DNA from: Bacteroidetes bacterium 37-13
GTDB lineage: Bacteria > Bacteroidota > Bacteroidia > Chitinophagales > LD1
Direction of reading: 5' to 3'
Length of the DNA: 64,000 nt
Assembly: GCA_001897535.1 (NCBI GenBank)
Contig: MKTC01000031.1
Location: 140,428 to 204,427 of the forward strand
The notes under the pieces were generated by a model. The model did no database searches. It had not been told where the DNA came from and saw only the letters and a list, made by a program, of their open reading frames with translations. A program made the position numbers and the translations under genes. Position 1 is the first letter of the stretch, and every line of letters starts with the position of its first letter. Below are positions 1-64,000 of the stretch, in pieces.

Positions 1-665
1 ACGGTGGTGCTTGGAAGGCAGGGCAAAAAGAAGACATGAATGTGTTTATGAATATTATAAAAAACCAGTGGAAAGATGCCGCGGTTGTGAATATGAATTA
101 CCGCTTGGCAAGCAATACTAAAAATATTCACCATACAGAAATTATCGAAGATATTTCGGCAGTAGTTTCGCAGTTGGATAGTTTAAAAGAGAGTTATCAT
201 ATTTCTGCAAAAATGGGAATAATGGGTGCAAGCGCAGGTGGACAATTGGCTATGATTTACGCTTATAGATACGATAGTTTGAACCACATAAAATGTGTGG
301 GAAATTTTTACGGACCAAGTATTATAAACGATTGGGATTGGTATAACAGTTTTAACCTTTGGTTGGGCGGAAAAGTAGGCGATATTTTGGCAGAATATGT
401 TGGGCAAACTTGGGATACAACAGAATATAAAACTGTGAGTCCATATTGGAATATTAGCAGTAGTAGTCAGCCAACAATTATTTTTCACGGCAATGCAGAT
501 CCGATTGTGCCACATTACCAAAGCCAATGGCTGAACAGTAAATTAAAATCGCTTGGCGTAGCTGTTGAATACAAGGAATATCCTGCTTTTCACGGATTTG
601 ACGGTAACCAAAATAATGATGCTATCATTCGCCTAATCAATTTTTTTAAGCCGCGACTACAATAA
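1..665 (+). CDS. alpha/beta-hydrolase, esterase/lipase type (5' end outside window)
   Basis: The gene is cut by the left edge: the frame is open from base 3 and reads GGAWKAGQKEDM before the first internal ATG at 36, so that ATG is not the true start. GGAW is the tail of the HGGAW oxyanion-hole motif of carboxylesterases of the BD-FAE/acetyl-esterase type. The nucleophile elbow GASAGG follows (about 225-242), then an acid residue in GNADPIVP (about 490-513) and the catalytic His in FHGF (about 588-600). The order and spacing fit a complete catalytic half of an alpha/beta-hydrolase. It probably hydrolyses a carboxylic ester; substrate and location cannot be told because the N terminus, with any signal peptide, is missing. 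It ends 3 bp before a convergent gene. Confidence 0.85.
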   Translation, partial: GGAWKAGQKEDMNVFMNIIKNQWKDAAVVNMNYRLASNTKNIHHTEIIEDISAVVSQLDSLKESYHISAKMGIMGASAGGQLAMIYAYRYDSLNHIKCVGNFYGPSIINDWDWYNSFNLWLGGKVGDILAEYVGQTWDTTEYKTVSPYWNISSSSQPTIIFHGNADPIVPHYQSQWLNSKLKSLGVAVEYKEYPAFHGFDGNQNNDAIIRLINFFKPRLQ

Positions 666-668
666 ACT

Positions 669-1874
669 TTAGCTTAATTCTGCATAGTTTTTTAAATAGC
701 TGAAAGGCTCATTTAATAAGCCTTTATACACTACTGTTGCATTGTAAATAACCGGATGATTGCCGCGTATTAACTTAGGAATTACACGGCTGATGAGCAT
801 ATTCCCAAAATCTTCTGAAGCATCGCGTGGTAGTTCGTTTGGCAAATTATCTACCGCCATCACATCAATTACATTTTCGCCAAATGGCGCTTCAATATTT
901 TTAGAGTTTGGATTGTAACCGTAATAAGGTTCATCAATAGTTGAAGCTTTTAAAGTGCTTGGCACAGAGGCTTCGGGAGCAATGTCGCAAGTAATATCGG
1001 CAATTTGTTTTATTCTGAAATCGTTTTCTTGCATTTGCTCTTTGGTGAAAAAAACAGGAATGCGTTTATCCCAATAAATTCCATTGATAAACATATCTGT
1101 AACTTTGGTAAACGGATAAAAAGCGCTCTTGTAAAGTTCAGGATGTTTGTGGTAGTCAAGCGTGTCAAACTCATCTAAATTATCGCGATAAAAAAGATGT
1201 TTGCTTTCTAATTGTGTGTAAACAGTTTCATTAAACTGCTTGCGCAAAAAATCAACAGGTTCAATTTTTTTAATGCCTGCAAGTTCCAATAAAAAGTTTG
1301 CGCCATCGCTCACTCTTCCGGTGCCTGTGAGCACAATATTTAAAGGCGGTAATTTTAATTTTAAAAATTCTTTTTGTGCTTCTGCAAAATTGTGGCATTC
1401 ATTCATTTGCCGAATATTAAAAGCCTTTGAGCGCAGCCCAATCATTCGCAAAGCATGGTAAGCTCCAACAATTCCTGCCCAGCGTCCGAAAGCAATAATG
1501 CGTTTGTTTTTATCGTCTTTTAAACATTCATAATCTATAAGCGAAGATTTTTGTTTTATGAATGTTTGGAGTAGCTTTTTGTTGTGCGCTTGCTCTTTTA
1601 TCGTGTGCGAAAAAATAAGGTAAGTTTTGTTCGGTAAAATATGCTCAACAGGAATTTCTTTCACGCCAAGTAGATAATCGCAACTGCTTAAATCTTCGCG
1701 TACCGGCACGCCTTGCCAGCGATATTCATCGTTTGTGTAGCAGCGGTGTTCACTCGGTTGAATGGCAATCCACAAATCGGGATAATCTTCCATTAAAGTT
1801 CTGCATTGCGAAGGCGTGAGCGGAACACGGTTATCGTGTGGTGTTTTTTCTTCTCTAATAATTCCAATTTTCAT
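669..1874 (-). CDS. saccharopine dehydrogenase / alanine dehydrogenase-PNT family oxidoreductase
   Basis: 401 residues. The N terminus (MKIGIIREEKTPHDNRVPLT) is the AlaDH/PNT N-terminal signature shared by alanine dehydrogenase, transhydrogenase and the lysine-forming saccharopine dehydrogenases. FGRWAGIVGAYHALR near residue 130 resembles the matching stretch of the LKR/LYS1 group, and the glycine-rich TGTGRVSDGA near residue 185 is the likely dinucleotide-binding loop. A cytosolic NAD(P)-dependent amino-acid oxidoreductase is expected. Whether it makes or breaks saccharopine cannot be decided here; no other lysine gene lies nearby. It starts at ATG (1874) and stands alone, with a 193-bp repeat-rich gap upstream. 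Confidence 0.75.
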   Translation of the reverse strand: MKIGIIREEKTPHDNRVPLTPSQCRTLMEDYPDLWIAIQPSEHRCYTNDEYRWQGVPVREDLSSCDYLLGVKEIPVEHILPNKTYLIFSHTIKEQAHNKKLLQTFIKQKSSLIDYECLKDDKNKRIIAFGRWAGIVGAYHALRMIGLRSKAFNIRQMNECHNFAEAQKEFLKLKLPPLNIVLTGTGRVSDGANFLLELAGIKKIEPVDFLRKQFNETVYTQLESKHLFYRDNLDEFDTLDYHKHPELYKSAFYPFTKVTDMFINGIYWDKRIPVFFTKEQMQENDFRIKQIADITCDIAPEASVPSTLKASTIDEPYYGYNPNSKNIEAPFGENVIDVMAVDNLPNELPRDASEDFGNMLISRVIPKLIRGNHPVIYNATVVYKGLLNEPFSYLKNYAELS

Positions 1875-1920
1875 CGTCCGTCTTTTTTCTAAACTTCAAA
1901 TAAAGGAAATTAAAATAGAG

Positions 1921-1955
1921 TCAAGAATCAAGAGCCAAGAACCAAGAGTCAAGAA
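1921..1955. repeat. heptanucleotide tandem repeat, YCAAGAR x5
   Basis: Five head-to-tail 7-bp units: TCAAGAA, TCAAGAG, CCAAGAA, CCAAGAG, TCAAGAA. Variation is limited to a pyrimidine at position 1 and a purine at position 7. The array lies between two minus-strand genes and codes for nothing obvious. A single further copy, CCAAGAA, appears at 2023-2029. Confidence 0.9.
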
Positions 1956-1965
1956 GGTTGTCTGC

Positions 1966-2007
1966 TATGAGTTATGAGCAATGGGTTGTGAGTGATGCAC
2001 TGCGAGT
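1966..2007. repeat. second heptanucleotide tandem repeat, TATGAGT-like x6
   Basis: Six consecutive degenerate 7-bp units: TATGAGT, TATGAGC, AATGGGT, TGTGAGT, GATGCAC, TGCGAGT. The period equals that of the array 11 bp upstream but the unit is different. Decay increases to the right. Confidence 0.8.
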
Positions 2008-2067
2008 AAATATAATATAGAGCCAAGAAATACAGGTAGATAGTTATCATCTGTAAGGAATACTACT

Positions 2068-2631
2068 TTATTTTTTGTGCGAAACAATGGCTGTTGCGAA
2101 CCAAGAAAATTCTTGAACAAATTTATTGAAATTAGTGTTTAGAAAATCTTCTTTCACTTCGCCTTCTTCGCTAATAGTAAAATGAACAGTAGGCACTAAA
2201 AGCTTTAATGGCATTGGAAAAGCGCCCAAAGCCAAAACTAAAAGCTGCATTTCGGTTGAGGCATTGATGCCGCCAAATCTTCCGGTAGAAACGCTTACTA
2301 CGCCAATAGGTTTGCGCTTAAATTCATCGCTAAAATAGTCGAGAAAATTTTTCAAAACGCCACTGTAGCTTCCATGATATTCCGGTGAAACAAACACAAA
2401 AGCATCGGCTTTTGCTAATATAGCTTGCGCATCATCAATTCCATTTATTGCAGTTGGCGTTTTGCCAAATCGCTCTTCGGCAATAGGTAAATTATATTTT
2501 GCCAAATCAAGCACTTGTGTATTGCCGAAACCTGCTGCGTGAAATCGCTTTTTGAGTTCAGTAGTTACCTTGTGCGTTTCTCTGCCTACGCGCACACTTC
2601 CTAAAATAATTACAATGTTGATGTTGCTCAT
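2068..2631 (-). CDS. NADPH-dependent FMN reductase family protein
   Basis: 187 residues counted from the ATG at 2631 (MSNINIVIILGS). An upstream in-frame ATG at 2652 would run 25 bases into the preceding gene, whereas the 2631 start gives a 4-base ATGA overlap, the usual sign of translational coupling. Flavodoxin-like fold: GSVRVGRETHK is the phosphate-binding GSxR loop, and SPEYHGSYSGVLKNFLDY is the signature of the NADPH:FMN/azoreductase family. It reduces FMN or quinone/azo-type substrates in the cytosol. Its coupling to the cob(I)alamin adenosyltransferase suggests that it may supply electrons for cobalt reduction, since that enzyme needs Co(I); this role is inference. Confidence 0.85.
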   Translation of the reverse strand: MSNINIVIILGSVRVGRETHKVTTELKKRFHAAGFGNTQVLDLAKYNLPIAEERFGKTPTAINGIDDAQAILAKADAFVFVSPEYHGSYSGVLKNFLDYFSDEFKRKPIGVVSVSTGRFGGINASTEMQLLVLALGAFPMPLKLLVPTVHFTISEEGEVKEDFLNTNFNKFVQEFSWFATAIVSHKK

Positions 2632-3191
2632 TCTTTTCTGCGCGGTTGCCACTCTAATTCTTTTACGTTCAACTCTTGAATTGTTTTTCTGGATAATACA
2701 AAAAAGTAGTCGGAAAGGCGGTTTAAATATTTAATAATAAGCGGCTCAATTTCTGTTTCGTTGTTTAGTTCCACAACTAAGCGTTCGGCTCTGCGGCACA
2801 CGGTTCTGGCTAAATGGCAGTAGCTTACATGTACGTGTCCACCGGGTAAAATAAAATGCCTGAGTGGAGGTAATTCGCTATCCATTTCGTCCATTGCTTT
2901 TTCTAAAAGTTCCACATCGCTTTCGTGCAAATCCGGTACTAGTTTTTTTGCATTTTCATTTAGTTCAGGGTCGCTGGCAAGTGTGGAGCCAAGTGTAAAT
3001 AATCGGTCTTGAATTTCTTTAAGAATAGCGATTTGCTTTGGATTGGCTTGTGTGTCGCGCACTAAGCCAACAAAGCAGTTTAGCTCATCAACAGTGCCAT
3101 AGGCATTGATGCGGAGAGCGCTTTTTAAAATGCGTTTGCCGCCAAACAGCGATGTTTCGCCCACATCACCTTTTTTAGTGTATATTTTCAT
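2628..3191 (-). CDS. PduO-type ATP:cob(I)alamin adenosyltransferase
   Basis: 187 residues, a normal length for the PduO/MMAB class. It transfers the adenosyl group of ATP to cob(I)alamin to make adenosylcobalamin. The N terminus IYTKKGDVGETSLFGG is the ATP-binding glycine-rich motif, RINAYGTVDELN follows, and CRRAERLV near residue 130 is the conserved Arg-rich helix. Four bases overlap with the FMN reductase downstream, so the two form an operon. No cobalamin biosynthesis or B12-dependent mutase gene is in view and no cobalamin riboswitch is evident in the short gap upstream. Confidence 0.93.
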   Translation of the reverse strand: MKIYTKKGDVGETSLFGGKRILKSALRINAYGTVDELNCFVGLVRDTQANPKQIAILKEIQDRLFTLGSTLASDPELNENAKKLVPDLHESDVELLEKAMDEMDSELPPLRHFILPGGHVHVSYCHLARTVCRRAERLVVELNNETEIEPLIIKYLNRLSDYFFVLSRKTIQELNVKELEWQPRRKE

Positions 3192-3229
3192 GCTATAAAA
3201 TTAGTAGTTTACAAATGCTGCGAATATCG

Positions 3230-3940
3230 CTATTCTGCAAATGCTTTTTGTGGAATATTTGGGTTGTCGGTTTCAATTAAACCATCGCGCAAACGCATAA
3301 TTCGCTTAGCGTGTTTGGCAATATCTTCTTCGTGTGTAACTAAAATTACGGTGTTCCCGTTGTTGTTTATTTCTTCAAAAATATCCATGATTTCGTAACT
3401 GGTTTTAGTGTCCAAATTTCCAGTTGGTTCATCGGCAAGAATAATAGATGGATTATTTACCAAAGCACGCGCTATTGCCACTCGCTGCCTTTGCCCACCC
3501 GAAAGCTGATTGGGTTTGTGATCCATTCTATCTTTTAGTCCAACTAATTCCATTACGTGTTCGCTGCGCTGTTTGCGCTCTGCGGCACTCATGCCTGCAT
3601 AAACCAAAGGCAGAGCTACATTTTCTAAAGAACTTAAGCGCGGCAGCAAATTAAAGGTTTGGAAAATAAATCCGATTTCTTTGTTCCGAATATAAGCCAA
3701 TTCATCATCACCCATTTTGCTCACTTCCTTTCCGTTTAAAATATACGAACCGGAAGTTGGCGTGTCTAAACAACCTAAAATATTCATTAAGGTAGATTTT
3801 CCTGAGCCGGAAGGTCCCATGAGTGCAACATATTCGTTGCGGCAAATGGTAAGCGAAACATCTTTGAGCGCTGCAATAATTTGGTCGCCCATAGCATATT
3901 TCTTGCTTATGTTTTTTATTAAAATTACCTCCTGCTGCAT
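3230..3940 (-). CDS. ABC transporter ATPase, LolD/MacB type
   Basis: 236 residues, all ATPase and no membrane domain. Walker [10 protein letters not shown] at residues 42-50, Q-loop in [13 protein letters not shown], signature [15 protein letters not shown], Walker [14 protein letters not shown] and H-loop in VILVTHEED. The sequence is typical of the LolD/MacB/FtsE group that powers mechanotransmission permeases acting on lipoproteins or extruded substrates at the inner membrane. No permease lies on either side, so its partner must be encoded elsewhere. The 13-bp gap to gcvT upstream suggests co-transcription but no shared function. Confidence 0.9.
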
Positions 3941-3953
3941 ACCTTAAAATAGT

Positions 3954-5033
3954 TTATAGAAATGGTGTTTTTACCACTTTTGTTTTTAAAAGTTTATCGC
4001 GCACTTCCAATAAAATTTCAGTGCCAACATCAGCATATTTTGTTTGTACATAAGCCAAGCCGATAGGTTTATTTAGCGAAGGCGATTGCGTGCCCGAAGT
4101 TACTTTGCCAATAGTTTCGCCAGCACTGTTTTTTAATAAATAATTTTGACGTGGTATGCCACCACGCTCTAAAACTTCAAACCCAACTAACTTTTGCGCA
4201 ACGCCATTTTCTTTCAATTGCTTGTGATAAGTGTCGTTTACAAAATGCTTGCTAAACTTGGTAATCCAGCCTAATCCGGCTTCAATAGGCGAAGTGGTGT
4301 CGTTCAATTCGTGTCCGTAAAGGCAAAATGCTTTTTCTAAACGCAGGGTGTCTCGGCATCCTAAGCCGCAAGGTAAAATTCCAAATTCTTTACCGGCATC
4401 AAAAATCGCATCCCACATTTTTTGCGCATCAGCATTTTTAATGTACAATTCAAAACCTCCTGCTCCGGTGTAGCCTGTGTTGCTAATAATTACATCTTCA
4501 ATGCCTGCAACTTTTCCGTTTGCAAAACTGTAATATGGAATATTTGAAAGATTTACTTCAGTTAGTTTCTGAATAGTGTTTAGTCCGTTTGGACCTTGCA
4601 CTGCAAGCAAGCTAAATTGCTCTGAAACATTTTCCATTTCAGCGCCAAAAGAGTTGTGTTGCGCAATCCAGTTCCAATCTTTCTCGATATTGGAAGCATT
4701 CACCACCAAAAAATATTCGGTTTCAGTAAAGCGATACACCAAAAGGTCATCTACAATTCCACCTTCGTTATTTGTGATGCAAGTGTATTGTATCTTTCCA
4801 TTGGCTAATTTTGAAGCATCGTTTGTGGTAACTAACTGAATTAACTCCAAAGCTTTTTCGCCTTTTATTGAGAACTCACCCATGTGGCTAACATCAAAAA
4901 CGCCAACGCTATTGCGCACTTGGTTGTGTTCTGCTACCAATCCGCTATAAGTAACCGGCATGTTGTAACCGGCAAAAGGAACCATTTTTGCGCCTAAGGC
5001 AATATGTGTGTTTGTGAGTGCTGTGTTTTTCAT
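3954..5033 (-). CDS. gcvT: glycine cleavage system aminomethyltransferase (T protein)
   Basis: 359 residues, full length. The T protein takes the aminomethyl group from lipoylated GcvH and gives methylene-tetrahydrofolate plus ammonia. Seen: the N-terminal MVPFAGYNMPVTY and GVFDVSHMGEF, the folate-binding segment with NTGYTGAGGFELYI, CGLGCRDTLRLEKAFCLYGH, and the C-terminal barrel with KVTSGTQSPSL and IGLAYV. Identity is firm. gcvH and gcvP are not in the window, which is common in this phylum. Two abutting hairpins lie 44-82 bp upstream, but no glycine-riboswitch core is visible. Confidence 0.95.
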   Translation of the reverse strand: MKNTALTNTHIALGAKMVPFAGYNMPVTYSGLVAEHNQVRNSVGVFDVSHMGEFSIKGEKALELIQLVTTNDASKLANGKIQYTCITNNEGGIVDDLLVYRFTETEYFLVVNASNIEKDWNWIAQHNSFGAEMENVSEQFSLLAVQGPNGLNTIQKLTEVNLSNIPYYSFANGKVAGIEDVIISNTGYTGAGGFELYIKNADAQKMWDAIFDAGKEFGILPCGLGCRDTLRLEKAFCLYGHELNDTTSPIEAGLGWITKFSKHFVNDTYHKQLKENGVAQKLVGFEVLERGGIPRQNYLLKNSAGETIGKVTSGTQSPSLNKPIGLAYVQTKYADVGTEILLEVRDKLLKTKVVKTPFL

Positions 5034-5076
5034 TTAAAATAAATTGAAGCGCGAATTTAAAATCATTTCTTTTACT

Positions 5077-5115
5077 CGGTAACTAATACCGATTGGATAT
5101 TCGTAATAGTCCAAT
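5077..5115. other. two abutting hairpins between the WbqC-like gene and gcvT
   Basis: Stem-loop 1 is CGGTA-ACTAA-TACCG (5077-5091). Stem-loop 2 follows with no gap: ATTGGATATT (5092-5101), loop CGT, then AATA-G-TCCAAT (5105-5115), ten pairs with one bulged G. No U-tract follows on either strand, so neither is a clear terminator. They could be an RNA processing site, a gcvT leader structure or a small REP-like element. Confidence 0.5.
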
Positions 5116-5171
5116 TACATTGTCCTAAACGACTATCACATCGGCATTATACAATATATTATTAGACTAAT

Positions 5172-5825
5172 TTATAAATCAATTTCGTATAAGGCTTGTT
5201 TAATCTTTTCTAAAGCGTGCGGGCCTTCGCTAAAAAGTATATCCAGCACACTTAAATTGGGAAGAAAACCGGTGCGCTCGCCAAAGCATTGAAAATAAAC
5301 CGGAGGTGTAAACTTGGTACTTCCAAATGCTGTTTCGTGAAATGATTTGAATTTGCTGCGTAAGTCAAGTGTTTCGGCAGCATATTCCTTTTCAAAACCG
5401 GTAGTGAAAGTGCTGTGGTTTTCTTTTTTCAACAAAGAGAAAATCAATTCAATCAATTGATAATTAAAATCAAAAATAAACTTATATTCTTTATGGAAAA
5501 AAGGCTGTAGTTTATCTTCAAAGTATTCAAAATACGCACTACGTCTGTAAGCGCTACATAGTGTTTGCCAATGAATTTTTTGCCACCTTTCTTCATTAGA
5601 AATTTGAGTGTCTTTAAAAAGTTGCCGATGACTTTTGCCGCCCTGCACGGGAATTGAGAGTTTCAACATGCCATTTGTTCCTGCCACTTCGCAGCGATTT
5701 CTAAAGGTGCTTTTTACAAAGTTTTCATGTTGTTCGATTACTAAATTTTCTGCTTGCAAAGCTACACTCCAAAATGAAATTGGAGGCAAATAACAACAAG
5801 GCACAATCACAGTTTTTTCTTTCAT
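5172..5825 (-). CDS. WbqC-like family protein
   Basis: 217 residues. The layout fits the WbqC family: a short N-terminal strand with YLPPISFW, then NRCEVAGTNGMLKLSIPVQGG, WQKIHWQTLCSAYRRSAYF (the most typical stretch) and PVYFQCFGERTGFLPNLSV near the C terminus. Family members sit in O-antigen clusters or stand alone in Bacteroidota genomes; the biochemical role is not established. It is soluble, with no signal peptide. It lies just downstream of the glycan cluster on the same strand, 164 bp from the GT2 gene, so a link to surface sugar assembly is plausible but inferred. Confidence 0.85.
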   Translation of the reverse strand: MKEKTVIVPCCYLPPISFWSVALQAENLVIEQHENFVKSTFRNRCEVAGTNGMLKLSIPVQGGKSHRQLFKDTQISNEERWQKIHWQTLCSAYRRSAYFEYFEDKLQPFFHKEYKFIFDFNYQLIELIFSLLKKENHSTFTTGFEKEYAAETLDLRSKFKSFHETAFGSTKFTPPVYFQCFGERTGFLPNLSVLDILFSEGPHALEKIKQALYEIDL

Positions 5826-5955
5826 TGCAGTGGCAAATAAATAAAGAAAACGGTTGAAATTTTAATTTGAACCTATATATAACGCTGTGAAAATTGCAAA
5901 CAAAAGAGCTATACCAATTACGAGTGTTATATCATTAGTTGTATGGTTTGTAAGG

Positions 5956-5970
5956 GCAACTAATTGTTGC
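5956..5970. other. small hairpin downstream of the GT2 gene
   Basis: Perfect 5-bp inverted repeat GCAAC-TAATT-GTTGC, 20 bp beyond the GT2 stop on the minus strand. No U-run follows, so terminator function is uncertain. Confidence 0.3.
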
Positions 5971-5989
5971 TTATGGAATTACGCTTCAC

Positions 5990-6949
5990 TTACTTTGAAA
6001 CTTTTGATTGGTTTACAATTTCTTCTTCTACCAAATAAAAAGGTCTTCGTTTTACTTCAATATAAATTCGACCTAAGTATTCTCCCATTACACCCAATAT
6101 AACTAAAACAACTCCACCTAAAAAGAACATAGCTACGGCAAGTGTTGCCATTCCTGGCGTATCAGAAGGAGAATATCCAAATACTTTAAAGTTGAGCAAT
6201 CTGTGAAAGATAAAGAATATGCCTAAAATAAAAGATGGAATTGAAATAAGTAATCCTAAATAAGTTGCAAGCCTGAGTGGAAAAGTAGAGAAATCAAAAA
6301 TTCCATCTATTGCTAACTTCATTAACTTGCTAAAAGTATATTTTACCTCACCACCAGCTCGTTCAGCACGCTCATATTCCACTCCAATTTGCTTGAAGCC
6401 TGCAAATGCACGAAGCCCTCTCACAAATCGAATATTCTCAGGCATGTTTATGTTTAAAACATCTACAACTTTTCTATCCATAATACAGAAATCTCCTGAA
6501 TCTATTGGTATCTCAATATCACTAATTCTCGCAAGCACTCTGTAAAAAACTTTGTAAGCTAATTTTTTAAAGAATCCTTCTTTTCGCTTGGTTCTAACTG
6601 CATAAACTACATGGTAACCTTCTTTCCACTTTGCTAAAAAGCGCGGAAGCTCTTCAGGAGGATCTTGCAAGTCGCCATCCATAATAATCACCGCATCTCC
6701 TTTCGCATATTTTATTCCTGCCGAAATTGCCGGCTGATGCCCGAAATTTCTACTCAATTTTAGAATTCTAAAATGTGGATTGGCTTCGGCAAATTTTCTC
6801 ATTTGCTCCAATGAATTATCTTGAGATCCATCGTCCACTAAAATAATTTCATAATCTTCTTTCCACAAAGGAGCTGCGGAAACAAGTCTATCGTACAATT
6901 GCTGTAGAATTATACTTTCATTATATATTGGAATTACTATTGATATCAT
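5990..6949 (-). CDS. GT2 polyprenyl-phosphate sugar synthase-like glycosyltransferase
   Basis: 319 residues. A GT2 domain fills residues 1-220: IVIPIYNES, DDGSQDNS for nucleotide binding and the double-Asp DGDLQDPPEELP for metal. Two hydrophobic segments follow (about 225-305, including ATYLGLLISIPSFILGIFF and VAMFFLGGVVLVILGVMGEY). This is the GtrB/DPM1/ArnC architecture, which moves a sugar from a nucleotide donor to undecaprenyl phosphate on the inner leaflet. The product would feed GT-C enzymes such as the one at 8.5 kb. It reads away from the cluster and is co-directional with the flavoprotein gene 63 bp upstream. Confidence 0.9.
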   Translation of the reverse strand: MISIVIPIYNESIILQQLYDRLVSAAPLWKEDYEIILVDDGSQDNSLEQMRKFAEANPHFRILKLSRNFGHQPAISAGIKYAKGDAVIIMDGDLQDPPEELPRFLAKWKEGYHVVYAVRTKRKEGFFKKLAYKVFYRVLARISDIEIPIDSGDFCIMDRKVVDVLNINMPENIRFVRGLRAFAGFKQIGVEYERAERAGGEVKYTFSKLMKLAIDGIFDFSTFPLRLATYLGLLISIPSFILGIFFIFHRLLNFKVFGYSPSDTPGMATLAVAMFFLGGVVLVILGVMGEYLGRIYIEVKRRPFYLVEEEIVNQSKVSK

Positions 6950-7012
6950 TGATTGTGCAAATTATTGGCGAATATATTATTCTCAAACTTTAATAGCATT
7001 TTTATGATTGTA

Positions 7013-8365
7013 CTAAAATCCTAATTTTCCTGCAAGAGAGTTGCCTTCGGGCACAACAACTTGGGCAAATCCCATTTTTTTACAAGCCTCTGCGGCAATG
7101 CGGATACTGTTATTTACACTTCTTTCATCAGGATACAAGTGCGCCATATTTGCCACATACATTCCATCAAATTCTGTTTTACAATTGGGAACTTTTTTTG
7201 AAAATTCTAAATCGCAAACGGTAGCAGCAAATGGTGTTCTAAACACGTAAACCTTCTCTACATCTTTTAAATTAAAGTTTGGAAAAATTAAACTAAGTTG
7301 AGGAAGCATTTTATTTTTAATCTGCTCATCTGTTGCATTAAAAAGCGGGTCTTTTAAATCAAAGTAACGCGATAAATATGTAATGTGTTTTCCTTGATAA
7401 TTCTCGGGACCAATAAAGTTTGTGTGCTCTATAACACCTCCAAAATCGTATCCCGGATCGGCTACGTTAATCCAATAGGTATCACTCAACTTTTTACTGC
7501 TTTCTAAAATCACACATACCGCACCAAAATATTCTATTGAAGCAAAATCTTTTTTTGTTGGTGAATTTTCGGGCAGCAGTTTAGAAATAATTGTTCCCGG
7601 AATGGTAAATAAAAAATTGTTGCCCTGCATAACTCCTTTTGCGGTTTCAATAGAAGTTATTTTTTTGCTTGAATCAAACTGAATAGCAGTTACAGGAGAT
7701 TCATTGATAAGCTCAACTCCCATTTCTTTAAGCTTGCTTAACAATGCTTGAAGAAGCGTATCTAATCCTCCTTCAATATAGCCTAATCGTTCATCGCCAG
7801 ACTTTCTGGAATTAAGCCTCTGCCTTAATCTGCCAATCATCCACGACAATGGAATTTTATTAGAATAAGGTCCAAACTTTATATCCAGCATGGGTCTCCA
7901 CAAACTGTCGGTTGCAGATTTTCCTGCATTTTTGTAAAACCAATCAAGCGCGGTAACATTTTCATACTTTTTCCACTTAGCTATTTTTCCAAGATAAAGA
8001 CTACTAAGTCCCCATCTTATTTTTCCGATAAAATTTATTGGACTAAACTTTAAAAGGTCTAAAATGCCATTAAATGAATAGAGTTTGCCATTGCGAAAAG
8101 TACCCATTGTGGTGCTCTTGTAAATGAGTTTATCTTCTATTCCTAATTCTTTTATGAGCCAGTGAATTTCTTTGTCGTGCGTAAAAAAATGGTGATAAAA
8201 ATATTCTAAACGAGTGCCTCCAATTTCAAATGTATTAAGCAATCCTCCAAAATTTTTACTAGATTCTACAACCGTAACTTTCACATTTTGCTTGGCAGCA
8301 ATATATGCTGCGGCAAGTCCTGTTATTCCTCCACCAATAATTGTGAGGCTCTTCTCTTTTTCCAT
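7013..8365 (-). CDS. FAD-dependent amine-oxidase/UDP-galactopyranose-mutase-like oxidoreductase
   Basis: 450 residues. The N-terminal Rossmann motif IIGGGITGLAAAY and the following VTVVESSKNFGGLL place it in the protoporphyrinogen oxidase/amine oxidase superfamily of FAD enzymes. The C terminus (GMYVANMAHLYPDERSVNNS) is the FAD-closing segment. No signal peptide. Homologues of this layout commonly sit beside a DPM-like GT2 and a membrane glycosyltransferase, as here, which argues for modification of a nucleotide or lipid-linked sugar (ring contraction or oxidation) rather than haem synthesis. The exact reaction cannot be read from the sequence. Confidence 0.8.
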   Translation of the reverse strand: MEKEKSLTIIGGGITGLAAAYIAAKQNVKVTVVESSKNFGGLLNTFEIGGTRLEYFYHHFFTHDKEIHWLIKELGIEDKLIYKSTTMGTFRNGKLYSFNGILDLLKFSPINFIGKIRWGLSSLYLGKIAKWKKYENVTALDWFYKNAGKSATDSLWRPMLDIKFGPYSNKIPLSWMIGRLRQRLNSRKSGDERLGYIEGGLDTLLQALLSKLKEMGVELINESPVTAIQFDSSKKITSIETAKGVMQGNNFLFTIPGTIISKLLPENSPTKKDFASIEYFGAVCVILESSKKLSDTYWINVADPGYDFGGVIEHTNFIGPENYQGKHITYLSRYFDLKDPLFNATDEQIKNKMLPQLSLIFPNFNLKDVEKVYVFRTPFAATVCDLEFSKKVPNCKTEFDGMYVANMAHLYPDERSVNNSIRIAAEACKKMGFAQVVVPEGNSLAGKLGF

Positions 8366-8443
8366 TGAATAACAAAGGTAACTAAAATGTGAAAATATTT
8401 ACACGCCACATATAGAGAGATAATAATTCATAATCAAAACATA

Positions 8444-8471
8444 TTGCTGTTATGCTTTTATTTTATGTTTG
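8444..8471 (+). promoter_or_regulatory. predicted Bacteroidota promoter for the GT-C gene
   Basis: TTG at 8444-8446, a 17-bp spacer and TATGTTTG at 8464-8471 match the -33/-7 consensus TTG and TAnnTTTG of this phylum. Transcription would start near 8478, about 40 bp before the ATG at 8519. Confidence 0.55.
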
Positions 8472-8518
8472 CTTGAACATTTTCCAGTACTTGTAAAAGA
8501 CTTTTTTTAATAATTAGC

Positions 8519-10030
8519 ATGTTCCAAAAAATCACTCAGTTTTTTAGAGAAAATAAAAGCCTTACCTATATTATTTTATTTGGATTGGTATTACGCTTAA
8601 TTTTTACACTCGTTGTAGCACCGGTTTATTTTAATCGTGCAAATATATTTGTTGATGGAGATACTGGTGCATGGACAAGAGCAATACAAAATTTGATACA
8701 TTATGGAGAACTAAACTTTCTTAAGCCCGGTAATGATATAACCGCATATAGTAGAATGCCTGGCTATTCATTTTTCTTAGCACCATCATTCTTAATAGTT
8801 ACTTTATTTTATAAAATACAAGGCTTAGACATACATAACTACAGCGCTATTTGGGACGTTGCTTTAAAGCTAACCGCCTATACGCAGATTATTTTAGATA
8901 CTATAAGTATTTTTCTTGTATTTTATATTGCAAAAAGATTATTCAGCAACTATAAGATTGGGATTATTTCAGCTTTCCTTTATGCAACTTATCCGTTTGT
9001 AATAGTTTGGAATCCTGTTTGCTATTCCGAAATTCCTTCTATCTTTTTTGCCCTTCTTGCGCTTGCACTCGCACTTAAGGGAGATAAAAAATATATACTA
9101 GCAATAGCTGGTATTTCTTTAGGGTTTGCTGTGCTTAATAGACCGCAATATGCACTTTTAGCACCGTTTGTTATTTTCCTTTTTTACCAAAAGTACAAAG
9201 GCTTCACTAAAGAGAGTGCTTTTCAGGCACTCATTTTCTATGTTTTTTTTACCATAACCTATGGCTCTTGGCCCTTGCGAAATTATATCCGCTTTGGCAA
9301 GGTTGTTACAACACAAGATTTAAGTGGTATAAGCAATTGGAATCAAGAAGTTATTGCGTTTATGCAGTATGTTTATAGTGTAAAGGCAGAATGGGATCCA
9401 CAGTTTTCAAATATTATTCATAATAAGCCCGTAAAGTTTCCGCCAATAGCTTATAGAACGCCAGAAGATTCAATTAAGTTAGAAAGAGCTATTTACTTAT
9501 CTCAAAATTGCGGTAGCGGGTTTAGCTATTGGAAAGGCTATTGGAAAAATCCAATTCCTGCAAATGACCCTTCAAATTGTTCGGCAGAGGCAGCGCAGCT
9601 TTTTAATGAACTCAGAGCAAATCAGATAAAATATAATTCTGTCAATTTCTACATTACAATTCCATTGCAAAATCTAAAGAAAGCTCTTTTTAAATCAGAA
9701 TTAAGTGATAGCAAAAGTTTAGTACAGAAGCTTGGAGGTATGTTGTTCTACTATCGCACATTCCTTCTTATGCTTGGTATTATTGGTTTAGTAATGATGC
9801 TCAGAGATAGGTTTACAATACCAATAGCAATGTTAATTGGCTCATTCTTTGTAGCACTCTATTTTTACTTATCTTTTGGCACTAGCCCACAGTGTAGGAA
9901 TATTGAAATGCGGTATCTTTTACAGCCAGATGTTTTGATGCTTCTACCTGCGGCATTTTTACTTTCAAAACTTCGATTTTTAGATACCTTTCTAAATAAA
10001 TTTACATCTACAGTTTCCACTTCAAAATAA
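8519..10030 (+). CDS. GT39/ArnT-like integral membrane glycosyltransferase (GT-C)
   Basis: 503 residues with an estimated ten or more membrane segments. The first loop carries DGDTGAW and SRMPGYSFFLAP, the place where GT-C enzymes hold the catalytic Asp and the conserved R-x-P-x-Y. A large soluble loop (about residues 260-400) with one Cys pair region (QNCGSGF, SNCSAEA) precedes the last helices. Enzymes of this fold use polyprenyl-phosphate sugars on the periplasmic side, which matches the GT2 at 6-7 kb. It is the only plus-strand gene in this cluster and has its own promoter. Acceptor unknown. Confidence 0.8.
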   Translation: MFQKITQFFRENKSLTYIILFGLVLRLIFTLVVAPVYFNRANIFVDGDTGAWTRAIQNLIHYGELNFLKPGNDITAYSRMPGYSFFLAPSFLIVTLFYKIQGLDIHNYSAIWDVALKLTAYTQIILDTISIFLVFYIAKRLFSNYKIGIISAFLYATYPFVIVWNPVCYSEIPSIFFALLALALALKGDKKYILAIAGISLGFAVLNRPQYALLAPFVIFLFYQKYKGFTKESAFQALIFYVFFTITYGSWPLRNYIRFGKVVTTQDLSGISNWNQEVIAFMQYVYSVKAEWDPQFSNIIHNKPVKFPPIAYRTPEDSIKLERAIYLSQNCGSGFSYWKGYWKNPIPANDPSNCSAEAAQLFNELRANQIKYNSVNFYITIPLQNLKKALFKSELSDSKSLVQKLGGMLFYYRTFLLMLGIIGLVMMLRDRFTIPIAMLIGSFFVALYFYLSFGTSPQCRNIEMRYLLQPDVLMLLPAAFLLSKLRFLDTFLNKFTSTVSTSK

Positions 10031-10061
10031 GTGTATGCAGAGTATTCTAAAAGACATTCTT

Positions 10062-11147
10062 TTAGTACTTGCTTTTTAGAGAAAGGAAATAAGACTCAAA
10101 ATATTTATAAGAAATTCTTGCAAAAAGATAGCTTAATGCTAAAGATAATACAGGAATAACAACTATGACAGACAAGATTGTTTCTTGAACATGCAAGACA
10201 CTTTTGAATAATGTGTAAACAACAAAAATTGCAATGGAATGATATAAATACAAACCATAAGTGTATTTGCCGTTATCTTCTAAAATTTTAATTTTTGAAA
10301 GCGACCAATTAGGCGAGTATATTTGGAATAAAATAAACATGCCAATTCCAAATGAGAAAACGATAATTTTAATTGGATATGGCAAAAAATGGCTATTGTA
10401 AATGGATACTGTAGAAACAAGAATCAATAGAATTACAACAAATCCAGATTGTGCAATTTTGGTATTGATATTTTTATAGTTGTAGTAAGACATATAGCCA
10501 AACAAAGAACCCATTGACAAATATATCATTGATGTAATGGAATGCGTGTGTGGAAGATTAAATATTAGCGCAAGAATTGTAGTTACGACCAATACCGATA
10601 AAATACCTTTTACAAAGTTTCTTTTTGGAAGAAAAAAAAGCAGAATTGGCCAAAATAAATAGTACTGCTCTTCGATACTTACCGACCAAGTAGGTCCCAA
10701 ACCAACACCAAACGGCAACTGACCATTAAATATTTGGTCGAGATTGCTAAGAAAAAACAAGTACATTAAAAAATGCGCATTTTCTGTTGTAGGTTGATGC
10801 AACACCAAAGAGCGTATAAGCGGAAAAATAAAGAATCCAAAGATTACTACTGCAAAATATACCGGCCAAATACGGAGCACTCGTTTTATGTAGAAATTCT
10901 TTATGGTAAACCTCTCTTTTTCTTGGTCTTTTAATATCAAGTAAGTGATTAAAAAACCACTTAAAACAAAAAAAATAGGAACTCCAAAACCAATTGTTTC
11001 TTTTATATAATCTATTGCCTTAAAAAGTGTTGAATTTAAAATTGCACTATTTTCAGTTCTAAAAGAGTGTGCTAAAAAAGTAGAGAAAAACGCAATAGTT
11101 CTTATGGCATCTAAACTTTTAAAATGGAACTTAGAAGTTTCACTCAT
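10062..11147 (-). CDS. OafA/YrhL-type membrane acyltransferase (acyltransferase 3 family)
   Basis: 361 residues from the ATG at 11147; the frame runs on to a TTG at 11195, but the ATG places SLDAIRTIAF close to the N terminus as usual. About ten membrane helices. Family marks: the conserved His in FLAHSF, the Arg pair in IKRVLRIWPVYF, and GPTWSVSIEEQYYLFWPIL, the classic acyltransferase-3 signature. It O-acylates (often acetylates) surface sugars at the inner membrane. There is no fused SGNH domain. It sits between the GT-C and LpxD-like genes, consistent with decoration of the cluster's glycan. Confidence 0.88.
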   Translation of the reverse strand: MSETSKFHFKSLDAIRTIAFFSTFLAHSFRTENSAILNSTLFKAIDYIKETIGFGVPIFFVLSGFLITYLILKDQEKERFTIKNFYIKRVLRIWPVYFAVVIFGFFIFPLIRSLVLHQPTTENAHFLMYLFFLSNLDQIFNGQLPFGVGLGPTWSVSIEEQYYLFWPILLFFLPKRNFVKGILSVLVVTTILALIFNLPHTHSITSMIYLSMGSLFGYMSYYNYKNINTKIAQSGFVVILLILVSTVSIYNSHFLPYPIKIIVFSFGIGMFILFQIYSPNWSLSKIKILEDNGKYTYGLYLYHSIAIFVVYTLFKSVLHVQETILSVIVVIPVLSLALSYLFARISYKYFESYFLSLKSKY

Positions 11148-11405
11148 ATACTTTATTGTCTTTTTCTCAAATTTTGGTGGCTGCAATAAAAACAATAAAA
11201 TACTTAGTAAGTAAATTATTTAAAGAATGAATCCAAACAAAATAAAACGCTCAAAACAGATTTTTAAATTTGGGTAATATTTTCTTTCACTTTATACTAA
11301 CTCTTGTATTATTTGTGCCAATTTCTCTGTTTGTATCTACTAACAATTTATAGCGTTCCTTTCTGAGCAAAATTCTTCAATTTAAACAAGCTATAGAAGT
11401 GTTTA
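11148..11405. other. intergenic stretch with a possible decayed small membrane ORF
   Basis: About 258 bp without a clear gene. On the plus strand an ATG at 11227 opens MNPNKIKRSKQIFKFG and stops; one base away, a second frame reads IFFHFILTLVLFVPISLFVS and ends at 11353. Joined by a one-base shift these would give a 40-residue peptide with one membrane helix. This may be the remnant of a flippase-type N terminus or chance in AT-rich DNA. No promoter or terminator is evident. Confidence 0.25.
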
Positions 11406-12323
11406 TTACTTCTCATTTTTCTTTAAGAATTTAGCAGGATTACCAACCCAAACTTCACTATCAGGAATATTTTTTACGACTACGGCACCGATTCCAGTTA
11501 TAGAGTCACTGCCAATTTCACACTTCTCTTTTAATAGCGTATTCACACCAATAAAACATCTATTATTTATTTTTGAGCCTCCCGCAAGAACTGAATTAGC
11601 ACAAACAATGGTGCTTTCGCCAATTTTAGAATTATGTCCAACATGCACATAATGATCAATCACACTACCATTCCCAATTTCTGTGCTACCTAATGTTCCT
11701 CTATCTATATTTGCAAAAGGAAATATTTGAACATTATTTCCAATTTTCACACTGCCGATATGTGGTATATGCTCTACAGTTCCATCAGAATGTGTGTAGA
11801 ATCCAAATCCTTCGCCTCCAATGGAAACATTTTCTCTAATTAAAACATTTGCGCCTATAGTAACACTGTCAAAAATTTTTACAAACTCGCCAATTTGAGT
11901 GTTATCGCCAATAGTACAAGAGCCTATAACTGAATAGGCTCCAATAGTTACATTCTTTCCAATAATGCAGTTTTTATCTACAATAGCAGTTTCGTGAATT
12001 GCACTTAGTGGTTTCTTGTTTGTGCTATTTCTTATGTGTTTTAGTACTTTAAAATATTCTAGTTTTGGGTCTTTCGATATTACATACAACCTTTGCTTTT
12101 CACTGTTACCCAGATTAAAAGTTTCTTCATTACATATAATACAACTTGCGTTTGTGTTTGAAAGAATTTCCGCGTTGTTTTTTACATTCGGTTTTATCCA
12201 AGCAATTTGACCCTCAACAGCATCATATACTGTATTGATGCCATTAAAGGTTAAACTTTTGTTGCCAACATAAACACAATCAACAGAAAATATCTCTTTC
12301 AGAACTGCAATATCTAACAACAT
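11406..12323 (-). CDS. LpxD-like left-handed beta-helix acyltransferase
   Basis: 305 residues, somewhat shorter than E. coli LpxD (341). An N-terminal uridine-binding-like domain (residues 1-100) is followed by hexapeptide repeats forming a left-handed beta helix (IGKNVTIGAYSVIGS, IGDNTQIGEFVKI and so on). DHYVHVGHNSKIGE contains the His expected to act as catalytic base. LpxD N-acylates UDP-3-O-acyl-glucosamine in lipid A synthesis. The gene is embedded in a glycan cluster, next to a PIG-L deacetylase that could expose an amine for acylation, so it may be a paralogue that acylates another amino sugar. Gap to the PIG-L gene upstream: 16 bp. Confidence 0.78.
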   Translation of the reverse strand: MLLDIAVLKEIFSVDCVYVGNKSLTFNGINTVYDAVEGQIAWIKPNVKNNAEILSNTNASCIICNEETFNLGNSEKQRLYVISKDPKLEYFKVLKHIRNSTNKKPLSAIHETAIVDKNCIIGKNVTIGAYSVIGSCTIGDNTQIGEFVKIFDSVTIGANVLIRENVSIGGEGFGFYTHSDGTVEHIPHIGSVKIGNNVQIFPFANIDRGTLGSTEIGNGSVIDHYVHVGHNSKIGESTIVCANSVLAGGSKINNRCFIGVNTLLKEKCEIGSDSITGIGAVVVKNIPDSEVWVGNPAKFLKKNEK

Positions 12324-12339
12324 ACTTGCGCTTATTGGT

Positions 12340-12981
12340 TTATGTAATTATAAGACGAATTACTTCAAAGCACTCAGCATATTTCATCCCAACTTGAGTT
12401 CCCCTTACTTTTGCTAAGGATTTAATAAAGTCTTCATTTGCATAAGATCTGTGAGCCTGAGATTTATAGCATTTAATAGAATCAACCTTTTTCTGAACGT
12501 GCCTATCCTCTAAATTGAAAAATGTTGAAGTATTAAAATTTAAATTATTCCATACCAATTCATAGCCAAAAATAGTTTTGGTTTTAAAGGCTCTTAAACC
12601 TTCGTTTGAAATTGTAAAATGATCTTGATGTAAATCATTTAACGTTGGCAGAAATACTATGTCTGGATCTATATTTTTTTTGAGTGAAATAATATCATCC
12701 AATATTTCTTGCCTTCTATAATTAAAGGTTCTAACCTCATACTTAAATAATATTAAGTTACTACTTTTAATTCCCAAATGTGCAGTTGCTTCTTTCACTT
12801 CCGTAATTAAAATATCTTTTGGAAACTGAGGTAAAACCGATTGCTCACAAGCAGAAAATGCAGCATAGTAAACATCATGTCCTTGTTCAATAAATTTGGA
12901 GATTGTACCTCCGCAGCCAAATTCTCCATCATCTGTGTGAGGCGCAAGAATCAACACCTTTGCTCTTTCTTTATTAATCAT
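12340..12981 (-). CDS. PIG-L family N-acetyl-sugar deacetylase
   Basis: 213 residues. APHTDDGEFGCGG near residue 13 is the PIG-L zinc motif (usually HPDDE), and DLHQDHFTISNEGL near residue 105 provides the second metal-binding pair. Members remove an acetyl group from N-acetylglucosamine linked to lipids or other carriers. It overlaps the upstream GT4 gene by 8 bases and precedes the LpxD-like gene by 16, so the three are one transcription unit: glycosyl transfer, deacetylation, then possible N-acylation. Substrate not known. Confidence 0.87.
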   Translation of the reverse strand: MINKERAKVLILAPHTDDGEFGCGGTISKFIEQGHDVYYAAFSACEQSVLPQFPKDILITEVKEATAHLGIKSSNLILFKYEVRTFNYRRQEILDDIISLKKNIDPDIVFLPTLNDLHQDHFTISNEGLRAFKTKTIFGYELVWNNLNFNTSTFFNLEDRHVQKKVDSIKCYKSQAHRSYANEDFIKSLAKVRGTQVGMKYAECFEVIRLIIT

Positions 12982-14275
12982 AGTTTTTTTTCAAAGTTTT
13001 TAAAAGTACAGAGGTAAAATATTCTCTTGAAAGTTTAAATACTTCTTCATCGCTAATATCAGTTTCTATTTTTTTTCCTGAGTTATAAATTTCATAATAA
13101 CTTTTTAAATAGTCGTATATTGCTCTTTCACTATTTACTACTGTATGAATATTTCTACCTTTAAAGAAAAAGGTATCCGTACTTTCACTATTGGTAATAC
13201 TTAATATAGGTTTCTTTGCCGCTGCATAACTGTAACATTTTGCACCAATTAAACCTTTTGAAGGGTCGCCTGCTATTAAATTAATTAAAAGTGAAGATTC
13301 AAGTTGCATCTTTATAGATTCTTCAACAGATACTCTTTTTAAGATTTTTACATTATGAGGAAATAGTTCAGAAAGTTCTTTAGCCTTTTCTGTTGCCATA
13401 TTATTTTGGCTATCAATCCCCACAAATCGAAGTTGAATATTGATATTACAATTATTCTCTTCGAGGAAAATTTTAAATGCTCCAAAAAGTAATTCCATAT
13501 AAGGGAAATCATACATAATACCTGTATAGGTTATTAAGAAGTCTTTATTTGAAACATACGCTACACTTTTAAGCAAATTCAAATCCACTCCATTTTCTAC
13601 CACAAAGCAATGTTCAACATTTGTCCTTCTCTTAATATCCTCAACAAGAAATTGCGATACAGAACTCAGAGACTGAACATTTGATAAGTACTTTCTTTCG
13701 AAAAGTCTTTCAATACTAAGTAGCATTTTTTGAAACGGTTTACTAGCATTCTTTGAGTGATTACGAATCCAATCATCTCTATAATCAGCATGCCAAGGAA
13801 TACTAAATTCCCTTGAAAGAAGATGTGCATATTTGAATAAAATGAAAGGCTCTCCTGTTGCAACAATATAGTCTATATCTCCTTGTTCTGTAATAATTTT
13901 TCGAGCGTGGTAATATATTTCTGCTCTATTATCAAACTTAGTTGAAATAAAACTCAACAGTCTATATAATACTGTCAATATTTTTCTGAGATAGCCATAT
14001 ACTCTTCCATTCTTTGTTAGCAGTTTATCTCTTAAATTAGGCTTGTAAGGAACATAATACGATGCACTTTTAGAAGTTATTTCCTCCTTAACCACATCAC
14101 CGGTACACTTAGTAAATGCTTCAATACTATTATAGGCTATTCCATCCCAATTTCGTGTTACAACAATTGGATAAACATCACTTTCAGGAAGATATTTATA
14201 CCAAGAATAAGGTCTTTGTGCTCCAACAGAATTATACGGAGGAAAATCGTAAGCCAGTATCAGAACCTTTTTCAT
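12974..14275 (-). CDS. GT4-type glycosyltransferase
   Basis: 433 residues, GT-B fold. N-terminal ILAYDFPPYNSVGAQRPY is the typical start of a group of family 4 transferases. The C-terminal half has ITYTGIMYDFPYMELL for the donor domain entry and SLLINLIAGDPSKGLIGAKCY in place of the more usual E-x7-E region (Gly and Lys of the donor site visible). No signal peptide; membrane association is likely peripheral. It is the first gene of the GT4/PIG-L/LpxD-like unit. Sugar and acceptor cannot be named. Confidence 0.82.
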   Translation of the reverse strand: MKKVLILAYDFPPYNSVGAQRPYSWYKYLPESDVYPIVVTRNWDGIAYNSIEAFTKCTGDVVKEEITSKSASYYVPYKPNLRDKLLTKNGRVYGYLRKILTVLYRLLSFISTKFDNRAEIYYHARKIITEQGDIDYIVATGEPFILFKYAHLLSREFSIPWHADYRDDWIRNHSKNASKPFQKMLLSIERLFERKYLSNVQSLSSVSQFLVEDIKRRTNVEHCFVVENGVDLNLLKSVAYVSNKDFLITYTGIMYDFPYMELLFGAFKIFLEENNCNINIQLRFVGIDSQNNMATEKAKELSELFPHNVKILKRVSVEESIKMQLESSLLINLIAGDPSKGLIGAKCYSYAAAKKPILSITNSESTDTFFFKGRNIHTVVNSERAIYDYLKSYYEIYNSGKKIETDISDEEVFKLSREYFTSVLLKTLKKNYD

Positions 14276-14351
14276 TGAAGCGGTAAATGTAATTGAAAAT
14301 TGAAGGTTTTAACGCTTATTTTAAAGATAAGAGCGTAATTGAATTTTACCA

Positions 14352-14393
14352 AAAACACCAAAAGACACTTAGCTCTCTAAGAAGTGTTTTTTT
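14352..14393 (-). terminator. probable terminator of the RlmI-like gene
   Basis: On the minus strand, 28 bp past the stop at 14421, ACACTTCTTAG (14387-14377), loop AGAG and CTAAGTGT (14372-14365) pair and are followed by a U-rich stretch (CTTTTGGTGTTTTT). Confidence 0.5.
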
Positions 14394-14420
14394 ACTTACT
14401 ATTAAGTTGAAAATAGGTTG

Positions 14421-15311
14421 CTAACAACTCCTAAACCTCGCAAACGCGCCAAGCGGCAATTTTTTTCCAAAGCTATCTTGGATAAAAAGTTCACCAATTT
14501 CAAAGTTGCTTTTCTTGAATTTATCTTGAATTAAGTTTTCAAGAATAAGCGAAGAAAATCCCAATGAATAAGCATTTAGAATTAAGAAATGATTCTCGTT
14601 ATCAAGCAGTTGCTGAACCGTGTTCATCATTTCTAAAATGTTATCTTCTAATTTCCATTTTTCGCCCGAAGGTCCGTGCCCAAACGCAGGTGGGTCTAAA
14701 ATAATTCCATGATATTTATTGCCGCGCTTGGCTTCGCGCTTGGTAAATTTAAGTGCATCTTCAACCACCCAGCGGATATTGGTTAAATTGCTTTGCTGCA
14801 TGTTCTCGTTAGCCCAACTCACCACTTGTTTTATAGAATCTACGTGTGTAACATCGGCTCCTGCTGCTTTTGCCGCTAACGATGCGCCACCTGTGTAAGC
14901 AAATAAATTCAAAAATTTCGGCTGAATATTTTTTGCTTTAAGTGCATTTACTGCATTGGCAATATACTCCCAATTTACAGCTTGTTCAGGAAAAACACCA
15001 ACGTGCTTAAAGCCTGTAAGCGCTAATTTAAAAGTGAAATTTACAGCACCATTGTAATTTAGATGCCAATTATCGGGTGTGTTTTTTAGCTTTTTCCAGA
15101 TGCCGGAATTGCTCGATGCGGGCACAAATTTTGTATGTGCTTGCTTTTCCCAATAGGCCAAAGACTCCGAAAGTTCCCACACGGCTTGCGGTTCGGGGCG
15201 AATGGTAATGATGTTTTCAAACCGTTCAATTTTCATTCCAAGCCCGCTATCTAAAAGCTGATAGTTCTTGAATGTTTGCGGTTGCTGTATAAGAATTTGT
15301 GAGTTTTTCAT
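14421..15311 (-). CDS. class I SAM-dependent methyltransferase, RlmI-like
   Basis: 296 residues. FLNLFAYTGGASLAAKAAGAD near residue 140 is the SAM-binding motif I region, VTHVDSIKQVVSWANENM is motif II, and LDPPAFGHGPSGEKWKLED near residue 205 is the catalytic stretch of the RlmI/RlmK 23S rRNA group. The N-terminal PUA domain of true RlmI is absent. A likely RNA methyltransferase acting in the cytosol. A decayed partial copy of this gene lies at 55.9 kb. Overlap with neighbours is nil; a hairpin terminator follows. Confidence 0.83.
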   Translation of the reverse strand: MKNSQILIQQPQTFKNYQLLDSGLGMKIERFENIITIRPEPQAVWELSESLAYWEKQAHTKFVPASSNSGIWKKLKNTPDNWHLNYNGAVNFTFKLALTGFKHVGVFPEQAVNWEYIANAVNALKAKNIQPKFLNLFAYTGGASLAAKAAGADVTHVDSIKQVVSWANENMQQSNLTNIRWVVEDALKFTKREAKRGNKYHGIILDPPAFGHGPSGEKWKLEDNILEMMNTVQQLLDNENHFLILNAYSLGFSSLILENLIQDKFKKSNFEIGELFIQDSFGKKLPLGAFARFRSC

Positions 15312-15344
15312 TTTTAGTGCAAAGTAAAAGTAGCATTATTCATG

Positions 15345-15387
15345 AAACAAAACTGCCGCAACAGAAACTAATTCCTATTGCGGCAGT
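15345..15387 (-). terminator. rho-independent terminator after paaN
   Basis: Inverted repeat ACTGCCGCAA (15352-15361) and TTGCGGCAGT (15378-15387), ten perfect pairs. Reading the minus strand, it lies 21 bp beyond the paaN stop and is followed by TTTGTTTC. Confidence 0.8.
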
Positions 15388-15407
15388 AGTATGTTTAACA
15401 TTTTTAA

Positions 15408-17060
15408 TTAAGCCATTTTGCGGTGTCCTACCCACACAAAACGCTTGTTTACATATTCAGGATTAGTGAAAGTTGCATTGCCCGCAGGGTTGCCTCCCGT
15501 TACGTGAAAATCGCTGAATGTAGCGTGTTGGTTCACAAAAATACCTCCGGTTAAATTTAAACTAACCGGTGTAAACACGCTTTCCATTTCATCTTCAATA
15601 TTTGCGGCTACAGCATCATTTGTGGTGTATGCAGCGCAAGTAATTGCTCCGTGTTTTGCTGCCATTTCCTTTGCCAAGCGAATACTTTCTTCGGTGTTTT
15701 TAGTTTTAATAAACAACACTATTGGCCCGAATAATTCATTTTCATACACGCCAAAATCTTTTGCGTTTGTCTCTAATACTACCGGGCTGCAAGTGCGTGC
15801 TTTTGGAAATTCAGCATTAGCAACTTGCGTTGGTTCAACCAATACATCTGCAATATCTTTTGAGCTTTCTACGCGCTTTAAGGTTGCTTCATTTTGTATG
15901 GCTCCTAAAATTCCTGCACCCATTTGCGGATTAGCTGCCAAGCCTGAAATAGCAGATGTGAGCGCGTTCACGGTATCTTGAAAACTTAATTCCCCATCGT
16001 TTGTTTTAATGCCGTTTTCAGGAATAAAAAAGTTTTGTGGCGCAGTGCACATTTGTCCGGAATAAAGCGAAGTGGCAAACGATAAATTTTGCGCTACTGC
16101 TTTAATATCTGCAACGGAGTCTAAAATTACAGAATTCACTCCGGCTTTTTCAGTAAAAGAAGTTTTGCCCGGCAATTGTTCTATATAGCTTCCAAATGCG
16201 GAACCGCCTGTGTAGTCAATAATTTTTACCAATGGATGTTCTGCCAATTTTTTTGTAATCAAATTGCTGCTGCTATCTACAGCTAATTGACAAGTGTTGG
16301 GATCTAAACCTTTGGCTTGAAGCGCAGCTTGAATTTCTGCAACCACAACGGCAATTGGGTAAATACTTTTTGGGTGAGGTTTCACAATGGCAGTATTGCC
16401 TGTAATAAGTGAAGCAAAAAGTCCTGGAACGCTGTTCCATGTTGGGAAGGTTGAGCAGCCAATTACTAAGCCGATTCCTTTTGGAATAGGACGATATGTT
16501 TTTTCTAATTTAATACTGCTTTTACCGGCAGGTTTTTCCCATGTTATTGCTGAAGGAAAACGTGAAAGCTCTTCGTATCCTAATGCTAAGGCTTCTAAAG
16601 CGCGGTCGTTTGCATGTGGTCCACTCGCTTGAAAACTCATAATAAAAGATTGCCCTGTGGTGTGTTGCGTAGCATAAGCAATTTCAAAAAAGCGGTTTTT
16701 AATTCTCTCTAAAGCATCTACCAGAACTTCTGCACGGTCTTCTACGCTCACTTTTTTCCATTGCTCAAAAGCTCTGCCCGAGCGCACTATCAAAGTGTCC
16801 ACATCAAACGCAGGATAAGTTACGCCAAGGGCTTCTAAAGTGTATGGCGAAACTTCTTCGCCAATCCATTCTGTGGCATTGCTTTGCAGTAAGCCTTCAA
16901 ATTTATGATTGCGTTGGCTATCAAATGCCACTTGCCCTTTGGGTGCTGCATCTTCGCCATAGGCTTTGGGATGTTCCGGATATTGCGCAAAAAAAGTTCT
17001 TGCATGAATTGCTTTTATAGCATTTGAAATAATCTCTGAATAAGCTGAACTAAGTGCCAT
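15408..17060 (-). CDS. paaN: phenylacetate-degradation aldehyde dehydrogenase-like protein PaaN
   Basis: 550 residues, the length of the PaaN type without a fused hydratase domain. Aldehyde-dehydrogenase fold: IGCSTFPTWNSVPGLFASLI, GNTAIVKPHPKS for cofactor binding, IDYTGGSAFGSYIE for the nucleotide turn, FTEKAGVNSVIL with the general-base Glu, and SGQMCTAPQNFF with the catalytic Cys. In the phenylacetate route, ring-opening aldehydes are oxidised by such enzymes, although the exact step for this subtype is not settled. No paaABCDE, paaK or paaZ gene is near, so it stands apart from its pathway. Confidence 0.85.
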   Translation of the reverse strand: MALSSAYSEIISNAIKAIHARTFFAQYPEHPKAYGEDAAPKGQVAFDSQRNHKFEGLLQSNATEWIGEEVSPYTLEALGVTYPAFDVDTLIVRSGRAFEQWKKVSVEDRAEVLVDALERIKNRFFEIAYATQHTTGQSFIMSFQASGPHANDRALEALALGYEELSRFPSAITWEKPAGKSSIKLEKTYRPIPKGIGLVIGCSTFPTWNSVPGLFASLITGNTAIVKPHPKSIYPIAVVVAEIQAALQAKGLDPNTCQLAVDSSSNLITKKLAEHPLVKIIDYTGGSAFGSYIEQLPGKTSFTEKAGVNSVILDSVADIKAVAQNLSFATSLYSGQMCTAPQNFFIPENGIKTNDGELSFQDTVNALTSAISGLAANPQMGAGILGAIQNEATLKRVESSKDIADVLVEPTQVANAEFPKARTCSPVVLETNAKDFGVYENELFGPIVLFIKTKNTEESIRLAKEMAAKHGAITCAAYTTNDAVAANIEDEMESVFTPVSLNLTGGIFVNQHATFSDFHVTGGNPAGNATFTNPEYVNKRFVWVGHRKMA

Positions 17061-17176
17061 GATTTTTCTGTTTTTTGTTTACAAAAGCGAAGTAAATAAA
17101 AATTGTTACCCAAGTGCTATTGCTTAAGTTTTGTTGTGTTGCATTCGCTGTTTATTTTTTGCTGAAACTGGAGTTC

Positions 17177-18536
17177 CTATTCTTTTATGGCATAGGTGCC
17201 ACCAATAAATATTTTGTATTTATCTAAGGCATGTTTGCCGGATACTACCGCACTATTTTGCGTTTCTAATCCTTCGCTCCAACCACCGCCTATATAAAAA
17301 TTGGATACTTTTTTAAGGTGTTGGTGTAATGTATCTAAATGACTGATAAATTCAGGAGTGATTAGCGGGTGGTAGAAACTTGCGATATGTAATATTTTTT
17401 TTAGAGGCATTTAGCTTATCAATATCATTTTGAGATAGCCAACTTTTGTAGATACCATTTAATCTGGGAGATATCATACTTAAATTCATGGTGCTCGAAG
17501 CAATTTCATGTTTTTGGTTCGTCATAATATTTAAAAAGGCGGGCTTTTTAGTATTGATGAATGAAGTATCGCTATGCAAAACAATTTTTGCTTCAAAATA
17601 TTTTAGTTGTTGTAAGTGATAGACCACTTGTGATAAACTTGGTTCATTATTCAGCAGTTTTATATTTTGGTCAGCATGTGCAGTAGTGATTACAAAATAA
17701 ACCAATTGGCTATGCTCGGTTGCATTGTGCACGTATTTTACCAGCCATTTTGTTCCTTGTTTTGTGATTTGATAAACTGGAGATTCGGTTTTTATTTTTA
17801 CTCCTTGTTTTCTTAATTCTACCCCAACTTGTTGTATAAGTGTTCCCATTCCCTCTGTCATTATTTTAAATTTATTGCTGAGTTTGGGTTTGCGAAAAGC
17901 AAATAATTTTACAATGTCTAAAGCAGATGTTGATTTTATTTCAGATACGCTTGTGCCTAAGGATGCTGCTAAAAATGGATATACAATTCTCTTTTTATAT
18001 TCTAATGGAAGAGGTATCTGATTATACCAATTTTCTATGCTCACGCCTTTCCAATCTGCGGAATTCTTATATAGTTTGTATGCTAAGTTGTTGAAGCGTT
18101 TAAACTTAATGAGGTTGCTTAACTTTTCTCCTCTAAAGTTGAGTTTGTGTGGCGTAATAAAATGTGGATTTTTTTCTCCTTGATGTTGGATCAATAGCTA
18201 GCCAGACAACGATTCAAAATCATAGGGTGTTTCGCCTAAAGTTTCATTTAAAAATTCGATATAATCATTCCAAGGACCCTCGATAAAATATTGTGGACCA
18301 ATATCTACTTTTATTTTTTGTTGGCTCGCATTCAAAACTTCAACTGTTTTTGCATTTCCATCAGTTACTTTTTCCTTTTCATAAATTGTAATCTTGGCAG
18401 TTGAGTCATATTGTAAAATATAGTGAGCGCTAGATATTCCTGCCATTCCTCCTCCAATAATAGCAACTGTAGTTTGAGCGGTGAGGGTGTTTGCGAGTAG
18501 TATAATCAATAAAATAACAATAGTGTTTTTAGGCAT
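17177..18536 (-). pseudogene. secreted FAD-dependent amine-oxidase-like protein, broken twice
   Basis: Three open segments join into one protein. 18536-18198 gives a signal peptide (TIVILLIILLANTLTAQ) and the FAD motif VAIIGGGMAGISSAHY, then stops at an in-frame TAG (18200-18198). The same frame continues from 18194 to 17352 through the middle of the protein. At a run of eight A (about 17394-17401) the frame slips by one base, and the C-terminal end (YIGGGWSEGLETQNSAVVSG, the usual FAD-closing motif) is read in another frame down to 17177. Removing one A restores SKKILHIASFYHP. A single nonsense codon plus one homopolymer indel suggest recent decay; a sequencing error could explain the second but not easily the first. 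Probably an exported flavin oxidase. Confidence 0.85.
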
Positions 18537-18593
18537 TGTAGAATGTGGTTATTGAATTGAAATTGATGTGTTTGAAAAATGAAGAATTGTACA

Positions 18594-18629
18594 AGGTTGC
18601 AAGCGATGGCTATCGGTCTCGCACAACCT
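18594..18629. other. structured intergenic element downstream of smc
   Basis: Outer stem AGGTTG (18594-18599) with CAACCT (18624-18629), inner stem GCGA (18603-18606) with TCGC (18619-18622), and an alternative CGAT/ATCG pairing inside. It is more GC-rich than its surroundings and lies 80 bp beyond the smc stop. No U-tract follows on the minus strand. Confidence 0.4.
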
Positions 18630-18709
18630 AATAAAGCTTGGTTTTAATTGCTGTTCAACACATTCTTCAGCGCATATCGAATAGTAGTATAATCGCACTT
18701 GGTTTTGCA

Positions 18710-21700
18710 TTAATTCAAACTGCTAAAGTTCACAGGAACTACACGGCTCACGCCCATTTCGGGCATGGTAACGCCATAGATTGCATCAACCGAACTCATG
18801 GTGCTTTTGTTGTGTGTAACAATAATAAACTGAGAGTCTTTGCTAAACTCTTGTATAATTTTATTGAACTTGGCAATGTTGCCGTCATCTAATGGCGCAT
18901 CTACTTCATCGAAGATACAAAACGGTGCTGGTTTTAATAAGTATAGCGAAAAGAGCAGTGCAGTTGCTGTAAGTGTTTTTTCTCCTCCTGATAATTGGTC
19001 AATTACTGTTGGGCGTTTTCCTTTTGGCTTGGCTACAATTTCAATTTTAGATTCCAATGGGTCTTCAGGATTTACTAAGAATAAATCGCATTGGTCTTCT
19101 TCGCTAAACAGTGTTCTAAATACTTTAATGAAACTTTCGCGCACTTTATCAAATGCTTCTGTGAATTGCGATTTTGCTGTGGTTTCAATCTCTTTTATAG
19201 TGTCTAAAAGTGAGGTTTTGGCATCTTCCAAATCTTTGCGCTGCGCAATAATGAAATCGTAACGTGTTTTCATTTCATCATAAGCTTCAACTGCCATCGG
19301 GTTTATTTCTCCAAAACCTTCAATGCGTTTCTTTAATTTGAGCACGCTATCTTCCAATTCTTCTTTCGATTCTTTGCCACTTATTTCTTCGTTTATGATG
19401 TCGTTTATGTTGATGTTAAACTCTACACTTAAACGTTCGCGAAGCCCTGTGATATTCAGTTTTAGTTCATTGAATTTCTCATTTATTGAAGTTAGAAGCG
19501 CATTGATTTGTTCTTTTTTTCTATTCTCCTCTCTAAGTGAAGCGTCCATTTCGTTTATTGCAGCTCTGGAATCGTAATAGTTTTTTTCTGCATCGGCAAC
19601 TTCTTTTTCAAAGCCTTCTTTGTTAGAATAGCCAGAAAGCAACTCGCCTTCAATTGCTTTTAATTTTGTTTTTGCTTCTTCAATTTGAGCGTTACATTCA
19701 GTAATCACACTGTTGTTTCGCAAGAGTTGTGCACTAAGACTTTCTATTTGTGAATTTTTAAAAGTAAGCTCTTGCGCAATAGAATTTACACGGTTTTGCT
19801 GTTGGTGAAATTCAATATTCTTTTGGTTGAAACGAGAAGAAGCTTCGCTGAGTTTATTGGTGAGTTCAACGAAATTTTTATCGGTTTGCTCCAGCAGCGA
19901 TTTCATGCTGCCTTGTTCTGTTTTAAGTACTGAAAGTTGCTCGTTTAGCGTAGTTACTTCGTTGCGAAGCAAATCCAAACGTTCGGTAATAGTTTTACTT
20001 TTTGCATCGGCACTTTCTAAAAATTTTACTAAACTTTGTATGCTTGCTTGCGATGCCGAAAAGCGATTGCCTAATTGGCTTGCAGCATTTCGTTGAGCAT
20101 CAATTTCGCGCGGTAGTGCACTTGCTTTTAAAGTGTTTATTGCCGTCTGTAATTCGTTAGTTTCGGTTGAAAGTTTACGTGTTTTTTCTTCTAAGCCGCT
20201 TATTTCTTTTTGAAGTTTTTCCAGGTTTTTTGCTCTGCCGATTTTTTTGCCTTCAAACAAGCCAACGGAGCCTCCGCTAAGTGTAAAATCTTGACGAATA
20301 AAACGTCCGCTTTTGGTTAGTAAAACTACCTTTTGCGAATTGGTGTTTAGTTGTGTGGCGGCAAAATTTTTGCTATCGTCTATCATGTAAACACGGTCGA
20401 GCAAAAATGCACCCAAGCGGTTGTATTTGCTATCTAATTCTACCAATTCAGTTGCGGCCCTTGCACCTTGAATAAGCATTGGTTGATGCGCTTCGTATTT
20501 CTCAAAATCATCTAAAATAAAAAAGTTGGCTTTGCCTTTAGAAGCATCGTTTAACAAATTCACTGCGCTTATTGCTTCTTCAAAACTTTGAACCACATAG
20601 TAACTCAAATATGGCTCAAGATAGTTTTCAATCGCTACTCTGTATTCTTCGGTGCAATAGATTAAATCGCTGAGCAATGGTGCGTTTTTTCCCCACTTGG
20701 CATTTTTCTTTAAAAACTTAATGGCTTCAGGGAAACCTTCCATGTTTTCAACCATGCTTTTGGTGAGTTCATACTCATTTCGCTTGGCATCTAATTGGCG
20801 TGTTTCTGAAGTGAGTTCTTGACGTTTCTTTTCTATTTTTTGTTCTAATTCTGCTAATTGCTTTTTGTTGCTTTCGTCTTGCGTGCGCAGACTTTCAAGC
20901 TTTTTATCGGCAGCTTCTTTCTCATTTTGTAATGAAGCTAAATCGCTTTGCAGTTTTTCTAATTCTTTGCGCTTGTTCACCACATCTTCTTCACTTTGAA
21001 AAAGATCGCGCTGCAAACTTTCATTGCCTGAACGGTTTACGGCAAGTTTTTTCTCTGCCTCAAAAATTTGTCTTTCTTTTTCGGTATAGAGTTTTTGCTC
21101 GCTGCTTAAGCTATCTTTTAAGGCGTTGTGCTGTTCTCTGATTTCTGCAAGTTCTTTTTCGAGTGTAGAAACTTCGGTGCGTTTTAGCTCCGCAATTTTG
21201 CCTTCACTGTCTTTTTCAAACTGTAATTTTTCAATTGAAATTTTTAGTTTTTCAGTTTGGTCGTTTGCATCAATTATGGAGCGCTGTGCGGTATCAGCTT
21301 TGTCGTGTGCATATTTTATTTGCGAGTTAAGGAGGTTGCGTTCGTTCTCTTTATCGCTTACGCCACTTAGCAATTCATTCAATTTTTTCTGAATGGCGAA
21401 GAGGGATTTTTCTTTCTCGATATTGTCTAATTTTTCTTTCTCTAAAGCTGCTTCAGCTTTTGCAATTGTGGCTTCAATTTCGGCTCGTGCGGTGTCTTGC
21501 TTTTGTTTATCTTCTTCCAAATGCTTGTAAGCAAACTTGTAATCGCGCAGCGAAAACTTAGCCAACAGCAAGCTTAGGTTTTTGTATTCTTCTTTTAGTT
21601 CGTGATATTTTTTTGTTTTCTGTGCTTGCTTTTCAAGTGTTTTTAAATTGTTTTCAATTTCAAATAAAAGGTCTCTCACACGCTCCAAATCCGCATCGGT

Positions 21701-22249
21701 ACTTTTAAGTTTATCGAGTGTTTCTTTCTTTCTCTTTTTATATTTTGAAACTCCGGCTGCTTGTTCAAAAAGCTTTCTACGACTGTTATCGCGGTCGTTC
21801 AGCAGTTCATCTACCATTCCCAATTCAATAATGGCATAAGAGTCACTGCTCACTCCGGTATCCATAAACAAACCGGTGATGTCTTTTAAGCGGCAAGGTA
21901 CATCGTTTAGCCTATATTCGCTTTCGCCATCGCGGAAAAGTTTACGTGTTATGGTGATGGTTTTGTAATCGCTGCTGATAACGTTTTTAGTGTTTTCAAA
22001 AGTAAGACTCACCTCAGCAAGTCCGGCAGGTTTGCGTTGGCGTGTTCCGTTGAAAATTAGGTTTTCCATTTTTTCCAAACGCAACATGCTGGTTTTTTGC
22101 TCGCCCAAAACCCAACGAATGGAATCAACTACATTGCTTTTTCCGCAGCCATTCGGACCCACAATTCCTGTAATGCGATTGTTGAAGTGAATGGTTGTTT
22201 TTTCGGCAAAGCTTTTGAATCCTTTTATTTCAAGTGCTGTTAGTTGCAT
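18710..22249 (-). CDS. smc: chromosome segregation ATPase SMC
   Basis: 1179 residues, standard length. N-terminal ATPase half with Walker A GPNGCGKS at residues 31-38, two long coiled-coil arms (about 165-500 and 660-1000), a hinge around residues 505-650 beginning near GFPEAIKFLKKNAKWG, and the C-terminal half with signature LSGGEKTLTATALLFSLYLL and Walker B PFCIFDEVDAPLDD. It compacts and segregates the chromosome as a ring-shaped dimer with ScpA and ScpB, neither of which is in the window. Transcribed away from porQ, with a palindromic hairpin in the 134-bp gap. Confidence 0.97.
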   Translation of the reverse strand: MQLTALEIKGFKSFAEKTTIHFNNRITGIVGPNGCGKSNVVDSIRWVLGEQKTSMLRLEKMENLIFNGTRQRKPAGLAEVSLTFENTKNVISSDYKTITITRKLFRDGESEYRLNDVPCRLKDITGLFMDTGVSSDSYAIIELGMVDELLNDRDNSRRKLFEQAAGVSKYKKRKKETLDKLKSTDADLERVRDLLFEIENNLKTLEKQAQKTKKYHELKEEYKNLSLLLAKFSLRDYKFAYKHLEEDKQKQDTARAEIEATIAKAEAALEKEKLDNIEKEKSLFAIQKKLNELLSGVSDKENERNLLNSQIKYAHDKADTAQRSIIDANDQTEKLKISIEKLQFEKDSEGKIAELKRTEVSTLEKELAEIREQHNALKDSLSSEQKLYTEKERQIFEAEKKLAVNRSGNESLQRDLFQSEEDVVNKRKELEKLQSDLASLQNEKEAADKKLESLRTQDESNKKQLAELEQKIEKKRQELTSETRQLDAKRNEYELTKSMVENMEGFPEAIKFLKKNAKWGKNAPLLSDLIYCTEEYRVAIENYLEPYLSYYVVQSFEEAISAVNLLNDASKGKANFFILDDFEKYEAHQPMLIQGARAATELVELDSKYNRLGAFLLDRVYMIDDSKNFAATQLNTNSQKVVLLTKSGRFIRQDFTLSGGSVGLFEGKKIGRAKNLEKLQKEISGLEEKTRKLSTETNELQTAINTLKASALPREIDAQRNAASQLGNRFSASQASIQSLVKFLESADAKSKTITERLDLLRNEVTTLNEQLSVLKTEQGSMKSLLEQTDKNFVELTNKLSEASSRFNQKNIEFHQQQNRVNSIAQELTFKNSQIESLSAQLLRNNSVITECNAQIEEAKTKLKAIEGELLSGYSNKEGFEKEVADAEKNYYDSRAAINEMDASLREENRKKEQINALLTSINEKFNELKLNITGLRERLSVEFNININDIINEEISGKESKEELEDSVLKLKKRIEGFGEINPMAVEAYDEMKTRYDFIIAQRKDLEDAKTSLLDTIKEIETTAKSQFTEAFDKVRESFIKVFRTLFSEEDQCDLFLVNPEDPLESKIEIVAKPKGKRPTVIDQLSGGEKTLTATALLFSLYLLKPAPFCIFDEVDAPLDDGNIAKFNKIIQEFSKDSQFIIVTHNKSTMSSVDAIYGVTMPEMGVSRVVPVNFSSLN

Positions 22250-22329
22250 ACGCTTTTATCCTTATCTCTCTTAAAAAAATGGGAAGCGAATATAATCTAT
22301 TCATTTGTGAAAAAATGCCTCAAAAAGTG

Positions 22330-22343
22330 CTGCTTTAAAGCAG
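22330..22343. terminator. possible weak terminator between porQ and smc
   Basis: Perfect palindrome CTGCTTTAAAGCAG followed on the minus strand by CACTTTTTG. It is short, so only a candidate. Confidence 0.35.
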
Positions 22344-22383
22344 AAATAAGCAAAAAGTGGCTAAATAGAGGGAGAGATTGAGC

Positions 22384-23457
22384 CTAACTTGTTTTTTTGC
22401 GCTTCGGAAGCTTTGCAATATTCAAAGAAAAAGTAAGGTGATTGGTTGTTTTTCCTAATGCAGCAGGATTTAGTGCATATTGTAAATCTAAATATTTTAT
22501 GTGAATGCCTAAGCCGAAAGAAATTCCGGCAATGCCGCGCACATTATCTTGTTTTAGTTCTTGTCTGCGCTGGTGATTGTATGCTAATTGCAGGCGCACC
22601 ACATTTTTAATATTGGCTTCTGCGCCAATAATAATGTGGCGAAAAATTTCATCACCAATATCTTTTTTTGCTGCAGAATTATTTTGGTCAAATAAGTTAT
22701 CGTTAGCTGAAGCATTAGGGTCGTTGTAGCGGATATTCCAGCGGGTTAAATCGTGCATGGTAAAATGAAATCGCAGTGGAAAACCTTTAAAGCCGAATGC
22801 TAAACCAAGTCGCAAATCGAAAGGTAGCATTTCGTAATTTTTATTTCTAAAAGGTTTGAACTGCCCTCCAATATTGGTTGCCACAAGCGAAGCAGAAATG
22901 CGGTGCGCGCTATCGTTTACACTAAATGCAATATCGGCAGCCATGCCAACACTGCTATATTCTGCCAACTGTGAATAGAATAATTTTGCATTTGCCCCAA
23001 CTGAAAGAATTTTTGCAAAGTGGTAAGCACTTCCGCTGTACCAAGCAAATTCTGCGGCATTCATTCTTCCAATTTCGTTACCACTTTCATCAGTTCGTGG
23101 AATATTGCCGTAAGCCATGTAATTCATGCCAAAGCCGAAAGTTGCTCTTTTATCGAAATGATGCGCATAAGTTACATTGCCGGAATTGATGCCACCGGGC
23201 AAAAATGATGTGCCGAAACATACAGTTTTATGCATACTTTTATTCCATGCCGAAGGGTTGGTGTAACCCAACGAAACATCATCGCCAAAAAGTGCTTGGT
23301 TAATGCCGCCCAAAGCTTGCACTCTTGCGCTAAATGGATTGTTTAAAAAAGAAATTGCCGCACTTCCACCAACGGGATTTTGAGCAAAACCTTTACAAGC
23401 AAATAATAATAATATAAGGCGCAAAGCATTTTTCACCAACCAAAAATTTCTGTGCAA
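22384..23457 (-). CDS. porQ: type IX secretion system protein PorQ
   Basis: Up to 357 residues. The first in-frame start is TTG at 23457; GTG at 23436 (VKNALRLILLLFACKGFAQ) gives a cleaner signal peptide and may be the true start. The mature part is an outer-membrane beta-barrel of the PorV/PorQ type: NPFSARVQALGGINQALFGD near the N terminus, GYTNPSAWN, then many alternating strands and a C-terminal end rich in aromatic strands. PorQ belongs to the attachment complex of the T9SS at the outer membrane. Its presence supports Bacteroidota and secretion of CTD-bearing proteins. Other T9SS genes are not in the window. Confidence 0.85.
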   Translation of the reverse strand: MHRNFWLVKNALRLILLLFACKGFAQNPVGGSAAISFLNNPFSARVQALGGINQALFGDDVSLGYTNPSAWNKSMHKTVCFGTSFLPGGINSGNVTYAHHFDKRATFGFGMNYMAYGNIPRTDESGNEIGRMNAAEFAWYSGSAYHFAKILSVGANAKLFYSQLAEYSSVGMAADIAFSVNDSAHRISASLVATNIGGQFKPFRNKNYEMLPFDLRLGLAFGFKGFPLRFHFTMHDLTRWNIRYNDPNASANDNLFDQNNSAAKKDIGDEIFRHIIIGAEANIKNVVRLQLAYNHQRRQELKQDNVRGIAGISFGLGIHIKYLDLQYALNPAALGKTTNHLTFSLNIAKLPKRKKTS

Positions 23458-23502
23458 GTATAATCGTAAATTGCCGTTTATTATTGTGTGGTAAAATTTA
23501 AA

Positions 23503-24018
23503 CTACAATTCTGAGAATAGTGATTTTAGTTCTTGTGCTTCATTTGGCTTCATTCTACCGGCAAGCACTAAGCGCAATTCTCTTCTGCGAAGGGCACTTT
23601 CGTAAAACTTCATTTCTTCTTCTGATTGTGGTTCCACAGGAGGTGATTTTCTTGGGCGGCCGTTGCTGTCCAAAGCCACAAAAGTGTAATATGCTTCATT
23701 TGAACGATAGCGTGTGTGCGAAGGCAAATTTTCTGCCCAAACTTCTAATCGTATTTCGAGTGAAGTATTAAAAACGCGTGTAACTTTTGCCGTAATGGTA
23801 ACTACATCGCCCAGTTTTATTGGGTTTTCAAAACTTACGTTATCCACCGAAGCTGTTACTACAACTGCGTCTGCATGTTTTCCGGCAGCAATGGCAGAAG
23901 CAATATCCATCCAATGCAAAATGGTGCCGCCTCGTAAATTGTTTAAAGTATTGGTATCGTTTGGTAAAACTATTTCTGTCATTATAGTTTTAGATTCCTC
24001 AGGTGTTTTTGATTTCAT
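23503..24018 (-). CDS. acyl-CoA thioesterase, hotdog fold
   Basis: 171 residues. GGTILHWMDIASAIAAGKHAD near residue 30 is the hotdog helix of the YciA/BFIT-type thioesterases, followed by SVDNVSFENPIKLGDVVTITA. It hydrolyses acyl-CoA to free acid and CoA in the cytosol. A basic helix tail (about residues 140-171, RRRELRLVLAGRMKPNEAQE) extends beyond the hotdog domain. It starts 6 bp after the stop of the M16-like gene and is probably in its operon. Substrate chain length unknown. Confidence 0.88.
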   Translation of the reverse strand: MKSKTPEESKTIMTEIVLPNDTNTLNNLRGGTILHWMDIASAIAAGKHADAVVVTASVDNVSFENPIKLGDVVTITAKVTRVFNTSLEIRLEVWAENLPSHTRYRSNEAYYTFVALDSNGRPRKSPPVEPQSEEEMKFYESALRRRELRLVLAGRMKPNEAQELKSLFSEL

Positions 24019-24024
24019 ATTTAT

Positions 24025-25812
24025 TTATTTTCTAAAAATTCTAATGTCGCGAAGAGGCAGTCGGTTTTTTAAGCGTGTGAGTGTAATTGTGGCAGCGCGG
24101 TTTGCAGCTTGTTCTTCATTGTTTTTAGATTTTAGAGGAATGGCTGTGCCGGAAATTCTTTCAAATGCAATGCCACTTTCTGCTAATGATTGAAGTATTT
24201 TTAAAGAGCGCAAAAGTTCAATGCGCATAATGCCTGTTTTGAGTAAATCGGGCTTATATTTTTTAAAAGTAGTGATGGTGTCAATAAATGCCGAAACGGA
24301 AGCATCTTGAAATTTATTGTATTCGCTGCGGTCGCCAATGCCGTTAATTTGGCATTGCATATCAGGGTTTACTTTTAGCCATTGAGTGAGCCTATTCAGC
24401 AGTTGCTTGTTTTGCTCGCCTTCAATTTCATATACGTTTTGGCGGTAAGTGAATTTTTCATCAGCTATTTTTTCATCAATTTCTGCGAACCAAGAGTTGT
24501 AGTTTTCAGTTTCAAAAGTACTGCTGTCAATTTGCGCTATTGCGGCAAAATTTGCGTTGCAAAAATCGGTGTAAACTGTGCGTAGAAATTGATGAGTGGT
24601 AATGGCTTGAACACTATCATTTAGCGTTTCAAAATAATCGGCATCGTTGGCAAAAATATGTTTACTGCTTTCGTTTAAAAATGCCGGATTTTTTTTGAAA
24701 GCGGCATATTCTGTTGCGAATTTTTTCTTGGCAACCGCAACAGAATTATCGTTGATAAAGCGATGCAAATTGCTGATTGCTTTTTGTAAAAATTCGTAAG
24801 TTTCTTTGTGTTTGCCTTCAACAGGAGAAGCGGAAATGCTAAATGTGCCGTAGAAATTATGCGGCTCATAAAATGTTTGCAGATCTGTGGTGCCGGTTTC
24901 AGCTTTTAGTTCATTAAATACTTCTTGCGATTTGTCGTTTAAGAATGCATTTAGCAAAAACGCAAAGTAGCTTCCTCTTCGATAATTTCTAATTCCAGAT
25001 GATAAAGTGCTTAATGTAATTTTTGCTTTATCAGGAGTGTTGAACACTGTGTTTTGTGTAGTGTAAATTAGCGGCTTTATGCTGCGCATTTTTGTGTATT
25101 CATCAGGGTTGAAATCTATACGCTGCCAATTCCTAAAACTGTTTTCGAGCATTGAAAGTTGTGAATAAGGTTGGTAGCGCGATTGAATTACTACGGTTGA
25201 AGCCACTGGCGAATAATACATTCGGTAAAAAGAATCTACATCTAAAACAGTGTATTTAGAAATGGTTAAGGAGTCGCTCCAAATATCAATTTTATCTAAA
25301 TCGTATTTAAAAATTTTTGAATCTAACAGCCTGTTGTATTCAGTTTGTGGATTGGCGTTGTAAGCTTCGTGTTTAATATTTACAGCTTCAATAGCTACGT
25401 TTAAATCTTGGTTATCTATCTTTAAATTTACTAAGTTTTCTGCAATAAAATTTAAGAGCAATTGCAGGTCAGAATGAATTGTTTTAAACTTATACGTAGT
25501 AAGTTCGGGACTAACTTCTGCTGAGAAGCGTATTGTGGGATATTTGCCTGAGTTTAGTTTGGTTTGAATTCTATTGCTTACAATTTCGCAAAGCAAAGCT
25601 GAAAGTCCACTCTGGTTGGTGTTTTCGTACATGGCACCAACTCTTATTACTACGGATACTTCTGCCACCGGAAGTTGCGGAACATAAGCACCAATGGAGT
25701 TTAGCCCGTTTTGCGAAAGCATAATTTGGTAATTTTCTACAGTAGCACTATTTTGAGCAAACAGTTGAAAACTAAGCGCAATGCCAAAACAAAACGAAAG
25801 AAATTGCTTCAT
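24025..25812 (-). CDS. secreted M16-like pseudoprotease with an OmpA-like C terminus
   Basis: 595 residues from the ATG at 25812 (an upstream TTG at 25821 is also in frame). A signal peptide (FLSFCFGIALSFQLFAQ) precedes a peptidase-M16-like half: VSVVIRVGAMYENTNQSGLS aligns with the usual start of the family, and YYSPVASTVVIQSR plus the later repeat are typical of the non-catalytic M16 lobe. At the place of the zinc motif HxxEH the protein reads ALLCE, so both His and the Glu are gone. The last 120 residues (LKVNPDMQCQINGIGDRSEY ... NRAATITL) resemble an OmpA peptidoglycan-binding domain. A structural or binding role in the periplasm is likely. Confidence 0.65.
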   Translation of the reverse strand: MKQFLSFCFGIALSFQLFAQNSATVENYQIMLSQNGLNSIGAYVPQLPVAEVSVVIRVGAMYENTNQSGLSALLCEIVSNRIQTKLNSGKYPTIRFSAEVSPELTTYKFKTIHSDLQLLLNFIAENLVNLKIDNQDLNVAIEAVNIKHEAYNANPQTEYNRLLDSKIFKYDLDKIDIWSDSLTISKYTVLDVDSFYRMYYSPVASTVVIQSRYQPYSQLSMLENSFRNWQRIDFNPDEYTKMRSIKPLIYTTQNTVFNTPDKAKITLSTLSSGIRNYRRGSYFAFLLNAFLNDKSQEVFNELKAETGTTDLQTFYEPHNFYGTFSISASPVEGKHKETYEFLQKAISNLHRFINDNSVAVAKKKFATEYAAFKKNPAFLNESSKHIFANDADYFETLNDSVQAITTHQFLRTVYTDFCNANFAAIAQIDSSTFETENYNSWFAEIDEKIADEKFTYRQNVYEIEGEQNKQLLNRLTQWLKVNPDMQCQINGIGDRSEYNKFQDASVSAFIDTITTFKKYKPDLLKTGIMRIELLRSLKILQSLAESGIAFERISGTAIPLKSKNNEEQAANRAATITLTRLKNRLPLRDIRIFRK

Positions 25813-25964
25813 ACTTCGCAAACCTAATTTAAAATTGAAAATTTTATTGCAGTGCTTCGCAAAATGTGTGAATTGGTAACTAAACTTCTATTTAGTAATG
25901 GAAAATATTCATAATCAATCTTTCAAATCGGGAACTTAGTTTACATTCACCGCACAATAAAATT

Positions 25965-26705
25965 ATGATTGTACTTAGAGCAGAAAACTTAGTGAAAACA
26001 TACAAAGGCAGGCGCGTTGTGAACGAAGTAAGTTACGATGTGAAACAAGGCGAAATTGTGGGCTTGCTTGGCCCAAACGGTGCAGGAAAAACAACTTCGT
26101 TTTATATGACAGTTGGTTTAATAAAGCCCGATAAGGGAAATATTTTTTTAGAGGAACACAATATCACGGAGATGCCGATGTACAAACGTGCAAAAAATGG
26201 TGTTGGTTATTTGCCACAAGAAGCAAGTGTGTTTAGAAATTTAAGTGTTGAAGATAATATTGCTGCAGTGTTGGAAATGACAACGCTCACTAAAGCACAG
26301 CAGAAAGAGAAATTAGAAAGTTTGCTTGCTGAATTTGGCTTAAACAGAGTGCGCAAAAGTATGGGAAATGTGCTCAGCGGTGGTGAACGTAGAAGAACCG
26401 AAATTGCACGCGCGCTGGCAACTTCGCCAAAGTTTATTTTGTTGGATGAACCTTTTGCCGGAATTGATCCAATTGCAGTAGAAGATATTCAAAAGATTGT
26501 GGCAAAACTGAAGGAAAAAAACATAGGCATTTTAATTACCGACCACAATGTGCAAGAAACACTTTCAATTACCGATAGAGCATATTTATTGTTTGAAGGT
26601 AAAATTTTGAAACAAGGAAATCCCGATGAGTTAGCTGCTGATGAAATGGTGCGCAAACTATATTTGGGACAAAACTTTGAGCTTAAAAAGAAAGCGATTT
26701 TTTAA
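25965..26705 (+). CDS. lptB: LPS export ABC transporter ATPase LptB
   Basis: 246 residues. Walker A GPNGAGKT at residues 36-43, [20 protein letters not shown] (typical LptB Q-loop region), signature [16 protein letters not shown], Walker [14 protein letters not shown] and H-loop ITDHNVQE. With LptF and LptG it extracts LPS from the inner membrane and drives it across the Lpt bridge. It heads a plus-strand run with the DUF4292 lipoprotein and EnvC-like genes, 10-bp spacing to the first. The lptFG and lptC genes are elsewhere. Confidence 0.95.
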
Positions 26706-26715
26706 ATTTCTACTC

Positions 26716-27528
26716 ATGCTTTTTCGCTTCAAAAGTTACTATTTATTTCTAATTGTTTGCTGCTTTTTAATCTTGCAAATTTCGGCTTGTAAAGTTCAAC
26801 GCATAAAGCAAAAATCAAGTGAAGTTAGAAAGACTTCTCTAAGTGAAGGTAGTGCATCCGATTCTGTTTTAAATGCTGTATTGCAAAAATTAAAGGAGAA
26901 TAGTTTAGACTTTAACTACCTTGCTTTGCGCTACAAAACCAACTATAGCGATGAAGAAATAAATCAACAATTTTCTGCAAATATCAGAATTAAAAGAGAT
27001 AGTATTATTTGGATTTCACTCACAGGCGCAATGGGTTTTGAAGGTGCACGACTTGCCGTTACACAAGATTCTTTTTTCTTGTTGAATAAACTCACCAAGG
27101 AATATACTGCAAAGCCAATTTCGTATCTGAGTCAAATTGTGCCACTCAATACTAATTTGCAAATGCTTCAAAATCTTTTGCTTGCTCAGCCAATTGAACT
27201 TGCAGGCAGCAGTCACCGTTTTTATCACACCGATTCCTTTGATGTGATAAAGCAGCAAACGCCTAAACTTCAGCAAACTACAACCATACATCAACAAAAC
27301 TATACATCAACTGAAATTATGTTAGCAGACCAGCACATAAAACAGGATTTGCAACTTACTTTTGGCAACTACAAAAATATTGGCGAGAAACACTTTCCTT
27401 TTGAGAGTGAAATAAAAGTGAATCGCGGACTTCAAAAGATAAATATTAAAATGGAGTTAGTGCGATATACCTTAAATGAACCGTTAGTATTTCCATTTGA
27501 AGTAAATGAACATTACAAGCAAAAATAG
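26716..27528 (+). CDS. DUF4292-type outer-membrane lipoprotein
   Basis: 270 residues from ATG 26716, which lies 10 bp after lptB. The frame is open further upstream inside lptB, but only this start gives a proper signal peptide: FLIVCCFLILQISACKV, a lipobox with Cys as lipid site. Downstream regions (FNYLALRYKTNYSDEEINQQ, IRIKRDSIIWISLTGAMGFE) match the DUF4292 family, a LolA/LolB-like fold found in Bacteroidota. An adaptor for lipid or lipoprotein handling at the outer membrane is plausible but unproven. It overlaps the EnvC-like gene by 23 bases. Confidence 0.82.
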   Translation: MLFRFKSYYLFLIVCCFLILQISACKVQRIKQKSSEVRKTSLSEGSASDSVLNAVLQKLKENSLDFNYLALRYKTNYSDEEINQQFSANIRIKRDSIIWISLTGAMGFEGARLAVTQDSFFLLNKLTKEYTAKPISYLSQIVPLNTNLQMLQNLLLAQPIELAGSSHRFYHTDSFDVIKQQTPKLQQTTTIHQQNYTSTEIMLADQHIKQDLQLTFGNYKNIGEKHFPFESEIKVNRGLQKINIKMELVRYTLNEPLVFPFEVNEHYKQK

Positions 27529-28810
27529 ATGTATAAAGTACTTACCGCAGTTTGCCGTATTTATGTTCTTTCTTTTGATGCTTATTTCATCTAATTTTAT
27601 TTCGGCACAAACTTCGCAGCAAAAAAACAAAGAAACCATGCAGCGGCAAATGGAAAAGCTGCAAAAGGAAATAAAGGAAATAGAAGTAGTAATAAATTCA
27701 ACATCGCAAAAGAAAAAGCAAAGCATAGGAGAATTACAATCGCTTTTAGCAAAAATAAAATCGCGCGAGAAACTCATAAATAATCTGCAATCGCAGCTTT
27801 CTTCAATTGATGGCGATATACGCACTACTCAAAGCAGCATTTCGCAACAAACCAAAAAAGTTGGTGAAATGAAGAAGCAGTATGCTGATATGATTCGCAA
27901 AGCTTATCACAATTTAACGCTGCAAAATGAGTTTTTATTTATCATGTCTTCGGCTTCTTTTTACGAAGCAGTAATGCGTTATGGTGTGTTGAAGCGCGTG
28001 GCAGATTTTAGGCGAATTCAAGCTAAACAGTTACAATCAGAAATTGTAGATTTGAATAAAAAAAGAAGTTCGCTTGAAAGCCAAAAAAAAGAACAATTGC
28101 AAGTTTATTCCGAAGAAAATAAACAGCAGCAAGAACTTATTCGCGAAAAACGTGAACAAAGCGATATGGTTGCAAAACTAAGCAGCCAAGAGAAAGATTT
28201 AAGAAAAAGATTTAATCAAAAACAACAAGCTGTTCGCAATTTGAATAAGAGAATTGAAGCAATAATTGCAGAAGAAATTCGCTTGGCAAGAATCAAGGCT
28301 AATGAAGCGAGAGCAAAATCTAAAACGCCTACAACTCCTACCGAGAAAAAAGATGTTGAATCAATTCCGCTCACACCGGAAGAACTTGCATTAAGTAACG
28401 ACTTTGCAAGTAACAGAGGGAAATTGCCTTGGCCTGTTTCCAGAGGACACATTATTTCAGGCTTTGGAAAGCAAGAGCACCCAACTTTAAAAGGTGTTTT
28501 AATTGAAAACAATGGCGTAGATATTAAAACTACTGCCGGAAGCGAAGCTCGTGCTATGTTTGATGGCGTTGTGGTGAGTGTGTTTTCTTTGCCAACCACC
28601 AATACTTGTATTATTTTAAAGCACGGAGAATACTTTACGGTTTATTCCAATATTGATGATGCAAAAGTGAAATCGGGACAGAAGGTAACAACCAAACAGC
28701 CACTCGGGAAATTAGTTGATGATGCTGATGATAACCTTACCAAAGTGCATGTAGAAATTTGGCACGGCAAAGAAAAAATAGACCCTGAAGCTTGGTTGGC
28801 TACCAATTAA
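27506..28810 (+). CDS. EnvC-like murein hydrolase activator with degenerate LytM domain
   Basis: 434 residues: signal segment ending in FISAQ, a long coiled coil (about 40-255) and a C-terminal M23/LytM domain (about 310-434). The zinc ligands of active M23 enzymes are partly lost: NNGVDIKT where HxGxD is expected keeps only Asp, YSNI replaces YxHL, and KVHVEIW replaces HLHFE. Loss of catalytic ligands is the hallmark of EnvC/NlpD activators, which switch on AmiA/B-type amidases during cell separation. The start overlaps the lipoprotein gene; a later ATG (27560) would shorten the signal peptide. Confidence 0.85.
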   Translation: MNITSKNRCIKYLPQFAVFMFFLLMLISSNFISAQTSQQKNKETMQRQMEKLQKEIKEIEVVINSTSQKKKQSIGELQSLLAKIKSREKLINNLQSQLSSIDGDIRTTQSSISQQTKKVGEMKKQYADMIRKAYHNLTLQNEFLFIMSSASFYEAVMRYGVLKRVADFRRIQAKQLQSEIVDLNKKRSSLESQKKEQLQVYSEENKQQQELIREKREQSDMVAKLSSQEKDLRKRFNQKQQAVRNLNKRIEAIIAEEIRLARIKANEARAKSKTPTTPTEKKDVESIPLTPEELALSNDFASNRGKLPWPVSRGHIISGFGKQEHPTLKGVLIENNGVDIKTTAGSEARAMFDGVVVSVFSLPTTNTCIILKHGEYFTVYSNIDDAKVKSGQKVTTKQPLGKLVDDADDNLTKVHVEIWHGKEKIDPEAWLATN

Positions 28811-28890
28811 ATTATTAACTTTCAAAACCTTTATTTTTTGTAACGGCAGATTTAAGTTTTCTGCAAAGCAAAAACCTATTCAGAAAAGGA

Positions 28891-29811
28891 ATGAACTGGA
28901 AAGTGAAACTTGTTTTATTGTTTGCAAACCTGCGCAAGCCTATCCACGCAACAAGCTATGCGCATATTGGTGATTTGCGGAGTGTAGCAACGCGTGCTGC
29001 AAAGCTGGGTACTTTCTTTTTCGATAAAAAAATTGCCATTAAAAGTGTAGAAGATACTTTAGCAGATACTGTTCCGGTAAGAATTTACAATAATAAAAGC
29101 ACCTCTAAGCAGCGCGTGATAGTTTATTACCACGGAGGAGGTTTTGTATTGTACAACTTAGAGGCACACGATAATGTGTGCCGAAGATTATGTAGAGATA
29201 ATAATGCGATTGTTGTTTCGGTAGATTATCGCTTAGCACCCGAATTTACATTTCCTGCCGCACATAACGATGCTTTTGAAGCCTTGCTTTGGGTAAAAGA
29301 AAATATTGGAAAATATGGAGGCGATGCTGAAAATATTGTAGTAGCAGGCGATAGCGCAGGTGGCAATTTGGCGGCTTGTATGGCACATCGTAGCATTAAG
29401 AACAATATTAAATTGAAGGCACAAATTCTTATTTATCCTTGGATTGATGGGAAATTGAAAAATCCTTCCATAGATAGAAACGGAAGTGGCTATATGCTTG
29501 AAAAAGAAACAATGTTTTGGTTTCAAAAGGTATATGTTCCTAATGAAGTTGAGCGCTTGATACCGGAAGTTTCTCCTTGCTATGAAAGTGATTTTACAAA
29601 ACTGCCTCCTGCATTTATTATCACCGGAGAATTTGATCCGCTTATTGATGATGGATACAATTATTTTACCCAACTTTCTAAAGCAAAAGTAATGGTGAAG
29701 TACAAGGAATATTTAGAACTTTTTCATGGCTTTTTTAATTTACCTTTGATGCACGTGAATGTGTTGCATTGTTATGATGATATACGAAATTTCTTAGCAA
29801 TGATTAAATAG
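28891..29811 (+). CDS. alpha/beta-hydrolase, hormone-sensitive-lipase family esterase
   Basis: 306 residues, complete. HGGGFVLYN near residue 75 is the oxyanion hole, VVSVDYRLAPEFTFPAAHND is diagnostic of the HSL (family IV) esterases, GDSAGG near residue 150 holds the nucleophile, EFDPLIDDG the acid and LFHGF the catalytic His. It cleaves short-chain esters, probably in the cytosol, since no signal peptide is evident. It follows the EnvC-like gene by 80 bp and converges with the GT fusion gene. Confidence 0.9.
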   Translation: MNWKVKLVLLFANLRKPIHATSYAHIGDLRSVATRAAKLGTFFFDKKIAIKSVEDTLADTVPVRIYNNKSTSKQRVIVYYHGGGFVLYNLEAHDNVCRRLCRDNNAIVVSVDYRLAPEFTFPAAHNDAFEALLWVKENIGKYGGDAENIVVAGDSAGGNLAACMAHRSIKNNIKLKAQILIYPWIDGKLKNPSIDRNGSGYMLEKETMFWFQKVYVPNEVERLIPEVSPCYESDFTKLPPAFIITGEFDPLIDDGYNYFTQLSKAKVMVKYKEYLELFHGFFNLPLMHVNVLHCYDDIRNFLAMIK

Positions 29812-29819
29812 CTAAAAAG

Positions 29820-31715
29820 CTACTGTAGCAAGTATTTTAGTAGCATTTTTACACTTTCGCCCACCCTGTATTTTGAAGCAAAAAACCGGTTTAATTCTCT
29901 TGCTCTTTCACCTGCCTCTACACCTTTTATTTCATCAATTAAAAATACGGCAGGCTTTAATTTAGGTAAGCCGTTGTGGTCATTTTTGTTGCCACAATAA
30001 CCTATCCAGGTTTTTTGTAATGATAGAATTTTTCCTGTGTTGGCTAACGCTTTTTTCCCATTCTTTTTAAGAAGAAAAAACGGTGAAAATAGTAGTAGTA
30101 ATATAGCGATTGAAATGTCAGCTAATCGCGTTTTTCGCATGGTGAGCGAATTGCCGATAGCGAAATTTTTCTCCATGTCGTAAACATCTCCGGCACTGTT
30201 TTTAGAATTACTGCCAATGATGGCATCGCTGTCAGGGTTCACAATTTTAAATTCTAAATTACCTCCTAATGTTTTGATGTATTCAATTATTTCTTTGAAA
30301 GAAAGCGAAGCAGATGAAAAGATAATTTCATTCACATTGAATAACCGGCTCGTAGCAGTTAAATTTTGTATTCTGTTTTCAACAAAAATTGACGCATCAA
30401 TCCCCGATTGGTAAAGTAAGTTTTTAATTCTTTCAGCTTCTTTGGTTTCAGCAAAAACAAGTATGTTTTTTTTATCTTCTGCTTCAAAAGATAATTTGCC
30501 GTGCTTTATACGATTGTATATCACTTTTGTGAAAGTCATTGCCACGCCACTGCTCACTGCTCCAAGCAAAATTATAGCTCTGGAAAATCGCCATTCATTT
30601 GGTAGTAATCCATAAATGGCAGTAATAAAAATTGTGCCCCACAAAAGCCCTCTATAAGTGAGTGAAATTTTGTAAGGCCGTTCGTAGCCACCGCTTAGCA
30701 ATACGCTTATTATCCATACTGCAATGTAAACCGGAACGATGAAGAATAAGAATTTTTCAGGGTAGTATTCCGGTGCAGATTTAATATTTGATGCCCAATA
30801 AATTTCCACAACATAAACACCTAAAAACATAAGTGCGCCATCAATAAGCGGCAGCAGAGAAGAAGATAAAAGCGAAGTGAGCAATGTGAGTAATCCTCGC
30901 ATCACAATGGCAAAGTTAATGAGCAATGCAAACAACTGTGAACTGCTTTGTGCAAAATGTTTTCGGGCGAAAATTATCATGGCTTGGTAGAAAACTTTCA
31001 CATAGTTTAAGCTGCCTTTTTTAGTGCTTTCGCCTTTGTAGTGAATAATATCTGTGTCGCTGAAATAGTAATTTTTGTAACCCACTTTTTCTATTCTGTA
31101 CGAAAGGTCTATATCTTCACCATACATAAAAAATGCCTCGTCTAATAGGCCTGATTTTTGCAACGCTTCAGCACGCATAAACATAAATGCGCCCGATAAA
31201 ATTTCTGCTTGATGCGTTTCGTTTTTGTCTAAAAAACCTAAGTGATATTGCCCGAAAATTTTTGATTTTGGAAATAAGGAACTTAACCCAAACATCTTGT
31301 AAAATGCAACTGTGGGAGTTGGTAAGCCGCGTTTGCTTTCAGGTAAAAAATTCCCTTTCCCGTCTATCATATAAACGCCTAAAGCACCTGCATTTTCGTG
31401 TGCTTCCATAAATGCAATGCACTTTTCAAAAGTATCTTCGGCAACTACTGTATCGGGGTTTAGCAATAAAACATATTTACCTTTTGCAATCTTTATTCCT
31501 TGGTTATTGGCTACTGCAAATCCAGTGTTTTGTTTGTTTAAAATTGCCTGAATATTGCTTGTTTTTTGCAACATTTCAACAGAGCCATCGGTAGAGTTAT
31601 TGTCTATTACAATTACTTCTGCTGAAATATTTTTAACGGCAGCTGCTACACTTTTTAAGCAAAGCGCTAAAAAATGTTTCACATTGTAGTTTACAATAAT
31701 TACGGAAAGCTGCAT
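29820..31715 (-). CDS. GT2 domain fused to a WbaP/CpsE-like membrane region
   Basis: 631 residues. Residues 1-225 form a GT2 rhamnosyl-type domain (VIIVNYNVKHFLALCLKSV, DNNSTDGSVEML, LLLNPDTVV, GAFMFMRAEAL). Residues about 255-400 hold five or so membrane segments and GGYERPYKISLTYRGLLWG, the entry region of polyprenyl-phosphate hexose-1-phosphate transferases, followed by a nucleotide-binding-like domain (KNILVFAETKEAERIKNLLY). The end begins like the sugar transferase domain (RLADISIAILLLLFSPFFLL) but lacks its KFRTM-type catalytic core. So a bifunctional assembly protein or a scaffold with a dead transferase part. Confidence 0.75.
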   Translation of the reverse strand: MQLSVIIVNYNVKHFLALCLKSVAAAVKNISAEVIVIDNNSTDGSVEMLQKTSNIQAILNKQNTGFAVANNQGIKIAKGKYVLLLNPDTVVAEDTFEKCIAFMEAHENAGALGVYMIDGKGNFLPESKRGLPTPTVAFYKMFGLSSLFPKSKIFGQYHLGFLDKNETHQAEILSGAFMFMRAEALQKSGLLDEAFFMYGEDIDLSYRIEKVGYKNYYFSDTDIIHYKGESTKKGSLNYVKVFYQAMIIFARKHFAQSSSQLFALLINFAIVMRGLLTLLTSLLSSSLLPLIDGALMFLGVYVVEIYWASNIKSAPEYYPEKFLFFIVPVYIAVWIISVLLSGGYERPYKISLTYRGLLWGTIFITAIYGLLPNEWRFSRAIILLGAVSSGVAMTFTKVIYNRIKHGKLSFEAEDKKNILVFAETKEAERIKNLLYQSGIDASIFVENRIQNLTATSRLFNVNEIIFSSASLSFKEIIEYIKTLGGNLEFKIVNPDSDAIIGSNSKNSAGDVYDMEKNFAIGNSLTMRKTRLADISIAILLLLFSPFFLLKKNGKKALANTGKILSLQKTWIGYCGNKNDHNGLPKLKPAVFLIDEIKGVEAGERARELNRFFASKYRVGESVKMLLKYLLQ

Positions 31716-31781
31716 GAAGGGTGCAAGTTAGCTTTTGTATTTAAACAGTTTTGTAAGGAAAAGAGATTTTTTTTCTGCTGC

Positions 31782-32684
31782 TCAAAATTTGAAATCGGCT
31801 AATAGTGCGTAGTGATCCGATAAATCTTTATTTTTCTTGCCCCATTTGTGTTGATAAGCGCGCACTTGGCGCTTGGCAGATTTTAATTTTATACCATTGC
31901 CTTTGTATAAAATATAATCAATCACGCCTCTTTCTCCGGTAGGCTTTTGCATATCATTTACATTACTGTCAAAAGTATTCTGAATTTCGCCCGTTAGGTT
32001 GCCATCTTCACTTTGCAGTTCAGTAAGCAGGTTGTGGTACAAGGCTGTATCAGCTTTGGTAGTATTAAAATCGCCTAAGCTTATTTGGGGAATATTCTTC
32101 TTTTCATATTTTTTTAAAAGTTGCCCAAACTCGTGATGTTGCAATCTTAAAAGTTCTTCAGATGCTTCGGCTTGCAAGTGTGTGCCGTAAATTTGTATTG
32201 GCTGTCCATCAAAATTCAGTTGCACTGCCACCACTCCTTTATTGGCTAAACAATCTATTCCTTTGCATTTTGAAAATTTGATTTTTTCCAACGGTGTGAG
32301 CGGATATTTACTCATAATCATTACACCGGTTCCGCGTTTCCAACCTTTTGGTTTGTTTTTTCGTGGCCCCACAATATATGGAAATGTTCCTTCAAGTTCT
32401 TTAATTAAAGCCTTGCGCGCAGGCGCATCAAACATTTCTTGAAACACAACCACATCAACAGAATCGCCTAACACAGCTTTGCCGATAAATGGCGCACGTT
32501 TTCTTGGAAAGTGTTGAATATGGCGCAAGAAATTCGGTAAAAATTGAATATTGTACGAAAGAATACGCAGCTCTTTTTTTTGTATTTTATCTTTAGCAAA
32601 GGTGTTTTCAGGCAATAAAATTGCTATTAGAAGTAAGCTAATAATACCAATGAACTTGTTTTTAGACAAAAGCATAAAACGCAT
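31782..32684 (-). CDS. secreted endonuclease/exonuclease/phosphatase family protein, sphingomyelinase-like
   Basis: 300 residues from the ATG at 32684; the frame opens at a TTG (32711). A signal peptide (IISLLLIAILLPENTFA) is clear. EEP fold: ILSYNIQFLP for Asn, VVFQEMFDAPARKAL for the metal-binding Glu, GTHLQAE for the catalytic His, LGDFNTT for Asp-x-Asn, and SDHYALLADF for the final Asp-His. Neutral sphingomyelinases and related phosphodiesterases have this set. It acts in the periplasm or outside; phosphodiester substrate (lipid, DNA or nucleotide) undetermined. Confidence 0.85.
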   Translation of the reverse strand: MRFMLLSKNKFIGIISLLLIAILLPENTFAKDKIQKKELRILSYNIQFLPNFLRHIQHFPRKRAPFIGKAVLGDSVDVVVFQEMFDAPARKALIKELEGTFPYIVGPRKNKPKGWKRGTGVMIMSKYPLTPLEKIKFSKCKGIDCLANKGVVAVQLNFDGQPIQIYGTHLQAEASEELLRLQHHEFGQLLKKYEKKNIPQISLGDFNTTKADTALYHNLLTELQSEDGNLTGEIQNTFDSNVNDMQKPTGERGVIDYILYKGNGIKLKSAKRQVRAYQHKWGKKNKDLSDHYALLADFKF

Positions 32685-32764
32685 TTTTTTTGTTGAAAAA
32701 GTAAGAAGCAATAACCTTAAGTTTGAAACTCCTAAATTACTAAACAGTTAGCTTATTTTTTATA

Positions 32765-33427
32765 ATGAATTTTAAAAACGATACTTACCGGCATCAAGGG
32801 TTGCGCAAAGGATTAGTTGAGAAACTAAAAGCCAAAGAAATTACTGATGAACGTGTTTTGAATGCGATAGGAGAAGTGCCGAGGCATTTGTTTTTTGGTT
32901 TAGATACCATTTTCGATAATCATGCTTATGAAGATAAAGCATTCCCAATAGGAGCGGGGCAAACCATTTCGCAGCCATATACGGTAGCTTTTCAATCACA
33001 ATTATTAGAAATTGCCATTGGCGATAAAGTGCTTGAAATCGGCACTGGGAGCGGCTATCAGGCTGCGGTACTTTCTGTTTTAGGTGCTCAGGTTTTTTCC
33101 ATTGAAAGGCAAAAAAAACTGTTTGATGTTACGCGGCCGCTCTTGCAAGAATTGGGCTACAATTCAATAAAATGTTTTTTTGGCGATGGCTTTGAAGGCT
33201 TGCCATTTTTTGCACCTTTTGACCATATAATTGTAACTGCTGCGGCACCGGAAATTCCTAAAAAGCTATTGGCTCAATTGGCTATTGGTGGCAATTTAGT
33301 AATTCCGCACACACAAGAAAATTCTACAATTATGAAACGCTTTACACGTATTTCTCCTAATGAATTTTCAGAAGAAAACTTTCATAACTTTAGGTTCGTT
33401 CCTATGCTGAAAGGCAAAGCTTTTTAG
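32765..33427 (+). CDS. pcm: protein-L-isoaspartate O-methyltransferase
   Basis: 220 residues, normal length. VPRHLFFG near residue 38, YEDKAFPIGAGQTISQPYTV (the substrate-binding stretch) and VLEIGTGSGYQAAVLS for SAM binding are diagnostic. It methylates isoaspartyl residues in aged proteins, starting their repair in the cytosol. Its stop codon overlaps that of fabI on the other strand by four bases, so the two genes converge tail to tail with no room for a terminator. Confidence 0.95.
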   Translation: MNFKNDTYRHQGLRKGLVEKLKAKEITDERVLNAIGEVPRHLFFGLDTIFDNHAYEDKAFPIGAGQTISQPYTVAFQSQLLEIAIGDKVLEIGTGSGYQAAVLSVLGAQVFSIERQKKLFDVTRPLLQELGYNSIKCFFGDGFEGLPFFAPFDHIIVTAAAPEIPKKLLAQLAIGGNLVIPHTQENSTIMKRFTRISPNEFSEENFHNFRFVPMLKGKAF

Positions 33428-34245
33428 CTTTCTTTCTCCAAAAATAAATTCATAATAGCATCGCTGGTACCTACGCTGCTAAATCCACCATCGTGAAATA
33501 AATTTTGCATAGTTACCATTCTGGTAAAATCACTGAAGAGCGTAACGCAATAATTGGCGCAATCTTCGGCACTTGCATTGCCAAGCGGGCTTGTTTTTTC
33601 TGCAAAATCAAAGAATGTTCCAAAACCTTTAATGCCTGAGCCGGCTGTGGTTTGCGTTGGCGATTGCGATACCGAATTTACACGTACTTTTTTAGCATTG
33701 CCGTAGTAATATCCGAAAGAGCGCACAATAGATTCTAAAGTTGCTTTGGCATCAGCCATGTCGCCATAACCGGGGAATGCACGCTGTGCAGCAATATAAG
33801 TAAGCGCTACCACACTTGCCCATTCGTTTAACGCATCGTTTTTATGGCAAACTTGCAATACTTTGTGTAATGAAATCGCTGAAATATCTAATGTTTTTTG
33901 AAGCCATTCGTAGTTTAAATCGGTATAAACTTTTCCTTTGCGCACATTCGGACTCATGCCTACGCTATGTAGAATAAAATCTAACTTTCCGCCAAGTAAT
34001 GCTTGCGATTCAGTAACTAATTTCTCTAAGTCTTCAACTAAGGTGGCATCAGCCGGAATCACTTTTGCTCCGGTTATTTCAGCCAATTTGTTTATTTCTC
34101 CTAAACGCAGAGCTACCGGTGCATTGGTGAGTGTGAAAATTGCGCCTTGTTCATGTGCTGCTAATGCAACTTTCCATGCAATAGAGTTTTCGTCTAATGC
34201 GCCAAAAATGATACCACGCTTTCCTTTTAGTAAATTTTGAGCCAT
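33424..34245 (-). CDS. fabI: enoyl-[acyl-carrier-protein] reductase FabI
   Basis: 273 residues. The N-terminal IIFGALDENSIAWKVALAAH is the FabI form of the Rossmann glycine motif, ILHSVGMSPN follows, TYIAAQRAFPGYGDMADAK holds the Tyr-x6-Lys pair, and SQSPTQTTAGSGIKGF the substrate loop. It reduces trans-2-enoyl-ACP with NADH or NADPH as the last step of each fatty-acid elongation cycle. Single gene, convergent with pcm. Confidence 0.95.
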   Translation of the reverse strand: MAQNLLKGKRGIIFGALDENSIAWKVALAAHEQGAIFTLTNAPVALRLGEINKLAEITGAKVIPADATLVEDLEKLVTESQALLGGKLDFILHSVGMSPNVRKGKVYTDLNYEWLQKTLDISAISLHKVLQVCHKNDALNEWASVVALTYIAAQRAFPGYGDMADAKATLESIVRSFGYYYGNAKKVRVNSVSQSPTQTTAGSGIKGFGTFFDFAEKTSPLGNASAEDCANYCVTLFSDFTRMVTMQNLFHDGGFSSVGTSDAIMNLFLEKES

Positions 34246-34343
34246 ATTTTTTTGTTGAATTTAAACCTAAGTGTTTTTAATTTTTTGAAATGCTGTAATT
34301 GAAACAATATTTTGCTTAGCGTGAAAATGCTTTTGCTCAGCAA

Positions 34344-34514
34344 CTATTTCTTAATAAATCTTTGGTAATAGTTATAGCCGAAAACGACTGCGCTGCTTAC
34401 AATAATCATGTTTCCTAATGCTAAATAAGAGTCGGAAATCATGCGCAAGCCTATTCCCCAAAAGAAAAAAACGAGTGATATAATTATCATTCCTTCAGTT
34501 AAGCTGTGTTTCAT
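34344..34514 (-). CDS. small two-helix membrane protein, unknown
   Basis: 56 residues from the ATG at 34514 (MKHSLTEGMIIISLVFFFWG); an upstream in-frame start at 34571 would add 19 residues of less membrane-like sequence. Two hydrophobic stretches (about 9-22 and 32-47) and a basic tail (YYQRFIKK) suggest a small inner-membrane protein. I do not recognise a family. It lies divergent to the PadR gene, whose predicted promoter sits in the gap. Confidence 0.5.
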   Translation of the reverse strand: MKHSLTEGMIIISLVFFFWGIGLRMISDSYLALGNMIIVSSAVVFGYNYYQRFIKK

Positions 34515-34614
34515 TATTATGCTTTGATGGCGTGAAATTAAAGCTATTGCGCTTATATGCAAATCGTACACTTGTAGGTAAAAGAAAATATTTTGTTAAA
34601 ATTAGTACTGTGCA

Positions 34615-34646
34615 TTGCAAAGTACATTCCTATGCTTATATATTTG
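34615..34646 (+). promoter_or_regulatory. predicted promoter of the PadR-PspC operon
   Basis: TTG at 34615-34617 and TATATTTG at 34639-34646, spaced 21 bp, match the Bacteroidota -33/-7 elements. The start site near 34652 lies 31 bp before the ATG at 34683, which supports that start over one at 34593 that would fall upstream of the promoter. Confidence 0.55.
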
Positions 34647-34682
34647 CATCATCATTTAAAAAGGAACAGAAAACCAAATAGT

Positions 34683-35015
34683 ATGGATATAGAAAACAGT
34701 AAGGCTCAAATGCGGAAAGGTGTTTTGGAGCTGTGTATTTTATCAATATTAAATGAAGGCGAACATTACCCAACCGAAATTTTAGAGCAAATGAAAAAAG
34801 CGGAATTGCTTGTGGTGGAAGGAACGATTTATCCCTTGCTCACACGCTTAAAAAATGACGGATTGCTTAATTACCGCTGGGTAGAATCAACCGGAGGCCC
34901 ACCTCGAAAGTATTTTACACTAACTGCTGATGGAAAAAAATTCTTGAAACAGTTAAGAGATGCCTGGCGCGAAATGAATGAAGCCATAAGTAAAATAGTA
35001 GAAAACAATTCTTAA
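34683..35015 (+). CDS. PadR family transcriptional regulator
   Basis: 110 residues from ATG 34683. The winged helix is complete: MRKGVLELCILSILNEGEHY, PTEILEQMKKAELLVVEGTIYPLLTRLKNDGLL (first helices and recognition helix) and the wing YRWVESTGGPPRKYFTLTADG. A short C-terminal dimerisation helix follows, as in the PadR-s1 subgroup. It is 26 bp before the PspC gene and most likely controls that operon, including itself. The in-frame start at 34593 is rejected because of the promoter position. Confidence 0.9.
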   Translation: MDIENSKAQMRKGVLELCILSILNEGEHYPTEILEQMKKAELLVVEGTIYPLLTRLKNDGLLNYRWVESTGGPPRKYFTLTADGKKFLKQLRDAWREMNEAISKIVENNS

Positions 35016-35041
35016 ACACACAAAATTAAAATAGACTGAAA

Positions 35042-36796
35042 ATGAAAAAGACAGTAAACATAAACATAGGCGGAATAGCTTTTAATATTGATGAAGATGC
35101 CTATTTGAAATTGCACGAGTATTTAGAAGCAATTAGTAAAAAATTGGGCAATACCGATGCTGCAAAAGAAGTAATTCAAGATATTGAAGCACGACTTGCA
35201 GAGCTATTTTCTGCTAATAAAAATGCTGAAAAAGAAGTGGTGGATATTGAAGATGTGAATGCTGCTATTGCTGCTATGGGCAAACCAGAAGATATTGCAG
35301 GTGAAAGCGAAACTATAAATTCAAATGAGGAAACTACTGCGCAAACTACAACAAAATCAAGTTCAAGATTTACGCGAAAACTTTATCGCAATGTTGATGA
35401 TAAAAAGATAGCTGGCGTAATTTCCGGCATTAGTGCTTATTTAGGAATAGAAGACACGATTTGGTTGCGCTTGGCTGCACTTGTATTTTTATTCTTTAGC
35501 TTAGGCACCACCGCTTTAATTTATATCATTTTATGGATAATAATTCCTAAGGCAGTTACCACAACTCAAAAGCTCGAAATGAAAGGCGAACCGGTAACTT
35601 TAGATAATATAAAAAAGGAAGTAAGCGAAGCCGCTACTCGAATAAGTGAATGGAATAAAGAAGAAAGTGCGGGCGAAAAAATTGTAGAAATTGTACTCGG
35701 TATAGGCAAAATTATTGCCAAAATAGTAGCCGTTTTTGTAGTGCTTGTTGTATTGTTTATGTTGTTTGGAGTAGTTGCCGCTTCCGTGGGTTTGCTCTCT
35801 CTAACATCACTTCCTGCAATTCAAAAAATGGCTGATGTTTATGCCGATAGTAGCACTATGGCCACACTTGGAATTGTAGGTGGAATTTTAGTAGTGCTTA
35901 TGCCTTTACTTGCGATACTTTATGGCGGCATTAGAGTGTTAGTTGGTTCTGCCGGAAGCAAGCCAAAATTGAAATGGATTTTTGGTGGTGGATTTATTCT
36001 GGGATTGATTTTTCTTGCCATTTCAATAATAAGTATTGGTATAAATTTTAGAAACACAAGTTCTGTAAAGCAGCAATACGCTTTGCTTCAACCTGTAACC
36101 AATAATTTGTATGTGCAACTTGCAGATTCCAGCGGTGTAGCATTTGAAGATGGTGATGAAAACTATAGTGGAAACTTTTTTTGGAATGGAGAAGTAGCCG
36201 AAACCAAAACAGGTTTTAAAGTTGGCAAACCGCATGTAAAATTGATGCCTTCTAAAGACACAACTTTTTATATTGAAAAAGTAATCACATCAAAAGGAAG
36301 AACAAAGGCTTTGGCGCTTGCAAACGCAGAAGCGGTGAACTATAATTTTACTCAAATTGATACTGTTTTAAACTTAAACACTTATGCCGAAATTTTAAAA
36401 GGAAACAAATGGCGCAATCAAAATGTTTATATCAATTTGGCAATTCCTGAAGGAAAAATAGTGCGCTTTTCTGATAATATAGATTTTCTTCCTGCAACTG
36501 TAAAAGGTGATGACAGCTACGATGCGACCTATTTTGCCAATACAGTTTGGACGGTAAAAAATGGAAAAGTAATTTGCTTAAACTGCGATACTGAAGCAGA
36601 CGAAACTATGCTTTTGCCTCCAACACCACCAGCACCACCAACACCATTGGCTGCTCCGACAACATTAAGTAATATTCAAGTGAAACAGGGAAACAGCACA
36701 ACCAAAATTACAACAGAGCATGGTGAAGTGAGCGTAGAAACCAAGCAAGGAAAAGAAGGAAAAGAAGTTGAAATTAAGGTGAAAGAAAAGAAGTGA
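35042..36796 (+). CDS. PspC domain membrane protein
   Basis: 584 residues. An N-terminal soluble part (1-95) with VNINIGGIAFNIDEDAY and DIEARLAELF is common to Bacteroidota PspC proteins. The PspC domain (about 110-180: RKLYRNVDDKKIAGVISGIS then a helix pair) follows, then three more membrane segments to about residue 335, a large extracytoplasmic region (about 340-520), and a Pro-rich linker (PPTPPAPPTPLA) before a charged tail. PspC proteins sense envelope stress. Pairing with PadR suggests a stress-response unit in place of PspA/PspF. No transcription terminator is seen after it. Confidence 0.85.
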   Translation: MKKTVNINIGGIAFNIDEDAYLKLHEYLEAISKKLGNTDAAKEVIQDIEARLAELFSANKNAEKEVVDIEDVNAAIAAMGKPEDIAGESETINSNEETTAQTTTKSSSRFTRKLYRNVDDKKIAGVISGISAYLGIEDTIWLRLAALVFLFFSLGTTALIYIILWIIIPKAVTTTQKLEMKGEPVTLDNIKKEVSEAATRISEWNKEESAGEKIVEIVLGIGKIIAKIVAVFVVLVVLFMLFGVVAASVGLLSLTSLPAIQKMADVYADSSTMATLGIVGGILVVLMPLLAILYGGIRVLVGSAGSKPKLKWIFGGGFILGLIFLAISIISIGINFRNTSSVKQQYALLQPVTNNLYVQLADSSGVAFEDGDENYSGNFFWNGEVAETKTGFKVGKPHVKLMPSKDTTFYIEKVITSKGRTKALALANAEAVNYNFTQIDTVLNLNTYAEILKGNKWRNQNVYINLAIPEGKIVRFSDNIDFLPATVKGDDSYDATYFANTVWTVKNGKVICLNCDTEADETMLLPPTPPAPPTPLAAPTTLSNIQVKQGNSTTKITTEHGEVSVETKQGKEGKEVEIKVKEKK

Positions 36797-36886
36797 TTTT
36801 AGGCTGATATTGAAGAAAATAATTCTATAAATGAGCTTTGAAAAAGTTTTGATTTTAGCTCAAAATTTACACAAAATTCGATTGAA

Positions 36887-36894
36887 TAATTTTG
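36887..36894 (+). promoter_or_regulatory. predicted -7 element for recR
   Basis: TAATTTTG matches TAnnTTTG and lies 21 bp before the recR ATG; a -33 TTG is not obvious. Confidence 0.35.
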
Positions 36895-36915
36895 TATTTT
36901 CGCAGGCATTAGTTT

Positions 36916-37536
36916 ATGCTATATCCTTCAAAACTTATTGCCGATGCAGTTGCAGAATTTAAGCGCTTGCCGGGCATTGGCGAAAAAACAGCCTTGCGTT
37001 TAGTGCTTCATTTGCTAAAACAAGAGCCTGAAAAGGCACAGCAGTTTAGCCACAGCATTAGTAAAATGCGCAATGAGATTAAGTTTTGTAAAACATGCCA
37101 CAACGTAAGCGATAATGAACTTTGCGCTATTTGTAGCAGCCCCATGCGCGACCATTCTACTGTTTGTTTAGTAGAAACCATACGCGAAGTAATTGCTATT
37201 GAAAACACAGGAGTTTACCAAGGTGGTTATCATGTTTTAGGGGGCTTAATTTCGCCTATTGATGGCGTAAGCCCAAATGCACTAAATATTGATTCGTTGA
37301 TAAAGAGGGTTGAAGAGAATACAGTAAATGAAATTATTATGGCGCTTAGCCCAACGATGGATGGCGATACTACGATTTTTTATATCTCAAAAAGGCTTCA
37401 AAAGTTCAACATTAAAATAACTTCCATTGCCAGAGGAATAGCTTTTGGAGGAGAGTTAGAATATACTGATGAACTCACTCTTGCGCGCTCTATCGCTACG
37501 CGCACACCTTACGAAAGCTATTTAATTAAAAATTAA
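36916..37536 (+). CDS. recR: recombination mediator RecR
   Basis: 206 residues, standard length. A helix-hairpin-helix (FKRLPGIGEKTALRLVLHLL) is followed by a C4 zinc finger (CKTCHNVSDNELCAIC) and a Toprim domain (VCLVETIREVIAIENTGVY). RecR acts with RecF and RecO in loading RecA on gapped DNA. It ends 7 bp before the convergent FabG-like gene. Confidence 0.96.
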   Translation: MLYPSKLIADAVAEFKRLPGIGEKTALRLVLHLLKQEPEKAQQFSHSISKMRNEIKFCKTCHNVSDNELCAICSSPMRDHSTVCLVETIREVIAIENTGVYQGGYHVLGGLISPIDGVSPNALNIDSLIKRVEENTVNEIIMALSPTMDGDTTIFYISKRLQKFNIKITSIARGIAFGGELEYTDELTLARSIATRTPYESYLIKN

Positions 37537-37542
37537 TTTGGG

Positions 37543-38271
37543 CTAAAGTGTAAGCCCGCCATCAACATTTAAAACCACTCCGGTAATAAATCCGGCACTT
37601 TCTGAGGCTAAAAAAAAGTATGCATCTGCCACATCTTTTGGGCTTCCTGCTTTGCTAAGTGCTGTTCTACTTTTTATTTGTTCAAGCACATTTGATGGCA
37701 CTGTTTCAATCATTGCAGTGGCAATAAAGCCAGGTGCAACAGCATTCACCGTAATGTTGTATCTCCCAAATTCTTTTGCCCAAGTTTTAGTTAGCCCAAT
37801 TAAGCCGGCTTTGGCTGCTGCATAGTTGCTTTGCCCATAATTGCCGTAAACACCAACCACCGATGAGGTATTGATGATTCTTCCGGCATTATTTTGAATT
37901 AAAAACGGAACAACCGATTTAGTGCAATTAAAAACTCCGGTAAGGTTAATGTCTATTACCTGTTGCCATTGTTCGGTACTCATCTTTAAAAGTGGAGCAT
38001 CGCGTGTAACTCCGGCATTGTTTACTAAACCAAAAATACTTCCAAAATATTCATGTGTTACTTTTGCCGCAGTTTGGGTTTGGGTGAAATCGGCTGTATT
38101 TACTTTTATAAAAAGCACTTTTTTATTTTGTTGTTGAAGTGTTTGTTCCAATGCCTTTCCTTCAGTTTCGTTCATATCCCAAATGGCAACTGCAAAGCCA
38201 TTTTCGGTGAAAAGTTCAACAGCAGCTTTGCCTATTCCTGAAGCTCCTCCGGTAATGATTATTGTTTTCAT
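37543..38271 (-). CDS. short-chain dehydrogenase, FabG-like 3-oxoacyl-ACP reductase
   Basis: 242 residues. TGGASGIGKAAVELF for the cofactor, LVNNAGVTRDAPLLKM, NTSSVVGVYGNYGQSNYAAAKAG with the catalytic Ser, Tyr and Lys, and the C-terminal FITGVVLNVDGGLTL typical of FabG. It would reduce a 3-oxoacyl thioester or a similar ketone with NADPH. The sequence is closer to FabG than to sugar SDRs, but the gene is not next to fabD, fabF or acpP, so it could be a paralogue (for example PhaB-like). Confidence 0.85.
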   Translation of the reverse strand: MKTIIITGGASGIGKAAVELFTENGFAVAIWDMNETEGKALEQTLQQQNKKVLFIKVNTADFTQTQTAAKVTHEYFGSIFGLVNNAGVTRDAPLLKMSTEQWQQVIDINLTGVFNCTKSVVPFLIQNNAGRIINTSSVVGVYGNYGQSNYAAAKAGLIGLTKTWAKEFGRYNITVNAVAPGFIATAMIETVPSNVLEQIKSRTALSKAGSPKDVADAYFFLASESAGFITGVVLNVDGGLTL

Positions 38272-38391
38272 CGCATAGTTTTTATGGACTTCTAAAGTAT
38301 TTTATTCCACCAACTTTTCTTAAAATATTAAAGCAGGCAGCAACAAATTGAGAACTGTTTATCTTCGCCCACTTTTAAGATAGTATTATAG

Positions 38392-40017
38392 ATGATGGAG
38401 AGCGATAACAATTTGGAAAAGAAGAAAATAAACGTTTGGCAACCATTGATTTTTGCACTGGTGCTGGTGTTTGGTATTTTGCTCGGTTTACTGCTGTTTA
38501 TGGTGAATACAGGAAAACAGAAACCTTTTGTAGATAATCAACGCGACCAATTCAACGAAATTCTCACTTACATTAAGTTGAAGTATGTAGATACGGTAAA
38601 CACACAGAATTTATACGAAGATGCCGTGCAAGATATGCTTTCGAGTTTAGATCCGCATTCGGTTTACATTCCTGCACAAGAACTTGCTCGCGAAAACGAA
38701 TCACTCGAAGGCAACTTTGATGGAATAGGAATTGAGTTCAATATTTTTGAAGATACGATAATGGTGGTAACACCAATTACTGGCGGACCTTCAGAAGCTG
38801 TTGGCTTAAAAAGTGGCGATTTAATTGTGAAGATAAATGACACTTTGGTGTGCGGTGTGAAAATTAAAAATGAAGATGTGGTGCGAAAATTGCGCGGGCA
38901 AAAAAACACGAAAGTGAAAGTGAGTATTTTGCGAAAGCCGGAGAATAAAATTTTAGATTTCTATATTATCCGAAACACTATTCCGCTTTATAGTATTGAT
39001 GCTGCATTGATGCTAAATAAAACTACCGGCTATATTAAAATCAATCGTTTTAGTGCAACCACACACGATGAGTTTAAAAAGAAACTTAGAGCATTGCAAG
39101 AAGAAGGAATGACGCAATTGATAATAGATGTGCGTCAAAATCCGGGTGGCTACTTAAATGCTGCGGCAGAAATTGCAGACGACCTTTTGCGTGGCGAAAA
39201 ACTTATTGTGTACACCGAAGGCCAAGCTTACAAACGCCAAAATTATATTGGAGGTAGAGAAGGATTATTTGAAAAAGGAAAGTTGGTAGTGTTGATAGAC
39301 CAAGGCTCTGCTTCTGCCAGTGAAATACTTGCAGGCGCTGTGCAAGATTGGGATAGAGGAGCAATTGTAGGTAGAACTTCTTTCGGCAAAGGATTGGTAC
39401 AAGAGCAATTTCCACTTGGAGATGGCAGTGCTTTGCGCTTAACGGTCGCGCGATATTACACGCCTTCCGGCAGGTGTATTCAGCGACCTTACGACCACGG
39501 CAAAACTGCTTACAACGAAGATTTTTTGAAGCGCTATGAAGATGGAAGTCTGTTAAAAGATGATACTTTATCTCACAAGGATTCATTAGTGTATAAAACT
39601 GCAAAAGGTCGTAAAGTGTATGGTGGTGGCGGCATTCATCCAGATTATTTTACACCTTTTGATAGCAGCATACTTAATATAAATTTTGCTGAAGCAGTTG
39701 GGTTTATTCCAGAGTTTACCTACAAAACTTATCCGGAGTATGAACAGCAAATTGCTAAATATAAAGATGTGCAAACTTTTGATGCGCAGTTTAGTGTGAG
39801 CGATGCTTTGTTTCACCAATATCTTGAGTTTGTGAAGCAACACGACCCGAAAGTAAATATGACAAAATTTGAGCCTTACTATCCGAAAGTAAAGCAAAGA
39901 TTAAAAGCATTTTTGTGCAGACAACGCTGGCAAAACGAAGGCTATTTTTATATCATGAAAGATAGTGATAAAGACATCAAAAAAGCATTAGAAGTATTGG
40001 AGAAAGATAAGATCTAA
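38392..40017 (+). CDS. S41 family C-terminal processing protease
   Basis: 541 residues. An N-terminal membrane anchor (PLIFALVLVFGILLGLLLFM), a PDZ domain (about 100-185, GIGIEFNIFEDTIMVVTPI and GLKSGDLIVKIND), and the S41 catalytic domain: QNPGGYLNAAAEIADDLL, GSASASEILAGAVQDW with the nucleophile Ser, and GRTSFGKGLVQEQ with the catalytic Lys. It cleaves proteins with unstructured C termini in the periplasm. Its extra C-terminal region (about 400-541) is common in this phylum. The stop overlaps that of the zinc-ribbon gene by 4 bases. Confidence 0.93.
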   Translation: MMESDNNLEKKKINVWQPLIFALVLVFGILLGLLLFMVNTGKQKPFVDNQRDQFNEILTYIKLKYVDTVNTQNLYEDAVQDMLSSLDPHSVYIPAQELARENESLEGNFDGIGIEFNIFEDTIMVVTPITGGPSEAVGLKSGDLIVKINDTLVCGVKIKNEDVVRKLRGQKNTKVKVSILRKPENKILDFYIIRNTIPLYSIDAALMLNKTTGYIKINRFSATTHDEFKKKLRALQEEGMTQLIIDVRQNPGGYLNAAAEIADDLLRGEKLIVYTEGQAYKRQNYIGGREGLFEKGKLVVLIDQGSASASEILAGAVQDWDRGAIVGRTSFGKGLVQEQFPLGDGSALRLTVARYYTPSGRCIQRPYDHGKTAYNEDFLKRYEDGSLLKDDTLSHKDSLVYKTAKGRKVYGGGGIHPDYFTPFDSSILNINFAEAVGFIPEFTYKTYPEYEQQIAKYKDVQTFDAQFSVSDALFHQYLEFVKQHDPKVNMTKFEPYYPKVKQRLKAFLCRQRWQNEGYFYIMKDSDKDIKKALEVLEKDKI

Positions 40018-40304
40018 CGATGGTTTGGCGTACAAAAATCACAAAATAGCGAGTCTTCTACTTTGTCTCCTTCAGGAAAAAATTGTTCTTGTGCGTAGCC
40101 ACAGCTTTTGCAGGCATAAACTTCGCTTAGTATTCTATCTGTTGGCATGCCGCAATCTTTGCAAGGTAAACCTCTTTTGTGCTCTGTTATGGAATATTGA
40201 AAACTATTGCAGCAAGGACAAGTAGAAAATACTGCTTGCACAATTCGCCATCCGGCAGGATTTAACCATTTGCCTGAACTTTGTTTTGCAGATTGGGTTT
40301 TCAT
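40014..40304 (-). CDS. small protein with four CxxC pairs (zinc ribbons), unknown
   Basis: 96 residues with CPCC, CKDCG, CKSCG and CDFC, enough ligands for two zinc ribbons. No signal peptide. The family is not recognised; the layout suggests an RNA- or DNA-binding or metal-binding accessory protein. It converges on the S41 protease gene with a 4-base overlap of the stop codons. Codon use looks like that of its neighbours, so it is likely real. Confidence 0.7.
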   Translation of the reverse strand: MKTQSAKQSSGKWLNPAGWRIVQAVFSTCPCCNSFQYSITEHKRGLPCKDCGMPTDRILSEVYACKSCGYAQEQFFPEGDKVEDSLFCDFCTPNHR

Positions 40305-40429
40305 AATGATGTGTTTTGTTTTTTCATTATATTTTCTTTCACGTTTGTTTGAGTAAAATGTTACAGTTTTGAAACTATTGTTTTAGAGCTGCTTTTATTT
40401 TGTATGTGAACAAATTATATATTCGGGCA

Positions 40430-43400
40430 ATGAAGTTTTTTAAGAATATCCTAATACTGCTTGTGGTGCTGTTTGTGCAGCATGTGAATGCGCAACTACA
40501 AGAGAATTTTAGCGATGGAGATTTTACAAGTAACCCAACTTGGAGTGGTTCCACAAGTAAATTTTTAGTGAATGGTAATTTTGAATTGCAAAGCAACGGC
40601 AACAGCGCATCAGGCGATACTTTGTGGCTTTCTACACCAAATACTTTATTCGATTCTGTAGAATTTAGTTTTAAAGTGATGTTGGGCTTTAATCCAAGTT
40701 CTACCAATTATTTACGCATTTATTTAGCCAGCGATAGCAATGATTTTCGCAAAGCACTAAATGGTTATTATCTTTTATTGGGCGAAACGGGAAGCAACGA
40801 CACAATTAAAATTTTTAAGCAAACTGGCACACTTTCAACACTGGTTTTTGCAGGTAGCTCTGAAATAATTGGCAGCAGTGCAACAACAGCAAATATTAGT
40901 TTTTACATTACTCGAAACAGTGCAGGAGTTTGGAAAATTTCAGCCGATAAAACGGGAGGCACAAACTATATTTCTTACGGCACTTTTATCGAAAACACAA
41001 TTACTGCAACTTCTTATTTTGGAGTTTATGCACGCTATTCCACAGCTTCGCGTTTCGATAAATATTACTTTGATGATTTTGTGATTAGAAACATTGTTGG
41101 CGATACCTCCAAACCAAATGCTGTTGCGGCAAGTATAATTTCTTCAACACAAGTGGATTTACTTTTTTCGGAGCAAATAAATATTGCAGAAGCACAAACA
41201 ATTTCAAATTATAGCATTAGCGGAGGAATTGGAAATGCTACAAATGCAGCGGTTGATATTGTGAATAAAAACTTGGTTCATCTTACATTCGGAAATGCTT
41301 TGGTGAGTGGAAGTAATTATACTTTAAGCATTGCAAATATTTCTGATTTGGCAGGTAACCAGATGTTGCCTACACAAATTTATCTGAGTTTTTTTGAGCC
41401 GGAAAAATTTGATGTTTTAATCAATGAAATTATGCCTGATCCTGACCCAAAAGTTGGACTTCCGGCAGTAGAATATGTAGAGTTATTCAACCGAAGCGCT
41501 TTTGCAATAAATATTGGCGGCTGGAAATTTTCTGATGCTTCTTCAACCATTATTTTGCCTCCGGTTCTTATTCCGGCAGATAGTTTTGCCGTGATTGTAA
41601 AAAGCGATTCCGCAACATTTTTTACAACCAATAATGCTATTGTAATTCCAGTGGCTTCACTACCTTCTTTAAATAACGATAAAGATTCGCTTACTTTAAA
41701 AGATGTGCAGGGAAAGGTAATTCATTCATTGCTTTACAGCGATAGTTGGTATGGTGATGATGCGAAAAAGCAAGGTGGTTTTTCGTTAGAACTTCGCAAC
41801 CCCAATAATCCATGCGCGGTGGTAGGAAATTGGATAGCAAGCAATGATGAAAACGGTGGCACTCCGGGTAAAACTAATTCAGTTTATGAGCCAAATTTGG
41901 CGTTAGATTTTCGCACAGGAAATGTAACGTTTGCAAGTGTAAATTCTATTCGTGTTTCGTTTACACAAACTGCGGACGGTATTTCTGCAACTAATATTTT
42001 TAATTATACGGTAAACAATGGGATAGGAAATCCTCAAGACGTTTTATTTGATACCGTTTCACAAAATTCTGCTACACTTATTTTTGCTGTAAATTTCGAC
42101 ACTACAAAAATTTACAAACTAACAATTAGCAATGTTAGAAATTGTGTTTCTCTTGGCGCATCAACCGATTCGTTCACATTAGCTTTTCCGCAAAAAGCAA
42201 GCCGCTACGATGTACTTATTACCGAAATAATGGCAGATCCAGATCCGCAAATAGAATTGCCTAATCGAGAATATTTAGAAATATATAATCGTAGTGGAAA
42301 AGCAATTTCTTTAAAGAATTGGATATTGGGAAAAACTACTTCTACAACAGCTGCAAAATTGCCCGATGTGCTATTGATGCCCAACAACTATTTGTTGCTT
42401 TGTGGCACTACTGCCGTTGGTGAGTTTTCGAATTTTGCTTATCCGCTTGGCTTAACAGGATTTCCGTCATTAAATAACACTGGCGATGCAGTTTTTTTGA
42501 AAGATGCTGATGGGAAACTTATCTCTTATGTTGAATATTCAGATAGTTGGTATGGCGATGCGGTGAAGAAAAACGGAGGCTGGAGTTTAGAAATGATTGA
42601 TACTGAAAATCCTTGTGGCACATCAGAAAATTGGACTGCTTCAACGAGTTCAACGGGCGGCACACCGGGTACAAAAAATGCTGTTGCTGCAACCACTGCT
42701 GACTCTTCTCTTTTAAATATTGTAAGTGCTTCGTTGGTTGATAGCACTACACTTCGCATCGTGTTCGATAAAAATTTAGATAGCGCTTCAGTAGTAAATC
42801 CTAATTTTTATACGGTGAATAATGGCATTGGAAATCCTCAAAATGTTTCGGTGGTGCAGTATGCTTTTAATCGTGTGTTGCTTAGCTTTTCACAAGCTTT
42901 TCATAAAGGAGTAATTTATTCGGTGAAGGTAAACGGACTAAGCGATTGCCAAGGAAACGGCATGGGAATTAGCGATACGGCTCGTTTCGCAATTCCAGAT
43001 TCTATGGCAGCTTATGATGTGGTGATAAATGAAATTTTATTTAAGCCGAAAACAGGTGGTGTAGATTTTATAGAGTTGTATAATCGCTCTGCAAAAGTGA
43101 TTGATATTTCAAAAATTAGAGTGATTGAAAACGATGCAACAGCTCCGGAAAATGTGTTAGAAACAAGTGATACGCTTGTTGAGCCATTTTTGCTTTTTCC
43201 TGATGAATATGCTGTATTTACGCCAAATCCTGATGTAATTAAAGCGCAGTATGTAGTGAAAAATCCTTTGCAACTAATTAAGTTAGGCAAGTTTCCAAAC
43301 TTTGCTGATGGCGCAGGAATTTGTGTGTTGAAAACAACTGCGGGTTTAGTTGTAGATAGTCTTTCATATTCTGCAAAATGGCATTATGCTTTATTAGATG

Positions 43401-43861
43401 ATAAAAATGGCGTTTCGCTGGAGCGGATAGATTACAATAAACCAACCAACGATAAAAGCAATTGGCATTCGGCAGCAGGTGATATTGGCTTTGCAACGCC
43501 AACTTATCTGAACTCGCAATTTTACGCTACCGGCATAAGTGAAGATGCTATTTCTATTGAACCCGAAGTATTTTCGCCCGATAATGATGGCTATAAAGAT
43601 TTTACCTTTGTTAAATATCACTTTGCAGAGCCTGGCTACCAAATTTATATAAGAATTTTTGATGGCGTAGGCAGAGAAGTAAAGTACTTAGTGAAAGCCG
43701 AAACACTTGGTGCAAGCGGAGAATTTCAATGGGATGGCACTAATAATGACGGCACAAAAGCAAGTGTTGGTATTTATACCGTATTTGCAGAAGTATTTAA
43801 TCTGCAAGGTAAAACAAAGCGGTTTAAAAAGGAAGTTGTGTTGGGTGCGCGCTTAGATTAG
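40430..43861 (+). CDS. secreted lamin-tail repeat protein with FlgD-like C-terminal domain
   Basis: 1143 residues from ATG 40430, chosen because it gives the signal peptide (FKNILILLVVLFVQHVNAQ). An N-terminal beta-sandwich region (about 25-225) is followed by bacterial Ig-like modules and three lamin-tail domains that start FDVLINEIMPDPDP, YDVLITEIMADPDP and YDVVINEILFKPK and contain ELFNRS/EIYNRS/ELYNRS. Ig-like linkers (NYTVNNGIGNPQ twice) repeat between them. The C-terminal end (FSPDNDGYKDFTF ... GIYTVFAEVFN) is a FlgD-like module that can act as anchor or T9SS sorting signal. A cell-surface protein, probably exported by the T9SS. It ends 2 bp from the next convergent gene. Confidence 0.85.
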   Translation: MKFFKNILILLVVLFVQHVNAQLQENFSDGDFTSNPTWSGSTSKFLVNGNFELQSNGNSASGDTLWLSTPNTLFDSVEFSFKVMLGFNPSSTNYLRIYLASDSNDFRKALNGYYLLLGETGSNDTIKIFKQTGTLSTLVFAGSSEIIGSSATTANISFYITRNSAGVWKISADKTGGTNYISYGTFIENTITATSYFGVYARYSTASRFDKYYFDDFVIRNIVGDTSKPNAVAASIISSTQVDLLFSEQINIAEAQTISNYSISGGIGNATNAAVDIVNKNLVHLTFGNALVSGSNYTLSIANISDLAGNQMLPTQIYLSFFEPEKFDVLINEIMPDPDPKVGLPAVEYVELFNRSAFAINIGGWKFSDASSTIILPPVLIPADSFAVIVKSDSATFFTTNNAIVIPVASLPSLNNDKDSLTLKDVQGKVIHSLLYSDSWYGDDAKKQGGFSLELRNPNNPCAVVGNWIASNDENGGTPGKTNSVYEPNLALDFRTGNVTFASVNSIRVSFTQTADGISATNIFNYTVNNGIGNPQDVLFDTVSQNSATLIFAVNFDTTKIYKLTISNVRNCVSLGASTDSFTLAFPQKASRYDVLITEIMADPDPQIELPNREYLEIYNRSGKAISLKNWILGKTTSTTAAKLPDVLLMPNNYLLLCGTTAVGEFSNFAYPLGLTGFPSLNNTGDAVFLKDADGKLISYVEYSDSWYGDAVKKNGGWSLEMIDTENPCGTSENWTASTSSTGGTPGTKNAVAATTADSSLLNIVSASLVDSTTLRIVFDKNLDSASVVNPNFYTVNNGIGNPQNVSVVQYAFNRVLLSFSQAFHKGVIYSVKVNGLSDCQGNGMGISDTARFAIPDSMAAYDVVINEILFKPKTGGVDFIELYNRSAKVIDISKIRVIENDATAPENVLETSDTLVEPFLLFPDEYAVFTPNPDVIKAQYVVKNPLQLIKLGKFPNFADGAGICVLKTTAGLVVDSLSYSAKWHYALLDDKNGVSLERIDYNKPTNDKSNWHSAAGDIGFATPTYLNSQFYATGISEDAISIEPEVFSPDNDGYKDFTFVKYHFAEPGYQIYIRIFDGVGREVKYLVKAETLGASGEFQWDGTNNDGTKASVGIYTVFAEVFNLQGKTKRFKKEVVLGARLD

Positions 43862-43863
43862 GC

Positions 43864-44205
43864 TTATCCCAAAATCCATTCTAAAATACTGTTTAGTATT
43901 GTAATTACTATAGAGAAAGCGATAGCCCACCACCAGCCATCGACCCTAAAACCATCGCCAATAAGCCATGCCGCAATTTTTATGATGGCTGCGTTTACAA
44001 CCAATAAAAACAAACCGAGTGTGAGAATTGTAATTGGAAAAGAAAAAAATACCATTGCCGGCTTTATAAAAGTGTTTAATAGGCTTAAAACCAGCGCTAC
44101 AATAATGGCGTATTTAAAATCTCTCACATGAATGCCGCGCAATAAATACGATGCACCAAAAACAGCAACTGCATTCATTAAAATTTGAATAATAAACGTT
44201 CTCAT
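43864..44205 (-). CDS. four-helix membrane protein, phage holin 4_2-like family
   Basis: 113 residues and four predicted membrane helices. IHVRDFKYAIIVALVLSLLN and LNTFIKPAMVFFSFPITILTLG are typical of the family named after phage holins (Phage_holin_4_2) but found on most bacterial chromosomes with no phage link. Function unknown; a small inner-membrane protein. No phage gene is near. It stands alone on the minus strand, 54 bp from parB. Confidence 0.85.
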   Translation of the reverse strand: MRTFIIQILMNAVAVFGASYLLRGIHVRDFKYAIIVALVLSLLNTFIKPAMVFFSFPITILTLGLFLLVVNAAIIKIAAWLIGDGFRVDGWWWAIAFSIVITILNSILEWILG

Positions 44206-44259
44206 AACCTTAATTTTTTAGTTTACTAAACTCTTTCCGTACAAAGGAAAAAAAATCTA

Positions 44260-45162
44260 CTACTTCGTAAAAATTTCTCTTAACCTGTCTAAATCGTCAA
44301 TGGTGTAATAGCTTACCACTATTTCGCCCTTGTCGGTAGTAATTGGTTTTATAGTTACTTTAGTGCTTAATGCGCTGGTAAGTTCATCTTCCAATTTTTT
44401 AAAAGTGCCGGCAGGTTGGGTTACTTTTTTGCCCACTGCTTTTTTTGCAGGTTTGTGCTCCGAACTTCTTACCAATTCTTCGGTTTGGCGTACTGATAGT
44501 TCTTTGGAAACTACTTCTTTAAATAGTGCAAGCAAAGTGGTAATTTGTTCAACCCCCAAAAGTGCTTTAGCGTGCCCCATTGTAATTTTTTCATCGCGGA
44601 GTGCAACTTGAATATCTGGAGGCAATTTTAGCAAGCGCAAAAAGTTGGTAACACTGCTTCGGTTTTTACCCACGCGCACCGAAAGTTGTTCTTGCGTTAA
44701 ATCACATTCATCCATCAAGCGCTTGTAGTTTACCGCAATTTCTAACGGATTTAGGTCTTCGCGCTGTATGTTTTCTATTAAAGCAATTTCAATACTTTCT
44801 TGGTCGCTTGCATTGCGAATGTATGCCGGAATATCTTTTTTACCGCTAAGTTTTGAAGCGCGCAATCTGCGTTCTCCGGCAATCAGTTGATAACGTCCAT
44901 TTTCAATTTTTCTTACTGTAATTGGTTGTATTACACCATGAATTTTAATGGATTCAGAAAGCTCTAATAAACTATCTTCTTCAAAAGTGCTGCGCGGCTG
45001 AAATGGATTTACTTCAATTTGATCTAATGGAATATTTACTACTACGCCAACTTGTTTGCCTGTGCTTGTTTCTAAAGTTTCATTACCTTTTGTGGTATCG
45101 TTTGAAGCTAATAAAGCCCCCAAACCTTTACCCAAAACTGTTTTCTTTTTATCGTTACTCAT
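44260..45162 (-). CDS. parB: chromosome partitioning protein ParB
   Basis: 300 residues. The N-terminal CTPase domain (VNIPLDQIEVNPFQPRSTF, and RYQLIAGERRLRASKLSG with the GERRxRA motif), the helix-turn-helix for parS recognition (LTQEQLSVRVGKNRSSVTNF) and a C-terminal dimerisation segment (about 245-300). It loads on parS and spreads by CTP-dependent clamping, helping SMC onto DNA. parA is not adjacent, which is unusual, and no parS-like TGTTnCACGTGnAACA palindrome was noticed nearby. smc lies 22 kb to the left. Confidence 0.95.
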   Translation of the reverse strand: MSNDKKKTVLGKGLGALLASNDTTKGNETLETSTGKQVGVVVNIPLDQIEVNPFQPRSTFEEDSLLELSESIKIHGVIQPITVRKIENGRYQLIAGERRLRASKLSGKKDIPAYIRNASDQESIEIALIENIQREDLNPLEIAVNYKRLMDECDLTQEQLSVRVGKNRSSVTNFLRLLKLPPDIQVALRDEKITMGHAKALLGVEQITTLLALFKEVVSKELSVRQTEELVRSSEHKPAKKAVGKKVTQPAGTFKKLEDELTSALSTKVTIKPITTDKGEIVVSYYTIDDLDRLREIFTK

Positions 45163-45228
45163 CTTTCAACCAATTTAAAAAAGGAAGGCGAAGAAAGCAA
45201 TTTTAAGCCAGAATTGCCGAAACTTCTC

Positions 45229-46644
45229 TTAATTATTCACATAAACCTGATAGCCTTCTGCTTGCAGCTTAGCTTTGGTAGCTTCATCGGGCATAAAATT
45301 GTAAACTGCTGTAACATCGGCATAAAACATGGCTTCGATGTTGTGCGGTTCATTAAAAACTACGGTTTTTTGAGGCAGTTTATTGTAGTTTTTTACCCTT
45401 GTTACCCATTCCGGCTTTAAATCGCGCTGCCAAAAAACTTTTGTTCTTTCTACGCTGTATCGTATCGGTAGGAAAAAGAAAAGCAAAATAAAAACAAGCA
45501 TCATGTATTTGGGTTTTATGAACCAGGTTTTTATTTCCCAATACATAGTTGCAAGGAGTATAAAAAATGGCGGAGCGCAAAAAAGTAAATAAGCCTGCAT
45601 TTTAGTTTCCACGAAAGTGAAAAACAGATAAGGAACTGCAATCCAAACAATAAGTGGAAGGTATTGCCATTGCATATGTTTTAGCCCAAAAAATATGCCA
45701 AATGCAAATGCAATCCAGCACAATTCATGTACTACACGCATTGCTTTGGTGAAGTGGTAAAAAATATTTCCACCTTGTTGGTCTAATACTTCAAAAATAT
45801 GCTTGGTTCTGTGTGCTGCTTCATAAGCATATTCAACAGGGAAGTGCGTAAAAGTATAGTACTGCCAAGCGCCAGCAGCAATAACACTTGGAAAAATTAT
45901 GAGTAAAATTTCTAATAAAATAGTTGTAATCTTAAATTCATTTTTCAGCCTTATGCTTAGCCAAATAGGAATTACAATAAGCGCAGGAAGCCATTTGGTA
46001 AGAATGGCGGCACAAAGAAATATGCCACAAAAAATATAATTTAAAATCTTGCGCGACTTTATTCCGGTTAAAGAAAAATAAACTGAAAGTTCAACAAAAA
46101 CCAGAAACAAAGCGTCAATATGGTCGGTTGCTACTCTACCGCTTGCTGTTTCAATTACCAAGCCGTTTATTGAATGGAGAAATGCAGCTAATAGTGCCAC
46201 TTTTTCATTGAATAACACCTTGGCAATTTTGTAAGTAATAGCTATTGAAAGTGTTGAAAGAATAATAGATGGCAACCTAACTGCTATTTCGTTTATACCA
46301 AATATTTTTAAACTTATTGCCATAAGCCAAAGCGGAACAGGGAATTTATGTAGCCAAATATGGCTTTCTGTCCAAGAAGTTGGGGTGCACGGAAGCGGGC
46401 AATTGGCATAAAGCATCGGCAACGAAAAATTATTCATTAAATTTTTAGCAACCAAAGCGTGGTAGCGTTCGTCCCATTCGTGCAGAAAAAAATCTAAGGA
46501 GCAATAAATGCGCAATACTAAGCCTGCCAACAGAATAAAGAAGAGCGCCACGGCAAACTTTCCACCCAAAAATTTTCGATATGCAAGAAAATAAATGAGT
46601 ACAGAAAATACGAAAACAGCAATCCCTAATTGTAAATTTGCCAT
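45229..46644 (-). CDS. GT39/ArnT-type membrane glycosyltransferase
   Basis: 471 residues with about a dozen membrane helices. HEWDERYHALVAKNL in the first periplasmic loop carries the Asp-Glu pair of the ArnT/PMT group, and a second conserved loop (TSWTESHIWLHKFPVPLWLM) follows. It transfers a sugar from polyprenyl phosphate to a lipid or protein acceptor on the periplasmic side. No aminoarabinose genes are near, so lipid A modification is not implied. It is transcribed toward parB with a 66-bp gap. Confidence 0.85.
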   Translation of the reverse strand: MANLQLGIAVFVFSVLIYFLAYRKFLGGKFAVALFFILLAGLVLRIYCSLDFFLHEWDERYHALVAKNLMNNFSLPMLYANCPLPCTPTSWTESHIWLHKFPVPLWLMAISLKIFGINEIAVRLPSIILSTLSIAITYKIAKVLFNEKVALLAAFLHSINGLVIETASGRVATDHIDALFLVFVELSVYFSLTGIKSRKILNYIFCGIFLCAAILTKWLPALIVIPIWLSIRLKNEFKITTILLEILLIIFPSVIAAGAWQYYTFTHFPVEYAYEAAHRTKHIFEVLDQQGGNIFYHFTKAMRVVHELCWIAFAFGIFFGLKHMQWQYLPLIVWIAVPYLFFTFVETKMQAYLLFCAPPFFILLATMYWEIKTWFIKPKYMMLVFILLFFFLPIRYSVERTKVFWQRDLKPEWVTRVKNYNKLPQKTVVFNEPHNIEAMFYADVTAVYNFMPDEATKAKLQAEGYQVYVNN

Positions 46645-46693
46645 CTAATTGGAAACAATTATCAGATAAATTTTTTATTTGCATTTATTAGCC

Positions 46694-48811
46694 ATGAAGA
46701 AGTTATCATTTCTACTATTTATTTTCCTTTTGGTGCTTATACAAGCATGTAAAAAGGATAGTCGCTCAAATTGGGATACAGAGCTACTTACGCCCATTGC
46801 CAGCGCCTCACTTTCTATTGAAAATATTGTAAAAGATACCAATTTGGTAAAGAAGCAAAGCGATAACTCGCTACTACTTTCTTACAATAAAGAAATTTAT
46901 GATTTCGGCTTGGCGAAGCAAATTATAAATATGCCCGATACGTTTATTGGAACAGTTTTTCGCTTAGATTCTTTACGCATTGCCAACCAATGGATAGTTT
47001 ACAAAACCACTCTGGGACAAATGGGCAATATGATGAAAGCCAGTCCCGATCCAAGCACACAGGCTATCGGAAATTTTATTATCAATTCGCACCAGCAAAT
47101 GCGCGTGATACCGCCAATAAATGGACTTTCGGCACCGCCAACAGTTTTTGATGCTTCAGATTATTTTCAACAAGCAACTTTAAAAACCGGTTATATTGAC
47201 TTGTACATTCATAACGATTTTCCGATACCGATTTCTAATGCAGTGGTTGAGGTAAAAGATTTGAAAACAAATACTGTATTACTCACAGAAACTTTACCTT
47301 ACGTGAATGCGCATGACAGCACTTTTAAACTAATAGATATTGCAGGGAAAACAGTGAGCGACCAACTATCGTTTCAACTTATTTCACTCAACTCGCCAGG
47401 CAGCAACGGCAATCAGGTTTTGGTTGATACAAACGATAATTTTAGAATAGACATTCGCTTTTGGGGAATGCGCGTGCAAGAAGCTGATGCAAAATTTCCT
47501 AACCAAGATATTGTTTCAATTACCGAAGAAGTTACACAAAACCTTGGCGACCGAAAACTTACTTACATTGATTGCCGAAAAGGAACACTAAAAATTTACA
47601 TTACAAGTACGGTTGAAGAACAGCTATATTTAAAATATGTATTGGAAGGCGCTTACGATAAGTACGGGCGACCTTTGGTAGAAGCCACAACCGTGCCCCC
47701 GGCTCCGGCAGGTGGAAGTGTAACAGTGGATAGAGAATTTGATATTTCCGGCTACTCGATAGATTTAAGCGGCAAAGATGGAACAAAGTTCAATACTTAT
47801 ACGCAAACCATTTATGGCAGAATAGATTCTACAGGGCAGGTGCGCCATATTTCGTTAGATGATAGTTTAATTATTCGCTACGATTTAAAAGATATTGCTC
47901 CAAATTATATTAAAGGTTACGCAGGCCGAGATACAATTGTAGCCAACGATAGCACCGATTTCGATTTTTTTGGTTCCTTGTTTAAGAGCGGCAGCATTCA
48001 ATTAAAAGATGTTGATTTAAAGTTTACATTAGATAATGGAATGGGAATTGATGGTGTGGTAAAAGTGAATGAACTCACAGCAATGAGTCCACAGAATGGC
48101 TCGCGCACTTTAACGGGTTCTGTTTTGTCTTCTCCATTCACAGTAGGCAGAGCAACCGATTTTCCTTTTAAATCTGCGGTAACCACTTTCGATATCAACA
48201 GCAACAATTCAAATGTTACCGACTTGCTGAACATAATGCCAAACCGCCTGCGATATAACATGGAGATAAAAACGAATCCACAGGGAAATACAGGTTTTTA
48301 TCGCGATTTTGCATATTTGGAAAGCACTTTAAAAGTAAACTTAAATGCCACTATTCCGCTTTCGTTTATTGCCAATAATTTAACCTTGTTAGATACCATA
48401 GATTTTAATTTAAGCAATACGAATTTAAAGGTGAATGGTATTACCGATGGTGTGATAAATATTATTACGCAAAACAAATATCCGATTGATGCCAAAATAA
48501 AGGTGATTGTGGTTGATGAAAATTTTGTAACGGTTGATACACTCACCAGCAATATGTTTGTGAGTGCAGCACCAACCGATGCCAATTGCAAGGTAACGCA
48601 AGCCCAACGAAATAAAACTTCGGTAGATGTGAACCAAGCGCGAATAGAAAATATTAAACGTGGTAGAAAAGCAATTTTATTTGCAGAATTTAATACGCCA
48701 CAGAACAATGCTGCATGCAATGGCAAACCAATGCAGATTTACAGCGATTACAAATTGGATGTTACATTCACTGCCCGTTTTAACTATACAGTAAGCACTA
48801 AAATCGAATAA
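46694..48811 (+). CDS. large lipoprotein, unknown family
   Basis: 705 residues from ATG 46694. The signal peptide LSFLLFIFLLVLIQACKKDS has a lipobox (Leu-Ile-Gln-Ala-Cys), so an outer-membrane or inner-membrane lipoprotein. The mature part is beta-rich, with many short Thr/Ser/Asn strands and no enzyme motif that I recognise. It ends 8 bp before the outer-membrane protein gene, so the two probably work as a pair at the cell surface. Function unknown. Confidence 0.75.
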   Translation: MKKLSFLLFIFLLVLIQACKKDSRSNWDTELLTPIASASLSIENIVKDTNLVKKQSDNSLLLSYNKEIYDFGLAKQIINMPDTFIGTVFRLDSLRIANQWIVYKTTLGQMGNMMKASPDPSTQAIGNFIINSHQQMRVIPPINGLSAPPTVFDASDYFQQATLKTGYIDLYIHNDFPIPISNAVVEVKDLKTNTVLLTETLPYVNAHDSTFKLIDIAGKTVSDQLSFQLISLNSPGSNGNQVLVDTNDNFRIDIRFWGMRVQEADAKFPNQDIVSITEEVTQNLGDRKLTYIDCRKGTLKIYITSTVEEQLYLKYVLEGAYDKYGRPLVEATTVPPAPAGGSVTVDREFDISGYSIDLSGKDGTKFNTYTQTIYGRIDSTGQVRHISLDDSLIIRYDLKDIAPNYIKGYAGRDTIVANDSTDFDFFGSLFKSGSIQLKDVDLKFTLDNGMGIDGVVKVNELTAMSPQNGSRTLTGSVLSSPFTVGRATDFPFKSAVTTFDINSNNSNVTDLLNIMPNRLRYNMEIKTNPQGNTGFYRDFAYLESTLKVNLNATIPLSFIANNLTLLDTIDFNLSNTNLKVNGITDGVINIITQNKYPIDAKIKVIVVDENFVTVDTLTSNMFVSAAPTDANCKVTQAQRNKTSVDVNQARIENIKRGRKAILFAEFNTPQNNAACNGKPMQIYSDYKLDVTFTARFNYTVSTKIE

Positions 48812-48819
48812 TAGCTCTC

Positions 48820-50166
48820 GTGAATAAAATTTTTTATGTTGCCTTATCGCTGATAGCATTTTCAGCAAAAAGCCAAGATGGCGTAATGGTTGATTTAAAA
48901 CCTGATTCGGTTGTGCCGCCTGCGGAAAAGGTTAATCATTACCTTTTTAACTATACACAGCCAAGTGATTTTTTAAACCCTTTTACATCAAATTGGGATT
49001 ATGAAAGTACACCTAACCGTTTTGAAATTGTTGGTGGTTTAGAAGGAAATTCTAACGGACTTAACCAACAGTTTGTATGGAATATTTTGGGAAATAAAGG
49101 CTACACAAGCAAAGTGAAATATAAAATTAGAAATGGCTTAAAAACAGAAAATGGGTATGAAGATAATACTACGGCAGGAGTGCGGTACAAGTATTATTCA
49201 AAGAAATTTAATGGCTTTTTTACTGCCGGATATAACTTTAGAACTATGCGGTTGGCCAATTTCAATAAGGAAGTTTATGAACTGCTACTTTACGGCAATG
49301 CCATGTTCGAAAATAAAACGGTTGATCTTTCAGGCACACGTTTTCAAAACAGTTTATACAATCAATTTTCTTTAGGTTTCTATAAAAATATTAAAGTGAA
49401 AAGCTACACCATTAGCTTGGGTTTAAATGCCTCGTTTTTACACGGCATGAACAATCAGTCGCTGTATGTAAATAAAGGCACTTTGTTTACTGCACAAGAT
49501 GGAGAATACATAGATTTGATTTATGATTTGCGATACGACCAAAACCAAGGAGGCGACAAACGCAAGCGTGAGAAAGCAGATGTGGGAATGAGCGGAGATA
49601 TGTTTTTGCGCATGGATTTCAATAAAAAGTTTGCATTTAGTTTCAGTATAGTAGATATTGGCGCTATAAATTGGAGAACGCAACCTCGCAACTATTACGG
49701 AAGCGGAAACGATACAGTACATTTTAAGGGAATTGAATTTACGGATATTACAAACATTACATCTTCAAACTTAGGCGGAGTAAAAGTAGATAGTATTCTT
49801 AAATCGTTTTTGCCAACTCAGCACAGCGATAAGTATCAAACTTTTCTACCGTTTACTTTAAATTTCACGGTTTCAAAACCATTTTGGAAAGATAAAATTG
49901 TTGTGAATGCAGGCATTCAGTATAAACCACTTTACAAGTATTATGTTTATGGTTTTGTGAAAACAAACTATTTTGTGAAGCCCGATTTGGTTACGAGTTT
50001 AACGCTCGGTTATGGAGGATATTCAAAGTTTAATGTGGGAATTGAAGCCGCAAAACATTGGAGATATTTTGACCTTGCCATTGGCACAAACAATTTAATA
50101 GGAACGGTTGCGCCACTTGCTTACACCGGCACCAGTGCATACCTTCGCTTAGGAGTAAACTTTTAA
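48820..50166 (+). CDS. DUF5723-like outer-membrane beta-barrel protein
   Basis: 448 residues starting at a GTG (48820), with a short signal peptide (VALSLIAFSAKSQ). The mature part alternates polar and aromatic strands and ends in AYLRLGVNF, the terminal-Phe barrel signature. NSLYNQFSLGFYKNIKVKSY and similar stretches resemble the DUF5723 family, whose role is not known. It follows the lipoprotein by 8 bp and precedes bioB by 16 bp. Confidence 0.7.
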   Translation: MNKIFYVALSLIAFSAKSQDGVMVDLKPDSVVPPAEKVNHYLFNYTQPSDFLNPFTSNWDYESTPNRFEIVGGLEGNSNGLNQQFVWNILGNKGYTSKVKYKIRNGLKTENGYEDNTTAGVRYKYYSKKFNGFFTAGYNFRTMRLANFNKEVYELLLYGNAMFENKTVDLSGTRFQNSLYNQFSLGFYKNIKVKSYTISLGLNASFLHGMNNQSLYVNKGTLFTAQDGEYIDLIYDLRYDQNQGGDKRKREKADVGMSGDMFLRMDFNKKFAFSFSIVDIGAINWRTQPRNYYGSGNDTVHFKGIEFTDITNITSSNLGGVKVDSILKSFLPTQHSDKYQTFLPFTLNFTVSKPFWKDKIVVNAGIQYKPLYKYYVYGFVKTNYFVKPDLVTSLTLGYGGYSKFNVGIEAAKHWRYFDLAIGTNNLIGTVAPLAYTGTSAYLRLGVNF

Positions 50167-50182
50167 AATAAACAAACTAATT

Positions 50183-51157
50183 ATGATAAGAAACGATTAT
50201 ACTATTGAGGAAATAAGAGAAATTTACAACACTCCGATTATGGAGTTAGTTTTTCGTGCATCGCAAGTACACCACAAATACCAAGCCACAGGCGAAGTGC
50301 AAGTTTGTACTTTACTTTCAGTAAAAACCGGAGGCTGTTCCGAAGACTGTTCTTACTGTTCACAATCTTCGCGCAACCACACAGACTTAACACCACAGCG
50401 CTTAATGAAATATGACGATGTGATTGATAGCGCTTTAGAAGCCAAAAATGCAGGCAGTACACGCTTTTGCATGGGAGCAGCATGGCGAAATGTGCGCGAT
50501 AATTCTGATTTTGATAAAGTATTAGAAATGGTAAGCGGAGTAAATGCCTTAGGTTTAGAAGTTTGCTGCACACTCGGAATGCTCACAGAAGAACAGGCAC
50601 ACCGACTAAAAGAAGCCGGACTTTACGCCTACAATCACAATTTAGACACAAGCGAAGAGTATTACGATAAAGTAATTACTACCAGAACCTACCAAGATCG
50701 CTTAGAAACTTTAGATAAAGTAGAAGAAGCGGGGCTAAGTGTTTGCTGTGGCGGAATTATTGGTTTGGGAGAAACCGATGAAGACAGAATTAAATTATTG
50801 CATACATTATCTACGCGCGAAAACCATCCGGGCAGCGTGCCTGTAAATGTTTTGGTTCCGGTGAAAGGTACTCCTTTAGAACATAATAAACGAGTAAGCG
50901 TGTGGGAACTGCTTCGCATGATTGCTACTGCACGTATCTTAATGCCAAAATCTATGGTGCGTTTAAGTGCAGGCAGAAATGAATTAAGTTATGAGCAACA
51001 AGCATTGTGCTTTATGGCTGGCGCAAACTCAATTTTTGCAGGAGAAAAATTACTTACCACGCCTAATAATGAACTTGCTTCTGATAAAGAAATGTTTGAA
51101 ATTTTAGGATTAAAACCAAGAGAATCTTTTAAAGTAGAAGCGGAAGAAGTACAGTAG
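50183..51157 (+). CDS. bioB: biotin synthase
   Basis: 324 residues. The radical-SAM iron-sulfur motif CSEDCSYCSQSSRN is intact, GAAWRNVRDN and YNHNLDTSEEYY are conserved BioB stretches, and RLSAGRNEL near residue 260 contributes the Arg ligand of the second cluster. It inserts sulfur into dethiobiotin, the last step of biotin synthesis. bioA, bioD and bioF are not adjacent. A strong terminator follows. Confidence 0.97.
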   Translation: MIRNDYTIEEIREIYNTPIMELVFRASQVHHKYQATGEVQVCTLLSVKTGGCSEDCSYCSQSSRNHTDLTPQRLMKYDDVIDSALEAKNAGSTRFCMGAAWRNVRDNSDFDKVLEMVSGVNALGLEVCCTLGMLTEEQAHRLKEAGLYAYNHNLDTSEEYYDKVITTRTYQDRLETLDKVEEAGLSVCCGGIIGLGETDEDRIKLLHTLSTRENHPGSVPVNVLVPVKGTPLEHNKRVSVWELLRMIATARILMPKSMVRLSAGRNELSYEQQALCFMAGANSIFAGEKLLTTPNNELASDKEMFEILGLKPRESFKVEAEEVQ

Positions 51158-51180
51158 TTTTTTGCAGCTTAATACAAATT

Positions 51181-51219
51181 AAAAAAGCCAATGTTTAAAT
51201 ATGAAACATTGGCTTTTTT
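51181..51219. terminator. bidirectional terminator between bioB and the epimerase gene
   Basis: Sixteen perfect pairs: AAAAAAGCCAATGTTT (51181-51196), loop AAATATG, AAACATTGGCTTTTTT (51204-51219). With A-runs and T-runs on both flanks it serves bioB on the plus strand and the epimerase on the minus strand. Confidence 0.93.
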
Positions 51220-51237
51220 AATTAGAAGTAAATGGGA

Positions 51238-52206
51238 TTATAGCCCAGCTTTTTCGGCTTGTTCTTTTACCCAAGCATAAGTAATTTCCATGCCCTTTCT
51301 TAGCGGCTGCGAAGGTGCCCAACCTAATTTTTGTTGAATTAAATCGTTGTCAGAATTTCTGCCGCGAACACCTAATGGCCCATCAATATTTTTAATGCTT
51401 AAATTTTTGCCTGAAATATCAATTACCATTTTGGTAAAATCGTTTATTGAAATCATTTCATCTGAACCAATGTTTACCGGCCCAATAAAATCTGAATCCA
51501 TTAATCTTCTAACGCCATCAACACATTCATCAACAAAAAGAAAAGAGCGTGTTTGTTTGCCATCGCCCCAAACTTCAATAGTGTCACCATCTTTAGCCAC
51601 AGCAACTTTTCTTGAAATGGCGGCAGGCGCTTTTTCTCTGCCTCCGTGCCAAGTTCCTTGCGGTCCAAAAATGTTGTGAAAACGTGCAACGCGCACTTCC
51701 ATACCGCAGTTTCTGTGATAGGTAAAAAATAGTCTTTCACTAAATAATTTTTCCCAGCCGTATTCGCTGTCCGGTGCTGCAGGGTACGCTGAATCTTCTG
51801 AGCATTTTGGATTTTCAGGGTCTAATTGATTGTATTCCGGATACATGCAAGCCGATGAAGAGTAGAATATTCTTTTTACTCCTTTTTTTCTTGCTTCATC
51901 TAATACATTCAAATTACACAAAGCTGAGTTGTGCATAATATCAGCATCATTTTCACCGGTGAACACAAAACCTGCTCCACCCATATCTGCTGCCAATTGA
52001 TAGATTTCGTCTAAATCGCTGGTGATAATTTTTTCGCAAACTTTTGGGTCGCGTAAATCGCCAACCAAAAAATAATCTGCTTGATTGTTTCCGTATTCGT
52101 TTTCCTTTAAATCAACACCTGCAACCCAATAACCTTCTGCCTTTAAACGCTTAATTAAATGCCCGCCAATAAAACCTCCGCCTCCACACACCAAAGCTTT
52201 TTTCAT
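51238..52206 (-). CDS. GDP-mannose-3,5-epimerase-like NAD-dependent sugar epimerase
   Basis: 322 residues, extended SDR. GGGGFIGGHLIKRLK binds NAD; YSSSACMYPEYN and SEYGWEKLFSE carry the Ser, Cys and Tyr-x3-Lys. ARFHNIFGPQGTWHGGREK, WGDGKQTRSFLFVDECVDG, NIGSDEMISIN and GVRGRNSDN match very closely the sequence that I know for plant GDP-mannose 3,5-epimerase, including the extra catalytic Cys and the Lys in GGREKAP. It would convert GDP-D-mannose to GDP-L-galactose or L-gulose. It stands at the head of a glycosyltransferase cluster on the opposite strand, so a supply role for surface glycan is likely. Confidence 0.85.
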   Translation of the reverse strand: MKKALVCGGGGFIGGHLIKRLKAEGYWVAGVDLKENEYGNNQADYFLVGDLRDPKVCEKIITSDLDEIYQLAADMGGAGFVFTGENDADIMHNSALCNLNVLDEARKKGVKRIFYSSSACMYPEYNQLDPENPKCSEDSAYPAAPDSEYGWEKLFSERLFFTYHRNCGMEVRVARFHNIFGPQGTWHGGREKAPAAISRKVAVAKDGDTIEVWGDGKQTRSFLFVDECVDGVRRLMDSDFIGPVNIGSDEMISINDFTKMVIDISGKNLSIKNIDGPLGVRGRNSDNDLIQQKLGWAPSQPLRKGMEITYAWVKEQAEKAGL

Positions 52207-52346
52207 AGATAATTTTAATTTTCTAAATAAAACCGTGAATAAATTTTGAACTGCAATAGTAACTACAAAAAAATTATTTTTCAGTGCTTAAATTGCTGAG
52301 GCTTTAAAGTGTTGGAAATATGATTTTCTGCTAATTTTTTTTATAT

Positions 52347-52354
52347 TATTTTTG
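52347..52354 (+). promoter_or_regulatory. predicted -7 element of the second glycosyltransferase cluster
   Basis: TATTTTTG matches TAnnTTTG, 51 bp before the first ATG. A TTG at 52312 is farther upstream than usual, so this is a weak call. Confidence 0.3.
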
Positions 52355-52404
52355 TGATTTAAAAATTTGAAGTTCAATACTAAACACGGAGAAATTCTTA
52401 AAGA

Positions 52405-53481
52405 ATGAACTCCTTCTTATATATGGAAGAACCTTTGGTTTCTATTGTAATCCCTGTTTTTAATAGAGCACACCTTGTTTTTGATGCCTTAGATTCTGTT
52501 CTTAGCCAAACCTATTCAAATTGGGAGTGTATTGTGGTGGATGATGGTTCAACCGATAATACATGGGAAGTTATTAAATGTTATGCTAAGAAAGACAGTC
52601 GAATTAAAATTTTTAAAAGAGATAGATTGCCTAAGGGCGCACCAACTTGCAGGAATATTGGAGTAGAGAAGTCTTCTGCCGATTATATAATATTTTTAGA
52701 TAGTGATGACATCTTATTTAGCTTTTGCCTTGAAAAAAGAATGGAATTTGTATATAAAAATCCCAATTTCGATTTAGTCTTTTTTCAAGTATTTGGAAAT
52801 AGAAACAAGCAGTTTAAATACAGGACAATATATAAGGTTAAAGATATTATACTTTCATTATTAAGTTTTGAATCTACTTTACAAACTACATCTCCTATTT
52901 GGCAAAAGGAATTGCTGCAAAAAATAAATGGCTGGGATGAAGAGGCCTTAGCTTGGCAAGATCCGGAAATTCATGTGCGTGCATTATTAGCAGCAAAAAG
53001 TTATTGCTGGGCTTACGAATTACCTGATGTTTATATTAGAAATCCAACTAATGACAAATCGATTACCAGTTCTAATAGTGCTAAGAAACATATCAGTATT
53101 TTAAAAACTCAATATAAAATTTGGCAGAAATTACCAGTGACCTATAAAGAAACTTTTAGAAAAAAAATTATCACACGCTTATATAATCAAATTGAAATTT
53201 TAGAGCAAGAAATTGGATTGAAGTTAATTAGCGATAGTAGTACGGAAATATTAGAACTATTAGGAAAGAGTGCACATACACGCGTTAATTCTTATTTTAA
53301 ATTATTTCATATAACTAAGCGTATTCCTGTGATTCGTTCAATTGTTTTTAAGTTAAGAACTATTGGAATATTTTTTCCAAAGCGTGTTTATTTTGAAAGC
53401 AATACGCTAGTAGTTTCTCCAGAGATTATTGCTCAAATTGAATTAGATAAGAATGCCAAATATTTGGAGTATAACAACTAA
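52405..53481 (+). CDS. GT2 glycosyltransferase
   Basis: 358 residues; an in-frame ATG at 52423 (MEEPLVSIVIPVFN) is the alternative start and would match the usual GT2 leader length. GT-A domain: VSIVIPVFNRAH, VDDGSTDNTWEV, IIFLDSDDILF for the DxD, and NGWDEEALAWQDPEIHVRAL for the acceptor loop and catalytic base. No membrane helices, so a cytosolic transferase associated with the membrane face. First gene of a three-transferase unit. Sugar unknown. Confidence 0.88.
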   Translation: MNSFLYMEEPLVSIVIPVFNRAHLVFDALDSVLSQTYSNWECIVVDDGSTDNTWEVIKCYAKKDSRIKIFKRDRLPKGAPTCRNIGVEKSSADYIIFLDSDDILFSFCLEKRMEFVYKNPNFDLVFFQVFGNRNKQFKYRTIYKVKDIILSLLSFESTLQTTSPIWQKELLQKINGWDEEALAWQDPEIHVRALLAAKSYCWAYELPDVYIRNPTNDKSITSSNSAKKHISILKTQYKIWQKLPVTYKETFRKKIITRLYNQIEILEQEIGLKLISDSSTEILELLGKSAHTRVNSYFKLFHITKRIPVIRSIVFKLRTIGIFFPKRVYFESNTLVVSPEIIAQIELDKNAKYLEYNN

Positions 53482-53515
53482 AGTTCGAGTACAGTAGAAA
53501 TACATCAGAAAGCGT

Positions 53516-54682
53516 ATGATAAATAAAATAGCCAATAAAGTACTGTATGAATGTTTTTGTTTGTTTTCGTACTTGTGTGCAAAGTATTTGGCAGTAATGC
53601 TAAAGCCACGGCAAGGCAATAAAGGAACTAGAAAAAAGATATTAGCACTTCCATATTATGGCAAAGGTCGCTCCGGAGCACAAGAAAGAATTGCAGATTG
53701 GCAACCTTTTTTTGAAGAAAGAGGAATTGAATATTACGTGCATTGGAGCTACGAGAATAAATTTTACGAAGAAAACTTAATGCTCACAACTAACTCTTTT
53801 AAGCAGTATAAATTTTACTTTAAAGTGCTCTTAGATAGAGTACGAGTAGCTTTAACTTTTCATCAGTATGATTCTATTTGGATTCAGCGTGGATTTATGC
53901 CACTTTTTCCGTATAAAAATGGCTTGTTTGAAAAGCAATTAAAGAAGCACGGAAATGTGATTTATGATTTCTACGATGCGGACTATGAATCGAATTACGA
54001 TTTAGTAGTAGATACAATTAAATCGGGCGATAAAATTACTGTTGCAAGTGAATTTTTAGAGAACTTCTGTAAGCAGTTTAATCCTAATGTATTTTATGTT
54101 CCTTTTTCATTTAAGTACAATAATTATCCGGTAAAAGAGTATGGAAATTTAGATGAAATCACCATCGGTTGGATGGGCTCTATAGACAACTTTAGATATG
54201 TAAAAGATATTGCACCACAATTGGTTGAAATTGAAAAAAAATTTCCGCAAGTAAAGTTTGTGTTTGTATGCAGAGAAAAAGCAGATTTAGGTTTAAAACG
54301 CCTTACTTATCACAGTTTTGCAGACTCAGACTTCGATTTCTTTAAACATCTTAGTGAGTTTGATATTGGAATAAATCCATTGGTTAAATATCATGACAGA
54401 ACAAAAGCCAAAGTTTCGTTTAAGTGTTTAGAATATATGTCTTTAGGCATTGCTTTGGCTACTTCGCCATTCGGAATTCCTAAGGGATTAACGCATAATG
54501 AAAATTGTGTGGTTGCTGATAGATTAGAAGATTGGGATGAAAAGCTATCAGCGTTAATTGCCAATAAAGTGGAGATAAAAAGATTGGGAGCAGAAGCACG
54601 TAAGCTTGTAGAAGAGAATTTTGATTATGCGAAGAATATTGATGGGTTGATTAAAGCATTGAACAAGTCAATTTACCAATGA
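53516..54682 (+). CDS. GT4-like glycosyltransferase
   Basis: 388 residues, GT-B. ILALPYYGKGRSGAQERIAD opens the acceptor domain; ITIGWMGSIDNFRYVK marks the linker into the donor domain; DIGINPLVKYHDRTKAKVSF and KCLEYMSLGIALATSPFGIP correspond to the E-x7-E donor-binding region. The cluster position and 34-bp gap argue for assembly of the same glycan as the GT2 upstream. It overlaps the next gene by four bases (ATGA). Confidence 0.85.
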   Translation: MINKIANKVLYECFCLFSYLCAKYLAVMLKPRQGNKGTRKKILALPYYGKGRSGAQERIADWQPFFEERGIEYYVHWSYENKFYEENLMLTTNSFKQYKFYFKVLLDRVRVALTFHQYDSIWIQRGFMPLFPYKNGLFEKQLKKHGNVIYDFYDADYESNYDLVVDTIKSGDKITVASEFLENFCKQFNPNVFYVPFSFKYNNYPVKEYGNLDEITIGWMGSIDNFRYVKDIAPQLVEIEKKFPQVKFVFVCREKADLGLKRLTYHSFADSDFDFFKHLSEFDIGINPLVKYHDRTKAKVSFKCLEYMSLGIALATSPFGIPKGLTHNENCVVADRLEDWDEKLSALIANKVEIKRLGAEARKLVEENFDYAKNIDGLIKALNKSIYQ

Positions 54683-55839
54683 AAAAAATAGCAGTTTTAT
54701 TAGATATTCCAATACTGCACGATGGTAGAGTTAGGCGTGTAGTAGAAAGCCTTTCAGAGCAAAATGAAGTGGATTTGTTTTGTGTAAAAACTACATTTGA
54801 CGACAGTTCTCTTTTTGGAAAAAATGTGCGGGTGTTTAATTATGAATTGAACATCAATTGGATAAATAGAAATTTACTGTTTCAAAAAAAATTTGAAAAC
54901 CTGCCACAGTTAGTTTTAGGCAAAAACATAAAGTACGATTTTATTTATTGCAACGATTATCCACTTTTGGAAGTTTCCGTTGCACTAAAGGAAAAGATAG
55001 GCGCTAAGTTGATATTTGATTCGCATGAAATTTACATTGCAACCATAAATCAATTTTTTCCTGTGAGTGGTTGGAAAGTAATTTATGGCAAGCCACTTAT
55101 TTGGCTAAATCAATGGTATCACGGAAATAGAGAAAAAGAATTGGTGAAGCAAGTAGATAAAATGATAACTGTTTGCGATAGCTTAAAACACTATTTTGAA
55201 GAGAAATATGATTTACAAAATATTTTGGTTGTAAGAAATTGCCCTAAAAATATCCAAAGCATATATAAATCAAATGGAATAAGGCAAGAACTGAAACTAA
55301 AAAGCGATACTAGGATATTGCTTTACCAAGGCGATGTAAACGTAAGTAGAGGAGTTGATAAAGTTGCGGAGGCAATGCCACTTGTAAATGAACATATCCA
55401 TTTTGTTGTAATAGGAGGAGGCAATAAGCTAAAAGAATTTAAAGATAAATACAGTTCAAGTAGAATACATTTTCTAGGGAAAAAAGTTTTTGATGAACTA
55501 AATGAATATACGCTATCTGCTGATATTGGAATACTATTGATTGAGGGCTACAATGTTTCAAAGAAGTATGCCTTACCTAATAAATTGTTTGAGTATATGG
55601 CTGCTGCCAAACCGATAATAAGCAATCAATTATTAGAACCTGCGCGAATTATTAATGAAATAAACTGTGGTGTTTTGATTGATGATTCAACAAAAGACTC
55701 AATAGCTGAAGCTATAAATAAAGTTTTTGAAAGGAATGACTTAGTGCAATTAGGTAACAATGGCTACAATGCTGTTTTAAATAAGTTTAATTGGGAGGTT
55801 GAAGTTCAGAAACTAAAAGAACTCGTTGCAAACAACTAA
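54679..55839 (+). CDS. GT4 family glycosyltransferase
   Basis: 386 residues, GT-B. N-terminal IPILHDGRVRRVVESLSEQ is typical of a GT4 group that acts on lipid-linked sugars. The donor domain has ILLYQGDVNVSRGVDKVAEA, SADIGILLIEGYNVSKKYAL and PNKLFEYMAAAKPIISNQ, where the Glu and Pro-Asn-Lys positions fit donor binding. Translation is coupled to the previous gene by an ATGA overlap. It is the last gene of the unit; the methyltransferase relic begins 17 bp after its stop. Confidence 0.87.
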   Translation: MKKIAVLLDIPILHDGRVRRVVESLSEQNEVDLFCVKTTFDDSSLFGKNVRVFNYELNINWINRNLLFQKKFENLPQLVLGKNIKYDFIYCNDYPLLEVSVALKEKIGAKLIFDSHEIYIATINQFFPVSGWKVIYGKPLIWLNQWYHGNREKELVKQVDKMITVCDSLKHYFEEKYDLQNILVVRNCPKNIQSIYKSNGIRQELKLKSDTRILLYQGDVNVSRGVDKVAEAMPLVNEHIHFVVIGGGNKLKEFKDKYSSSRIHFLGKKVFDELNEYTLSADIGILLIEGYNVSKKYALPNKLFEYMAAAKPIISNQLLEPARIINEINCGVLIDDSTKDSIAEAINKVFERNDLVQLGNNGYNAVLNKFNWEVEVQKLKELVANN

Positions 55840-55855
55840 TATTCTCTTTTTTAAT

Positions 55856-56040
55856 TTCTAAACCCGGCAAATGCGCCAAGCGGCAGCTTTTTTCCAAAGC
55901 TATCTTGAATAAAGAGTTCGCCAAAGTAGAAAAGTAAGTTTACCGCACCATTGTAATTGATTGCCAATTATTTAGCGTACTTTTTTAAGTTTTTCCACAC
56001 ATTGGAATTGTTCGATGAAAATACAATTTTGTATGCATTT
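55856..56040 (-). pseudogene. relic of the RlmI-like methyltransferase gene with internal deletion
   Basis: Two blocks match the intact gene at 14.4-15.3 kb on the same strand. 55856-55928 corresponds to its 3' end (about 14430-14500: shared GCGCCAAGCGGCA and CCAAAGCTATCTTG). 55929-56040 corresponds to about 15028-15142 (shared CACCATTGTAATT and TTTTGTATG). About 530 bp between the two blocks is missing. Numerous substitutions and loss of frame show that it is not functional. Confidence 0.85.
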
Positions 56041-56161
56041 ATAGTGATTTGCGGATATGTGTTTGTCTATCCCAGCAAGGTTATCTACTGATAAAATATA
56101 CAATTTGTAATGTGAAAGGAAAAACAAAGTGAAAATAAATTAGGCACTCCAAAAAAATGAC
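56041..56161. other. intergenic sequence upstream of the fic gene
   Basis: Between the end of the methyltransferase relic and the fic promoter I see no further gene, repeat or clear structure in this AT-rich stretch. Confidence 0.5.
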
Positions 56162-56188
56162 TATATTTGTCATGACATAATTTGTCAT
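56162..56188 (+). promoter_or_regulatory. promoter and operator repeats of the XRE-Fic gene
   Basis: TATATTTG (56162-56169) fits the -7 element. Overlapping it is the perfect palindrome TGTCATGACA (56168-56177), and TTTGTCAT occurs twice with a 15-bp step (56166-56173 and 56181-56188), the second copy ending one base before the ATG (56190). GACA-TAATT-TGTC forms a second inverted pair. This is the expected layout for repression by the gene's own XRE domain. Confidence 0.6.
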
Positions 56189-56189
56189 A

Positions 56190-57254
56190 ATGAAAACAAT
56201 AATTGAAACTAAGCGCGAACTGTTGGGACTAAAAGTATTTGAGTTGGCAAATCATGTAAAGATTGATGCCAGCTTAATGAGTAGAATTTTAAATGGAAAA
56301 CGTGAGCCATCAGATGAGCAATTACTACAATTATCTCAGTTATTAGCACTTGATTACGAAGAGTTGCTAAAGGAAAAAATGATACGCAAAGTTACATCCG
56401 TTTTAAAAGATTATCCTGAAATAGCTGAGGAAGTTTTAACTGTGGCAGAGAAGCGTATTTCTTATCTCTTGAGCGAAAATAAGTTGGAGGTAATAGATAT
56501 ATCATCTATTCAAGCAGAATTAAAAGTATTAACCGAGTTGCAGGCAAGATGGAAAAAGAAAAAGCCGCTTAGCAGTTTACAACTAAAAAAAATGTTGGAG
56601 TATTTTCATACGCAATACACTTACGAAAGTAACCAAATTGAAGGTAATACTTTGGATTTTCAAGAAACTCATTTGGTAGTGAATGAAGGTATTACCATTG
56701 GTGGTAAATCCATGCGCGAACATTTAGAAGCTATTAACCATCAAGAGGCTATCGGGTTTATTGGCGAATTGGCAACCCAAAAAGGAGCATTTAACCAACA
56801 AGTGTTACTGCAAATTCATCAACTTATTTTAAAAGGAATTCAGCCCCGAAATGCAGGAAAATATCGTTCTGTTCAAGTTCGTATTTCCGGCAGTAAGCAT
56901 ATTCCTCCGGAGCCGTATTTAATTGAGGATATGATGCAAGATTATTTTCTGTTTTATGCACATCGGAAAAAGAAATTACACCCAGTAGTTTTGGCTGCCG
57001 AAATGCATGAACGCCTTGTTTCTATTCATCCATTTATAGATGGCAACGGCAGAACTGCACGTTTGGTAATGAACTTAATTCTTTTACAACATGGCTATCC
57101 GATTGTTAGTTTAAAAGGCGATTTAGCCAATAGACTTCGTTATTATAAGGCGTTAGAAGCAGTGCAAGTAGAACACGATAGAACCGATTTTTATCAACTT
57201 ATTGCAGAAAGAACTAAACATACTTTGTTGGAGTATTTAGCAATGGTGAAATGA
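56190..57254 (+). CDS. Fic domain protein with N-terminal XRE DNA-binding domain
   Basis: 354 residues. An XRE helix-turn-helix at 1-60 (LLGLKVFELANHVKIDASLM, then SRILNGKREPSDEQLLQLS) precedes a Fic_N-like linker and the Fic core. HPFIDGNGRTAR at residues 280-291 is a perfect match to HPFx(D/E)GNGRxxR. SNQIEGN at residues 147-153 fits the inhibitory (S/T)xxxE(G/N) motif placed N-terminal to Fic, so a class II, self-inhibited enzyme. Fic proteins transfer AMP (or other nucleotides) to target proteins. No antitoxin gene is adjacent. Operator-like repeats over its own promoter suggest autoregulation. Confidence 0.92.
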   Translation: MKTIIETKRELLGLKVFELANHVKIDASLMSRILNGKREPSDEQLLQLSQLLALDYEELLKEKMIRKVTSVLKDYPEIAEEVLTVAEKRISYLLSENKLEVIDISSIQAELKVLTELQARWKKKKPLSSLQLKKMLEYFHTQYTYESNQIEGNTLDFQETHLVVNEGITIGGKSMREHLEAINHQEAIGFIGELATQKGAFNQQVLLQIHQLILKGIQPRNAGKYRSVQVRISGSKHIPPEPYLIEDMMQDYFLFYAHRKKKLHPVVLAAEMHERLVSIHPFIDGNGRTARLVMNLILLQHGYPIVSLKGDLANRLRYYKALEAVQVEHDRTDFYQLIAERTKHTLLEYLAMVK

Positions 57255-57446
57255 TAAAAATAAATGAGGACAAAGATGCCACTAATTACATGAATGTATC
57301 CTGAACTATTGGGTTAAACTTGTGTGAGAGGTGGCTTTTTTCAATTTTATGTAGCCTAAGTTTGAAGTAGCAACTTTTGTACTTTGCAACATTTGTTACG
57401 AGTTGAAGCTGTAACTTTTTACTATTTTGCACAGATTATCAAAAGC

Positions 57447-58700
57447 ATGATGAACAGCTTACTCATAAATAATATCTCTTCGCTCGAAATGGTTTTGCCT
57501 AAGGAAAAGCTTCAACTAAAAGGTGAGGAAATGGCAAACTATAAGAGTATTGAGCAATCGTATTTACTTATTGAAAATGGAAAAATTGCTGCTTACGGCA
57601 AACAAAGTGATGCACCGGAAAGAGCCGATAAAGTGATAGATGCAAGCGGAAAGTTTGTGCTTCCGGGTTGGTGCGATTCCCATACGCATTTGGTTTTTGC
57701 GGCAAGTAGAGAAACTGAGTTTATTGATAAAATAAAGGGATTGAGCTATGAAGAAATTGCTGCCAATGGTGGTGGTATTTTAAATTCTGCCAAGCGATTG
57801 AGCAATGCCACAGAAGATGAACTTTTCAATAGCGCATTGTATCGTTTAAGCGAAATTTCTGCCACCGGAACTACTTCGGTAGAAATTAAAAGTGGCTATG
57901 GTTTAAGTGTAGATGCGGAGTTAAAAATGCTACGTGTAATTAAACGACTGAAAGAAAACACCACCTTAAACATTAAGGCAACTTTTTTGGGTGCACACGC
58001 ATTTCCCGAAAGCTATAAAAACAACAGAGATGGCTATGTTCAACTCATTATTGATGAAATGATTCCGAAGGTTGCCGATGAAGGTTTGGCAGATTTTATT
58101 GATGTGTTTTGTGATAAAGGTTTTTTTACACCGGAGCAAACTGCAAAAATTTTTGAAGCAGGAATAAAGCACAATTTAATTCCGAAACTGCACGCAAATG
58201 AATTAGGCGAAACAGGCGGCATAGAAGTTGGTGTAGCGTATGGTGCGCGCTCGGTAGATCATTTGGAACACACTTCTGCTGAACATATTGAGCTATTAAA
58301 GCAAAGCAATACCACACCAACTTTATTGCCTTCTACTGCTTTCTTTTTGCGCTTGCCTTATGCCCCGGCTCGTAAAATGATTGACGCAGGTTTGGGAGTG
58401 GCGCTTGCCACCGACTACAATCCGGGCTCTTCGCCAAGTGGCAATATGCCTTTTGTGCTTTCGCTGGCTTGCATTTATATGCGAATGTTGCCCAAAGAGG
58501 CAATTGCCGCAGCAACTATAAATGGCGCTTTTGCTATGGGTTTGGAGCAAAGTTGCGGCAGCATTAGCATTGGGAAACGAGCAGATATTTTAATTACAAA
58601 ACCAATTGAAAATATAGCTGTGCTGCCTTATTACTTTGGCAGCAACTATGTGGAAACAGTTATTTCTAACGGAAATATTATATCACAAAATAAAGAATAG
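57447..58700 (+). CDS. hutI: imidazolonepropionase
   Basis: 417 residues from ATG 57447 (57450 is also ATG; an earlier in-frame ATG at 57384 adds 21 residues unlike the family). Amidohydrolase: GWCDSHTHLVFAASRE for the metal His pair, SGYGLSVDAELKMLRV, HANELGETGG, DHLEHTSAEHIELL and ALATDYNPGSSPS with the catalytic Asp. It opens imidazolone propionate to formiminoglutamate in histidine breakdown. hutH and hutU are not in the window. It is followed after 4 bp by the OsmC-like gene. Confidence 0.94.
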   Translation: MMNSLLINNISSLEMVLPKEKLQLKGEEMANYKSIEQSYLLIENGKIAAYGKQSDAPERADKVIDASGKFVLPGWCDSHTHLVFAASRETEFIDKIKGLSYEEIAANGGGILNSAKRLSNATEDELFNSALYRLSEISATGTTSVEIKSGYGLSVDAELKMLRVIKRLKENTTLNIKATFLGAHAFPESYKNNRDGYVQLIIDEMIPKVADEGLADFIDVFCDKGFFTPEQTAKIFEAGIKHNLIPKLHANELGETGGIEVGVAYGARSVDHLEHTSAEHIELLKQSNTTPTLLPSTAFFLRLPYAPARKMIDAGLGVALATDYNPGSSPSGNMPFVLSLACIYMRMLPKEAIAAATINGAFAMGLEQSCGSISIGKRADILITKPIENIAVLPYYFGSNYVETVISNGNIISQNKE

Positions 58701-58704
58701 AATT

Positions 58705-59127
58705 ATGGGAGCTAAACAAAACAGCACAATTAAGCATGTTGAAAAAATGCAATTTCAAGTGCAGCAAGATGGGCACACTTTTTTAATTGATGCTGCCGAA
58801 GAACACGGTGGCGAAGATAAAGGTGTGCGCCCTAAAGCACTTATTCTTACGGCTTTAGCGGGTTGCACTGCAATGGATGTGGTTTCGCTTTTAAATAAAA
58901 TGAAAGTGGGATATTCAGATTTTTCAATTTCTACCGATGGAGAACTTACAGATGAACATCCAAAAATTTACCACAAAGTTTGGCTTACCTATCGTATAAA
59001 ATTAACCAATGCAGAAGACAAAGAAAAGATGCAGAAGGCAGTAAATTTATCGCAAGAAAGATATTGTGGAGTTGCAGCAATGGTGCGTAAGTTTGCCGAG
59101 TTAGAAATAAATATTGAATACTTGTAG
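58705..59127 (+). CDS. OsmC family protein
   Basis: 140 residues from ATG 58705, 4 bp after hutI; a longer frame starting inside hutI is rejected. GCTAMDVVSLLNKMKV and RYCGVAAMVRKFAEL hold the two Cys of the peroxidatic pair. Members reduce organic hydroperoxides or are uncharacterised YhfA-type proteins; GVRPKALILTALAGC fits the YhfA group better than Ohr. Cytosolic. Co-transcribed with hutI, though without an obvious link in function. Confidence 0.9.
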   Translation: MGAKQNSTIKHVEKMQFQVQQDGHTFLIDAAEEHGGEDKGVRPKALILTALAGCTAMDVVSLLNKMKVGYSDFSISTDGELTDEHPKIYHKVWLTYRIKLTNAEDKEKMQKAVNLSQERYCGVAAMVRKFAELEINIEYL

Positions 59128-59150
59128 AATCGTATTTTAATAAAAGTGAA

Positions 59151-59187
59151 AGGGCTTCGAGAAATAATTTTCTGAAGCCCTTTTTGT
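59151..59187 (+). terminator. terminator after the hutI/OsmC operon
   Basis: AGGGCTTC (59151-59158) and GAAGCCCT (59174-59181), with the inner AGAAA/TTTCT also pairing, followed by TTTTTG. Confidence 0.88.
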
Positions 59188-59210
59188 TTGCACTAATTGT
59201 ATTTTTAGAA

Positions 59211-60374
59211 TTACAACATTTTGGTATAATACTTCATGAATTTATCTGGCAATTCATCATTACAAGCCAGTTGATAATCGTTGTAAGAACAAGGAACTAA
59301 ATGTTGCTCACGCGAAAATTTTTCATTGCTAAACGGCAATTCCATCCACCATCTTCCGGTTAAATTGCTACGCCAAAACACGATTTCATAATCTACATCG
59401 TGAATGTTTACTGCATAGTGCGAGTAGTTTGAGTTTTGTGCCGGCACATCGTTTTTACGGCAGTAGTAGCCCTCCATAAAGTACCAAATTGCGTGAGCGT
59501 AAAGTTGAGCACTTTGTTGGTTTATATCGTAGTGAGGGTTCATTTCATAGAATCCAATTGAACTCACGCGATCGCTCATTCCGGCATAGCGTGTAATTTG
59601 GCAAAGTTCTTCACCATAAAAGCCATGTGGTGAAGCTTGTGCATGTGCAGGTCCATCGCTCATGCGCACGCAACTTAAATCAACAGAAATCATATCAGCA
59701 TCGCGCACAATTGGTTCTGCAATTTCCATATCGCTTTGCATTAAACCAAGGCGGTAACAATCAAAACCTAAGCTCTCCAAAGTGTCAACTGCATTTGGGT
59801 CGTTCATGTAGCTTTGATGCCCTAAATGGCTGTAGTTGAAGAGGAAGTTAGGTTGGTGCATAAGCAGGTGCATTAAAAATGAATTTGCTTGCAAAGGTGT
59901 ATCTGGCGTTGCGCCCATGTCTAACTTGCCATCTACATTCACCACGTTAATCATTCCCTGCAAATCTTGGTAGCCCATGTATTGACCAAATGTGAGGTCG
60001 TGGCTTCCGCCTAAAATAATTGGCACTACTTTATTTGTAACACATTTCAATACAACTGATGCTAATGCAAAGTAAGTATCGCGAATAGTTTCTCCCGAAA
60101 TAATATTGCCTAAATCTATTGCCTTAAATTGATTTTTTGAAGGAATAAAAAGCTTTAAAAGCTGTTTGCGCACTTCATTTGGCGCTCCTGAGCAACCTTC
60201 GTTTTCGGCAGAGCCTCTGCCATCGGGTACGCCAATAATTGCAAGATGAAAAGATTGTAAATCTACTTCTTCTCCATTGTAATATTGAATATGATTCCCA
60301 ATTTGGTTAAGTTGAAAATTTTCATCGCCAACTACTAATTCAATATCGGTGGGGGAAAGAAATTCGTAAAACAT
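59211..60374 (-). CDS. arginase/formimidoylglutamase-fold protein lacking metal ligands
   Basis: 387 residues, ureohydrolase fold. GGSHDLTFGQYMGYQDL keeps the first His ligand. The usual DAHxD is DGKLD here, so the His is lost, and SVDLSCVRMSDGPAHAQASP replaces SxDxDxxDP, so the second Asp is Ser. Two or more of the six Mn ligands are gone. Conserved Bacteroidota relatives are often labelled formimidoylglutamase, and hutI lies on the opposite strand 0.5 kb away, but catalysis by the normal di-manganese route seems impossible. Function open. Confidence 0.8.
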   Translation of the reverse strand: MFYEFLSPTDIELVVGDENFQLNQIGNHIQYYNGEEVDLQSFHLAIIGVPDGRGSAENEGCSGAPNEVRKQLLKLFIPSKNQFKAIDLGNIISGETIRDTYFALASVVLKCVTNKVVPIILGGSHDLTFGQYMGYQDLQGMINVVNVDGKLDMGATPDTPLQANSFLMHLLMHQPNFLFNYSHLGHQSYMNDPNAVDTLESLGFDCYRLGLMQSDMEIAEPIVRDADMISVDLSCVRMSDGPAHAQASPHGFYGEELCQITRYAGMSDRVSSIGFYEMNPHYDINQQSAQLYAHAIWYFMEGYYCRKNDVPAQNSNYSHYAVNIHDVDYEIVFWRSNLTGRWWMELPFSNEKFSREQHLVPCSYNDYQLACNDELPDKFMKYYTKML

Positions 60375-60523
60375 AAAGCTATTTTTTATGGAGTTTGAAA
60401 ATACAAACCAACAGTGTTTCTATTTTAATTTAAGGCTTTAATCTTTTCCCTAAAAACAGCGTTGGTTTCTTTTTTTTAATACAGTTGCAAGTATTGCTGA
60501 ACCGAATTTTTACCATTGTGCAA

Positions 60524-63500
60524 ATGGTTGTGGCGTATAAAAATGATTTAATCTACTTTCATTCGCTGAAACTATTAACTAATTTGATTAGAAAGTCGGT
60601 CGTTTTTGTTTTGTTGTTTTTGGGTGCGCTTTCTTCGGTAAAGTCGCAAGCGCTTTCTAATCTTCGCACTAAAACCTTTGCTGTTAGCGGAGATTCACTC
60701 AAGTTAGATTCGCTGGCTTTAGTTCCCGGTCAGGTTTTTTTATACCAAAATGGTGCTCCGGTTGATACATCTCTTTATACCTTGTATCCTTTCAAGTCGC
60801 TTTTAGTATGGAAGCAAAAGCCAATGGGCGAAATCACAACTAAATATCGCGTGTATCCGTTTAAAAAGTTTGAAATTTTAGCAAGAAAAAACCATTCCGA
60901 TTACAGTTATTCTCAGCAAAATTTTGTAATGCATCCGTTTGAGTATAAACCTGTGGAAAGCCCGCAAAATTTTATTGATTTTGGTTCATTAGATTACAAT
61001 GGAACTTTTTCTCGCGGCTTGAGTTTCGGCAGCAATCAAGATGTAGTTTTGAATTCACAATTCAACCTTCAGCTAAGCGGAATGTTGGCAAAAGATTTAG
61101 AAGTTACCGCAGCGCTAACCGATAACAGTGTTCCGTTTCAGCCCGAAGGAAACACACAACAAATTCAAGAGTTCGATAAAATTTTTATTCAACTAAAATA
61201 TTTGAATCATAAAGTTACTGCGGGCGATTTCGATTTGTATCAGCCAAGCAACAGCTACTTTTTACGCTATTCAAAAAAGCCGCAAGGCGGTTGGTATCAG
61301 GGCAGTTTTGATTTTAAAGAATGGGGAAGTGTGAAAGCACAAGCAGCAGGCGGCATTATGCGCGGGAAATTTGCAAGAAATACTTTAACGGTGAGCGAAG
61401 GAAACCAAGGTCCATACAAGCTTTTAGGTGCTAATGGTGAAACTTATATTGTGATACTCGCCAATAGCGAAGAAGTGTTTATTAATGGACAAAAAATGCA
61501 ACGCGGTGCCGATAGAGATTATGTGATTGATTACAATACTGCCGAAATTCGTTTCACGCCAAAGCGAATTATTACGCGCGATTTGCGTGTGGTGGTAGAG
61601 TTTGAATATACCAACAATAATTATTTGCGCTCTGTTGTTTTTGCCAATGCAGAATGGGAAACAAAATTTGTGAACACGCACATCAATATTTACAGTGAAC
61701 AAGATAGTAAGTCGCAAACTTTAAGTGGAGATTTAGATGATAAAAAGCGCTCTTATCTTGCTGCAATTGGTGATAGTGTGGAAAGTTTTTTATACCCAAC
61801 TTTAGATAGTGTTGCGCCAAACGGAAACAGGGTTTTGTATGCACTTAAAGATTCGCTTGGTTACGATTCTGTGTTGGTTTATAGCACTGATGCAGCGGCT
61901 CATTATACTGCTACTTTTAGCTTGGTAGGCGATGGAAAAGGAGATTATATTTCAGCTTCAACTACGGCAAACGGAAGAGTGTTTGCATGGGTGAAACCAG
62001 ATACTGTTTCAGGTATAATTTACAAGCGCGGAAGTTATGTTCCTGCTGTGCTTTTGCCCGCCCCGCAACTTCAGCAAATATTTTCGCTTGGCAACGATTT
62101 TAAAATAAGTGATAATCATTTAATCACTACAGAAGCCGCATTGAGTAATAGAGATGTGAACACGCTTTCTACAAAAGATAATAACGATAATATGGGCGCT
62201 GCGGCAAAAATAAATTATAGAGGAATAGTGCCAACAAAGCGCGATAGCGCTACAATAAAAGAGCAGTTATTGATAGATGCTTCGTATGAATTTGTGCAAG
62301 CAAAATTCAAATATGTAGAGCGATTTAGAGCAATAGAATTTAACCGTGAATGGAATACTACTGCGTATGTGAATCCACGCGATGAACATTATGGCAATTT
62401 GTTTTTACAATATCAATTTGCGAAGGCAGGAAACATTAATTATAGATTTAGAAATTATGTTCAGAAAGGAGTTTTTACGGGTTATGAAAATAGCATTGGC
62501 GCAATATTACAAGGCAAAGGCTTTTTGTTTACTACGCAAAATTCAATAATGAATAGCAGCGGCTTAGGACAAAAATCTCTATTCGTTAGACCCAAAGCAG
62601 ATTTGAGTTATGCAATTGCAAAAGCTCGAAACGTAAGGGTTGGCGTGTATTTAGACCATGAAATAAACTCAATTACACACAGCAGCACAAACCATTTAGA
62701 TGCACATTCTTATGTGTGGCAAAACTATGGTGTGTATTTAAAATCGCCCGATAGTATGCGCAATCAATTTGGAATTGAAGCGCGACTGCGCATGGAGCAG
62801 CGCCCTGATTCTAACAAGTTTAATTCGCCATATTTTTATGGACAGTCTGTTTCCACTTTTGGAAAAATAACAACGCTAAAAAATCAATCACTAAACTGGA
62901 CTGCAACTTATCGTTACGCTTTTAACAGCGATTCCATAAATGCGCAAAACTATAATCAACATTACTATTTAGGACGAATTGATTATACCATTACTACGCT
63001 TAAAGGCTTTTTGCGAAGCACTACTTTGTATGAAATTAGCAGCGGACGTGAGCAGAAAGTGCAACTCTCTTATCAGCGTTCGCCTACAAACACAGGCGAT
63101 TTTGTGTGGAAAGATGCGAATGGTGATGGTATAAAACAGTTAGATGAATTTGTAATTTCTCCTTTTCGTGAAGATTCTTCTTACGTGAAAGTTTTTACAG
63201 TTACACCTGAATCTCTTCCCGTAAATGTGGCAGGTTTTACACAAACTTTAAATATAAATCCGGCTTCATTGCTTGGTAAAAACGCATCGCGTGCGGCAAA
63301 GTTTTTTGCAAAGTTTTCAATGTTTGCAAGCATAGAAGTGCAGCGCAAAAATTTTGCGCTGAAAGGTTCTGGTGCAGCAAATGTTTTTAATCCTTTTCCG
63401 GTTTCATTTAAGAGTCCGCTTTTAGTGAGTATTACACACAATTCCAGAGCTTCAGTTTTTTTTAATCGCTTAGATCCAAAGTATGGCGCTCAGTTCGATT

Positions 63501-64000
63501 TTAGCTACTTGCAGAACAAAGTATTGCTTACCAATGGTTATGAAGAAAGGTTATCACAAACGCAAAGTGTAACGCTGCGATACAACTTTATTAAGTCGCT
63601 TACTCTACAAACAAATTATACGAATGGCACACGAGCCAATAGCAGCGATTTTTATTTTGGGCAGCGATACCATTTTTATTTTAACCAAACAAAAACAGAG
63701 TTTTCGTATCAGTACAAAACCGATTTTAGAATTGCGGTAAATTATCTTTTTGCCCGAAAAGTAAATCCAACCGATAGCGTAGGAAAGCAAACGGTAAACA
63801 TTCATGAGGCGGGATTAAATTCTCGATACAATATTTCTGGGAAGGCTGCTGCTGAAGCGAAGTTTTCTTACTCGTATATTAAATACATGGATAAAGATTA
63901 TGTGAATCAACAGCTGGAATATGCCATGATGGAAGGCTTACAGAATGGTAATAATTTGGTGTGGAATGCAACGGTTGAATACCGCTTAACACCAGCAGTT
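60524..64000 (+). CDS. very large secreted beta-rich protein, 3' end outside window
   Basis: 1159 codons without a stop, running off the right edge. ATG 60524 is the best start; TTG 60584 gives a shorter, cleaner signal peptide (VVFVLLFLGALSSVKSQ). The mature part is rich in Tyr, Asn and Ser strands like an outer-membrane or surface barrel. Near residue 200, PFQPEGNTQQIQEFDKIFIQ and VTAGDFDLYQP recall SprA-type and related Bacteroidota surface proteins. Residues 864-875 (DANGDGIKQLDE) form a textbook EF-hand calcium loop. I do not recognise the full family. Likely exported to the outer membrane or surface. Confidence 0.75.
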   Translation, partial: MVVAYKNDLIYFHSLKLLTNLIRKSVVFVLLFLGALSSVKSQALSNLRTKTFAVSGDSLKLDSLALVPGQVFLYQNGAPVDTSLYTLYPFKSLLVWKQKPMGEITTKYRVYPFKKFEILARKNHSDYSYSQQNFVMHPFEYKPVESPQNFIDFGSLDYNGTFSRGLSFGSNQDVVLNSQFNLQLSGMLAKDLEVTAALTDNSVPFQPEGNTQQIQEFDKIFIQLKYLNHKVTAGDFDLYQPSNSYFLRYSKKPQGGWYQGSFDFKEWGSVKAQAAGGIMRGKFARNTLTVSEGNQGPYKLLGANGETYIVILANSEEVFINGQKMQRGADRDYVIDYNTAEIRFTPKRIITRDLRVVVEFEYTNNNYLRSVVFANAEWETKFVNTHINIYSEQDSKSQTLSGDLDDKKRSYLAAIGDSVESFLYPTLDSVAPNGNRVLYALKDSLGYDSVLVYSTDAAAHYTATFSLVGDGKGDYISASTTANGRVFAWVKPDTVSGIIYKRGSYVPAVLLPAPQLQQIFSLGNDFKISDNHLITTEAALSNRDVNTLSTKDNNDNMGAAAKINYRGIVPTKRDSATIKEQLLIDASYEFVQAKFKYVERFRAIEFNREWNTTAYVNPRDEHYGNLFLQYQFAKAGNINYRFRNYVQKGVFTGYENSIGAILQGKGFLFTTQNSIMNSSGLGQKSLFVRPKADLSYAIAKARNVRVGVYLDHEINSITHSSTNHLDAHSYVWQNYGVYLKSPDSMRNQFGIEARLRMEQRPDSNKFNSPYFYGQSVSTFGKITTLKNQSLNWTATYRYAFNSDSINAQNYNQHYYLGRIDYTITTLKGFLRSTTLYEISSGREQKVQLSYQRSPTNTGDFVWKDANGDGIKQLDEFVISPFREDSSYVKVFTVTPESLPVNVAGFTQTLNINPASLLGKNASRAAKFFAKFSMFASIEVQRKNFALKGSGAANVFNPFPVSFKSPLLVSITHNSRASVFFNRLDPKYGAQFDFSYLQNKVLLTNGYEERLSQTQSVTLRYNFIKSLTLQTNYTNGTRANSSDFYFGQRYHFYFNQTKTEFSYQYKTDFRIAVNYLFARKVNPTDSVGKQTVNIHEAGLNSRYNISGKAAAEAKFSYSYIKYMDKDYVNQQLEYAMMEGLQNGNNLVWNATVEYRLTPAV

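What the first reader, a model, noticed from the sequence alone, without database searches (positions are those of the whole stretch)
56162..57254. Self-inhibited Fic enzyme with its own DNA-binding domain and operator
One protein carries an XRE domain, an inhibitory SNQIEGN helix and an intact HPFIDGNGRTAR site, and its promoter and start codon are covered by TGTCATGACA and repeated TTTGTCAT. This would be a one-gene toxin-antitoxin-like switch in which DNA binding, inhibition and AMPylation may be coupled.
Basis: partly seen in the sequence, partly recalled or inferred. Interest (0 to 1): 0.58.

Follow-up and report, generated by a model that had tools for sequence, protein, structure and literature searches.

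The report
Self-repressing Fic enzyme, conserved tandem operator
A bacterial enzyme that tags proteins with AMP carries its own DNA-binding domain and very probably shuts off its own gene by sitting on a paired DNA site that contains the gene's promoter box, an arrangement kept in its relatives across a large bacterial phylum.

Summary
Window 56190-57254 encodes a 354-aa Fic protein with an N-terminal XRE domain, the class II inhibitory motif SNQIEGN (E151) and an intact HPFIDGNGRTAR site. The conserved unit is ATGAC-N7-GTCAT, present twice (O1 56157-56173, O2 56172-56188, 15 bp apart); TGTCATGACA is the junction between them. O1 contains the Bacteroidota -7 box TATATTTG. These are the only two exact copies in the 3.12-Mb genome.

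Exact TGAC-N7-GTCA lies just upstream of 31 of 34 XRE-Fic genes and of 36 of 43 further named ones. It is absent from Fic relatives lacking XRE: 0 of 15 and 0 of 33. The second site recurs at exactly +15.

Best explanation: a self-inhibited AMPylase that represses its own promoter. Coupling of DNA binding to catalysis is plausible, since FICD's dimer-relay residues are conserved, but untested. CccR (Fic plus C-terminal HTH) and CbFic2 already represent this kind. What is new here is an N-terminal XRE, FICD-like branch with a deeply conserved tandem operator. Toxicity, target and binding are unshown.

The parts
56157..56173 (+). Operator O1, ATGACTATATTTGTCAT (ATGAC-N7-GTCAT palindrome) enclosing the -7 promoter box
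   Evidence: coordinates; one of only two exact copies in the genome; conserved upstream of XRE-Fic genes only
56162..56169 (+). Predicted sigma-A -7 box TATATTTG (consensus TAnnTTTG)
   Evidence: Sequence; consensus and -12 to -5 position from passages of PMC9723704; box in register inside O1 in 58 of 77 XRE-Fic loci
56172..56188 (+). Operator O2, ATGACATAATTTGTCAT, 15 bp downstream of O1, over the predicted transcription start and ending one base before the start codon
   Evidence: second site recurs at exactly +15 in relatives
56168..56177 (+).
56174..56174 (+). Predicted transcription start (inferred: box at -12 to -5), giving a 16-nt leader
   Evidence: Inference passages; no transcript data
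56190..57254 (+). CDS, 354 aa, XRE-Fic protein
56199..56372 (+). XRE (Cro/C1-type HTH) domain, residues 4-61
   Evidence: sub-threshold in this member; 33 of 33 members HTH_31; helices 2-73, pLDDT 91-95 in the ten-residue blocks of residues 1-80
56628..56648 (+). Inhibitory motif SNQIEGN, residues 147-153, E151
   Evidence: S147, N148, I150-N153 invariant in 33 of 33; motif in 43 of 43 named relatives
56664..56666 (+). E159, counterpart of the FICD dimer-relay residue Glu242
   Evidence: at least 90% conserved; for FICD
56706..56714 (+). K173-S174-M175, counterpart of FICD Lys256 (relay) and Leu258 (dimer interface)
   Evidence: K173 33 of 33; position 175 M/L/V/I in 33 of 33; for FICD
57027..57062 (+). 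Fic catalytic motif HPFIDGNGRTAR, residues 280-291
   Evidence: H280, P281, F282, D284-T289 and R291 invariant in 33 of 33

Best explanation
A single-gene, self-inhibited AMPylase that is also its own transcriptional repressor. The XRE domain, acting as a dimer, binds two 17-bp palindromes 15 bp apart. O1 hides the -7 box and O2 hides the transcription start, so rising protein shuts its own promoter. At the protein level, E151 of the N-terminal inhibitory helix blocks productive ATP binding (class II Fic). Steps supported here by sequence: domain make-up, intact inhibitory and catalytic motifs, operator anatomy, its promoter overlap, its conservation with the XRE domain and its uniqueness in the genome. 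Inferred steps: actual binding, repression, AMPylation, and its release by a signal. It may also switch by dimer state as FICD does (relay residues kept). Its target is unknown.
For: Exact TGAC-N7-GTCA within -100..+5 in 31 of 34 XRE-Fic loci, against 1 such site in 130,014 b elsewhere in the same loci. In the named set, largely fresh (dropped only where the upstream 60 nt were identical), 36 of 43, against 1 in 280,894 b elsewhere. In Fic relatives without XRE, 0 of 15 and 0 of 33. -7 box TAnnTTTG in register inside O1 in 58 of 77. O2 at +15 scores 5.82 of 8, against a background of 1.99 (sd 0.33); 0 of 2000 shuffles reach it. Both exact genome copies of ATGACN7GTCAT lie here. Some departures keep symmetry: L032 AGAC/GTCT and L141 TGCC/GGCA, and L053 TGAT/ATCA. 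E151 and catalytic residues invariant in 33 of 33. Best solved relatives by sequence and by fold are FICD. Precedent: CccR, a class II Fic with HTH that represses itself through palindromes (PMC9755527 passages).
Against: No binding, expression or enzyme data. Ten of 77 loci lack an exact palindrome at this place (3 of 34 and 7 of 43); several of these have a one-mismatch or symmetric variant, but L134 has none near the start. Two named members have changed catalytic motifs (L126, L141). AlphaFold places the inhibitory region 143-160 at pLDDT under 50. The operator could in principle be bound by another protein or could activate rather than repress.
Confidence: 0.8

Rival explanations
1. Uncoupled version: the XRE domain only sets expression level, and AMPylation is regulated independently through E151, as was concluded for CccR. 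(This is a variant of the best explanation without dimer coupling, so the confidences are not exclusive.)
For: CccR dimer mutants lost repression but kept toxicity and AMPylation, and its authors call the two activities independent (PMC9755527 passages). FICD-type relay residues are kept also in Fic-only relatives: Einh+8 Glu in 31 of 33 and the GK motif in 26 of 33, so they do not depend on XRE.
Against: CbFic2, another Fic with HTH, does change activity on DNA binding (PMC10628234, abstract and passages). The relay is intact here.
Confidence: 0.5
2. A one-gene toxin-antitoxin or anti-phage module: release from self-inhibition arrests the cell under stress or infection, as for SoFic.
For: PADLOC SoFic profile matches at E 1.1e-33 and candidate PDC-S04 profiles at up to 3e-25. 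E-to-G changes in class I-III Fic proteins were toxic to E. coli in published work (PMC3667792 passages).
Against: The SoFic profile match covers the shared Fic part only, and NCBIfam SoFic scores 43 against a cut-off of 550. No partner or defence gene recurs next to it, and Flavobacterium members keep one housekeeping neighbourhood. No full-length XRE-Fic among the best 80 of 142 relatives in viral contigs, nor among the 2 phage-record matches.
Confidence: 0.25
3. The palindromes serve another regulator, or XRE-Fic controls a wider regulon of which this is one site.
For: XRE proteins are common, and G000 has another related XRE domain, fused to what looks like a DNA methyltransferase (L002).
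Against: Exact sites occur nowhere else in G000. The operator tracks the presence of the XRE domain within the Fic family. The methyltransferase-like gene has a different upstream palindrome. Of 30 TGACTANNTTTGTCA sites fetched from 396 genomes, the 9 with an XRE gene downstream are all XRE-Fic; the other 21 are unrelated genes.
Confidence: 0.07
4. Chance A/T-rich palindrome upstream of an ordinary Fic gene.
For: TTTGTCAT is not enriched in the window.
Against: Conservation and controls.
Confidence: 0.01

Closest known systems
CccR of Yersinia pseudotuberculosis (PMC9755527, passages read)
   Same: Class II Fic AMPylase with its own HTH; represses its own gene by binding palindromes near its promoter boxes as a dimer
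   Different: HTH is C-terminal; secreted effector that AMPylates FtsZ; a different Fic branch. Here the XRE is N-terminal, the Fic core is FICD-like, and the operator is two overlapping 17-bp palindromes with the -7 box inside one
CbFic2 of Coxiella burnetii (PMC10628234, abstract and passages read)
   Same: Class II Fic with HTH; DNA binding proposed to induce a dimer and switch AMPylation to deAMPylation
   Different: C-terminal DeoR-type HTH and DUF4172; tested with random DNA, no own-operator reported in the passages read; acts on histone H3
FICD/HYPE and C. elegans FIC-1
   Same: Closest solved relatives (E 1.8e-38, residues 125-346; also top by fold); same inhibitory IEGN and dimer-relay residues
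   Different: TPR and membrane anchor instead of XRE; ER enzyme acting on BiP
SoFic (Shewanella) and the anti-phage Sofic
   Same: Class II Fic; PDB 3EQX is named a Fic domain containing transcriptional regulator
   Different: C-terminal winged HTH; per PMC10628234 DNA binding of SoFic was not shown; Sofic has a separate downstream antitoxin AS1 (PMC12249575 abstract passage)
Two-gene XRE + Fic pairs (Fic_Doc with xre, 22 in a PMC2701414 table; B. finegoldii plasmid NZ_OY725926.1)
   Same: XRE regulator and Fic enzyme at one locus
   Different: Separate genes; the plasmid pair uses a different XRE

Membership tests
Class II Fic AMPylase | Inhibitory motif (S/T)xxxE(G/N) N-terminal to the Fic core | tested here: met
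   SNQIEG at 147-152; 33 of 33 in A1, 43 of 43 named relatives
Class II Fic AMPylase | Canonical HPFx(D/E)GNGRxxR site | tested here: met
   HPFIDGNGRTAR at 280-291; invariant residues in 33 of 33; 41 of 43 named relatives
Class II Fic AMPylase | AMP transfer repressed by the inhibitory Glu | not testable with these tools
   Needs protein
FICD-like Fic | Sequence and fold closest to FICD; relay Lys256/Glu242 and hydrophobic 258 kept | tested here: met
   K173 33 of 33, E159 at least 90%, position 175 hydrophobic 33 of 33
FICD-like Fic | Monomer AMPylates, dimer deAMPylates | not testable with these tools
   Known for FICD (PMC6826200 passages)
XRE (Cro/C1) transcription regulators | Cro/C1-type HTH recognised by curated models | tested here: met
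   Window protein itself just below the cut-offs; family 33 of 33 HTH_31 and 32 of 33 HTH_3 at E<=0.001
Autorepressed Fic-HTH (CccR-like) | Palindromic operator over the own promoter | tested here: met
Autorepressed Fic-HTH (CccR-like) | Binding and repression shown | not testable with these tools
   No binding data
Autorepressed Fic-HTH (CccR-like) | C-terminal HTH, same subfamily | tested here: not met
   XRE is N-terminal; so it works like CccR but is not filed as a CccR orthologue
Type II toxin-antitoxin pair | Separate antitoxin gene in the operon | tested here: not met
   No co-oriented partner recurs in most of 43 loci; the next ORF in the window is an amidohydrolase
SoFic anti-phage family (NCBIfam NF046030) | Curated score cut-off | tested here: not met
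   43.3 bits against 550
mobile mystery protein B (TIGR02613) | Curated score cut-off | tested here: not met
   42.7 bits against 124.4

The most novel reading that the evidence does not exclude
Promoter occupancy and enzyme activity are two read-outs of one dimer switch. The XRE-Fic dimer bound to O1/O2 is the AMPylation-off (deAMPylating) form. Low concentration or a nucleotide signal that splits the dimer both frees the promoter and turns AMPylation on, and the newly made protein restores the off state. That would be a one-gene, self-resetting AMPylation pulse generator conserved across Bacteroidota.
Probability: 0.25. Interest if true: 0.75.

Novelty: new variant of a known kind. Interest (0 to 1): 0.5.

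Why it matters
What releases class II Fic enzymes from self-inhibition in bacteria is open. This family offers a compact, experimentally tractable case: the enzyme's probable own operator is defined to the base, is conserved, and can be added to a pure protein as a possible allosteric ligand. It also gives a simple handle (TGACTANNTTTGTCA in front of a Fic gene) for finding members across Bacteroidota.

Tried and rejected
TGTCATGACA as the operator: rejected as the wrong register, because the conserved palindrome is TGAC-N7-GTCA.

A regulon: the exact 17-mer pattern occurs only here in G000. The shorter TGACTANNTTTGTCA was found in 60 of 396 order genomes with no consistent XRE gene apart from XRE-Fic; the reversed control column also shows many hits, which I did not tally (30 of the matches were fetched and read).

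A conserved partner gene: none found in 43 named loci. XRE gene just upstream of Fic-only genes: 1 weak reverse-strand hit among 34, so split pairs are not the rule there.

Named relatives from a single-sequence query: none confirmed; the alignment query worked. Phages and viral contigs gave only Fic-only or partial relatives.

Single origin of the fusion: the tree needs 4 changes of the label, at least 2 forced by well-supported branches, so one gain with several losses and more than one gain are both open.

The half-site versus recognition-helix comparison showed both nearly constant; too few variants to prove co-variation.

Rows dropped before counts: L064 left out of A1 because it has no usual start codon (kept in the operator counts); 3 XRE-Fic and 1 Fic-only named loci dropped as identical upstream duplicates; one named XRE-Fic row (L107, a truncated copy by length) and two Fic-only rows left out of the tree for length or missing motif. 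The two Fic-only control sets overlap in part (for example L035 and L153 lie on contigs of equal length), so they are not added together. L160 had only 2 bases upstream, and L165 gave a 14-aa frame; both are counted in the 33.

Full report
What is there. The ORF at 56190-57254 encodes 354 residues. Pfam finds Fic (PF02661, 1.1e-23, residues 201-298) and sub-threshold XRE-type HTH matches over about residues 5-61. In the family, 33 of 33 members match HTH_31 and 32 of 33 match HTH_3 at E<=0.001. The closest solved proteins are human FICD (1.8e-38, residues 125-346), C. elegans FIC-1 and Bacteroides BT_2513, PDB 3CUC. A model from 33 sequences has mean pLDDT 82.8. The XRE part is confident (blocks at 91-95) but the inhibitory region 143-160 is not (mostly under 50). 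Foldseek ranks FICD first. The gene is single copy in G000, a 3.12-Mb genome.

The operator. The upstream DNA reads ATGAC-TATATTT-GTCAT followed, sharing two bases, by ATGAC-ATAATTT-GTCAT. O1 is 56157-56173, O2 is 56172-56188 and the start codon is at 56190. These are the only TGAC-N7-GTCA sites in the 64-kb window and the only exact ATGACN7GTCAT sites in the genome. O1 holds TATATTTG at 56162-56169, which fits the TAnnTTTG -7 box of Flavobacterium sigma-A, placed at -12 to -5 in PMC9723704 (passages). This predicts transcription start at 56174 and a 16-nt leader (inference). I saw no clear upstream (-33) element.

Conservation test. Relatives came from 60 related genomes (9 with E<=1e-30), 396 order genomes (25 with E<=1e-70: 21 XRE-Fic, 4 Fic-only) and 395 phylum genomes (18: 14 XRE-Fic including the window, 4 Fic-only), giving 34 XRE-Fic loci and 15 Fic-only loci (7 of these). 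Exact TGAC-N7-GTCA stands in -100..+5 in 31 of 34, with one more such site in 130,014 b of the same loci, and in 0 of 15 Fic-only loci. A second, named set from genome contigs (80 loci; Flavobacterium, Lishizhenia, Fluviicola, Belliella, Pedobacter, Ferruginibacter and uncultured Bacteroidota) gives 36 of 43 XRE-Fic and 0 of 33 Fic-only, with 1 site in 280,894 b elsewhere. Over all 77 loci, 58 have the -7 box in register inside the palindrome. A second site stands at exactly +15. Its mean match is 5.64 of 8 in the first set (25 loci) and 5.82 in the second (33 loci), against a background of 1.99, with 0 of 2000 shuffles as high. Its right half is exact GTCA in 27 of 58. Departures from O1 are partly symmetric: L032 AGAC/GTCT and L141 TGCC/GGCA, and L053 TGAT/ATCA. 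Ten of 77 loci lack an exact palindrome there. L128, L109 and L028 have one mismatch, and L134 has nothing near the start.

Enzyme conservation. In the 33-row alignment E151, H280, D284, N286, R288 and R291 are invariant. Of 43 named relatives, 43 keep the inhibitory motif and 41 the catalytic motif; L126 and L141 carry changed motifs. FICD switches from deAMPylating dimer to AMPylating monomer through a relay that includes Lys256 and Glu242, with Leu258 in the interface (PMC6826200 passages). The counterparts here, read off the alignment, are K173 (33 of 33), E159 (at least 90%) and M175 (hydrophobic in 33 of 33). In the named set the Glu is kept in 40 of 43 XRE-Fic and the Lys motif in 43 of 43, but Fic-only relatives keep them too (31 and 26 of 33), so the relay belongs to the FICD-like branch and not to the XRE fusion.

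Context. No partner gene recurs in most of the 43 named loci. Seventeen share an upstream gene and 15 a downstream gene, which I read as smpB and pcm from memory of their sequences, so these members look vertically inherited. In the window the next gene is an amidohydrolase, hutI-like in my reading. A same-genus genome without the Fic gene has a different neighbour there. A Bacteroides finegoldii plasmid carries a different XRE, a FICD-like Fic and a second Fic as three adjacent genes. A tree of 74 rows places the window protein with Crocinitomicaceae XRE-Fic proteins and needs 4 changes of the fused label.

How it works. Best supported: XRE dimers on O1 and O2 close the gene's own promoter, while E151 holds the enzyme inactive. 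Shown by sequence and conservation: domains, motifs, operator, promoter overlap. Inferred: binding, repression, catalysis, target, signal. The boldest open reading is that the DNA-bound dimer is also the AMPylation-off form, as proposed for CbFic2 on DNA (PMC10628234) and reported for dimeric FICD.

What is known. Fic-HTH fusions were noted in 2009 (PMC2686095 passages). CccR is a class II Fic with C-terminal HTH that represses itself through palindromes (PMC9755527 passages). CbFic2 is switched by DNA. So the kind is known. I found no paper on the N-terminal XRE-Fic family or its operator; the searches were in the open-licence PMC library only, which leaves out most subscription journals. I therefore call it a new variant of a known kind.

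Noticed in passing
L002:1477-2808 (G000 contig C17): The same genome has a related XRE domain (40% identity over residues 6-95) fused to what looks like a DNA methyltransferase (443 aa; my reading of the sequence), with a different upstream palindrome-like stretch TTTGCCA-N5-TGACAAA near its start.
   Followed up: partly
window 5825-57380 against L264: In a same-genus genome the genes matching window 4.4-5.8 kb lie next to hutI, whereas in the window about 51 kb lie between them: a rearrangement or insertion with the Fic gene at its edge.
   Followed up: partly
L037:3962-5602 (NZ_OY725926.1): Bacteroides finegoldii plasmid with a phage tail gene carries XRE, FICD-like Fic and a second Fic as three adjacent genes in one direction, perhaps a two-Fic module.
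   Followed up: partly
L126, L141: Two XRE-Fic proteins have changed catalytic motifs (HPFIDRNGRTSR and HPFIDGNGQTSR) but keep the inhibitory motif; possibly regulators that lost catalysis.
   Followed up: no
L064 (G529): XRE-Fic gene with intact operator but ATA where relatives have the ATG start codon.
   Followed up: no
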